This document shows, piece after piece, positions 1 to 42,693 of a stretch of 42,693 bases of DNA. The stretch's first letter is position 1. Every line of letters starts with the position of its first letter. The stretch comes from an uncultured bacterium (lineage in GTDB: Bacteria; Patescibacteriota; Minisyncoccia; Phycocordibacterales; DATDWN01): assembly GCA_903861205.1 (NCBI GenBank), contig CAIOTC010000022.1, forward strand, positions 64,025 through 106,717, in the 5' to 3' direction. Under the pieces are notes generated by a model. That model saw only the letters and a list, made by a program, of their open reading frames with translations, had not been told where the DNA came from and searched no databases. Position numbers and translations under genes: made by a program.

Positions 1-2
1 TA

Positions 3-1211
3 AAAGAGAGCTGTAAAAAGCTGGGGGTTCTAAACTTCTCCACACCAAAAGACATAGTGATAGCTGACCGCCCCTTCATTTCATTGGTCTATTCTCTTGG
101 CGCAGACGGTAGATCTGCCGAAAAACATGCTCCAGCTGTGATTTTCAATTCTCCGCAAGAAGTTATTTCAGCATATCTTAGAAGTTATTTTGAAGGGGAT
201 GGCGGTGTAGATGGGCTACAAGTAACAGCTACATCAAAATCAAAACGTCTTATATCAGAAATTTCTTATCTTCTGCTTGGTTTTAGTATTGTTGCCAGAT
301 TGCGTAAAAAAATAGTTTCTTACAAAAAAACTGGCGGAAAAAGAACGTTTTGGGTTCTTTCCATTTCCGGCCAAGAAAATTTAAATATTTTTAGAGACAA
401 AATCAGTTTTGCAACAACTCGAAAACAAAACTCTCTCAAAGCAATTTGTGATAAAAATGAAAACACAAATGTTGACGTAATCCCAAATATTGCGCCTCTA
501 ATTAACGAGCTTCGCCAACATTTTGGCTCACAACTTCACAACATCCCAAACATTTCTCCTTTATCACAAAATACATTTTGTCCGTCACAAAAAGAACTGT
601 CAAAATTTATACAAGTGGTGGAAAACCGGGTAGAACATTTCAAAAACATAATGCCTGCAATGAACGCGCTGTCCAGCCTTCCGGATGTTGAAACTCTCGT
701 GAGACTTGGCGAATCTAATAAAGAATTTAATAGAAAACTTTGGAATGAGCTCGGTTCTAGTTGGGCTTGGATGAAAAATAGAAAAGGTCAGGTTGGACTG
801 GCTAATGTATTGACTCTTTCCAAAATCGTGTACGGAGAAGAATACAAAAATGAAATTGAAAATTCTGTAAGCAGAGTTCATTCGAGTTTTTTGGATTTTG
901 ATTCTCCGATTATCGCTCATAATTCAGGATTGGGCAATGCTTTCCGCAAACAATTACCAGATCGCACTTCGTACGATATGATTCGTGACGCGGCCAATTT
1001 TATAAGCGGAACATATCGAGATATTTCTTCTCATTTACCACACATTGAAGGTATTTTGGGAATGCTTAAACGACTTTCTTGCGCTGATCTCATGTGGGAT
1101 CCTATTGTTTCAATTGAAAAAAAGATCAACAAAACAGATAAATATGTTTATGATCTGACTGTCGACAATGAAGTTTTTCTGGCAGGAACAGCCGGAATGT
1201 TTGTTCATAAT
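3..1211 (+). other. Intein with DOD (LAGLIDADG) homing endonuclease domain, C-terminal part
   Basis: AYLRSYFEGDGGVDG resembles a LAGLIDADG block; VYDLTVDNEVFLAGTAGMFVHN|S resembles C-terminal splicing blocks F/G; +1 residue is Ser at 1212-1214. Confidence 0.9.
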
Positions 1212-2234
1212 TCCTACGCTGTCAAATTGGAGATTTTGCGCACACTCATGTTTGACGTCGATGTCATCGTTATGGACCCCGAGCGAGAATACGAATACAT
1301 GGCCGAAGCCGTCGGCGGGAGATATTTCAACATTTCGCTCAACTCCGAACACCACATCAATCCGTTTGAAATTCCACAGCCAGCCGAAGGCGAGTCGTTC
1401 TCCAACGTTTTGCGTTCAAATATTATCAATCTCGTTGGACTTTTCCGCATCATGATGGGCGGATTGTCGGCCGAGGAAGACGCCATCATCGATCGCGCCA
1501 TCACCGAAACGTACGCGCTCAAAGACATCACCGCCGATTCCGACGCCACCAACGTCGAGCCGCCGCTCATGTCCGACTTCGAACTGGTGCTTTCCGGAAT
1601 GGAAGGCGGTGAATCCCTCGCTCAGCGCCTAACCAAATATACTCGCGGGACATGGGCCGGGTTTATAAATAGACCATCGAACATTGATATCGACAAAAAA
1701 TTTATCGTCTTTTCTCTGCGCGATATGGAAGACGAGCTCAAACCGATCGCCATGTATATCGTTACGCACTATATATGGAACGCCATTAGAAAGAAATTGA
1801 AAAAACGCCTGTTGGTTATTGATGAAGCTTGGTGGATGATGCGTTCGGAGGACACGGCTTCGTTCCTGCTCTCCTTGGCCAAGCGCGGACGAAAATATTA
1901 TCTCGGTCTGGCCACCATCACCCAGGATGTGGATGACTTTTTGAAATCGCCATACGGCACACCGATTATTACCAACTCGTCCATTCAAGTTTTACTCAAA
2001 CAATCCGCCACATCCATGGATCGCCTCCAGCAAGTTTTCAATCTGACCGACGAGGAAAAATATTTACTCATCGAGTCCGACGTGGGGGAGGGAATTTTCT
2101 TTGCCGGACTGAAACACGTGGCTATCAAAATCATCGCCAGCTACACCGAGGATCAGATTATTACCTCCGATCCATCGCAAATTCTCTCCATCAAAAAAGC
2201 AAAATCTGAACTAGAACAAAGCGGACAAAATTAA
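3..2234 (+). CDS. virB4: VirB4/TraC-like type IV secretion ATPase with intein (5' end outside window)
   Basis: Frame is open to the window edge. C-extein SYAVKLEILRTLMFDVDVIVMDPEREYEYMAEAVGG...LLVIDEAWWMMRSEDTASFLLSLAKRGRKYYLGLATITQD is typical VirB4. It is preceded by an intein C-terminus ending VHN|S. Confidence 0.9.
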   Translation, partial: KESCKKLGVLNFSTPKDIVIADRPFISLVYSLGADGRSAEKHAPAVIFNSPQEVISAYLRSYFEGDGGVDGLQVTATSKSKRLISEISYLLLGFSIVARLRKKIVSYKKTGGKRTFWVLSISGQENLNIFRDKISFATTRKQNSLKAICDKNENTNVDVIPNIAPLINELRQHFGSQLHNIPNISPLSQNTFCPSQKELSKFIQVVENRVEHFKNIMPAMNALSSLPDVETLVRLGESNKEFNRKLWNELGSSWAWMKNRKGQVGLANVLTLSKIVYGEEYKNEIENSVSRVHSSFLDFDSPIIAHNSGLGNAFRKQLPDRTSYDMIRDAANFISGTYRDISSHLPHIEGILGMLKRLSCADLMWDPIVSIEKKINKTDKYVYDLTVDNEVFLAGTAGMFVHNSYAVKLEILRTLMFDVDVIVMDPEREYEYMAEAVGGRYFNISLNSEHHINPFEIPQPAEGESFSNVLRSNIINLVGLFRIMMGGLSAEEDAIIDRAITETYALKDITADSDATNVEPPLMSDFELVLSGMEGGESLAQRLTKYTRGTWAGFINRPSNIDIDKKFIVFSLRDMEDELKPIAMYIVTHYIWNAIRKKLKKRLLVIDEAWWMMRSEDTASFLLSLAKRGRKYYLGLATITQDVDDFLKSPYGTPIITNSSIQVLLKQSATSMDRLQQVFNLTDEEKYLLIESDVGEGIFFAGLKHVAIKIIASYTEDQIITSDPSQILSIKKAKSELEQSGQN

Positions 2235-2362
2235 AATCTCTTTCGATCCAACACTTTTCCATCGCCAGAATATTTTTCTGCTGAAAAATTTCTTCCTCCT
2301 CGCCTCTTCACGGGCTCCGGAACGCGCCGAAAAAGTGTTGTCTCGACGAGATTTTAATTTTG
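2235..2362. repeat. Long intergenic palindrome A
   Basis: AAAATCTCTTTCGATCCAACACTTTTCC vs GAAAAAGTGTTGTCTCGACGAGATTTT. Confidence 0.75.
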
Positions 2363-2381
2363 TTTACTGTATAATGGAAAT

Positions 2382-3167
2382 ATGTCGGAGACACCAAAAA
2401 AATCAAACATCAGCAAAAGCGTGTGGATATTTCTCATCTGCGTGGCGCTTTTTTTTGATGTGCTTGAAGCTGTGTTTGTAGAAACCATTATAGGTGGAAC
2501 ACTTATCGACATCTTCGCTTTTGCTACATTTGCATTGATATTCAAAATGAATGGAGAAAAATATTCCAAAAAAACTTTCTTCGGAGGTTTTATTATTGGT
2601 TTTATTCCAATTCTAAACATGCTTCCGGAGTGTACCGCCTCAATCGTGATGCTTTACCTCGACGCCAAAGCCAAAAATGCCTTAGCCAAAGTTCCCGGAG
2701 GACAATTGGCAGCCCAAGCCGGTATTCAAGGTCATATAGCCAGAAACACAACTATCGTAAATGGTGAGATGAGAAACAAATCTGATATGGGAAATAGAAA
2801 TGCCAAACCTGCTTTCAGTAGATTTCAAGATGCTCCGACAGGTGCGCGGGGAACACCGACGCAAAAAGATAATATAGCACCGATAAATTCAAAAGAAAAT
2901 ATCTCTTCTGGTGGATATGACAGGTGGAACAAAGAACAACATGAGAAAATGGGATTGACCCAAGGAATGCCAGGATCCCGTTTTGGTGGAGGAGACCCAT
3001 TTCATAGTGATAGCGGAGGTGTTAATAAAAACCATGATTTTACCGGTGGCGGAGAAAAAGTTGTTATGCTAACTCGCAGTTCCAAAAAACCTAAAAGTTA
3101 TGAGGATGTGCGTGAAGAAGAACGAAAACATTACGAAGAATGGAATTCCAAGAAAAAAGCTGCCTGA
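2382..3167 (+). CDS. Hypothetical membrane protein of the T4SS cluster
   Basis: 261 aa, N-terminal TM segments and hydrophilic low-complexity C-terminus, follows virB4. Confidence 0.7.
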   Translation: MSETPKKSNISKSVWIFLICVALFFDVLEAVFVETIIGGTLIDIFAFATFALIFKMNGEKYSKKTFFGGFIIGFIPILNMLPECTASIVMLYLDAKAKNALAKVPGGQLAAQAGIQGHIARNTTIVNGEMRNKSDMGNRNAKPAFSRFQDAPTGARGTPTQKDNIAPINSKENISSGGYDRWNKEQHEKMGLTQGMPGSRFGGGDPFHSDSGGVNKNHDFTGGGEKVVMLTRSSKKPKSYEDVREEERKHYEEWNSKKKAA

Positions 3168-3182
3168 CCATATACTAAAAAT

Positions 3183-3263
3183 TTATTTTGATATACCAAG
3201 GTCGCGGCAGATTTTTTTACACAAAAAATCGTCAATTTCATTGTGACGGGGTATGGTGGACAT
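3183..3263 (-). pseudogene. Truncated HicA-like toxin remnant
   Basis: MSTIPRHNEIDDFLCKKICRDLGISK* resembles only the C-terminal part of HicA/YcfA; directly downstream of a hicB-like gene. Confidence 0.55.
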
Positions 3264-3282
3264 CTGATTATTTTTTACATTT

Positions 3283-3468
3283 CTAAATATAGTATCGGGA
3301 AAAATCACGATTTGTTTCAAGAATAAGAGAAAGGGCTTCTCGTAAATTTTCACGGGCTTCTTTTATGGTTTTACCTTGGGTATTCACTCCGGGAATTTCC
3401 TCTACCCAGGCCACAATCCATTTTTTAGTTTTCTTATATACAGCCGTAAATTGATTTTTTGTAGTCAT
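3283..3468 (-). CDS. HicB-like antitoxin
   Basis: MTTKNQFTAVYKKTKKWIVAWVEEIPGVNTQGKTIKEARENLREALSLILE resembles the HicB N-terminal fold. Confidence 0.8.
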   Translation of the reverse strand: MTTKNQFTAVYKKTKKWIVAWVEEIPGVNTQGKTIKEARENLREALSLILETNRDFSRYYI

Positions 3469-3567
3469 AGGGCAATTATATCAAATATTGATGATAAAAC
3501 AATGATGCTTTTACTTTCTGTGTATAAACGCACATTGAATTTGTCTTTATATGTTACAATTATTGTA

Positions 3568-4572
3568 ATGAAAAAGTTTCTTTTATTTTCATTTGTTTTT
3601 ATATTTTTACTTGTTCCAACCGGTTTTATTTTTGGGCAATTCAACACTCCGATGCAGACGCAGGTGGATCTGTCGCTTAGTCCGGAAACGCCGGGCGCAA
3701 ACCAATATGTGACCGCCACAGCCGACAGCTATGGCACAGATTTGAACGCGGCCAGTTTTTCCTGGTATATAAACGGCAAACTGATAAAATCCGGCAAGGG
3801 TTTAAAAACTTTTTCCTTCACCACCGGCGCGACAAACACCTCCACCGTTTTAGGATTGAACATCACAACCCAGGAAGGCGAGCGAGTAACCAAAACCATC
3901 ACCCTCAAACCGTCCGAAGTTGACCTGATCTGGCAATCCTACGGCTATGTTCCGCCATTTTACAAAGGCAAAACCCTTTTCAGCCACCAAGACATGATCC
4001 AATTCATCGCCATTCCGCATATTATCGGAACAAACGGCGTCGAAATTCCGGCCGGCAATTTGATTTACAAATGGACACGCAACGGCACCATCCTCGGCGA
4101 CTTTTCCGGCTACGGCAAAAACACCTACACTATGATTTCGTCTGTCATCTCGCGACCACTCCTGATCGACGTCGAGGTCACATCGCCAACCACGGACGAC
4201 ATGGCGCAGGCTAGCACGGTCGCCACACCGATCGAGCCAAGCGTCGTTTTCTACGAAAAAAATCCACTTTACGGAATCCAATTCCAAAAAGCTTTGACTG
4301 GCTCTGTGGCCATGTCAGACGCCAAAGAAATAAATGTTTTGGCCGAGCCTTTCTATTTCGGAGTTAATTATCTTTCCGATCCGTCGCTTTCATACAAATG
4401 GAATATAAACAATTCGCAGATTGACAGCGACACCACCAAAACAAATCGTATCTTCAGACCGGTGGGGGGAACAGCGGGCACATCCTACATTTCTTTGTCC
4501 ATCGAAAATGCAAACAAAATGTTGCAGTACGCCAACAACGGTTTCAATTTGAATTTTAATAATACGAAATAA
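3568..4572 (+). CDS. Exported protein with Ig-like repeats, T4SS cluster
   Basis: ATG at 3568 starts a signal-peptide-like MKKFLLFSFVFIFLLVPTGFIFG; the longer ORF start at 3376 overlaps hicB. Confidence 0.75.
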   Translation: MKKFLLFSFVFIFLLVPTGFIFGQFNTPMQTQVDLSLSPETPGANQYVTATADSYGTDLNAASFSWYINGKLIKSGKGLKTFSFTTGATNTSTVLGLNITTQEGERVTKTITLKPSEVDLIWQSYGYVPPFYKGKTLFSHQDMIQFIAIPHIIGTNGVEIPAGNLIYKWTRNGTILGDFSGYGKNTYTMISSVISRPLLIDVEVTSPTTDDMAQASTVATPIEPSVVFYEKNPLYGIQFQKALTGSVAMSDAKEINVLAEPFYFGVNYLSDPSLSYKWNINNSQIDSDTTKTNRIFRPVGGTAGTSYISLSIENANKMLQYANNGFNLNFNNTK

Positions 4573-4575
4573 CGA

Positions 4576-5571
4576 ATGGGTCTACGAATGGCTACGAATA
4601 AAATGCAAAAATTCAGTAAAATTTTTATAAAAATAACAATCGCACTAACATTGATGTTCGCTGTTTTTAGTTTTGCTTATGCCCTTGATGACTACACTGT
4701 TTTAACACCTTTGCCGGGAACAACAAGTTGTCCGGATGGATCAACACCAACCGCAGTTACAATAAACCAAACAACTGGCAAAGTTGAAGGTGGATGTCAA
4801 ACAACATTTCAAAAATATCTACCAGCGTTTTTCAACCTAACCATCGGCATAGCGGCTGTTTTGGCTTTCATTATGATTACGTGGGGAGGAATAGAATACA
4901 TGACCACTGACGCCATATTCGGCAAATCCAGTGGTAAGGAAAGAATCACAAACGCCATTTGGGGACTTCTTCTCGTTATCGCCTCGTGGGTTATTTTGAA
5001 CACCATCAATCCAAATCTTTTGAATTTTTCGTTGATTTTGGAAACACCTAAAACGCAGGGACAATCTGCCGCTGATTTGGCGGTAATTCTCGGTGGTGAT
5101 TTATCTGCGGGAACAGGAAAAATATTGCCCGGATACACGTTGACTGATGCTCAAGTCAAAACTAATACAGCTATGATAAACGATTTAAAAAATAATTATG
5201 GAATCAATGTTAACGCCGGACCTTGTACAAATGGAGAAACCAGTGGTTGCACCGATTTGGTTGGTATGCCGGCATCAACATATGACGGTCTTAAAGCTCT
5301 TCGCACTGCCTGCGGCGCCATATGCGGTATAATGATATCAGGAGGAACAGAGGGTGGTCACGCTTCGCATGGTCCAAATCAGCCCCCGATAGATCTAAGA
5401 CCTGATTTTAATCCAATTGGGTTGGACGGCTACATACTTGCGCATCAGATTAGCGCCCCGCAAGTTATCCCAGGAGTTGGAACTGTTTATACAGTTAAAG
5501 TTGGTGATATAAATTCCACTTTCTTGAGAGAAGGGGATCATTGGCATGTGGTATTTGGAACAAAACCATAA
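4576..5571 (+). CDS. VirB2/TrbC-like pilin fused to M15-like peptidase domain
   Basis: Pilin-like TM pair (FFNLTIGIAAVLAFIMITWGGIEYMTTDAI...ITNAIWGLLLVIASWVILNTINP), then C-terminal GGHASHGPNQPPIDLR...REGDHWHVVF with H/D/H zinc-ligand-like spacing. Confidence 0.7.
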   Translation: MGLRMATNKMQKFSKIFIKITIALTLMFAVFSFAYALDDYTVLTPLPGTTSCPDGSTPTAVTINQTTGKVEGGCQTTFQKYLPAFFNLTIGIAAVLAFIMITWGGIEYMTTDAIFGKSSGKERITNAIWGLLLVIASWVILNTINPNLLNFSLILETPKTQGQSAADLAVILGGDLSAGTGKILPGYTLTDAQVKTNTAMINDLKNNYGINVNAGPCTNGETSGCTDLVGMPASTYDGLKALRTACGAICGIMISGGTEGGHASHGPNQPPIDLRPDFNPIGLDGYILAHQISAPQVIPGVGTVYTVKVGDINSTFLREGDHWHVVFGTKP

Positions 5572-5576
5572 ATAAT

Positions 5577-6797
5577 ATGTCTCGAAAAATTTTCATTATT
5601 ATAGCAATCGTTCTGGTCATCTTTATTTTTGCGCTGGTCGCTTATTATTTCCTGGCAGTTTCAAATGGTAACAATCCGGCGGGTGATATGCTTGGCTTCA
5701 AACAATTCTTTCCGTTTGGCGGCACAGCACCAGTGAGCACAACTACACCAGCGAACAACGCAACATCGACCCAGCCTATCGTGCCAGCCCAAAATTATAT
5801 TCAAAAACTACGCAAAATATGGGCTGAACCGGTTGCCGGCGCGGGGCTCTTGGATGTTAAAGCCGGCACAGTCGTCCGCCATGTTGAGGTGGCCACCGGA
5901 CATATTTACGAAACCGAACTTTTTTCGCCAGTCCAGAATCGCATTTCCAACACCACCATGCCACTCGTCTACAACGCCGTCTGGGGCAACAAAAACAAAT
6001 CTTTCATCGCGCAATATTTGGCTGACGACAACGAGACTATCAACACATATGTCCTGTCTGTCAAAGACACGGCCACCAGCACCCAAAATCCCGTCTCTGG
6101 TTATGTTTTGGCCAACGACATCGAACAAACTTCGGTTCTCGGCAACACCATGTTCTATTTGGAGCAAACTAGCGCAGGGACGCAAGGATTTATTTCGGGC
6201 CTAGATGGCTTGAAACGAAAGCAAATTTGGAATTCACCGCTCAAAGAACTCTTACCACAATTGGTGAGCGACACCACCGTCACCCTGACCACCAAACCGC
6301 ACCAAAACGTTCCGGGATTTATGTATTCGGTCAGCGCCAACACTGGCGCAGTCAAAAAAATCCTCGGCAACATCGGCGGATTGTCCGCTTTGATGTCGCC
6401 TGACGCTTCCAAAGTTTTGTATTCATCACAAAATTTTGACTCACAAATGTTTTTGTACAGCACCAAAGATAGGACTTCAAAAAATCTGACACCGGCCACT
6501 TTCCCGGAGAAATGCGTTTGGAGCAAAAAAGACGCTAACATTGTTTATTGCGCCGTGCCACGAGAATATTTGGACGGAAGCAGTTTGGATTCGTGGTATA
6601 TGGGAATGATTTCTTTCACCGACGACATTTGGAAATATGATTTGAAACAAAACACTTCAAGTATTGTTGGCAACCTGATGAACGAAAGTGGGGAAGCGAT
6701 TGACGCAATCAAACCACTCCTCTCCGACAGTGAACAATACTTTGTATTCATCAACAAACGCGATGGCTCTCTCTGGAGCTTGGATTTAAGTAAATAA
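5577..6797 (+). CDS. Membrane-anchored beta-propeller-like protein
   Basis: N-terminal TM MSRKIFIIIAIVLVIFIFALVAYYF, then repeated propeller-like segments; ATG at 5577 directly follows the previous gene. Confidence 0.65.
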   Translation: MSRKIFIIIAIVLVIFIFALVAYYFLAVSNGNNPAGDMLGFKQFFPFGGTAPVSTTTPANNATSTQPIVPAQNYIQKLRKIWAEPVAGAGLLDVKAGTVVRHVEVATGHIYETELFSPVQNRISNTTMPLVYNAVWGNKNKSFIAQYLADDNETINTYVLSVKDTATSTQNPVSGYVLANDIEQTSVLGNTMFYLEQTSAGTQGFISGLDGLKRKQIWNSPLKELLPQLVSDTTVTLTTKPHQNVPGFMYSVSANTGAVKKILGNIGGLSALMSPDASKVLYSSQNFDSQMFLYSTKDRTSKNLTPATFPEKCVWSKKDANIVYCAVPREYLDGSSLDSWYMGMISFTDDIWKYDLKQNTSSIVGNLMNESGEAIDAIKPLLSDSEQYFVFINKRDGSLWSLDLSK

Positions 6798-6808
6798 AAA
6801 ACTTAGAA

Positions 6809-6991
6809 TTTGAAATTTCTTACGACCCGCCACTTTTCCGTCACCAGAATAATTTTCTGCTGAAAATTTTCTTCCTGCTCGACAATCTAAGAAAACAATC
6901 TTCTCGGCGTGTGCCCCGCACGCCTGCGTCGTTGTTTTCTAAATTGTCTGCGCAATGTGCCGGAAAAGTGACGGGTCGACGAAATTTCAAA
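6809..6991. repeat. Long intergenic palindrome B
   Basis: TTTGAAATTTCTTACGACCCGCCACTTTTCCG vs CGGAAAAGTGACGGGTCGACGAAATTTCAAA. Confidence 0.85.
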
Positions 6992-7042
6992 AAAACTTGA
7001 CTTTTACACATGACATGGTGTACAGTATAAGTAGAGGTGTTT

Positions 7043-7348
7043 ATGCCTGACGGTTCGGAAATAAAAGTAAATTTGCAAGTCGACGGCAAAGAACTCACTG
7101 TGTATGTACACAGCAGTTTCTACGAAACAAGCAAAAGGGGGCGTTGCAAGTATTGTTCAAAGTCGAGTAAATTCAAGGCTTCCGTTGTAATCGACAGTAT
7201 CTACAATGAATACAGTGGACAGGTCAACAAACGGACAGTGATGTTCAACAAAACTAAACTTGCTATTGAGAAGATGATGTTGAACGGAGTTTCTTTTTGC
7301 GGCAGAGACGCTTGCATCGATAAGCACTTTGCCGCTCGCAAGGAATAA
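7043..7348 (+). CDS. Small hypothetical protein, possible zinc-binding
   Basis: AGAGG upstream of ATG; CKYC and CGRDAC motifs; followed by a strong terminator. Confidence 0.6.
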   Translation: MPDGSEIKVNLQVDGKELTVYVHSSFYETSKRGRCKYCSKSSKFKASVVIDSIYNEYSGQVNKRTVMFNKTKLAIEKMMLNGVSFCGRDACIDKHFAARKE

Positions 7349-7357
7349 CAGAAGCAA

Positions 7358-7402
7358 CACCGCTGACAGGAGCCATTGGCACTGCCAGCGGCTTTTTTTG
7401 TT
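7358..7402 (+). terminator. Rho-independent terminator
   Basis: ACCGCTGACA...TGCCAGCGGC stem followed by TTTTTTTG. Confidence 0.75.
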
Positions 7403-7418
7403 TTAAATCACCACTAAC

Positions 7419-7652
7419 AAAATCTTGCCGGATAAATTGTTTTTCAGAGACATTGCACAGGAAATTAGAAAACAACGACGAAGATAAAAGAAGCCCAAAG
7501 CAGCGACCCTGCGCAGCAAGGGCGGCGCCCTAGGACGCCGTTTGCGAAAGGGCTCTGTATCGAGGACGATTGTTTTCTTGATTTCCGAGCATAGCAAAAC
7601 GTTAGCAGACTTTTATGCGTGTCTCTGAAAAATAATTTGTTGGCGAGATTTT
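7419..7652. repeat. Long intergenic palindrome C
   Basis: AAAATCTTGCCGGATAAATTGTTTTTCAGAGAC vs GTCTCTGAAAAATAATTTGTTGGCGAGATTTT. Confidence 0.75.
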
Positions 7653-7662
7653 GTTGTAACCT

Positions 7663-8409
7663 TTACACCACAATCGGAGGAGTTTTGTGGTATTTTTTCT
7701 TGATGTAAATTTCCTGGGCTATGGAGAAAATGTTGCTGGTGATCCAGTAGAGCGCCAGTGCGGCCGAGATGCTGTAAGCGATATAAGCCACAAGAACCGG
7801 AAAAATGTATTTCATTTGCGATGTCATATTTTTCATTATTTCCTGCTGCATGCCTCCACCGGTTTGTCCAGCCGGTCCGCTATTTTGAGACTTTGTGGCC
7901 AAATCCATCTGGAAATACGTGGTTATGCCGGCGATAAGAGCTAAAACAACACTTTTACCGGCAATATTGATGATATTGAGGAACATCATATTTACGGAAG
8001 CCGGCGCCGAAACAAAATGATACAAAAGTGCGCTATTTATTTTTGGTAAACCGGAAGTCAGAAAAACCCTATACAAACCTATGATAATCGGCAGTTGAAT
8101 AAGCAAAACGAATATGCCGGCAAATGGATTAATGCCTTTTTCTTTGTAATAATCGATGGTTTGACGTGACTGTTCCTCTTTGTTATCTTTGTATTTTTCC
8201 TTTATAACCGCTAAATCTTTTTCGGCACTTTTCATCTGAATCTGAGCTTTTGAGGCTTTGATGGACAGAGGAAGGAGAATGATTTTGATAATAATGGTAA
8301 ATATAATAACAATCACCCCGGCGTCGAGGTAAGGAAAAAGATTAATTAAAAAAACAAAACAGTTGTAGAGCGGTTGAGATATGAGTATGTGAAATATGTT
8401 GGTAATCAT
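7663..8409 (-). CDS. yidC: Membrane protein insertase YidC/Oxa1
   Basis: LYNCFVFLINLFPYLDAGVIVIIFTIIIKIILLPLSIKASKAQ...EKGINPFAGIFVLLIQLPIIIGLYRVF; next to rnpA. Confidence 0.95.
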   Translation of the reverse strand: MITNIFHILISQPLYNCFVFLINLFPYLDAGVIVIIFTIIIKIILLPLSIKASKAQIQMKSAEKDLAVIKEKYKDNKEEQSRQTIDYYKEKGINPFAGIFVLLIQLPIIIGLYRVFLTSGLPKINSALLYHFVSAPASVNMMFLNIINIAGKSVVLALIAGITTYFQMDLATKSQNSGPAGQTGGGMQQEIMKNMTSQMKYIFPVLVAYIAYSISAALALYWITSNIFSIAQEIYIKKKYHKTPPIVV

Positions 8410-8732
8410 TTCAGTATATTAGCACAAATTTCCTTTTCTAGCTCGGAGAAAGGAATGGGGTAGGAGCCTTTTTTGAAGGTAAAAATGTAAAAATATCCGG
8501 GATTGATTTGTTTTAGATATTTTGAAACGACAGAATAACCTTGACGACGCAGACGATTGCGATCCACGGCCTTTTTGCAGACTTTTTTTGAGACGGAGAA
8601 AGCAAATCGACTAGGTGATAGTTCGTCCATTTTCATCACTCGTACTATAAGATGAGGAGTAACAGAAGATCTTCCACCGGAAAAAACCTTAAAAAATAAG
8701 GCTTTTTGTATTCTTCTAGATTTAGGCAACAT
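8406..8732 (-). CDS. rnpA: Ribonuclease P protein component
   Basis: FAFSVSKKVCKKAVDRNRLRRQGYSVV; between yidC and rpmH. Confidence 0.93.
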   Translation of the reverse strand: MLPKSRRIQKALFFKVFSGGRSSVTPHLIVRVMKMDELSPSRFAFSVSKKVCKKAVDRNRLRRQGYSVVSKYLKQINPGYFYIFTFKKGSYPIPFSELEKEICANILK

Positions 8733-8734
8733 AT

Positions 8735-8872
8735 TTAGACAGTTGAGAGTTTAGCTCGTCCTTTTCGACGTCGGCGGAGAATAGTGTTCCGACCGGTCTT
8801 GGATTTACTGCGAACCAGAAATCCGTGCGATTTAGCTCTTTTTCTTTTCTTTGGTTTGTATGTGAATGACAT
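8735..8872 (-). CDS. rpmH: 50S ribosomal protein L34
   Basis: Hand translation gives MSFTYKPKKRKRAKSHGFLVRSKSKTGRNTILRRRRRKGRAKLSTV-like L34; too short for the ORF track. Confidence 0.9.
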   Translation of the reverse strand: MSFTYKPKKRKRAKSHGFLVRSKSKTGRNTILRRRRKGRAKLSTV

Positions 8873-8976
8873 GTATTTTGTAATTTAAGTTATAAACAGA
8901 TTATACACATATTATTAACATATTCGACGCTTTTAAACAAGTATTATAATTTTTTATTCCATATATAATGTAGACC

Positions 8977-10317
8977 ATGGACAATAAAAAATTATGGGAC
9001 AGTGTTTTAGTGGAGATGGAACTGACTTTGTCCAAGCCAAATTTCAACACATGGTTCAAAGATACTTACGTTTTGAAACAAGAAGACGGCGCTGTTTTTG
9101 TCGGTGTGCCGAACACTTTTGTCCAAGACTGGCTTTCAAATAAATTCCACAATGTTATTTTGAAATCTCTGAGAAATTTATCACAAACAGTGCTTTCTCT
9201 CCATTATGTTATTTCCAAAGAAGATTTAAAAATAAAACAACAAGTGATTCCGCAAAATATCCAGATCAACAAAGAATTGCCAATTCAAGATTTTTACATA
9301 AACAAAGAAGATAATCTCAACCCGCGCTATACTTTTGAAACTTTTATTGTCGGCCCATTCAATGAATTCGCTTACGCCGCTTCCCAAGCCATCATCAAAA
9401 AACCGGGAATAGTTTACAATCCACTTTTTGTTTATGGTGGCACTGGCCACGGCAAAACACATCTAATACAAGCGGTGGGAAATTACATCAAAAGCAATAG
9501 CGCCAAAAAAGTTTTTTACACCACTTCGGAAAAATTTGCACAGGAATTCATCAATGCTCTGCAATTAAACAAGCCTAATTTTTTCAAGGAAAAATACAGA
9601 AAATATGATGTTTTAATTATGGACGACATCCAATTTTTCTCAGGCAAAATGAAAGTTCAGGAGGAATTGTTTCATTTATTTAACCATCTTTTTGACAATA
9701 ATAAACAGATTATTTTTTCATCCGATAAACACCCATCTCTTATAAATGATTTGGAGGAACGCCTCAAATCGCGCTTTAGCGCCGGTATGACCGTGGATAT
9801 TCCCGCGCCGGATAATGAATCGCGTGCCGCCATTATTCGCACTAAAACTAGCACTCACCCATACCCGATTTCCAAAGAAATCGTTGATTATTTGGCTTAT
9901 TCTGTCACCGGCAATATTCGCGAACTCGAAGGGGTGATAAATTCCATTCTTTGCCAATCTCAAATGAAAGAAAGGGAATTAACACTCTCTGAAGTGAAAA
10001 ATTTTGTTAAAAATAATTCCAAACCGAAAAAATTAATTTCCACAAAGGAAGTGGTTAAAACCGTGGCTGAATTTTACAATATCGAAGAACAATTGATTTA
10101 TGACAAGACGCGCAAGAAAGAAATTATTAAACCTCGCCAAATAATTATGTATATTTTGCGGGAAGATTTTAATATTTCCTATCCGGCGATAGGGGAGAAG
10201 CTTGGTGGTAGAGATCACACTACAGTCATGCATTCGTGCGAGAAAATAAAAAATGATATAAAAATGGATGAAATTCTGACGCAGGAAATAAATCAGCTTC
10301 GATCAATATTTGTGTAA
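8977..10317 (+). CDS. dnaA: Chromosomal replication initiator DnaA
   Basis: YNPLFVYGGTGHGKTHLIQAVGN; DVLIMDDIQFFSGK; GGRDHTTVMHSCEKI. Confidence 0.98.
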   Translation: MDNKKLWDSVLVEMELTLSKPNFNTWFKDTYVLKQEDGAVFVGVPNTFVQDWLSNKFHNVILKSLRNLSQTVLSLHYVISKEDLKIKQQVIPQNIQINKELPIQDFYINKEDNLNPRYTFETFIVGPFNEFAYAASQAIIKKPGIVYNPLFVYGGTGHGKTHLIQAVGNYIKSNSAKKVFYTTSEKFAQEFINALQLNKPNFFKEKYRKYDVLIMDDIQFFSGKMKVQEELFHLFNHLFDNNKQIIFSSDKHPSLINDLEERLKSRFSAGMTVDIPAPDNESRAAIIRTKTSTHPYPISKEIVDYLAYSVTGNIRELEGVINSILCQSQMKERELTLSEVKNFVKNNSKPKKLISTKEVVKTVAEFYNIEEQLIYDKTRKKEIIKPRQIIMYILREDFNISYPAIGEKLGGRDHTTVMHSCEKIKNDIKMDEILTQEINQLRSIFV

Positions 10318-10526
10318 AAGTATGTGGATAAAATGTTTATATGAAGTTCTTATGAAGTGTATAAATAAATTCTGTAAAAATTTAAATTTATTTGTAAACA
10401 TTTTTCATAAATTTATCCACAAAGAAAATAGTATTAAATTGGCTTAAAATAAAGATTAAATTCAGTTATCCAGTTGTAAACAGCCCTAATAGTAATAAAG
10501 CATTTAAAAGAATAAAATTAACTATT
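10318..10526. promoter_or_regulatory. Probable oriC with DnaA boxes
   Basis: AT-rich dnaA-dnaN spacer with TTATCCACA at 10413-10421, inverted TGTGGATAA at 10323-10331 and near-box TTATCCAGT at 10466-10474. Confidence 0.7.
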
Positions 10527-11627
10527 ATGAATATAGAATGCATAAAAGAAAAATTAGGCGCCGCACTTTCCAAAGTTGAAAAAATTACCGGAAAAAATAT
10601 TTCTCTACCGATTCTTTCTTGTGTTCTTTTGGAAGCAAAGGATTCAACTTTAACTATCAAAGCGACAAATTTAGATTTAGGAATCGAAATAAAACTTCCA
10701 GTCAAGGTGATAAAACCGGGAGTAGTGGCTGTTTCTGGCGGAGTTCTTAATAATTTTATTGGAAGTCTGCAAAACGACAAAAATATTTCTCTGGAAGTTG
10801 TGGATGGAAATTTAAAAGTAAAGACTGAACACTCTCAAGCGCTAATAAAAACTTTTCCAATCGATGATTTTCCCGGAATTCCAAAAATAAATGACGGTAT
10901 TTCTTTCACTTTTAATATTTCAGATTTGATCAAAAGTTTCAAATCAGTAATATATAGCGCTTCAATTTCAACAATACGACCAACATTATCGAGCGTTTTG
11001 ATTTATTCCGAGGAAGATTCGATTGTTTGTGTAGCCACCGACTCATTCCGTTTAGCTGAAAAAAGAGCTAAAGTGAAAAAACACAAGGATTTTAATCAAA
11101 TTTTAATTCCAGTTAAAAATATTCCAGAAATAATTCGCACATTTGAGGATATTAAAGATGATGTGACTGTTTTTCTAAATCAAAATCAAATCGCTTTTGT
11201 TTATGAAAATATTTACCTAACATCACGAGTTATTGATGGCACTTTTCCAGATTACAAACAAATTATTCCAAAAGAAGTCAAAACGGAAGTTGTTGTTTTG
11301 AAACAAGATTTTATTACCGCCCTTAAAATTTCCAATATTTTTTCCGATAAATTCAGTCAGGTGGTTTTCAATATTTCTCCGAAAAATAAAACTTTTTCCA
11401 TGACAACTAGAAATATGGATATTGGTGAGAATATTCACAAACTTGACGCTGTTTTGAAAGGGGATGATTTGAATATTAGTTTTAATTTTAAATATATTGT
11501 TGATTGTTTCCAATCAATGGATAGCGATAGTGTCTCTTTATATTTTTGCGACACAAATAGGCCGATGGTGATGACACCAGTGGGTGATAAAAGTTTCCTT
11601 TATCTAGTTATGCCGATGAATAAGTAA
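10527..11627 (+). CDS. dnaN: DNA polymerase III beta clamp
   Basis: MNIECIKEKLGAALSKVEKITGKNISLPILSCVLLEA...YLVMPMNK. Confidence 0.97.
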   Translation: MNIECIKEKLGAALSKVEKITGKNISLPILSCVLLEAKDSTLTIKATNLDLGIEIKLPVKVIKPGVVAVSGGVLNNFIGSLQNDKNISLEVVDGNLKVKTEHSQALIKTFPIDDFPGIPKINDGISFTFNISDLIKSFKSVIYSASISTIRPTLSSVLIYSEEDSIVCVATDSFRLAEKRAKVKKHKDFNQILIPVKNIPEIIRTFEDIKDDVTVFLNQNQIAFVYENIYLTSRVIDGTFPDYKQIIPKEVKTEVVVLKQDFITALKISNIFSDKFSQVVFNISPKNKTFSMTTRNMDIGENIHKLDAVLKGDDLNISFNFKYIVDCFQSMDSDSVSLYFCDTNRPMVMTPVGDKSFLYLVMPMNK

Positions 11628-11715
11628 AAAGAAGTTGAATAAGTTTAAAAAGTTGAATAAGTAAATACAGAAAACTTATTAAACTAAAGCGAAGCGTAAC
11701 TTATTAAACTAAACT

Positions 11716-11967
11716 ATGTTCAATATCTCATCATTTCTAGAAAAATTTTCCAAAAATATTTTGTCGCAGGAAGCGAATACTAAAGAAATTTGCGATATTA
11801 TTTCCAGTAAAACAGGAATTGTTTGCGACCAAAACAAAATAAAAATTCAAAATGGTGTTTTATATCTGAATATTTCTCCCGGAGCCAAGAATAAAATTTT
11901 TATGAACAAAAACGCCATTTTGGATGAAATGGCTCGTACCACACCAAAAATAATAGATATAAGATAA
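11716..11967 (+). CDS. Small DUF721/DciA-like protein
   Basis: IKIQNGVLYLNISPGAKNKIFMNKNAILDEM resembles the DUF721 core; lies next to dnaN. Confidence 0.5.
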   Translation: MFNISSFLEKFSKNILSQEANTKEICDIISSKTGIVCDQNKIKIQNGVLYLNISPGAKNKIFMNKNAILDEMARTTPKIIDIR

Positions 11968-11996
11968 AAAACACCTCACTCGAGATGTTTTTTTAG
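11966..11996. terminator. Bidirectional terminator between convergent genes
   Basis: AAAAAACACCTCACTCGAGATGTTTTTTT hairpin. Confidence 0.7.
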
Positions 11997-14173
11997 TTGT
12001 ATCCATTCTGCAAAGCCCATTTGCGCACTCCATATTCCCATCTTTCGAATTGCGAATCATCCGCAGGATTGGATGGTTGTGATCCGCGCGGGTCATCTTT
12101 ATTCAACCAGTATAGTATTGAGTGCACACCTCCGCTTAAAACTTCCTGAAGGCTGTTGTATGGAGTGTTCGGGTCAATCACGGTGTTTGCGGTGATATTG
12201 GAAATACCGCCTTGCCACTTGCCGCGCAGGACTGGTTTGAGAGAATATGAATCTTCCACTTGTGGTTTAGTAAATTGTTCGTTTGGCACGGTTTTGAGTA
12301 CTTCGTCCATAAAAGCCCGCCACATCGGGGCGACAATCAGGCCGGACACTTTCTTGGCCATCGGCGTGTTGTCGTTGTTTCCGGCCCATGTGCCAACCAC
12401 CACTGACGGCGTATAACCAATAATCCAAGCATCTTTGTAATCGTTGGTGGTACCGGTTTTGACAGCTACATCTCGGCTGGGGAAATAAATAACCGAATTG
12501 GCGCCATATAAAGGTGTTCTGGCGGCATTATCGTTTAAAATGTCGGAAATATTTCTAGTCACTTCCGGATCCAAAACTTGGTTTGGATGTGGGGTGGCTT
12601 CTTCTAAAACATTTCCATCTTTGTCTTGCACTTCCAAAATAGCGGTGTACGGATTTCGCACTCCCTCATTGGCAAAAACACCATAAGCCGATGTCATGTC
12701 GAGCAGGGAAACTTCGCCGCCTCCGAGAACGAGCGTCAGACCGTACTGGTTGGCGTTGCCGAGGCTTTTTATTCCCATATCTTCGGCCAGATTAATCGAA
12801 TCACCGATGCCGGCCAGATAGAGCGTTTTGACAGATGGCACGTTGATGGACTGAGCCAGAGCGTCGCGCAAAGTCATTGGTCCGCGGAACTTATCGTCGT
12901 AGTTTTGCGGTGCATAGCAAGAACCGTCAGAAGTTGTAGTGAAATTGTCGATAGCGCATTTGGTGGAGAATTGGGTTGGTACGTCAAAGAGAACTGTTTC
13001 CGGGGTGAAGCCTTTAACAAAAGCCTCGGCATAGACGAATGGTTTGAAAGTTGATCCCGGCTGGCGGTGAGCGGTGGTGACGTTGAACTGACCGTCGATA
13101 GTCGTGTCAAAAAAGTCGCGCGAACCAACCATTGTCAGAATGCCACCTGTTTTCGGGTCGATGGCCACGAAAGAGTCGTTTGAACCGTTGAAGTTCTCTT
13201 CGTTCGAAGTGGCATACTGTTTGGCGATGGCTTCGGCTTTGGCTTGCAGGTCGTAGTTGAGAGTAGTGGTCACTTTCAATCCGCCGGCAGCTAAAACATC
13301 CGCGCCATATTTATTTTCCAAATAATCTTTGACGTACATGACAAAATGCGGAGCCTTCAAACTGTTGTCTGTGTGCGGCAGGAATGTTACCTTTTCCGTC
13401 ATGGCGATGTCGTGCTCCGCTTGCGAGATTTTTCCGTCAGAAAGCATTTCTTTCAGAACCAAATTTTTTCTTTTTTCCAAATCAGAGAGGTGCGAACCGT
13501 ACGGAGAATAATACGACGGCGCCTGCGGCAGGGAAGCTAGGTAAGCCGACTCGGCGATGTCCAGGTCGGCCGCGCTTTTGCCGAAAAATGTTTCGGAGGC
13601 TTCCTCAACGCCGTAAACGCTCCCGCCGTACGGAATTTCGTTGAGGTACATGCTGAAAATTTCTTCTTTGGTCAGCACTTTTTCCAGTTTGAGAGACAGT
13701 ACAAGCTCTTTCAGTTTTCGTGTTGGTGTTTTGTCGCCGGTCAGAATGGCGTTCTTGACAACTTGCTGGGTGATGGTTGATCCGCCCTGACTGAAGCTGA
13801 AGGAGGTGATATCGGCGATGAGCGAGCGCGCAATCGACGACCATTTTACTCCGCCATGAGTGTAAAAATCTTTGTCCTCGATAGACAAGGTAGCGTCTTT
13901 GATATGTTGAGAAATTTGATCGAAAGGAATGACGGTTCTTTTGATGTTCTGCGACATGTCATAAAGCAGAACTTTGCCGGTATTGTCGTAGATTTTGGTC
14001 GATTGGCTGATTTGGCGCGATTCGATAGTGTCGAGCGACGGGATCTGAAAAGTGGAGACCCAGATAAGTAAAAAGCCGGCCAAAAAAATTCCGCAGGCAA
14101 GCAAAAAAACGATGATGTTGCGCAATCCGTGCTTTTTGAGCACCACAAATTTATTCAACATTCTTCTCATCAT
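11993..14173 (-). CDS. Penicillin-binding protein 1A-type transglycosylase/transpeptidase
   Basis: EDKDFYTHGGVKWSSIARSLIADI...QGGSTITQQVVKNAIL; HRQPGSTFKPFVY; VKTGTTNDYKDAWIIGYTP. Confidence 0.95.
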   Translation of the reverse strand: MMRRMLNKFVVLKKHGLRNIIVFLLACGIFLAGFLLIWVSTFQIPSLDTIESRQISQSTKIYDNTGKVLLYDMSQNIKRTVIPFDQISQHIKDATLSIEDKDFYTHGGVKWSSIARSLIADITSFSFSQGGSTITQQVVKNAILTGDKTPTRKLKELVLSLKLEKVLTKEEIFSMYLNEIPYGGSVYGVEEASETFFGKSAADLDIAESAYLASLPQAPSYYSPYGSHLSDLEKRKNLVLKEMLSDGKISQAEHDIAMTEKVTFLPHTDNSLKAPHFVMYVKDYLENKYGADVLAAGGLKVTTTLNYDLQAKAEAIAKQYATSNEENFNGSNDSFVAIDPKTGGILTMVGSRDFFDTTIDGQFNVTTAHRQPGSTFKPFVYAEAFVKGFTPETVLFDVPTQFSTKCAIDNFTTTSDGSCYAPQNYDDKFRGPMTLRDALAQSINVPSVKTLYLAGIGDSINLAEDMGIKSLGNANQYGLTLVLGGGEVSLLDMTSAYGVFANEGVRNPYTAILEVQDKDGNVLEEATPHPNQVLDPEVTRNISDILNDNAARTPLYGANSVIYFPSRDVAVKTGTTNDYKDAWIIGYTPSVVVGTWAGNNDNTPMAKKVSGLIVAPMWRAFMDEVLKTVPNEQFTKPQVEDSYSLKPVLRGKWQGGISNITANTVIDPNTPYNSLQEVLSGGVHSILYWLNKDDPRGSQPSNPADDSQFERWEYGVRKWALQNGYN

Positions 14174-14279
14174 ATCACATTTGTGCTAACATTGAAATAT
14201 GTAAGGGAAGCTGAGGGAGCGAAGCGAACACTCATGCGGACACTTATGCCGCGGTAATCCGTGGCGAACAGATAAAAAA

Positions 14280-15485
14280 ATGAAAATAGACATTAACCCA
14301 GAAAAAATTGATGAAGTTTTGACGCGCGGAATCGAAAATATTTTTCCGAGTGCGGATTTTTTGAAAGCAAAACTTTTGAGCGGACAAAAACTTTCCATTT
14401 ATCTCGGCATTGACCCGACCGGTCCGACTTTGCATCTCGGCCATGTTATTCAGCTTGTTCGGCTTGGCAAACTTCAAGAACTCGGCCACCAAATCATTTT
14501 GCTTATGGGTGACATCACGGCCATGATCGGCGACCCTACGGACAAAAATGCTGCGCGGAAAAAATTGACACACGAGCAGGTGATGGAAAATTTGAAAGAA
14601 TATAAAAAGCAGGCCTCCAAATTTATTTCATTCGACGGTGAAAATCCGGTTTTGTTAAAATTTAATTCCGAATGGTTTGGTAAAATGAGTTTTATCGATT
14701 TTTTGGAACTGGCTTCGAACGGCACGGTGGGCCAGATGATGAAAAGGGACATGTTCCGACGTCGCGAACAAGAAGAAAAGGAAACCTACATTCATGAGCT
14801 AATGTATCCGCTGATGCAAGGCTACGACAGTGTGGCGCTCGATGTCGACGGTGAAATCGGCGGAAACGACCAGACATTTAATATGCTTGTCGGTCGTGAT
14901 TTGATGAAAGTTTTGAAAAACAAAGAAAAATTTGTCATCGCCACAAAACTTTTGGTTGACTCGAGCGGACAAAAAATGGGCAAGACCGACGGCAACGCCG
15001 TCTCGCTGGATCAAACTCCGGAGGATATGTTCGGTAAAGTGATGAGTTGGGACGACGAGCTGATTATTCACGGTTTTGAAATTATCACCGACGTGCCTAT
15101 GAGCGTGCTCCAGGACATGGCCGATAAATTGACCAAAGGCGCCAATCCAAAAGAAATGAAAATGAAATTGGCCAAAGAAATCGTTTCGATGTGTCACTCA
15201 CAGGAGGAGGCGGAAAGAGCCGAAAAAGATTTTGAAAAAACTTTTGCCAAAGGTGGCGTGCCGGATGACGTGGCAGAAGTTGAAGTGGCGGAAAATGTTC
15301 CGTTGGTGGATATTTTACTAACCGAAAAAATTATCGAATCCAAAACAGAATGGCGGCGATTGGTGGATGGTGGTGCGGTAACGGAGATGAGCGGTGTAGA
15401 AAAAATTACTGACGCAAATGTCGTCGCAAAAACTGGAACGTATAAAATAGGGAAGAGAAGATTTATAAAAATCGAAGTAAAATAA
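14280..15485 (+). CDS. tyrS: Tyrosyl-tRNA synthetase
   Basis: YLGIDPTGPTLHLGHVIQL, GGNDQTFNMLVGRDLM, KMGKTDGN. Confidence 0.95.
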   Translation: MKIDINPEKIDEVLTRGIENIFPSADFLKAKLLSGQKLSIYLGIDPTGPTLHLGHVIQLVRLGKLQELGHQIILLMGDITAMIGDPTDKNAARKKLTHEQVMENLKEYKKQASKFISFDGENPVLLKFNSEWFGKMSFIDFLELASNGTVGQMMKRDMFRRREQEEKETYIHELMYPLMQGYDSVALDVDGEIGGNDQTFNMLVGRDLMKVLKNKEKFVIATKLLVDSSGQKMGKTDGNAVSLDQTPEDMFGKVMSWDDELIIHGFEIITDVPMSVLQDMADKLTKGANPKEMKMKLAKEIVSMCHSQEEAERAEKDFEKTFAKGGVPDDVAEVEVAENVPLVDILLTEKIIESKTEWRRLVDGGAVTEMSGVEKITDANVVAKTGTYKIGKRRFIKIEVK

Positions 15486-15521
15486 AAATTCCCCTAGGCC
15501 TCGCCTAGGGGAATTTTTATT
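15485..15521. terminator. Bidirectional terminator
   Basis: AAAAATTCCCCTAGGC-CTC-GCCTAGGGGAATTTTTA near-perfect stem. Confidence 0.85.
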
Positions 15522-15740
15522 TTATAACAAATCGACATCGTCGTAAGAATCCTCGGCCAACTCCTCTTCCTCCGCTTCAGCTAAATCGTCAAGTGATTCT
15601 TCATCTTCGCCCAACTTTTTTACATGTTTATGTAGCAACAAATCATCATCCTCATCGAGGGGTAATTCGTCATCAACTTCCGGCAGTAATACCTCTCCTT
15701 TTAATTCATCCAAGTCTTCTTTTTTTTCTTCGTCATCCAT
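15522..15740 (-). CDS. Small highly acidic hypothetical protein
   Basis: 72 aa, mostly D/E/L; flanked by a terminator. Confidence 0.6.
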   Translation of the reverse strand: MDDEEKKEDLDELKGEVLLPEVDDELPLDEDDDLLLHKHVKKLGEDEESLDDLAEAEEEELAEDSYDDVDLL

Positions 15741-15840
15741 ATCAATTTAATTTAAAATTTTAAATTTTGCTTATAATTTCCATATTTGTAACAAATTATA
15801 AAATTTTTGCAAACACATTTTGCAATTTAAATGTGGATAA

Positions 15841-15977
15841 GTAAAATTTAATTTTTTACTCACCGAAAACAATTTTGGAGTACGCGTCCAAAATCTGCTG
15901 ATTTTGGCGCTCGCACTCCGCCCGCCGGCGTCCGTGAGCCTCCAAAATTGTTTTGGTTCGACAAAATTAAATTTTAC
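15841..15977. repeat. Long intergenic palindrome D
   Basis: GTAAAATTTAATTTTTTACTCACCGAAAACAATTTTGGAG vs CTCCAAAATTGTTTTGGTTCGACAAAATTAAATTTTAC. Confidence 0.85.
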
Positions 15978-16462
15978 TTATCTGCTTTATTAATTGCAAA
16001 GTGTGTCAGGCCTATGGCGATGGCGTCGAATTCGTCGTCGGAACTTTTTCCTTTTGGCACGACAATCAACTTTTTGACCATATCGATGATTTGTCTCTTC
16101 TCGCTTTTACCGTATCCGGTCACGGCGATTTTGATACAAGCAGGAGTATACTCAAAAACATGAAGTCCGTTTGAACTGGCCGCATACAAAATCACTCCGC
16201 GCGCTTCGGCGACGAGGAGTGCCGTTTTTTGGTTATTACTGAAATATAATTTTTCGGTAGCAAGCACCTCCGGCGAAAATTTTTCAATAGTTTCTTTTAT
16301 TTTATTGCCAATCAGTGTCAGCCGTTCGTGATGGGGGATTTTGGCGGAAGTTTTGAAACATTCCGAATACAGTAAAATTTCTTTCTGTCTCGGCAACTTT
16401 TCCAAAACGGCGATTCCGAGACGTTCATAACCTGGATCAATGGCGAGAATTTTCATATACAA
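15974..16462 (-). CDS. ruvC: Holliday junction resolvase RuvC
   Basis: ILAIDPGYERLGIAVLE; ATEKLYFSNNQKTAL; KSSDDEFDAIAIGLTH. Confidence 0.93.
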   Translation of the reverse strand: MYMKILAIDPGYERLGIAVLEKLPRQKEILLYSECFKTSAKIPHHERLTLIGNKIKETIEKFSPEVLATEKLYFSNNQKTALLVAEARGVILYAASSNGLHVFEYTPACIKIAVTGYGKSEKRQIIDMVKKLIVVPKGKSSDDEFDAIAIGLTHFAINKADK

Positions 16463-16481
16463 ATTTTATCACAAAAAACAC

Positions 16482-16527
16482 AAGGGTTCCCTTCATGGTT
16501 CGGAATTACGAGGGGAACCCTTGTGTT
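16482..16527. terminator. Terminator hairpin between yebC and ruvC
   Basis: CAAGGGTTCCC...GGGGAACCCTTG followed by TGTTTTT. Confidence 0.7.
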
Positions 16528-16528
16528 T

Positions 16529-17059
16529 TTACTCCGCATTCGTGTACACTTCCTGCACTTCGTCGTTTTCTTCTAGCGCGTCGACTAACTCGCCGAGCTT
16601 TTCACCATCTTCGTCGGAAAGGGGAATTGTGGTCGTGGCGTTCCATTCCATGCTTGGCAGTCGCTCAAAGGCCCAGGTGACCGAGCCGATACCGGCGATG
16701 GAAAATCCTTGTTCAGAGAGAATATGTTTTATCTCCGCCACCGCCTTGTTTCTGTTGTCTGTCAGGGCTTCAATAATAATTCCGCAACCGCCCGGGCCGT
16801 AGGCCTCGTAGGTAATCGATTCCATGGTCGCGCCACCTTCCGAGAATTTTTTAATCGCTCGTTCTATGTTGTCGTTTGGCACATTGGCCGCTTTGGCTTT
16901 ATCAACGGCAGTTCTGACACCAGGGGCATTTCTGTCACCATTAGCTTTCTTGGCTTCTGCTGTAATCATCTTGACCAGCTTGCCGAAAATCTTGGACTTC
17001 TGCCCGTCCGTTTTTTCCTTTTGCCTTTTAATTTTTGACCATTTATTATGTCCGCTCAT
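16529..17059 (-). CDS. yebC: YebC/PmpR-like protein, short form
   Basis: MSGHNKWSKIKRQKEKTDGQKSKIFGKLVKMITAEAKK; ends LVDALEENDEVQEVYTNAE; internal segment missing relative to typical family length. Confidence 0.9.
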   Translation of the reverse strand: MSGHNKWSKIKRQKEKTDGQKSKIFGKLVKMITAEAKKANGDRNAPGVRTAVDKAKAANVPNDNIERAIKKFSEGGATMESITYEAYGPGGCGIIIEALTDNRNKAVAEIKHILSEQGFSIAGIGSVTWAFERLPSMEWNATTTIPLSDEDGEKLGELVDALEENDEVQEVYTNAE

Positions 17060-17127
17060 ATGGATAGAATATAGAATAATGAATAAAGAATCAAGATAAA
17101 AGAAAAAGGTCAGGATTTCCCTGACCG

Positions 17128-17385
17128 CTAGCTCGTGATAACGAGATGAACCATTTTATTGTAATTTCTTTCGGCGACATGAACGGCAGTTTTGATTGCT
17201 CTTGTCTTTTGTTTTTGCATCTCCTTTTTACTAACAATTGTGTTTGTTTTGACAAATGCCGTTCCAAGAGTAACAGCTCGTAATTCTGGGAGACAAACTG
17301 ATGCCTTGTAACAAAATTGGTTGTGGAACCTTACGATTTTTGTAAAAACAGAAAGTTTTCCCAACCTGCTCGAGTAAACCGTCAT
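17128..17385 (-). CDS. Small basic hypothetical protein
   Basis: ATG at 17385 preceded by GGAGGTT. Confidence 0.55.
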   Translation of the reverse strand: MTVYSSRLGKLSVFTKIVRFHNQFCYKASVCLPELRAVTLGTAFVKTNTIVSKKEMQKQKTRAIKTAVHVAERNYNKMVHLVITS

Positions 17386-17504
17386 TGTGTAACCTCCGAC
17401 AACAAAACTACTCTTTTGTAAAATTTTGTCAATAACAACCAAAAATTAATACCAAAGGTCTGGCCTTTAATGCCCAATTTCCCAAGGCCAGACCTTGGGT
17501 GCGG

Positions 17505-17636
17505 GCGCAAAAATTTCGTCGAGGCAAAGCAATTTTGGGGGCTCACGGACGCTGGCGAGCGGAGTGCGAGCGCAAAAAATAGCAATTTTTTGACGCGCAC
17601 CCCAAAATTGTTTTGGCTCGTAAGAAATTTTTGAGC
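17505..17636. repeat. Long intergenic palindrome E
   Basis: GCGCAAAAATTTCGTCGAGGCAAAGCAATTTTGGGG vs CCCCAAAATTGTTTTGGCTCGTAAGAAATTTTTGAGC. Confidence 0.85.
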
Positions 17637-17641
17637 ACAAT

Positions 17642-18661
17642 TTATAATAGCGTCGGTGGATTCATTCCTAAATGCCTATACGCATGCTCGGTGGCGGTGC
17701 GGCCGCGGGGCGTGCGGTCGATGAAGCCGATTTGGATGAGGTACGGTTCGTTGAACTCCTCAATGGTTGCTTCTTCCTCAGATAATGAAGATGCGATAGT
17801 ATTGAGACCGACAGGGCCACCTCCAAATTTGTTAATTATTGTTTCCAAAATATCCCTGTCGGCAAAAGTCAGTCCTTTTTCATCGACTCCTAAAAGTTTC
17901 AAGGCTTCCATGACAGATTCTCGCGTCAAATTTGTTTTGTTGACCTGGGCATAGTCGCGGGCGCGTTTCAAAAAGTAGTTGGCTGTGCGCGGAGTGTATC
18001 GACTGCGTTTGGAAATTTCCTCGCCGGCATCTTTTTCGATTTCAACTCCGAGAATTTTGGCCGAGCGTTCCACGATTTTTTGTATTTCGTCCGGTGAATA
18101 AAATTCCAGTTTGAAAATACCACCCGAGAATCGTGAGCGCAGGGGAGAGGAAATCATGGCGATTCGGGTGGTGGCGCCGATGAGCGTGAACGGTGGAAGT
18201 TCGAGCTGAATCGTTCGCGCTGACGGACCTTTGCCGATAATAATGTCGAGTGAGCCGGATTCCATAGCCGGATACAAAATTTCCTCAATCGTTTTATTCA
18301 GTCGGTGAATTTCGTCGATAAAAAGAATGTCGCCAGGCGAAAGGTTGGTTAAAATGCTTGCCAAGTCGCCAACTTTTTCAATGGCCGGTCCGGATGTCAC
18401 TTTCATTTGCGCATTCATCTCCTTGGCCACCAAATGAGCCAGCGTTGTCTTGCCAAGCCCGGGCGGACCGTAGAAAAGAATGTGCTCCGGCGGATGCTTG
18501 CGCTCGGAAGCGGCAGAGAGTAATATATGGAGGTTCTTTTTGATGGATGTCTGCCCGATGTATTCGTCCCATTTTGCTGGTCGCAGGGTGGTATCGAGAA
18601 AAAGGCTGTCGCTATCTGAATTGTTTGCTGCATCATTCACATTTACTTTTTTACTTGACAT
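17642..18661 (-). CDS. ruvB: Holliday junction helicase RuvB
   Basis: LRPAKWDEYIGQTSIKKNLHILLSAA; HILFYGPPGLGKTTLAHLVA; RTPRGRTATEHAYRHLG. Confidence 0.97.
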   Translation of the reverse strand: MSSKKVNVNDAANNSDSDSLFLDTTLRPAKWDEYIGQTSIKKNLHILLSAASERKHPPEHILFYGPPGLGKTTLAHLVAKEMNAQMKVTSGPAIEKVGDLASILTNLSPGDILFIDEIHRLNKTIEEILYPAMESGSLDIIIGKGPSARTIQLELPPFTLIGATTRIAMISSPLRSRFSGGIFKLEFYSPDEIQKIVERSAKILGVEIEKDAGEEISKRSRYTPRTANYFLKRARDYAQVNKTNLTRESVMEALKLLGVDEKGLTFADRDILETIINKFGGGPVGLNTIASSLSEEEATIEEFNEPYLIQIGFIDRTPRGRTATEHAYRHLGMNPPTLL

Positions 18662-18689
18662 TGTAATTCATTTGTGATAAGCTTCCAGT

Positions 18690-18880
18690 GACTTTGAAAA
18701 AGGGGTTCGAAAACATAAATCTCTAAGCAACTGAGCCGTAAGGTTTACGAGTTTTTATACGAGGACGTTCTGGTCAACACCTTGTGTGTTGTACTGTGAC
18801 TATCCTTTGTCAAAAACTTAGCTTTTGGTAGGATTATTAAAAGTGTTGCTTAGAGATTCATGGTTTTGAACTCTCTCTAC
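18690..18880 (+). ncRNA. Candidate structured ncRNA closed by a 30-nt long-range stem
   Basis: 18702-18731 pairs with 18845-18874 (28/30 positions, some only as + strand G:U); internal hairpins; upstream TTGACA-17-TAAGCT. Confidence 0.55.
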
Positions 18881-18933
18881 CATTCATACTACTCACCACT
18901 TTTCTTTTCGCAAGTGGAAAACTGATTACAACT

Positions 18934-20610
18934 CTACTCTTTATAAATATCAACCGTTCTCTCCAGTTCGGAGAGGGTTGTCATGCCTTGCAGAATTTTT
19001 ATCACGCCGTCTTGTTTCAAATTTAAAATATTTTGAGGCAGGGCGGCTTTGTTTATTTCTCGCTCGCTCGGATTCTCTTTGACAATTTGCTCGATGGCCT
19101 CGTCCATCAAAATAGCTTCGTAAATTCCGATTCTACCTTTAAATCCGGTCATATTGCATTTGTCACAGCCGACATTTTGCCACATGTGTCCGGTGTCGAG
19201 GCCGTCTAGATATGTTTTGTCGGTGATTGTCTCCAAAATTTTATCAATTTCTTTTTTGTCCAAATCTTTGATCTCAATTTGTTTTTTGCAAACAGGACAA
19301 AGTGTGCGCACGAGGCGTTGAGCCATGGTGATGTTGACCGATGACGACAAAATTTTCGGGTTAACGCCGAGATCGATCAGGCGCGGGAAAGTGCCGGCAG
19401 CGTCGTTGGTGTGCAGGGTCGAGAGAACGAGGTGGCCGGTCAGGGCGGAGTTAACGGCGATTTCAGCCGTCTCGCTGTCGCGGATTTCACCGACCATAAT
19501 AATGTCGGGATCTTGTCGCAAGGCGCTGCGCAGTCCGAGAGCGAAAGTGTAATTCTTGGCCTCGTCCGTTTGTGTCTGAACAATGCCGGGCAGGTGGTAC
19601 TCGATCGGGTTTTCGATGGTGATTATTTTGACTTCCGGCTTGTGAATTTTTTTCAGGAAAGCGTACAGCGCGGTTGTTTTTCCGGAGCCGGTCGGCCCGG
19701 TGGTCAATATCATGCCGTTTGGTTTGGAGAGCTCTTTCAGGACGATTTTTAGCAAGCGCGGGTGAATGCCGAGCTCCTCAAGCGGAACTTCGATGGAATC
19801 AGGATTGAGAAGTCGGAGCACAATTGAATCGTTGTAGGCGCCGGGGATCGTCGATGTTCTAATCTCGATTTCTTTTTCGTGCAGTTTGATGCTGAATCGT
19901 CCGTCCTGGGCGCTTCGCAAATTCAATTTCAAATTTGAAATCAGTTTGATGCGCGAAAGAATCAATTTGAAAGTGTCGTTGTCGAACTGCAGAATGTCGG
20001 TCAAGATGCCGTCGAGTCGATATCGCAGGCGAGTGTAGTTTTCCTCCGGCTCAAGGTGGACATCGGAGGCGTTGACTGCGATGGCGCCGGCCAAAACGAT
20101 TTCCAAAATTCTGGAAATCTTGTAGCCTTTGTTCATTTTTAAAATATCCTCAATCAATTTTTGGACGTCGCCCACGGTGTGAACTTGCGACAGGAATTCG
20201 GTGATCTGATCGTTGGAAATATCGAGAGCGCCGGATTTTGTTTCAAAAGAATACGACAAATCTTTGTATCTCTCCCATATTTTTTCCAATCCAGTGTGCG
20301 AAACCAGGAAAATTTCCGGCAAGTATCCTCTTTTTTTCAAACTGTCCAGATTCTCAATCGTTTTCGGATTGTTCGGCGAGAGAACGCCGACAGAAAGTTT
20401 TTTATCGATTTCGTTGAACACACCCATCTGTCCCTCGCGAGCTTCGATTTCGGACAGTGCCCGCAAAGCATCAACGTTTACCGGCGTGATGGTCAGGTCG
20501 AGGTAGGGGAGTTTGTACTTGGACGACATGGTTTGCGCCAAATCTTCCTCTTCCTTGTCGCGTAATTCACCCAACCACTTTTTTTGTTTGTCTTCATCAA
20601 ACTGAACCAT
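18934..20610 (-). CDS. pilB: Type IV pilus/type II secretion ATPase PilB/GspE
   Basis: NASDVHLEPEENYTRLRYRLDG; TTGPTGSGKTTALYAFL; CPVCKKQ...CDKCNMTGFKGRIGIYE. Confidence 0.95.
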   Translation of the reverse strand: MVQFDEDKQKKWLGELRDKEEEDLAQTMSSKYKLPYLDLTITPVNVDALRALSEIEAREGQMGVFNEIDKKLSVGVLSPNNPKTIENLDSLKKRGYLPEIFLVSHTGLEKIWERYKDLSYSFETKSGALDISNDQITEFLSQVHTVGDVQKLIEDILKMNKGYKISRILEIVLAGAIAVNASDVHLEPEENYTRLRYRLDGILTDILQFDNDTFKLILSRIKLISNLKLNLRSAQDGRFSIKLHEKEIEIRTSTIPGAYNDSIVLRLLNPDSIEVPLEELGIHPRLLKIVLKELSKPNGMILTTGPTGSGKTTALYAFLKKIHKPEVKIITIENPIEYHLPGIVQTQTDEAKNYTFALGLRSALRQDPDIIMVGEIRDSETAEIAVNSALTGHLVLSTLHTNDAAGTFPRLIDLGVNPKILSSSVNITMAQRLVRTLCPVCKKQIEIKDLDKKEIDKILETITDKTYLDGLDTGHMWQNVGCDKCNMTGFKGRIGIYEAILMDEAIEQIVKENPSEREINKAALPQNILNLKQDGVIKILQGMTTLSELERTVDIYKE

Positions 20611-20806
20611 GTGATTATTGTATCATAGTTGTAAATATACGAATATGCGAATAATGCGAATCTACGAATGGTTACGAATAAGAAAATGTGTCCGATTTAA
20701 TTCTCCCTTTATTAAAGGGAGCACTCGCTAATGCGAGGAGGGATTTTTGGATTTCAAATCCCTCGGCCTTCGGCCACCTCCTTTAAAAAAGGAGGAATAT
20801 TTGTCC

Positions 20807-20835
20807 TTGACAGAAAAGCTGAAAGGGTGTATAAT
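20807..20835 (+). promoter_or_regulatory. Consensus sigma70 promoter
   Basis: TTGACA, 17 nt, TATAAT. Confidence 0.85.
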
Positions 20836-20859
20836 AGTAAGTGGAGGTGCGAAAAGCAC

Positions 20860-21777
20860 ATGTTTGACAAAAAGATGAACATTATAGCCATTTTCCTGAC
20901 CATTTTCACCCTTTTCGCCGTTCCGGCGAGTGCCGTTGATCGGCGCAAACCAACGGCTGACGAGAGTCTTCTGAAGCTTTTTGAACAGAAGATTCAGATC
21001 GACGGAGCCATCCAGGGGGAGGTGAAAGATAGGAAAGCCGCGTTGGAAGCGGCGCAGAAGAGGATCAATCAAGAGATCGACAAGGTCGCCGCTCTCGAGC
21101 GGAAGCTCGACGGGTTGAAACCAGATTGTTGCGTCTCACCAGCCAAGGCTTCGCCAAAAAAAGGAAAAGTAAAGTCGGCGATGGAATTGGAGTGTGAGTC
21201 GTTTGACAACCCGCAAAAAAAGGCGGATTGCTACACCGCGCAAAGCAACGAGGCTGCTGAAAAAGCGGCCAAAGCTGGTCGCCAAGCAATGGCACTCGAG
21301 CCCAAAACGATGAGAAAAGTGGAAGAAAAACGGGCCGAGCTCGCCAGAAGGGTCGCTGGATATAACAGAGATGTATGGAAGGCGATCCGCAACGCAGAAG
21401 TGACAGGGTGTCCTGTAGGCTCGGTGTGGGTTAACCCGGTGACTTTGAGTAAAGGGCCACTGGATCGCATCTACCACGCGCTCAAGCCGCCGCGCAGCAA
21501 CATGACAATAACCAACAACGACAAAATTGCTGTAGATATTTTCTGGACTGCGGGTGGTGAGGGACGGGTTGTTGAAAACTTGTGCCCAGGCGGCAAGCTT
21601 TGGCTTCGGCAGTATGTGGGGCCTGGTGGTGGCTTTACACGCGTTTCGTACATGGCCACTGCAACCGAAGGAAACTGGGGGGCTTCGAAGTCACCCCAAA
21701 TCTCCATCCAGTCCTGCGGGGGTTTCGGTTGCCAAATAGAGTTCTCTGAAACATGGGGAATTGAATTGCGCCGATAG
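20860..21777 (+). CDS. Exported coiled-coil hypothetical protein
   Basis: GGAGG upstream of ATG 20860; signal-like IIAIFLTIFTLFAVPASA; coiled coil then Cys-containing C-terminal domain. Confidence 0.65.
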   Translation: MFDKKMNIIAIFLTIFTLFAVPASAVDRRKPTADESLLKLFEQKIQIDGAIQGEVKDRKAALEAAQKRINQEIDKVAALERKLDGLKPDCCVSPAKASPKKGKVKSAMELECESFDNPQKKADCYTAQSNEAAEKAAKAGRQAMALEPKTMRKVEEKRAELARRVAGYNRDVWKAIRNAEVTGCPVGSVWVNPVTLSKGPLDRIYHALKPPRSNMTITNNDKIAVDIFWTAGGEGRVVENLCPGGKLWLRQYVGPGGGFTRVSYMATATEGNWGASKSPQISIQSCGGFGCQIEFSETWGIELRR

Positions 21778-21906
21778 CACTCTGACCAAGTTTTGTGTTG
21801 CTCCTGTTGGTTCTCCCAAACCAGACCGGCTGCTCCTCGTGAGTAGCCGGTATTTTTATGCAAAATTACACCACATTTTAAAAATTACAAAGACGGCCAT
21901 TGTAAT

Positions 21907-22425
21907 TTGGTAATTTGTGTTATGATGTGCCAAATGAAATACATCGCTAAAAATTTGGAAGAAACGCAAAAAATTGCAGGTGATTTTGTCAAAAAAATTA
22001 TTTCCTCACCGGGTGAGGAAAAATCGGCTACAGTTGTTGGTTTGTATGGTGATCTCGGCGCCGGCAAAACTTCTTTCACACAAGGCGTGGCGCAGGCGCT
22101 CGGCGTTTTGGAAAACGTGGTCAGCCCGACTTTTGTTATTATGAAAAAATATGGAATAGAGGTTAGAGAGAAGAGAGAAGAGACTAGAAATTCATCTAAT
22201 CTCCAACCTCTAATCTCTAGTCTCTATTATCTAATTCACATCGACGCGTATCGAATCGAAAAATCATCCGAGCTTTTGCATCTCGGTTGGCAAGAAATGA
22301 TTTCCGATCCGAAAAATTTGATTTTAATCGAATGGCCGGAGCGCGTTTCTGATATTATGCCGGAGCATATTCATATTAATTTCTCACACGTTGCAGGAGA
22401 TGGTAGGGAAATTGAAATAAAGTAG
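21907..22425 (+). CDS. tsaE: tRNA threonylcarbamoyladenosine biosynthesis protein TsaE
   Basis: VVGLYGDLGAGKTSFTQGVAQALG; SPTFVIMKKY; HIDAYRIE. Start may be 21934. Confidence 0.93.
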   Translation: MVICVMMCQMKYIAKNLEETQKIAGDFVKKIISSPGEEKSATVVGLYGDLGAGKTSFTQGVAQALGVLENVVSPTFVIMKKYGIEVREKREETRNSSNLQPLISSLYYLIHIDAYRIEKSSELLHLGWQEMISDPKNLILIEWPERVSDIMPEHIHINFSHVAGDGREIEIK

Positions 22426-22483
22426 TCACCACTGAAAATTTTGTCGAGAAAATGAGTTTTCTCGTAAGAAATTTGTGGCTGTT
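22426..22483. repeat. Short intergenic palindrome F
   Basis: CCACTGAAAATTTTGTCGAGAAAA vs TTTTCTCGTAAGAAATTTGTGG. Confidence 0.75.
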
Positions 22484-22505
22484 CCAATATGGTATAATCT
22501 TCTAA

Positions 22506-24863
22506 ATGACCAAACAAAAATCTACCAAAATACTGGCTCTCCTCGATGTTCATGCTATTTTGCACAGGGCGTATCATGCTTTGCCGGATTTTCGATCCAG
22601 TAGCGGCGAACCGACCGGCGCATTGTACGGGCTGTGCACTTTTTTGATCAAATTGGTCAAGGACGTCAAACCGGACTACATTGTGGCTTGTTATGATTTG
22701 CCGGAGCCGACTCAAAGGCACGAAGTGTATGCCGATTACAAAGCCGGTCGCAAAAAACCGGACGACGAACTCATTTTCCAACTGGAAAAGTCAAAAGATG
22801 TTTTCAAAGCTTTTAATATCCCGATGTATTCGTCGCCTGGATTTGAAGCGGACGATATGCTCGGCACGATTGTTGAATCGCTGAAAAATAATTCCGACAT
22901 TGACATTGTTATCGCTTCGGGCGACATGGACACCATGCAACTGGTCAGCGGGAAAAAAGTGCAGGTTTACACACTGAAAAAGGGAATCAAAGACACTATT
23001 TTGTACAATGAGGATGCGGTGGTGGAACGGTTCGGTTTCGATCCGAAACTTTTACCGGATTTCAAAGGTTTGCGCGGCGATCCGTCGGACAACATCATTG
23101 GTATTCCGGGCATCGGCGAAAAAACGGCTCAGGAACTTATTTTAAAATTCGGTTCAATTGAGGATATATATAAAGAAATTCAAAATCCAAAATCCAAAAT
23201 TCAAACGGAAATAAAACCGAGAATTCTTGAATTGCTGAAATCTGGCGAGGAGGAGGCGCTTTTTTCCAAGATGCTCGGCACAATCCGCCGGGACGCGCCG
23301 ATTTATTTTGTGTTGCCGGAAAAATTGTGGAAAGAAACGGTGAAAATGGAAGATATTCAGGATTTGTTTGGTAAACTCGAATTCAGATTGCTCGGAACGC
23401 GTGTGGCTGAAGCGCTTTCTTTAGATTTCCCAAAGGGGACCCCTTTGGGAAATGAAACTGAGTCGGAAATTGCCGAAACAAAACTTATGCTTTGGGTTGT
23501 CGACTCGAACAAAACTGATCCGACCAGGGAAGAAATTTTGTCGTTCACTCGGACAAAAACCATTACGGATGCAAAAAAAGTTTTGGAAAAAACTATCAAA
23601 GATCAAGGTTTGGAAAAAATTTACGAAGAAATAGAAAAACCGCTCTCTCCGATTTGCGATGAGATGAAAAAAGTTGGAATTAAAATTGATCTGGCACGCC
23701 TGAAAGATTTGGGAATAAAATATCATGAGGAGCTCGAAAGGCTGGAGAAAGAAATATGGAAAATCGCCGGCGGGGAATTCAACATCGCTTCGCCAAAACA
23801 GCTTGGCGAAGTGCTGTTTGTAAAGTTGGGACTGAAACCGAAAAACCAAAAGAAAACGGCCGGCGGAAAATTTTCTACCAAGGAATCCGAGCTGGAAAAA
23901 TTGCGCGAGGAACATCCGGTCGCCGGACTGATTTTGGACTACCGCGAATTGGCCAAACTTTTGGGAACTTACATAGATACCATTCCAACGCAAATAGGAG
24001 ACGATGAGAGGTTGCACGCCGATTTTATTCAGACAGGCGCATCAACCGGCAGAATGTCTAGTGCCAATCCGAATTTGCAAAACATTCCGAACAAAACCGA
24101 TTTGGGTCGGGAAATCCGCAAATCTTTCATCGCCGAAAAAGGTTTCTCGCTTGTTTCATTTGATTACTCGCAGATTGAAATTCGCATTGCCGCTTTTCTA
24201 TCCGGTGACAAGAAACTGATTGAAATTTTTAGAGATGGTTTGGATGTACACACGGCGGTGGCCAGCGAAGTTTTTGGTGTTGACCCGGCAGAAGTGACAA
24301 AGGAAATGCGAGCCAAGGCCAAGGTTATAAATTTTGGCGTGATGTACGGCATGGGTGTGACAGCCTTGCAGAAAAATATTGGTACTGGTCGAGAAGAAGC
24401 TCAGCAATTTTTGGACGGATATTTTAATAAGTTTTCAGGATTGGCCGAATATTTGGAACGAATCAAGCGAGAAACGGCACAAAAAGGCTACACAGAAACG
24501 TTTTTTGGTCGCCGCCGATATTTTCCGGAAATCCGATCCAAACTGCCTTTCATGCGCGCCGCCGCGGAGAGAATGGCCATCAACGCGCCGATCCAAGGAA
24601 CCGAAGCCGATATCATAAAATTGGCCATGATAAAAATTGATGAGTTTTTGTCGCAAAAAAATATTAAAAACGAAGCACGACTATTACTCCAAGTTCACGA
24701 TGAGCTTGTTTATGAAATAAAAGAAAAATTGGTTGAATCGATTGCGCCGGAAATAAAAAAAATTATGGAAAATATTATTTTGCCGAAAGAAACACACGGC
24801 GTGGTCTGCGTGGCGAATGTTAGCGTTGGTCAAAATTGGGGAGAGATGGATGAACTTTTTTGA
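22506..24863 (+). CDS. polA: DNA polymerase I
   Basis: 5' nuclease domain LALLDVHAILHRAYHALP; polymerase motifs TGRMSSANPNLQNIPNKT, FDYSQIEIRIAAFLSGD, LLLQVHDELVYEI. Confidence 0.96.
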   Translation: MTKQKSTKILALLDVHAILHRAYHALPDFRSSSGEPTGALYGLCTFLIKLVKDVKPDYIVACYDLPEPTQRHEVYADYKAGRKKPDDELIFQLEKSKDVFKAFNIPMYSSPGFEADDMLGTIVESLKNNSDIDIVIASGDMDTMQLVSGKKVQVYTLKKGIKDTILYNEDAVVERFGFDPKLLPDFKGLRGDPSDNIIGIPGIGEKTAQELILKFGSIEDIYKEIQNPKSKIQTEIKPRILELLKSGEEEALFSKMLGTIRRDAPIYFVLPEKLWKETVKMEDIQDLFGKLEFRLLGTRVAEALSLDFPKGTPLGNETESEIAETKLMLWVVDSNKTDPTREEILSFTRTKTITDAKKVLEKTIKDQGLEKIYEEIEKPLSPICDEMKKVGIKIDLARLKDLGIKYHEELERLEKEIWKIAGGEFNIASPKQLGEVLFVKLGLKPKNQKKTAGGKFSTKESELEKLREEHPVAGLILDYRELAKLLGTYIDTIPTQIGDDERLHADFIQTGASTGRMSSANPNLQNIPNKTDLGREIRKSFIAEKGFSLVSFDYSQIEIRIAAFLSGDKKLIEIFRDGLDVHTAVASEVFGVDPAEVTKEMRAKAKVINFGVMYGMGVTALQKNIGTGREEAQQFLDGYFNKFSGLAEYLERIKRETAQKGYTETFFGRRRYFPEIRSKLPFMRAAAERMAINAPIQGTEADIIKLAMIKIDEFLSQKNIKNEARLLLQVHDELVYEIKEKLVESIAPEIKKIMENIILPKETHGVVCVANVSVGQNWGEMDELF
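23426..23452. repeat. Perfect palindrome inside polA
   Basis: TTTCCCAAAGGGG-A-CCCCTTTGGGAAA, encodes DFPKGTPLGN. Confidence 0.9.
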
Positions 24864-24964
24864 AACAATATCATTTTTGGAGCACGGATATTTTTCTGCT
24901 GAAAAATTCCTCAAGCCTCCGCCCGCCGGCGTCCGGAGTCTCCAAAAATGACATTATTTCAGAA
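24860..24964. repeat. Intergenic palindrome G
   Basis: TGAAACAATATCATTTTTGGAG vs CTCCAAAAATGACATTATTTCA. Confidence 0.75.
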
Positions 24965-24985
24965 AAAGTTTCAATATTTTTTATT

Positions 24986-25699
24986 ATGATTTATTTCCTA
25001 CATGGAACAGATGTCTATAAAAGCCGAAAGAAAATGCACGAAATACTCGGGCAGCTTTCGGCCAAGCGGCCAAATTCGGAGGTTTTCAAAATAACGACGG
25101 AGAATTGGAATGAGGGACAATTTGACGAACTGGTGTCGGCGCAGGGACTTTTTGAACAAAAATATATTGTGGTTTTGGATTTTCTTTTCTCGCAAAAGGA
25201 TATCAAAGAAAAAATTTTGGAAAGATTGAAGGAGATGCAAGATGCCGAGCACTGGTTTTTAATTCTGGACGGAAAAGTTGACACCACGACGATAAAAAAA
25301 TTGGAAAAATTTTCTTATAAAACACAGGAGTTTAAAAAACCGGAAACAAAAAAAGAGTCGCCAATAATTTTTTCAATCACTGACAAACTTTTGGCGCGCG
25401 ACAAAAAGAAACTTTGGATTTCGTATGTCGATTTGACAAAGCAGGGAATTTCGGCCGAGGAAATTCACGGCGTCATTTTTTGGGCGGTTAAAAACATGAT
25501 TATAACCAGTCGGGTAGATAGTCCAAGAGAATCAGGTTTGACGCCGTTTTCGTACTCGAAAGCTCTTTCCGGCTCGAGAAATTACAAAGTTGAGGAACTA
25601 AAAAAAATGTCCAACGACTTGGTAAAAATGGTCCACCGAGTTCGTACCGGTGAAGGTGAGATGGAAGTGATGATGGAAAAGTGGATGCTTTCCATCTAA
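24986..25699 (+). CDS. holA: DNA polymerase III delta subunit-like
   Basis: MIYFLHGTDVYKSRKKMHEILGQL; HolA-like length, composition and C-terminal pattern. Confidence 0.65.
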   Translation: MIYFLHGTDVYKSRKKMHEILGQLSAKRPNSEVFKITTENWNEGQFDELVSAQGLFEQKYIVVLDFLFSQKDIKEKILERLKEMQDAEHWFLILDGKVDTTTIKKLEKFSYKTQEFKKPETKKESPIIFSITDKLLARDKKKLWISYVDLTKQGISAEEIHGVIFWAVKNMIITSRVDSPRESGLTPFSYSKALSGSRNYKVEELKKMSNDLVKMVHRVRTGEGEMEVMMEKWMLSI

Positions 25700-25905
25700 A
25701 GGGCTATTTTCTCTTACCTTGCGTAAGCAGTCGCAGTCTCTTTATCTCGAGTCTCTTTTTTGTTTTTTTCGAACGCGACGTTCGATTTTTTGTGTTTGTT
25801 GCTTCTCTTTTTGCCATATAAATGAGTATACATTAGTTTGAGAGAGAAAGATATATAATTGCTTTTTTGCGTCTATTAAGTTATATTTTACTTTGTATTT
25901 TGCTT

Positions 25906-25978
25906 GCGCCCGTAGCTCAGTCGGTAGAGCAGCTCCCTTTTAAGGAGATGGTCGTTGGTTCGATTCCAACCGGGCGCA
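25906..25978 (+). tRNA. tRNA-Lys(TTT)
   Basis: Cloverleaf GCGCCCG...CGGGCGC, loop CTTTTAA, GGTTCGATTCC. Confidence 0.93.
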
Positions 25979-25987
25979 CACGAATCA

Positions 25988-26014
25988 AAAACAGCATCTG
26001 CATGCTGTTTTTGT
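25988..26014 (+). terminator. Terminator after tRNA-Lys
   Basis: AAAAACAGCAT-CTGC-ATGCTGTTTTT. Confidence 0.8.
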
Positions 26015-26183
26015 TTACGTGTGCGGGACGGAAGCATACTTTTTCAGCAGAAAAAGTAGCCGAGTCCTGGGGCAAAGAGAATTCCAGTTTGGCGAAACTG
26101 GAATTACTCGACGCCACAAGTGCGGACTTGCTCCATATTTGCACCCGTATCTTTTTTATGAGAATATATTTCGGGGGTTACAA

Positions 26184-26534
26184 ATGCCACAAGTTCTTTT
26201 TGTGTCACCGGATATGTCGGCGGTGAACGGCAGTTCGGACGCTGTTTTGAAAGTTCCAAACGCGCATGGCGCGTTAGAAGTTTTCGACAAGCAGAAAGAG
26301 CGAATTCGTCTTGTTATCATTGATTCTCGCATCCGCTGGTGGGGAATAAAACAAGAACAACGCGGATGCGCAAGACTTGCCGAACACCTGAGGCGGCCCC
26401 TAAACAGGCCGTTGGAAAATCAAACCATCCAAGTTGTGGTTATTTGCTCGGAAAGATGTGGGTTGTGCGGATACTCGTCCGTGGAAAAAGAAAAAGTGTC
26501 GGAACTGATTTCGAGCGTTCTGGAAAAAAGTTAA
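26184..26534 (+). CDS. Small hypothetical protein
   Basis: ATG with GGGGG-type RBS; MPQVLFVSPDMSAVNGSSDAVLKVPNAHGALEVFDKQKERIRLVIIDSRIRWWG; terminator downstream at about 26545. Confidence 0.6.
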   Translation: MPQVLFVSPDMSAVNGSSDAVLKVPNAHGALEVFDKQKERIRLVIIDSRIRWWGIKQEQRGCARLAEHLRRPLNRPLENQTIQVVVICSERCGLCGYSSVEKEKVSELISSVLEKS

Positions 26535-26584
26535 AACAAAAAGCTCTGCCTTTCCGGCGGAGCTTGATTTTTTGAGGTCGGTTT

Positions 26585-26950
26585 TTACAGTGGTAAATCA
26601 ATCGCAAAGAATCCCGGTCCGGTAAAGAGAAGCGAAATCAAGACGATGGCCATGAGTTTTCGAAGCATTATTTGTTCCCACGAAAGAGACGCACTTTTTC
26701 TATCCAAGAAATAATCGAGAATAAGAAGAATGAAACCGGCAAAAGCGGCGGTTTGCGTATAAAGTCCGATTATAAGAAAAATACTTGTTAACGCGTACAA
26801 AACCGCCATCCATTTGTAGGGTTTCTTGTATCTTTGTTTGGCCGCAACCAGTCCAAAAACGCCGATTGCTAGCCGAAGAAAAAATGGCGCCAAGAGCTGA
26901 TAAGTAAATAGTTGTGGTAAAAGTGATAGCATGCGTGTATTATACATCAT
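26585..26950 (-). CDS. DoxX-like membrane protein
   Basis: LAPFFLRLAIGVFGL and four hydrophobic segments. Confidence 0.5.
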   Translation of the reverse strand: MMYNTRMLSLLPQLFTYQLLAPFFLRLAIGVFGLVAAKQRYKKPYKWMAVLYALTSIFLIIGLYTQTAAFAGFILLILDYFLDRKSASLSWEQIMLRKLMAIVLISLLFTGPGFFAIDLPL

Positions 26951-26951
26951 T

Positions 26952-27428
26952 ATGAAAAAGAAGGAAATTTTTGTTTTGCTTCACAATATTCGCAGCACAC
27001 ACAATGTCGGTTCGATTTTCCGGACGGCCGACGCAGCCGGCGCCGGCAAAATATTTTTGTCCGGCTACACGCCGACGCCCTTGGACAAATTCGGCCGGCC
27101 GCGGAAAGACATCGCCAAAGTTTCTCTTGGTGCTGAAAAAACTTTGGATTGGGAATACGCCAAAAATGCGAAAAAAATAATCGAGAAGTTGAAGAAAGAA
27201 AAATTTCAAATCGTTGCGCTGGAGCAGTCGCAAAATTCCGTCGATTACAAAAAAGTGAAAATAAAATTTCCGGTTCTGTTCGTTGTCGGCAACGAAGTCG
27301 GCGGAATTGAAAAAAATATTTTATCACTATGTGACACTGTGGCCGAAATTCCGATGCACGGCAAAAAAGAATCACTCAACGTCTCGGTCGCGTTCGGCGT
27401 TGGAATTTTTCGAATGTTAAATATTTAA
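26952..27428 (+). CDS. SpoU/TrmH-family RNA methyltransferase
   Basis: LLHNIRSTHNVGSIFRTADAAGAGKIFLSGYTP; LFVVGNEVGGIEKNIL; IPMHGKKESLNVSVAFGV. Confidence 0.93.
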   Translation: MKKKEIFVLLHNIRSTHNVGSIFRTADAAGAGKIFLSGYTPTPLDKFGRPRKDIAKVSLGAEKTLDWEYAKNAKKIIEKLKKEKFQIVALEQSQNSVDYKKVKIKFPVLFVVGNEVGGIEKNILSLCDTVAEIPMHGKKESLNVSVAFGVGIFRMLNI

Positions 27429-28315
27429 TATTTTATTTCATCCACCACCTTCCCATCATTGTCGTAAAGAATAATATCCTCGCGTCTGGTTTTCCAGATC
27501 GGTGAGCTACGCTTCAAATATATTCGCCAATCTTTCCCATAAAAATTTTTGTCGTCTTTGTGACCGCTGACGCAGGCCGAGTAATTCATTTTGTCCACCA
27601 GAAATTTTTTGCATTCATAACCCCAGCTATTTGGCAAATTGTTTGTCTGTGTTTTGCAGGCTGGATATGAGTCGATGTAGTCGAAGCAATCGTCGTTGGA
27701 TGTGATTTTTGGTATTGACGACAAATCTTCGTTTCGCGGCAATGGACAGCTGGTCGAAATGTACGGCACGAACGTCTGAAATTTCGAAAAATATCCGGAG
27801 CATTCGTTTACTCTGAAACTGTAACCGGTGGGGGATGTTCCGGTGATGACATAAACCGTGTCTCCGGGCGACAGGACGACTGTGTTCTCGAGATTTGTTT
27901 GTCCGCTGAAATATAGAAGCGTGCCTGTCGGTACGGAAACGGTTTCGCCGCTCGGCACGCTGTGGAGAGTCCAGCCGGTTATCGGCACGGTGGTGGTGGC
28001 CGACGACGACATATATAGAACGACATATTCGCTGCCGGCGTTGCTCGAACGGTTGACGTACTGAAGTTTGACGACACCTTTATATTTGGAATCGTTCTGG
28101 GCGGCAATTTGTTTTTCCAAATCTTTCACTTGATTTTGGGCGGTCTGAATTTGGTTTTGAATGTCGGCTTGTTTTTGCGCCTGCGATTCGGATTGGGTTT
28201 GCGCCGGAGTCGAAAAAATTCCGCCGGAATTTTTTGTCATCTTTCCTCCGCCGAAAATAGCGATGGCGACGATGACGAGTAAAACTATAATTCCGATTGA
28301 AAAATCATCTTTCAT
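27425..28315 (-). CDS. Lamin-tail-domain-like membrane-anchored protein
   Basis: SSNAGSEYVVLYMSSSATTTVPITGWTLHSVPSGETVSVP. Confidence 0.6.
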   Translation of the reverse strand: MKDDFSIGIIVLLVIVAIAIFGGGKMTKNSGGIFSTPAQTQSESQAQKQADIQNQIQTAQNQVKDLEKQIAAQNDSKYKGVVKLQYVNRSSNAGSEYVVLYMSSSATTTVPITGWTLHSVPSGETVSVPTGTLLYFSGQTNLENTVVLSPGDTVYVITGTSPTGYSFRVNECSGYFSKFQTFVPYISTSCPLPRNEDLSSIPKITSNDDCFDYIDSYPACKTQTNNLPNSWGYECKKFLVDKMNYSACVSGHKDDKNFYGKDWRIYLKRSSPIWKTRREDIILYDNDGKVVDEIKY

Positions 28316-28327
28316 TTTGCGAATAAA

Positions 28328-29173
28328 TTATTTTTGATGAACCGGACAGAAATGCGCACTGCGCCCGCCGATTACCTTTCTTATTATTATACCACTACAA
28401 TTTTTTTTGTAACATTTTTGCCCGGCGCGCCGGTAAACTTTGTGCGCGTTTTGAAATTCTCCTTTCTTCCCGTAAATGTTGCGATAGTCGGACATGGAAT
28501 CTCCGCCCATCGAGATGGATTTTTCTAAAATCTTTTTCATGGCTTGCCAGATTTTTTTCATCTCAGCGCGAGAAATTTTTTCCGCTTTGCGCTCCGGATG
28601 AATTCCGGCTTCCCACAAAATTTCGTCCGAATAAATATTGCCGATGCCGGCAACAACCGACTGGTCCATCAAAACCGTTTTGATTTTGCCACTCGGCTTT
28701 TTTGAAATTTGTTCTGAGAATTTTTCAAAAGACAGATCGTCGAGTGGCTCCGGCCCCAGCGTTGAAATGTCGATCAAATCATTTCTCTTGTCAGTTTCAA
28801 ACAAAAAGACTTTGGCGAATTTGCGTATGTCCGAAAAGGCCAGATGTTTGCCGTTGGAAAGGGAAAAATCCAGATGAATAAATTTATCTTTATTGTCGTA
28901 CAAAAAATGCCCGGTCATTTTCATGTGAACCAATATTGTTTTGTTGCCGGAAAGATGTACCAAAACGTTTTTTCCACGCCTTTCTACTTCTTTTATTTTT
29001 TCTCCGGTAATTTCTTTTTTAAAATGTTCAAAATATTTTTTGTTCTTGATCGTTGTCGTGCTTTTGCTTGCCGTGCGCAAAAAATAATCGGACCAAACAT
29101 CGATGACTTTCAAATTGACTATTGTGGAGTTAAGGCCATTTACTGTGGTTTGGACTTCAGGTAGTTCCGGCAT
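28328..29173 (-). CDS. mutM: Formamidopyrimidine-DNA glycosylase
   Basis: MPELPEVQTTVNGL; VVAGIGNIYSDEILWEAGIHP; C-terminal zinc-finger-like CYKKNC...HFCPVHQK. Confidence 0.95.
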   Translation of the reverse strand: MPELPEVQTTVNGLNSTIVNLKVIDVWSDYFLRTASKSTTTIKNKKYFEHFKKEITGEKIKEVERRGKNVLVHLSGNKTILVHMKMTGHFLYDNKDKFIHLDFSLSNGKHLAFSDIRKFAKVFLFETDKRNDLIDISTLGPEPLDDLSFEKFSEQISKKPSGKIKTVLMDQSVVAGIGNIYSDEILWEAGIHPERKAEKISRAEMKKIWQAMKKILEKSISMGGDSMSDYRNIYGKKGEFQNAHKVYRRAGQKCYKKNCSGIIIRKVIGGRSAHFCPVHQK

Positions 29174-29177
29174 GGTG

Positions 29178-29750
29178 TTACGAAAGTAATTTGAGAGCTT
29201 TCTTCACTTTTTGCCCGACATCGCTTTCGTCAGAAACTTTTTTGAGCGCTTCTCGGCTTTCGCGCTCGCTGTAGCCGAGTGACTTGAGCGCTTCGAGAGC
29301 GTCGATGTCGCCGGAAAGGGAAGTCGCTTCGAAAGCGATGTTTTCCAGTTTATCTTTCAGTTCGATAACGATTTTCTCCGCATTCTTTTTTCCAACGCCG
29401 GAAACTTTGACCAAGTGGCTGGTATCGCCGGAGGAAATGGCTTGGCGTAAGTTCGAAAGGGAAGCGGCGGACATAATTCCGAGAGCCGATTTCGGTCCAA
29501 TACCGGAAACGGTCAAAAGGAGTTCAAAAAAATCTAACTCCTCCTTTTTTTGAAAGCCGTAAAGATCCAAAGCGTTTTCGCGTACGGCCAAATATGTCCA
29601 AAAACTGGCAATTTCGCTCGTTTTTCCGTCTAAAATAGCCGTGTTCGTATGAATTTTGTAGCCCACGCCATTTACATCCAGCACGACAAATTTCAGATCC
29701 GTATGAATTATGGTGCCTGTCAGATGTCCGATCATGTCCAAATAATACAA
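29178..29750 (-). CDS. ruvA: Holliday junction helicase subunit RuvA
   Basis: MIGHLTGTIIHTDLKFVVLDVNGVGYKIHT; LLTVSGIGPKSALGIMS. Confidence 0.95.
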   Translation of the reverse strand: MYYLDMIGHLTGTIIHTDLKFVVLDVNGVGYKIHTNTAILDGKTSEIASFWTYLAVRENALDLYGFQKKEELDFFELLLTVSGIGPKSALGIMSAASLSNLRQAISSGDTSHLVKVSGVGKKNAEKIVIELKDKLENIAFEATSLSGDIDALEALKSLGYSERESREALKKVSDESDVGQKVKKALKLLS

Positions 29751-29771
29751 TATTTAAGCCATATAATACAC

Positions 29772-29800
29772 TTGACAAACTATTTGGTAGGGTGTATAAT
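29772..29800 (+). promoter_or_regulatory. Consensus sigma70 promoter of DGR target gene
   Basis: TTGACA, 17 nt, TATAAT. Confidence 0.85.
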
Positions 29801-29843
29801 ATAGGGGTAATTATAAAAAGTTCTTTGATACGAAATTGCGAAT

Positions 29844-29902
29844 TTGCCACAGAGAAAAGTCTCAAAATGATTTAAATTTTGATATTTCTCGCTGTGGCAA
29901 AA
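29844..29902 (+). promoter_or_regulatory. Long hairpin in DGR target-gene leader
   Basis: TTTGCCACAGAGAAAAGTCTCAAAAT...ATTTTGATATTTCTCGCTGTGGCAAA, imperfect long stem. Confidence 0.7.
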
Positions 29903-29968
29903 CGAAAGCGAGCCAAATACAACAGCAAAGCGACTCTGTTTGGAAAACAATGTCGCAAGGAGACAACC

Positions 29969-30691
29969 ATGAGCGATTTAATGCTCGATGTTGACCAGGC
30001 CGGTGAGTTGAAGGCTGCGTTTCGGCGTGGCGATTGGACCAACGCGGAAATCAAACGCGCTTGTGAAGGAAACTTCCTAGCGCAAGTGCGCAAGGTTTTG
30101 CTGGGTCAAGCGCAAATTGTCGATGTGGTGAAAAAGGTCACGGAAGTTGTGAAAGCGGTCAAAAAAGTCCTGACCCCATTCATCACCATCACAACCGGCG
30201 GAACGACTACCGATCAGCTTGTCGTAGACATCAAAGCGAACAAGAACGAGAACGGAGTTGCGGACGAAGTTTCGGACTACGCCAAAAGCATGATGACAAA
30301 CAAGGCGTTCACCATCTCGAAAGAGGTGGGGACTGCCGATTTGGTCGCGCTGACTATCGCCGAGCTTGGCTTCGCCTCGAGCCCGCGCACGGACGAGTTT
30401 ATGACCGCCGAGTTCTGTGCCAAATGGAGCGCGGAAAATCTCGACGGCATGGTCATCGAACTCTGTCAGCCAGAGGATGGTCCTCAACTGCGCAAGCAGT
30501 GGAAAGATCAGCCGAAAGGCATGGCGGTTTGGTTGGCCATGAAGCGTATTTCTGATTCCGGCGGCGTTCCGCGCGTTTGGCGCGTTGAGTGCCTCTCCGA
30601 CGGTCCTCGGTGGCTGTCTGGCATTTGGGCCCGCCCCGGCCGTCGCTGGGTTCTCGGCGATCGGGTCGTCTTTCGTTTCCGCAAGATTTGA
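29969..30691 (+). CDS. DGR target protein with C-terminal variable repeat (likely C-type-lectin fold)
   Basis: AAGGAG RBS before ATG 29969; C-terminus VWRVECLSDGPRWLSGIWARPGRRWVLGDRVVFRFRKI is encoded by VR. Confidence 0.92.
   Translation: MSDLMLDVDQAGELKAAFRRGDWTNAEIKRACEGNFLAQVRKVLLGQAQIVDVVKKVTEVVKAVKKVLTPFITITTGGTTTDQLVVDIKANKNENGVADEVSDYAKSMMTNKAFTISKEVGTADLVALTIAELGFASSPRTDEFMTAEFCAKWSAENLDGMVIELCQPEDGPQLRKQWKDQPKGMAVWLAMKRISDSGGVPRVWRVECLSDGPRWLSGIWARPGRRWVLGDRVVFRFRKI
30550..30684 (+). repeat. DGR variable repeat (VR)
   Basis: Aligns without gaps over 135 nt to TR; 22 A->N differences and one C->T. Confidence 0.96.
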
Positions 30692-30747
30692 ACTTTGTCA
30701 CTGGGTCGCTCTGCTTCGCACTGTGATCCTCCGATCTTCGTTCTTCC

Positions 30748-30775
30748 GTCCCGCACTTCGGTGCGGGACTTTTCT
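30748..30775 (+). terminator. Hairpin/terminator after DGR target gene
   Basis: GTCCCGCAC-TTCG-GTGCGGGAC followed by TTTTCTAT. Confidence 0.85.
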
Positions 30776-31035
30776 ATATTATAAAAATAAGTTAAGATGA
30801 AAGCGGTAGTAGGCAAATCTGCCGGCGACAAAATTTCCGGTGGCCGAATCCAGTATCCATGCATCGAGAGTGTCGGCGAGTTACTTTTCCGGCATAGTGA
30901 TGTGTGAGATTTTGAAAAAATGAAGATACTTGGCGCGCTGTATTGAGTGATTTTGATCACGCATAAAATTCAACTCCGAGAGTATTAAAATTTCAAGGAG
31001 TGGTGTATAGGATGATGCGGCGCGCGTTAAACTTG

Positions 31036-31170
31036 TTCTGATTCCGACGGCAATCCGAACGTTTGGAACGTCGAGTGCAACTCCGACGGTCATCGGTGGC
31101 TGAATGGCAATTGGGCCAACCCCGACAATCGCTGGAATCTCGGCAATCGGATCGTCTTTCGTTTCCGCAA
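31036..31170 (+). repeat. DGR template repeat (TR)
   Basis: Adenine-rich AAY codons in VR frame: SDSDGNPNVWNVECNSDGHRWLNGNWANPDNRWNLGNRIVFRFRK. Confidence 0.96.
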
Positions 31171-31200
31171 ATCTCCTCATTTCCTCGCGAGACACATAAT

Positions 31201-31548
31201 TTATCTTGCGAGGTTTTGTTTTTCAACTTGACCGTACCAACCACCTATCATTTTGCCGATGTTATTGAGTTTTTCGGAAATCTCGGCGTATTGTTTTAAT
31301 TCCAAAAGATTCATCTCCCATGCGATGTGAATGAATACTTTTATAATATCCACTTTAGCTATGGATTTTTTCAAATAAGGAAGCTTGTCGGTTTTTTGCA
31401 AAAATCCAGCGATGGATAAATTTTCAATTATTTCCACAAACAAGTTGTCTATTTTCAAACCGATGGAGTATCGCAGTGGTTTTGGAAATTTTAAAAATAA
31501 TTTATTCCACTTGATATACAAATCTTTAATATGAACAATAACTGGCAA
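31201..31548 (-). CDS. avd: DGR accessory protein Avd-like (four-helix bundle), TTG start
   Basis: RYSIGLKIDNLFVEIIENLSIAGFLQKTDKLPYLKKSIAKVDIIKVFIHIAWEMNLLELKQYAEISEKLNNIGKMIGGWYGQ. Confidence 0.88.
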   Translation of the reverse strand: MPVIVHIKDLYIKWNKLFLKFPKPLRYSIGLKIDNLFVEIIENLSIAGFLQKTDKLPYLKKSIAKVDIIKVFIHIAWEMNLLELKQYAEISEKLNNIGKMIGGWYGQVEKQNLAR

Positions 31549-31579
31549 AAAGGATGCGGGGGGGGGTCTTTGTAGTCAT

Positions 31580-32605
31580 TTGATTAAAAAATTTAATATT
31601 GTCTACGACGATATCATATCTACAGAAAATTTACTATTGGCGTGGAAAGAGTTTTTGAATGGCAAGCGTAAAAGGAAAGATGTGCGAACCTTTGAAATAA
31701 AATTGGCTGATAATATTTTTGATTTGCGTGATTCTCTCAAGTTTGGCACCTACAAACACGGATCATACCTTGCTTTTACGGTTCACGATCCGAAAAGGAG
31801 AAATATACATAAAGCAAGCGTCAGAGACAGGTTACTTCACCGGGCAATTTATAGAAAGCTTTATCCACCGTATGACAAGATTTTTATTGCTGATTCTTAT
31901 TCGTGTCGTGACAACAAAGGAATTCACAAGGCTCTTGGTCGTTTCAAAAAATTTTATTGGAAAGTGAGCAAAAATAACAGACGGACGGCATGGGTTTTAA
32001 AATGCGATATCAGAAAATTTTTTGATTCTATTGACCACCAAATACTGGTATCAATTTTGTCCAAAAAAATAGCAGACCAAAATATTTTGTTACTTCTGGA
32101 AAAAATTATCGCAAGTTTTGAAAAAACTTCTGGCAGAGGAATACCACTTGGTAATTTAACTTCTCAACTGTTTGCTAATATTTATATGCACGAATTTGAT
32201 CAGTTTGTAAAACAAACGCTTAAAATTAAATATTACATCCGCTACGCCGATGATTTTGTTTTTCTGTCGCAAAGCAAACCGGAACTGGAAAATTTTTTGC
32301 CGAAAATCAAAAAATTTCTGGAAAACGAGCTGGAGCTCGACCTGCATCCGAACAAAGTTTTCATCAAAACCTTTTCTTCCGGGGTTGATTTTCTCGGCTG
32401 GGTCAATTTTCCACACCACAGGGTTTTGCGGACAGTGACAAAAAGAAGAATGTTGAAAAAGTTGGCTAAACCGAGCAATGGCTCGTTCGCCCGATCCGCC
32501 AAAGGTGGATTTAGGGAAAATAATACGAAACCTGAAACAATCCAGTCGTATCTCGGATTGTTGGGTCACGGGAATACATATAAGATTCAAAATTTGATTT
32601 TATAA
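31580..32605 (+). CDS. DGR-type reverse transcriptase
   Basis: GIPLGNLTSQLFANIYMHEFDQFVKQ; YYIRYADDFVFLSQ; GVDFLGWVNFPHHRVLR; linked to TR/VR and Avd. Confidence 0.96.
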   Translation: MIKKFNIVYDDIISTENLLLAWKEFLNGKRKRKDVRTFEIKLADNIFDLRDSLKFGTYKHGSYLAFTVHDPKRRNIHKASVRDRLLHRAIYRKLYPPYDKIFIADSYSCRDNKGIHKALGRFKKFYWKVSKNNRRTAWVLKCDIRKFFDSIDHQILVSILSKKIADQNILLLLEKIIASFEKTSGRGIPLGNLTSQLFANIYMHEFDQFVKQTLKIKYYIRYADDFVFLSQSKPELENFLPKIKKFLENELELDLHPNKVFIKTFSSGVDFLGWVNFPHHRVLRTVTKRRMLKKLAKPSNGSFARSAKGGFRENNTKPETIQSYLGLLGHGNTYKIQNLIL

Positions 32606-32628
32606 AAGAATCATGTATAGTATTGAAT

Positions 32629-32892
32629 ATGCCTATCACAACATCAGCTAAAAAGGCCCTAAGGGGTTCGAAGAGGAAGCATGAATTCAATCTGGTCAAA
32701 AAAGATCAGATTTCGAAGGCCGTCAAAACTTTCAAGAAATTGGTAGCGGACAAGAAAGTTGCCGAAGCCGAAAAAATGTTTCCGCAAGTCCAGAAAATTT
32801 TGGACAAATCGGTCAAGACGGGACTGATCAAGAAAAACATGGCCAGCCGCAAGAAATCCAGACTGGTGGCATCTCTTAAAAAAGCAAAGTAA
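32629..32892 (+). CDS. rpsT: 30S ribosomal protein S20
   Basis: MPITTSAKKALRGSKRKHEFN...KTGLIKKNMASRKKSRLV. Confidence 0.92.
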   Translation: MPITTSAKKALRGSKRKHEFNLVKKDQISKAVKTFKKLVADKKVAEAEKMFPQVQKILDKSVKTGLIKKNMASRKKSRLVASLKKAK

Positions 32893-32897
32893 TTTTC

Positions 32898-32928
32898 AAA
32901 AAACACCAAAACGGGTGTTTTTTGTTTT
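32898..32928 (+). terminator. Terminator after rpsT
   Basis: AAAAAACACC-AAAAC-GGGTGTTTTTTG. Confidence 0.8.
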
Positions 32929-32957
32929 ATTCATGAAAAATGTGATATAGTGGTTGC

Positions 32958-33491
32958 ATGACAATAGAATGGAACAAAGTAACCTGGTATTCAAAGCTGG
33001 CGGCGGTCATCGTTTTTTTGCTTGTGCTCGTTTTGGGGTTTTACATCGGTCTTCAATACGAAAAATTGCAGATTACGAAAAATTATAGTCAGATAGAAGC
33101 TTCCGAAAATGAAGGCGTTGATTACAAAAACAGTCAATATGGTTTCGAACTTGATTTGCCGGCCTCGTGGAAAGGGTACACCGTGACTACCGCTCCATTT
33201 ACCTCGTTTGATAAAACTGTCACTTACGGACAAACGATAACTTTGCGCAGTCTGAATTGGACGGAGCAAAATCCGACGATGGACATTCCGATCGAAGTTT
33301 TTCCGATTGAGCAATGGCAGAAATGGACGGCAACTGATTTCGACGGTTATCCAACCGCTGCGCCGATAGGACCCTCCGAGAGGGGGCGTAACTCAAAATA
33401 TGTTTTTGCCACGGCACCGAGATACAACTACAGTTTTCTTCCCGGATTTGAAGAAGTGGAAAACATAATAAAGAATCTCAAAACTTTTTAA
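32958..33491 (+). CDS. Membrane-anchored hypothetical protein
   Basis: N-terminal TM, then YKNSQYGFELDLPASWKGYTV, a pattern common in exported hypothetical proteins. Confidence 0.6.
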   Translation: MTIEWNKVTWYSKLAAVIVFLLVLVLGFYIGLQYEKLQITKNYSQIEASENEGVDYKNSQYGFELDLPASWKGYTVTTAPFTSFDKTVTYGQTITLRSLNWTEQNPTMDIPIEVFPIEQWQKWTATDFDGYPTAAPIGPSERGRNSKYVFATAPRYNYSFLPGFEEVENIIKNLKTF

Positions 33492-33552
33492 AAAACACCG
33501 CGTGGTGTTTTTTGATTTAAGCAATATTTTGTGATATTGTGTTTTTCATATT

Positions 33553-33627
33553 GCCCTCGTCGTTCAATGGATAGGACATTCCCCTGCGAAGGGAAAAATT
33601 CCGGTTCGACTCCGGACGAGAGCACCA
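33553..33627 (+). tRNA. tRNA-Arg(GCG), CCA encoded
   Basis: GCCCTCG...CGAGAGCACCA, loop CTGCGAA. Confidence 0.9.
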
Positions 33628-33681
33628 CAAGAGTACTCCCATTTTCTAATTGCTTCGCTCAAGAAAATTAGGTCGCACAAA

Positions 33682-34137
33682 TTAAAATCCGAAGTAGATC
33701 AAGAGTTTTTCAAAAATTGATTCTGTCATTTTTTCTTCCGTCACATGCTGTGACAAAAAGTTTTTAATACTTTCCGCGTCATCGAGATCGATTAGAATAA
33801 TGAGATATTGGGACAATTTTTGCTTGAGCTTGAAAAGAATTCTCGGATATCTGTCTCCAGTTTCCACCCAAAAAGATTCCGCGTCGGAGTATGGATAAAA
33901 AACCGTGCCCTTTTTTATTCCACTTGTATTTATTTCGTTCAAAACTATTTCCGGTTCGTGGCTGGCGAAAAGGGAGAGCGTGAAAGATGACACCATAATC
34001 AAAATGGCAAAAATGACGTTGTTTAAAATAACGGAAACAATGGCGATGGTCACGGTGATAATGCCGACGATCCAGTACCAATCGGCCGTTTTTTCAGTGT
34101 AAATATGTTGCGGAGAGCGCCACTCGATTTTTTCCAT
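33682..34137 (-). CDS. Hypothetical protein with two TM segments
   Basis: MEKIEWRSPQHIYTEKTADWYWIVGIITVTIAIVSVILNN. Confidence 0.6.
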   Translation of the reverse strand: MEKIEWRSPQHIYTEKTADWYWIVGIITVTIAIVSVILNNVIFAILIMVSSFTLSLFASHEPEIVLNEINTSGIKKGTVFYPYSDAESFWVETGDRYPRILFKLKQKLSQYLIILIDLDDAESIKNFLSQHVTEEKMTESIFEKLLIYFGF

Positions 34138-34144
34138 ACAAATA

Positions 34145-34834
34145 TTATAGCACAATTTGTTTTATGCCCCATTTAGGATTTTCTTTTATCCATTTTGAAA
34201 TGTCCGTCCATTTCAATCCATGGAAACCAAATTGTTTATCGTACACATGGTCTTGACCTTCTATGCCAAATTTTTCCGCAATTTCAGGAGGGGCAAATTT
34301 AATGCCGGCATTTTCCATAATTTTTCGATTCCAGACGCACAAAACTAAATCTTCCGGGTGATATTTATTAAAAGCTCCTTCATCAGCAAGTCGTTTTGAT
34401 GTTTCCAAAAATTTTTTGCTTCGTAGGGAAAAACCTCCATTTCCAACTACCACTTTATCAAACAGTTCTCTTGGAAAAGAATATTTATCAAACCAAAATT
34501 CATCATGAACAAACCAAGGAGGACCGACGAAGTCATATTTTAAAAATTCATCAGTCCAAGAACTTGGGTTCAGAACAAATCCGTCATGTTGGACCAATAA
34601 TACAAAATCGGTAGAAACATAATTCGCTAGATCGCGGATACAAAATTTAGAAAAGGCTTCAATAGATCCAATGTGTGGAATGCTGATTTCCCGAACATCG
34701 TTTGTGGGAAGTGAAGTTAGAAGTTTAACTTCCGCGAATTCTATTTCAGCGCATGAAATATCCAAAGCTTTTTGAAGTCTTTCTACATTCACACAATCTA
34801 TTCCTGCAAGTGTAACACCTGGTAGTTTTTTCAT
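34145..34834 (-). CDS. DUF5672-like putative glycosyltransferase
   Basis: STDFVLLVQHDGFVLNPSSWTDEFLKYDFVGPPW...VGNGGFSLRSKKFLE. Confidence 0.75.
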   Translation of the reverse strand: MKKLPGVTLAGIDCVNVERLQKALDISCAEIEFAEVKLLTSLPTNDVREISIPHIGSIEAFSKFCIRDLANYVSTDFVLLVQHDGFVLNPSSWTDEFLKYDFVGPPWFVHDEFWFDKYSFPRELFDKVVVGNGGFSLRSKKFLETSKRLADEGAFNKYHPEDLVLCVWNRKIMENAGIKFAPPEIAEKFGIEGQDHVYDKQFGFHGLKWTDISKWIKENPKWGIKQIVL

Positions 34835-34837
34835 TTG

Positions 34838-34920
34838 CGGAGGGTAGAGGACTCGAACCTCTAAGGGCTTTCACCCGCTAGTTTTCAAGACTAGTGCCTT
34901 ACCATTCGGCGCAACCCTCC
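34838..34920 (-). tRNA. tRNA-Ser(TGA)
   Basis: GGAGGGT...ACCCTCC, loop CTTGAAA, long variable arm. Confidence 0.92.
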
Positions 34921-34956
34921 AATTATCTTGGATTAATCAAGTATATCTATTTTTGC

Positions 34957-35442
34957 TTATTTTTCAACAACATTTTTTATCATGCTCTTTTCAAGATAAT
35001 GTTCTTCACAATGACAATTTGGACAAATAAGTTCCAAATTATTAAGCTCACTATGGTTTCTGTCCCTATCTTTGTGGTGAACTTGTAATATTTCGTACTT
35101 GTTGTAACCGCATCTCTCACATTTTTTACCTCTAATTTCCATCAATCTTATTTTTAAGCCAAGCTGATATACCGCTTTATCCCTTGGTCTTCCAATTTTA
35201 TATTTAATTCCCGCTCTATGTGTATTTGAGCATGCTCTACTGCATGTTTTTTTATTTAAACCTGCCATTATTGGTTTTCCACATACAATACAAGGAGTCT
35301 CTACTCTATTGTGTATACCGTAACAAGCTAAACTACAAAAAACATTCCCTCCATTCATTTTTATTTGTGAGGGTCTTTTATAAATTGGCTTAGCACAAAC
35401 CTTACATTTAGTGTTCGGGTTTCTTTTGTATGAGAATTCCAC
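34957..35442 (-). CDS. HNH endonuclease-like protein
   Basis: Several Cys pairs and ILQVHHKDRDRNHSELNNLELICPNCHCEEH. Confidence 0.8.
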   Translation of the reverse strand: MEFSYKRNPNTKCKVCAKPIYKRPSQIKMNGGNVFCSLACYGIHNRVETPCIVCGKPIMAGLNKKTCSRACSNTHRAGIKYKIGRPRDKAVYQLGLKIRLMEIRGKKCERCGYNKYEILQVHHKDRDRNHSELNNLELICPNCHCEEHYLEKSMIKNVVEK

Positions 35443-35523
35443 TCATCCAGTATACCAGTATATAAAATAAAAAACTATCCATAAATGTGGATAATTTTTT
35501 ATTTTTAAAATTATTTATTAAAA

Positions 35524-35805
35524 TTACATCGTGCCGGATGGCGCGGACGGGCCGTCCATTTTTTCCGTTTCGACGGTGGATTTGTTGGCGACCAGGAAAA
35601 TGTAAACTATTTCCAAGATGCCGACTGTGTTGACGATAAGCAAAATGACGAACCACACTTTGCTGGATCGGCGAGCCGACTTCCACAGAGCGATGCCTTT
35701 CCAAATAAGCGACCAAATTAATATTACAGCCAACACCCATGGAGCTACGCTGAGCCATGGCACTGCTTGTGGCTGCTGAAGCAGATTTGTTATTGCTGTT
35801 TGCAT
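35524..35805 (-). CDS. DUF5652-like small membrane protein
   Basis: WVLAVILIWSLIWKGIALWKSARRSSKVWFVILLIVNTVGILEIVYIF. Confidence 0.6.
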   Translation of the reverse strand: MQTAITNLLQQPQAVPWLSVAPWVLAVILIWSLIWKGIALWKSARRSSKVWFVILLIVNTVGILEIVYIFLVANKSTVETEKMDGPSAPSGTM

Positions 35806-35859
35806 GAAGTTATTATACCACCGGTTTCTTATTACGCAATTTTGTTATACACTGTTTGC

Positions 35860-36249
35860 ATGAGATATCTTGGGGTGGATTTTGGCTCAAAAAGAATAGG
35901 TTTGGCCGTTTCGGACGAGTCAGGCAGTTTCGCCATGCCTCTAAAAGTGGTGGAAAATTCGCCGAAAGCTGTTTCTGAAATCATCGAAATCTGCAAAGAA
36001 AGAAAAATTGACACAGTAGTGGTGGGGGAGTCCAAAAATTTCAAGCAGGAAGAAAATGAGATAATGGGGGAGATAAAAATTTTTGTTGAAACTTTGAAAA
36101 AGGAATCAGGATTATCTGTAGTATTGCATCCGGAATTCATGACCTCGGCGGAGGCGGAGCAAATTCAAGGCAAGAACGATATGCTTGACGCGTCGGCGGC
36201 GGCGATTATATTAAAAAGTTATTTAGATACAAAAATTAATCAAAATTAA
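35860..36249 (+). CDS. ruvX: RuvX/YqgF-family protein
   Basis: MRYLGVDFGSKRIGLAVSDESGSFAMPL; TSAEAEQ; DASAAAIILKSYLD. Confidence 0.93.
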   Translation: MRYLGVDFGSKRIGLAVSDESGSFAMPLKVVENSPKAVSEIIEICKERKIDTVVVGESKNFKQEENEIMGEIKIFVETLKKESGLSVVLHPEFMTSAEAEQIQGKNDMLDASAAAIILKSYLDTKINQN

Positions 36250-36251
36250 AC

Positions 36252-36278
36252 TGGATTCCCGCATGTGCGGGAATGACA
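36252..36278. repeat. Palindromic TGGATTCCCGC-ATGT-GCGGGAATGACA repeat
   Basis: Reverse frame reads VIPAHAGIQ, a signature of widespread short palindromic repeats. Confidence 0.75.
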
Positions 36279-36287
36279 AACACCAAT

Positions 36288-36614
36288 ATGATTACAATCG
36301 ATGATTTTAGCAAAGTGGAAATAAAAATCGGCCAAATTTTGAGCGCAGAGAAAGTGGAGGGAAGCGACAAGTTGCTCAAATTGATGGTTGACTTTAGTGA
36401 AGAAACACCGAGGCAAATTATTTCCGGCATATCGATGTTTTTCCCGGATACGCAAACGCTCGTTGGCAAAAAATGCGCTTTCTCGACGAACCTCGAGCCT
36501 CGGACTATTCGCGGACTTGAAAGCAATGGCATGATCTTGGCAGTTAGCGGTGAGGGTTTCTTCTCACTTCTGGAAGTTTCTCCTGACGTTGTCCCGGGAA
36601 GTGCAATCAGATAA
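36288..36614 (+). CDS. Stand-alone tRNA-binding (MetG C-terminal/CsaA-like) domain
   Basis: FSKVEIKIGQILSAEKVEGSDKLLKLMVDFSEETPRQIISGI; NLEPRTIRGLESNGMILA. Confidence 0.9.
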   Translation: MITIDDFSKVEIKIGQILSAEKVEGSDKLLKLMVDFSEETPRQIISGISMFFPDTQTLVGKKCAFSTNLEPRTIRGLESNGMILAVSGEGFFSLLEVSPDVVPGSAIR

Positions 36615-36679
36615 TTTAAAATTCGGCCCAGTGGATAATTTACGAATAATTTTTGTTGATTTGTTGTATAATTAGCACA

Positions 36680-37651
36680 ATGAATTTTAAAAATTTCTTC
36701 GATGCTTTTCCTCCGCCGGATTTTTTGAATTTTCCATATGCCGGAATTTCCATTTCCGATACGGCGGTTAGATGTTTGCAGCTTTCAAAGAAGGGAAAAG
36801 CTCTTTCTGTTTCCAAATTTGCTCAAGAACCCCTTCCTCTGGGGGCGGTTGTTTCCGGCGCGATAATAAACGTCGGCGAGGTGGCCAATATTTTGGAAAA
36901 GATGAAAAAGGATCTGAATCTCGGTTACGCCAAAGTTTCTCTGCCGGAAGAAAAAGCTTATTTGTTCACGACCAAAATTCCGATTGTCGAGAATAAAGAA
37001 GTTCGCAGCGCGGTGGAATTCAAAATGGAAGAAAACGTGCCTGTTTCGCCCTCCGAACTCATTTTTGATTACGCTGTTTCCGATCCATACAGCCACACCG
37101 ACCATTTGAACGTGGTGGTTTCCGCTTTGCCCATATCAGTGCTGGATAAATATGTCGAAACTTTTCATACGGCCGGCATTCCGATTTTGTCTCTGGAAAT
37201 AGAGTCGCAAGCCATTGCCAGAGCGGTTCTTTTGCCGGGCGATTCGAACACGCATCTCATCATTCATTTTGGTAGGGAAAAAGTCGGACTGTATGTGGCG
37301 AGCGGATGCATCGTGCATTTTACCTCGACCATTTCCGTAAAAGGTGTCGGAGATGAGGCGGTGTCGTTTTTGTCGCAGGAAGTCAAAAAATTGTACACGT
37401 ATTGGCACACGCTCAAAGAAAACGCCGGAGTGGAAAGCAAAAAAATTGTCAGTATCATCGCTTGCGGGGAAAACGTGGGCGACCAAATTTTGTCTTATCT
37501 GTCGTCGCACGTGAAAACCGAAGCGACTCCGGCCAATGTTTGGATCAACGCTTTTGACATAAATGCCGATATTCCGCAGATATCGTTTGAGGACTCGCTC
37601 AAATTCGCGCCGGCCGTCGGTCTGGCTCTGCCTTCGGAAAATTTAATTTAA
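36680..37651 (+). CDS. pilM: Type IV pilus assembly protein PilM
   Basis: FPYAGISISDTAVRCLQLSKKGKALSVSKF; FKMEENVPVSPSELIFDY. Confidence 0.85.
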   Translation: MNFKNFFDAFPPPDFLNFPYAGISISDTAVRCLQLSKKGKALSVSKFAQEPLPLGAVVSGAIINVGEVANILEKMKKDLNLGYAKVSLPEEKAYLFTTKIPIVENKEVRSAVEFKMEENVPVSPSELIFDYAVSDPYSHTDHLNVVVSALPISVLDKYVETFHTAGIPILSLEIESQAIARAVLLPGDSNTHLIIHFGREKVGLYVASGCIVHFTSTISVKGVGDEAVSFLSQEVKKLYTYWHTLKENAGVESKKIVSIIACGENVGDQILSYLSSHVKTEATPANVWINAFDINADIPQISFEDSLKFAPAVGLALPSENLI

Positions 37652-37664
37652 CTATTTTTAATTT

Positions 37665-38207
37665 ATGATGTTCAACGTCTTGCCAGACATTTTAAAAGAA
37701 GAAATAAAAATCGAGTACCGCTCGCGCCGGCTGATTGTTATTTTGCTGTTTGTTCTGCTTGTCCAAATATCTTTTCTGGTTTTGCTTTTTCCATCGTGGC
37801 TCATATCAAGATACAAGGAGCAGGAAATGTTGGGCCAATCCAACTCCCAAAAAAGTTCGATTACTTCCAAAAATGCCGACTCTATAATGCAGACGATTAG
37901 CGACACGAACAGCGGAATAGGCGCCATCAACACAACATTTAAATATGAAAAAGTCGCTCCGCTTTGGAATGAAATAATTGCCGCCAGATCGAAATCGGTC
38001 AGTTTGCTTCAGCTGACGTATGTTTCAACCGGGCCGTCCTCTGCCACGCTTTCCGTGCGAGGAATCTCGGCCACTCGCGAAGCGCTGGTTTCTTTTGTCA
38101 AAAAATTGGGAGATTCGAAAACGTTTTTAAACGTCGATTCGCCGATATCGAATCTGGCCAAAGATAAAGACATCGACTTTACCGTCAACCTGGACGCCAC
38201 GCAATAA
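37665..38207 (+). CDS. pilN: PilN-like pilus assembly protein
   Basis: Position after pilM; one TM; SATLSVRGISATREALVSFVKKL. Confidence 0.7.
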   Translation: MMFNVLPDILKEEIKIEYRSRRLIVILLFVLLVQISFLVLLFPSWLISRYKEQEMLGQSNSQKSSITSKNADSIMQTISDTNSGIGAINTTFKYEKVAPLWNEIIAARSKSVSLLQLTYVSTGPSSATLSVRGISATREALVSFVKKLGDSKTFLNVDSPISNLAKDKDIDFTVNLDATQ

Positions 38208-38211
38208 AAAA

Positions 38212-38751
38212 ATGAAAAAAAATAAATTATCAAAACAAATAGTCGGCATCCTCTCGTTTTTCATCGTGGTTTTATGCGTCGGTTATTATTTTGCTTTCGT
38301 CGACGTTCAGAATAAAAACAAACATATCTCCGAATTGCAAAATAGCATCGACGGACAAAGCAAGCGTGATCAATATTTGATGTCGATAGAACACGAGGTG
38401 GAAAACGCCGGCGGCGATATTGCGGTAGTGAACGGTTCGATTCTCGGCAAGGACGACGATGTAAAATTGATCGAGCTTTTGGAAAGTACCGGACGGTCAG
38501 ACGGCCTGACTGTTACCATTGATTCACTTGTCATTAATGATGATTCGCTGACTGCCAAAAATCTGACAACGCTCGATGTTACAGCCAAGATGAGTGGAAG
38601 TTGGTCGGGAATGTACGCCTATCTGAATCAGTTGGAATCCTTCCCATACACGGTGCGCATCGAAAAATTTGCCATGATGAAAACGTCTGACGCTTCTGCT
38701 GCCAGCAAATGGCAAGGTGTTTTTGAAATTCGCATTCTCAAGTATAAATAA
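38212..38751 (+). CDS. pilO: PilO-like pilus assembly protein
   Basis: N-terminal TM, coiled coil, C-terminal MSGSWSGMYAYLNQLESFPYTVRIEKFAM. Confidence 0.7.
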   Translation: MKKNKLSKQIVGILSFFIVVLCVGYYFAFVDVQNKNKHISELQNSIDGQSKRDQYLMSIEHEVENAGGDIAVVNGSILGKDDDVKLIELLESTGRSDGLTVTIDSLVINDDSLTAKNLTTLDVTAKMSGSWSGMYAYLNQLESFPYTVRIEKFAMMKTSDASAASKWQGVFEIRILKYK

Positions 38752-38770
38752 TTTTAAAATATAAACATAG

Positions 38771-39103
38771 ATGAAAGAATTAATTGAAAAAATAAAATCA
38801 TACTTAAAAGGTTCCTCCAAGAAAGAAATTTCATACGAAAGAGAAGGAATAAATCCGACGCATGATTGGAATGTTATTTTAATTTTAGTTTTTGCTTTGT
38901 TGTTTGTTCTGGCTATCGCCTCCGTTTATCTTTACATGCAAATTCAAAGTGGGGCTTTGTTTCCCGCATCGACAGATGCCAAAAATACCAGTGTCACCAT
39001 AAACCAGGATTTGCTCGACAAAACCATACAGAAAATAAACGCCGATAAAACCGCTTTTGACTCGGCGAAAACTAAAGGCTCTGTGTCGGATCCGTCTATA
39101 TAA
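38771..39103 (+). CDS. Small single-TM pilus-cluster protein
   Basis: Co-directional with pilMNO; TM VILILVFALLFVLAIASVYLYMQI. Confidence 0.6.
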   Translation: MKELIEKIKSYLKGSSKKEISYEREGINPTHDWNVILILVFALLFVLAIASVYLYMQIQSGALFPASTDAKNTSVTINQDLLDKTIQKINADKTAFDSAKTKGSVSDPSI

Positions 39104-39111
39104 AAATTTAG

Positions 39112-39195
39112 TGGGTATGGAGGGATTTGAACCCTCAAGGGATTACTCCCACTGCGTTCTGAACACAGCGCGTCTACCAATTGCGCCACATACCC
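39112..39195 (-). tRNA. tRNA-Leu(CAG)
   Basis: GGGTATG...CATACCC, loop TTCAGAA, long variable arm. Confidence 0.9.
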
Positions 39196-39200
39196 ATTTG

Positions 39201-39272
39201 TGCCCCCGGCAGGAATCGGACCTACATCAAGGCCTTAGAAGAGCCCTACTTTATCCATTAAGCTACGGGGGC
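39201..39272 (-). tRNA. tRNA-Arg(TCT)
   Basis: GCCCCCG...CGGGGGC, loop CTTCTAA. Confidence 0.9.
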
Positions 39273-39287
39273 GATAGAAATACACTA

Positions 39288-39836
39288 TCATTTTTTCAGT
39301 AAAAATAAAAACTCGCGGTTTTTTCTTTTTTCGCCGACGATGGGCGATTCGGTTTCGGCCAGGATCTCAAAGCCGAGATTTTTGATTTTATTTTTTACAT
39401 TTTCCAAAACTTCTGGGATGAATTCGTCGGCCAGTTTTCCTTTGGAAATTTGTTTGGCTTCCGCTTCGTAATGCGGTTTGACAAGGGCGATAATTTTTCC
39501 GTCCGGTTTCAAATTCTGTAAAGCGTTTGGCAAAATATTTTCCAGTCGCGTCCAACTAGTATCGACTGTAATCAGATCCATTTTTTCGGGCAGGGAAACG
39601 TGCATGGCGTTTGTGCGTTCCATAAGGATTACCCGCTCATCATTTCGCAATTTCCAATCAACCACGCCGTAACCGGTTTCCACCGCATAAACTTTTTGCG
39701 CGTCGTGTGAAAGCAAACAGTCAACAAAACCGCCGGTGTTCGAACCGAAATCAGCGCAAACAAAATTTTCGACACCAACGGCGAAAGTTTGTATAGCATG
39801 TTCCAATTTTTCTCCCGCTCGCGAAACGAATTTCAT
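39288..39836 (-). CDS. TlyA/FtsJ-like rRNA methyltransferase lacking S4 domain
   Basis: KFVSRAGEKLEHAIQTF...CADFGSNTGGFVDCLLSHDAQKVYAVETGYGVVDWKLR. Confidence 0.88.
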   Translation of the reverse strand: MKFVSRAGEKLEHAIQTFAVGVENFVCADFGSNTGGFVDCLLSHDAQKVYAVETGYGVVDWKLRNDERVILMERTNAMHVSLPEKMDLITVDTSWTRLENILPNALQNLKPDGKIIALVKPHYEAEAKQISKGKLADEFIPEVLENVKNKIKNLGFEILAETESPIVGEKRKNREFLFLLKK

Positions 39837-39873
39837 ATTTTTATGCTTGCACTGCGTAGCTTTAGCGAAGCAG

Positions 39874-39944
39874 TGGACCTAGCGGGAATCGGACCCGCGC
39901 CTCGTCATTGCGAACGACGCGTCGTACCACTAGACTATAGGCCC
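39874..39944 (-). tRNA. tRNA-Ala(CGC)
   Basis: GGGCCTA...TAGGTCC, loop TTCGCAA. Confidence 0.8.
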
Positions 39945-39956
39945 AATATTTACCGG

Positions 39957-40030
39957 TGGACGATACTGGGTTCGAACCAGTGACCTCACGAATGTGAATC
40001 GTGTGCTCTAACCAGCTGAGCTAATCGTCC
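39957..40030 (-). tRNA. tRNA-Val(CAC)
   Basis: GGACGAT...ATCGTCC, loop TTCACAT, GGTTCGAACC. Confidence 0.9.
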
Positions 40031-40188
40031 GATGTTTTGTGCTTGCACCGCGAAGCTTTTGCGAAGTGGTGGACTTCGAAGGGCTCTAATGGAACCAAAT
40101 TGTAGCAGAATTGCGCGAATGGAGCAAAATAATGAATTTTTGTTTAATCATTCCTATTTTGAGCTCTATTTTGGCTATCCACAGTTCA

Positions 40189-40217
40189 TTGATTTTTAAT
40201 CTTTTATCTGTTATACT
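40189..40217 (+). promoter_or_regulatory. Putative sigma70 promoter
   Basis: TTGATT, 17 nt, TATACT. Confidence 0.6.
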
Positions 40218-40223
40218 CTAGAT

Positions 40224-40293
40224 TAACAATAATTCCTCGTGCGTGGGGCTCCGTATGGTTCCTCAAACAACGCACGGGGTTTGTTATTTATGG
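40224..40293 (+). ncRNA. Candidate small RNA hairpin (alternatively terminator of the minus-strand gene)
   Basis: CCTCGTGCGT...ACGCACGGGG stem plus outer AACAA/TTGTT; promoter directly upstream. Confidence 0.4.
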
Positions 40294-40929
40294 GTACAAT
40301 GGACTTTCTTCAACAACTTTGCTTTTGATCAGATTAAAATAACTTTCATCTCCGTGCTCTCGTCTTCTAAATAAGGACCAGCAGACCATATCCACAACTT
40401 GCAAACATTTTTCTTGTTGCGGGGTTTTGATTTCAACCGAGATTTTTATTTTATGCTTTCCTGTGACTTGATTGGACAAATATCCGCAGAAATTTTCGTT
40501 TAAAAATTTATTTGTTTCGCGACGAGAGGCGACCATGACAATAGATTCGTTGGTTGGAATTAATTTTTTCGTATAGACACGATCAAGTAATATGTTCGCC
40601 ACATAATTGTAAAGTACATGCTTTTCGTTTTGCAGTTTTGTGTAGACTTTGGACTTGTTCAGATAAATTGAAATTATTGACACATCCTTTTCATTCAATG
40701 AAGTAAGAAGTTTTTGTCTGGTGACGGGCTTCTCTTTGAAGGCGTGAATTACACCGCTGTGGTTTTTAACTTCCATTTTGCTGAATTTCGCGAACAGCTT
40801 TTTGATTATTTTTTCAATCGGTTTCTTGTCTTTGACAAAAAGAAAAGCAATCACAAAATATTTCGAAGTTTTCTTCTTTTTGAAATTGAAACCCAGATCG
40901 CCGCTTTCATCCATAAATATGTAGGCCAT
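40288..40929 (-). CDS. DUF3800-like protein
   Basis: MAYIFMDESGDLGFNFKKKKTSKYFVIAFLF; C-terminal LQVVDMVCWSLFRRREHGD. Confidence 0.85.
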   Translation of the reverse strand: MAYIFMDESGDLGFNFKKKKTSKYFVIAFLFVKDKKPIEKIIKKLFAKFSKMEVKNHSGVIHAFKEKPVTRQKLLTSLNEKDVSIISIYLNKSKVYTKLQNEKHVLYNYVANILLDRVYTKKLIPTNESIVMVASRRETNKFLNENFCGYLSNQVTGKHKIKISVEIKTPQQEKCLQVVDMVCWSLFRRREHGDESYFNLIKSKVVEESPLYP

Positions 40930-41126
40930 TTTATTTTATTTCAAATGTGGACCTGCGGGGAATGTCTCCCTCGACTAAATTTTTTGTCGCCACAAAAAAT
41001 TTGTCTGGGCACCGGCTCGCTCCCAAACTCTGCTGAGTTTGGACTTCGTTCGCTCCGCCGTCCGACTCCCCGCAAAGTCCCAAAAACATAGTCAAAAAAT
41101 ACTTCATATTTTTCTTCTTGTTTTTG

Positions 41127-41197
41127 TGGACCTGCGGGGAGTCGGACCCCGACTACTTGAATGCCATCCAAGTGTAATACCGTTTTACGACAGGCCC
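41127..41197 (-). tRNA. tRNA-Ala(GGC)
   Basis: GGGCCTG...CAGGTCC, loop ATGGCAT, CGGGG/CCCCG T-stem. Confidence 0.85.
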
Positions 41198-41272
41198 TTC
41201 GAAATACTCTCCCATATTAAAACAAAAAACGCTTCAGAGCAATCTTGAACGGTTATGCTACAATATATTTGT

Positions 41273-42229
41273 ATGAATTCAGAACGACTATCATCAATAA
41301 ACAAAGTTGCAGGTGGCACGGAAGAACAACAAAAAATTGTTCACGAAACTTACGAGCAGGAATTTTTGACTGAGAAATTTATCGAAAAAGGAGAAAGAGA
41401 AAAAACTCCCGAAGAAAAAGAAATAATCGCTGCTTTAGTAATGGAATTAAATGATTTTCTGGGAAAATACGGCGCAAAACCTTTAAATTTGGAAGAAACG
41501 CATATTCATATTTTGGATAAATCAAAAATGTCTCAGGAAGAATTAGAGAATTTTGAGAAAACATATCCGGATTCATTTGGTTTTTACCAGGCTGAAGAGC
41601 AAGGGGTTGTTATTTCCGGATGGGATGTACTCAATCACTTGGAATTAGCCAACATGATAGTCCATGAGCTCATACATTTTCTTTCTTACGGTTCGGCCAT
41701 AATAGACAAAGCCACCTTAGAAGAATCAAAGAATCTAAAAATAAACATTCATATTCATCGAACGGGTTTATCTGTCCAAAAAATCATGGGTGAAAATCGA
41801 GTCAGCTATTTTAACGATATTAATGAGGCTGTTACGGAAGAATTAACTAAAAGGTTTGGCGAAAGATTCAAAAAAATCCCTCTGTTGGCTGAAGAATATG
41901 AAAATGTGTTGAAAGTCAGAGAAAAATATTCAAACCCAGACATTTTGGCGACTAAAATCAGAACGATTGATAAACCAGAAAGTATAGTTACGGAAACTAT
42001 GGTCAAGGGATATGGATACAAAGAACACAGGGAAAATCTCAACTCTTTGATCAAAGAAATTTACGAAAAAAGAAAAGATGACTTTGCTTCAGAGGAAGAA
42101 ATATTTACAATTTTTGCCAAGGCGGCAATGACAGGGGAAGTGAAGGAATTGGCCACACTCATGGATTCAACTCTCGGAGCTGGCACTTTCAAAAAAATTG
42201 CTCGACCTAAAGAGGATGATGATAAATAA
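41273..42229 (+). CDS. Putative zincin-like protein
   Basis: LANMIVHELIHFLSYGSAIID contains HExxH (HELIH). Confidence 0.6.
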   Translation: MNSERLSSINKVAGGTEEQQKIVHETYEQEFLTEKFIEKGEREKTPEEKEIIAALVMELNDFLGKYGAKPLNLEETHIHILDKSKMSQEELENFEKTYPDSFGFYQAEEQGVVISGWDVLNHLELANMIVHELIHFLSYGSAIIDKATLEESKNLKINIHIHRTGLSVQKIMGENRVSYFNDINEAVTEELTKRFGERFKKIPLLAEEYENVLKVREKYSNPDILATKIRTIDKPESIVTETMVKGYGYKEHRENLNSLIKEIYEKRKDDFASEEEIFTIFAKAAMTGEVKELATLMDSTLGAGTFKKIARPKEDDDK

Positions 42230-42341
42230 ATTTGTGTCTCTATTGTACCAAGTTAGAACCTATTTTCAAAACAATGTGAGGTAATGACTTCGCACGCCCC
42301 GCGTGCGTGGTGATGTGAAATGTAATCGTACGCTCCACGAC

Positions 42342-42674
42342 GAATTCCGTCACGGCACAGCATCCGCTCCAGAACACGCTGGAAGGCGTGTTCCTCCGCT
42401 TCTACTGTTCCGTTCCGCCCTCGCCTCGCCACCACCATTCTTTTTTTGTTTGGCGGGGGTTTTCTCTTTTTTATTTTGTATGGTGGTGGCGGGCGAGGTC
42501 GGGTTTCTCCTAAGGGAGAAACTGACGGAATTCTAGTACCAATTCGGTGGACTCGGTTTTGCCAAACTATTTTCTGGGGATATGGATTTGGCAAAACCGA
42601 GACTAATTTTTTCGGGGGGAATTCGGATTTGGTTTCCCGCGCGGAGGAGGGGTCTGGGGAGGAATCCGCGCGGG
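42342..42674. repeat. Series of nested/adjacent palindromes
   Basis: GAATTCCGTCA/TGACGGAATTC; CCTCGCCTCGCCACCACCAT/ATGGTGGTGGCGGGCGAGG; CTCGGTTTTGCCAAA/TTTGGCAAAACCGAG; CCCGCGCGGA/TCCGCGCGGG. Confidence 0.8.
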
Positions 42675-42693
42675 CTTCTGATTTTTTTGGCTA

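Follow-up and report, generated by a model that had tools for sequence, protein, structure and literature searches.

The locus described here raises the question of how a diversity-generating retroelement (DGR) can bear a recently rewritten variable repeat (VR) when, as assembled, neither its reverse transcriptase (RT) nor its accessory protein Avd is in frame with its upstream ATG. The window, i.e. the whole stretch of DNA that we analysed, comprises 42,693 nucleotides from an uncultured Patescibacterial bacterium. The original prediction assigned positions 29969-32605 to a complete, apparently active DGR. All main parts indeed lie inside that interval, the cassette is complete and the VR has the marks of recent rewriting, but the activity claimed for the present genotype does not follow, since an assembled run of nine guanines (G9) puts the upstream ATGs of both RT and Avd out of frame. 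Judging from the sequence, we consider it highly probable that translation of the mutagenesis machinery of this Patescibacterial DGR is phase-variable.

Target gene and template/variable repeats

29772..29800, plus strand: sigma-70-type promoter TTGACA-17-TATAAT upstream of the target gene, assigned by its 12/12 consensus match only
29969..30691, plus strand: DGR target gene, 240 amino acids, with the VR at its C-terminus, an upstream promoter and AGGAG before the ATG
30550..30684, plus strand: VR, changed at 22 of 29 template-adenine positions and at 1 of 106 others
30748..30769, plus strand: intrinsic-terminator-like hairpin after the target gene, from sequence
31036..31170, plus strand: template repeat (TR), from its gapless match to the VR and a search for copies in the genome
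31183..31213, plus strand: hairpin with a T-rich tail 3' of the TR (-15.6 kcal/mol, z = -4.9)

The predicted TR/VR pair is borne out in full. The two repeats align without gaps over 135 nt, and their identity ends at both borders of the intervals given. The altered adenines of the TR appear in the VR as G (10), C (7) or T (5), while 105 of the 106 non-adenine positions are identical and the sole change is C to T. This pattern indicates that the VR is recently rewritten, although it is evidence of past retrohoming only. Changes confined to TR adenines are also found in 130 of 153 related loci. TR and VR are the only two copies of the repeat in the 884-kb genome (24 contigs, 99% complete), in which no further VR was found elsewhere; there is thus one DGR target. 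Of the two terminator-like hairpins, the one at 30748-30769 closes the target gene and that at 31183-31213 closes the TR transcript. The second hairpin probably serves the TR RNA as terminator or 3' spacer and likely marks the end of the template RNA, which would carry only ~45 nt past the TR. The spacer after the TR of Bordetella phage BPP-1 is much longer.

The target protein itself matches no known family by sequence, nor does its C-terminus match known lectin families. Its structure model has pLDDT values of 85-92 across most of residues 70-240, and the best solved matches of the C-terminal model are C-type lectin domains (mincle, langerin), at a level that is not significant (E=0.69, TM 0.23-0.35); a C-type-lectin fold is plausible from the model. 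An N-terminal segment, DVDQAGELKAAFRRGDWTNAEIKRACEG, is also present in the targets of L035, L008, L032 and L029. This shared segment (LDVDQAGELKAAFRRGDW.. / LDVVQAAELKYAFERNG..; 29969-30110) heads otherwise dissimilar DGR targets and has no Pfam match above the cut-off. Near the DGR, positions 34145-34834 encode a DUF5672 protein of unknown function.

RT, Avd and the tract between them

31201..~31579, minus strand: avd, bAvd four-helix-bundle accessory protein; ATG 31577-31579, with the body in frame only at tract length 8 or 11
31531..32605, plus strand: DGR reverse transcriptase; ATG 31531, with the body in frame only at G8/G11
31558..31566, read as G9 on plus and C9 on minus: proposed slippage switch common to avd and RT, from the frame test and as the sole such G run in the genome

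Both linked proteins named by the original prediction, a DGR-type RT and an Avd-like protein, are real. The RT matches RVT_1 in the profile search (1.6e-25) and has the DGR-type motifs IPxGxLTSQ and YxDD. Its best solved structure is 8ub7 (E=1.6e-39), which we take to be the BPP-1 RT, and its IPLGNLTSQ aligns with IPIGSLTSQ of that structure. Our tree, built from DGR RTs alone, compares it with phage DGR RTs. Avd matches bAvd PF22296 above the cut-off (3.2e-11) and DivGenRetAVD NF033474 at 4.6e-18 and 65 bits, under that model's 80-bit cut-off. Flanked by TR and RT, avd is encoded on the minus strand and diverges from the RT gene. A search with the window RT found no relatives in IMG/VR, so that by this test the DGR is not phage-borne.

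The G9 run at 31558-31566 is the only G run of at least nine in the genome on either strand, and the idea that such tracts are simply common genome-wide was rejected on this ground. The RT body itself lacks an in-frame ATG; between tract and body there is only a TTG, at 31580. Starting from the RT ATG at 31531, the assembled G9 gives 14 codons (MNNNWQKGCGGGSL) and then a stop, and G8 or G11 reads through the whole RT (357-358 amino acids). Starting from the avd ATG at 31579 on the minus strand, G9 gives 17 codons (MTTKTPPRILFASYCSY) before a stop, and G8 or G11 an Avd of 125-126 amino acids. Hence the same tract lengths, 8 and 11, bring both upstream ATGs into frame. With G7 or G10, a second ATG at 31554 would yield the RT without Avd. 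The predicted N-terminal peptides of the locus are MTTKTPP... and MNNNWQKGCGGG.... Since the upstream ATGs are out of frame at G9, the assembled genotype looks OFF.

The window taken singly would also fit an ordinary constitutive DGR, in which the G tract is incidental and both proteins start at TTG codons past it. Such codons are available in frame, at 31580 for the RT and 31548 for avd, and could allow some tract-independent translation; moreover, the VR pattern proves past activity. Across related loci this explanation becomes improbable, for reasons that emerge from the distribution of the repeats and the fate of the avd start codon.

Distribution of repeats among related loci

Such RTs turned up in 114 genomes when a genome collection was scanned and 380 genomes from the phylum were surveyed. 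The study set consists of 150 non-redundant Patescibacterial DGR RT loci. Their usual layout is target/VR, TR, avd (minus) and RT (plus). A non-triplet repeat occupies the avd/RT junction in 91 of the 150 loci, and a second site lies inside the RT, near residue 190, in the loop before the IPLGNLTSQ motif: 89 loci have a repeat at the junction only, 17 in the middle of the RT only, two in both zones and 42 in neither. The remaining 660 kb of these loci contain only 27 repeats, which makes the density at the junction ~88-fold enriched. This concentration is difficult to reconcile with an incidental tract in a constitutive DGR.

The junction repeats comprise G7 to G13, (GA)n, (CT)n, (GT)n, (ATTG)7, (CTGTC)7 and (TGTCC)8. 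Repeat units at both sites measure 1, 2, 4 or 5 nt; triplets account for 0/111 there vs 4/27 elsewhere (p=0.001). Read on the RT strand, the majority of tracts consist of G or GA, which resembles a Shine-Dalgarno element. The tract could therefore act not on the reading frame but on transcription or initiation, either by altering promoter spacing or as a purine-rich element for ribosome binding (GGGG or GAGA). We regard such tuning as very improbable, because the same place can also be occupied by CT, GT, TGTCC or ATTG repeats, triplet units are missing from both sites, and 17 loci have their repeat deep in the RT coding frame; the frame agreement between RT and avd described below argues likewise.

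All tract-bearing loci belong to one Patescibacteria-only clade of the RT tree (SH-aLRT 98), in which ~31 loci have no tract. The tree implies no fewer than 36 changes of repeat type and no fewer than 26 changes of its place. Such a tract is missing from all 12 phage DGR loci examined (BPP-1 not among them), and the distant Patescibacterial RTs L130-L140 have one at neither site. In 30 related genomes, picked for carrying these RTs, 36 of the 71 G runs of at least nine lie at an RT start. The related genome G185 has six further G runs of at least nine away from DGR RTs on contigs C5 and C9 (33483, 13214, 29773, 30909, 93271, 148559), and judging from these runs other Patescibacterial genes may be phase variable.

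Reading frames across the junction

Among loci that lack a tract at the junction, avd can start at an in-frame ATG in 42 of 43; among those with one, in 25 of 80 (p=6e-14). The latter fraction (31%) fits the random-phase expectation of 1/3 (p=0.72). From the loci without a junction tract, ATG is the normal start codon of Avd; this speaks against TTG 31548 as the avd start of the window and weighs on constitutive expression as a whole. In addition, 40 of the 80 junction loci have no avd start codon of any kind after the tract, a further point against a constitutive DGR.

The RT follows the same frame. Where it lacks its own ATG after the tract, the tract length that it needs equals that needed by avd in 21/21 unambiguous loci (shuffle mean 7.1), and a tract length serving both genes exists in 34/34 loci. 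We also considered that this agreement might be forced by the codon constraint of antisense coding, and rejected it: under synonymous recoding, ATGs usable on both strands arise in 13.5 loci (maximum 20) vs the 34 observed, with 42% agreement. In ~27 junction loci an ATG past the tract is available to the RT, implying that only avd is switched there. Retrohoming is described as requiring Avd (PMC10053308), so that switching avd alone should suffice. The loci share descent and these counts are not fully independent, although this is less of a concern given how often repeat type has changed along the tree.

A Shine-Dalgarno sequence precedes 1 of 76 proposed avd ATGs (background 8.8%). Its absence there is uninformative, given that post-tract RT ATGs also mostly lack one (3/35 have it). 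TATnAT-like hexamers stand ~7 nt before the avd ATG, e.g. in L027, L035, L036 and L040 (minus strand); their bases are also fixed by the antisense RT codons (DIIS). Together with the absence of Shine-Dalgarno sequences, the hexamers could reflect a leaderless avd mRNA.

Tract length and the second repeat site

Where the flanks are conserved between related loci, tract lengths vary, with G10 in L106, G9 in L123, L089 and L107, and G7 in L095; the L124 contig ends within its tract, and its relative L102 has G11. In-frame and out-of-frame genotypes both occur, as compared between species with one genome each. A homopolymer length from a single assembly may be wrong, but the presence of GA, GT and pentamer repeats at this position speaks against an assembly artefact.

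The repeat in the middle of the RT is nearly always (GA)n, coding RERERE. Such (GA)n loci are L110, L112, L114, L117-L122, L125, L126 and L128, at ~+520 to +580 nt from RT residue 17. Eight of the mid-RT repeat loci are in frame and nine are frameshifted. Homopolymers and microsatellites are error-prone to assemble, so that the out-of-frame loci might be assembly errors, or else decaying pseudogenes. We find this scarcely credible. The nine frameshifted RTs contain no other stop in either half, and their VRs, found for eight of them, are changed at 140/270 adenine sites vs 7/710 other sites, i.e. ~1% non-adenine change. Clean VRs in frameshifted loci imply recent activity and fit a switch, not decay. 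The window, assembled OFF with a clean VR, repeats this pattern. Furthermore, repeats have been maintained or replaced over a deep tree.

That the assembled genotype is out of frame in roughly two thirds of loci, whose VRs are nonetheless clean, would also be expected if ribosome or RNA polymerase slipped on a fixed tract, so that programmed slippage provided some full-length protein with no genetic switching. G9 runs can be slippery. Nevertheless, GA, GT, tetra- and pentanucleotide repeats are no classical slippery sites, the same site shows in-frame and out-of-frame genotypes, and orthologous tracts differ in length. Programmed slippage therefore seems unlikely to us.

Proposed mechanism

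We return to phase variation as the preferred reading. A hypermutable repeat, G9 in the window, sits within the overlapping, divergent 5' ends of avd and RT, where slipped-strand mispairing at replication would add or remove repeat units within the population. At n = 8 or 11 both ATGs are in frame and Avd and RT would presumably be co-produced; at n = 9 neither ATG is in frame and neither protein would be made. In the ON state, homology and the VR pattern suggest that the DGR would copy the TR, with errors at adenines, into the VR of the target. In the OFF state retrohoming would presumably be lost and a good target variant kept and inherited, to the likely benefit of the cell. A stochastic mutator (slippage) would thereby govern a directed mutator (the DGR), and cells would go back and forth between trying out new forms of the target and preserving the good ones. 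We think it likely that this extends to a whole bacterial radiation, in which repeat slippage, both heritable and reversible, gates the hypermutation by DGRs by turning Avd on and off, frequently together with the RT; this switch would have been re-invented often, with varied units and at two sites.

Relation to known systems

DGRs and repeat-driven phase variation are each well known. With its TR/VR pair, RT and Avd, the window element is a DGR, and its mode of control is one that we did not find described. It resembles the BPP-1 DGR (mtd, avd, TR, brt) in having the same parts, the adenine-specific change from TR to VR and a bAvd-family accessory protein. Unlike in BPP-1, avd lies on the opposite strand and divergent from the RT, a hypermutable tract lies where the two starts overlap, and the DGR target is a cellular protein.

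The contingency loci of Neisseria, Campylobacter and Haemophilus typically switch surface, restriction or modification genes. Like these simple-sequence-repeat (SSR) loci, the present ones carry repeats with non-triplet units, placed within or close to the beginning of a reading frame, and show a random on/off phase among genomes. They differ in that the switched genes constitute a targeted mutator and that one tract serves two divergent genes. In the open-licence literature we found no report joining DGRs with repeat-driven phase variation, and none of phase variation in Patescibacteria.

As far as the accessible parts of Roux et al. 2021 (PMC8144416) describe it, the Patescibacteria-restricted DGR clade 2 is similar in being Patescibacterial and cellular with a DGR-type RT. 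On the basis of the phylum and of the Patescibacteria-only clade (SH-aLRT 98), the clade of the window RT is probably clade 2. The same parts of that paper (PMC8144416) state that the activity of clade 2 DGRs is significantly lower, with stronger RT control or stronger selection as possible causes, and contain no mention that we found of a frameshift, a pseudogene or a repeat-based switch. The junction tract is a candidate for the missing control of this clade.

How DGRs are restrained is little known, and an unrestrained DGR would destroy each good variant that it makes. A readable on/off mark in the DNA means that VR diversity should follow the frame of the tract, in existing metagenomes. 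Many DGRs annotated as broken or start-less are probably just switched off. If the repeat-switch reading is true, Patescibacteria use phase variation.
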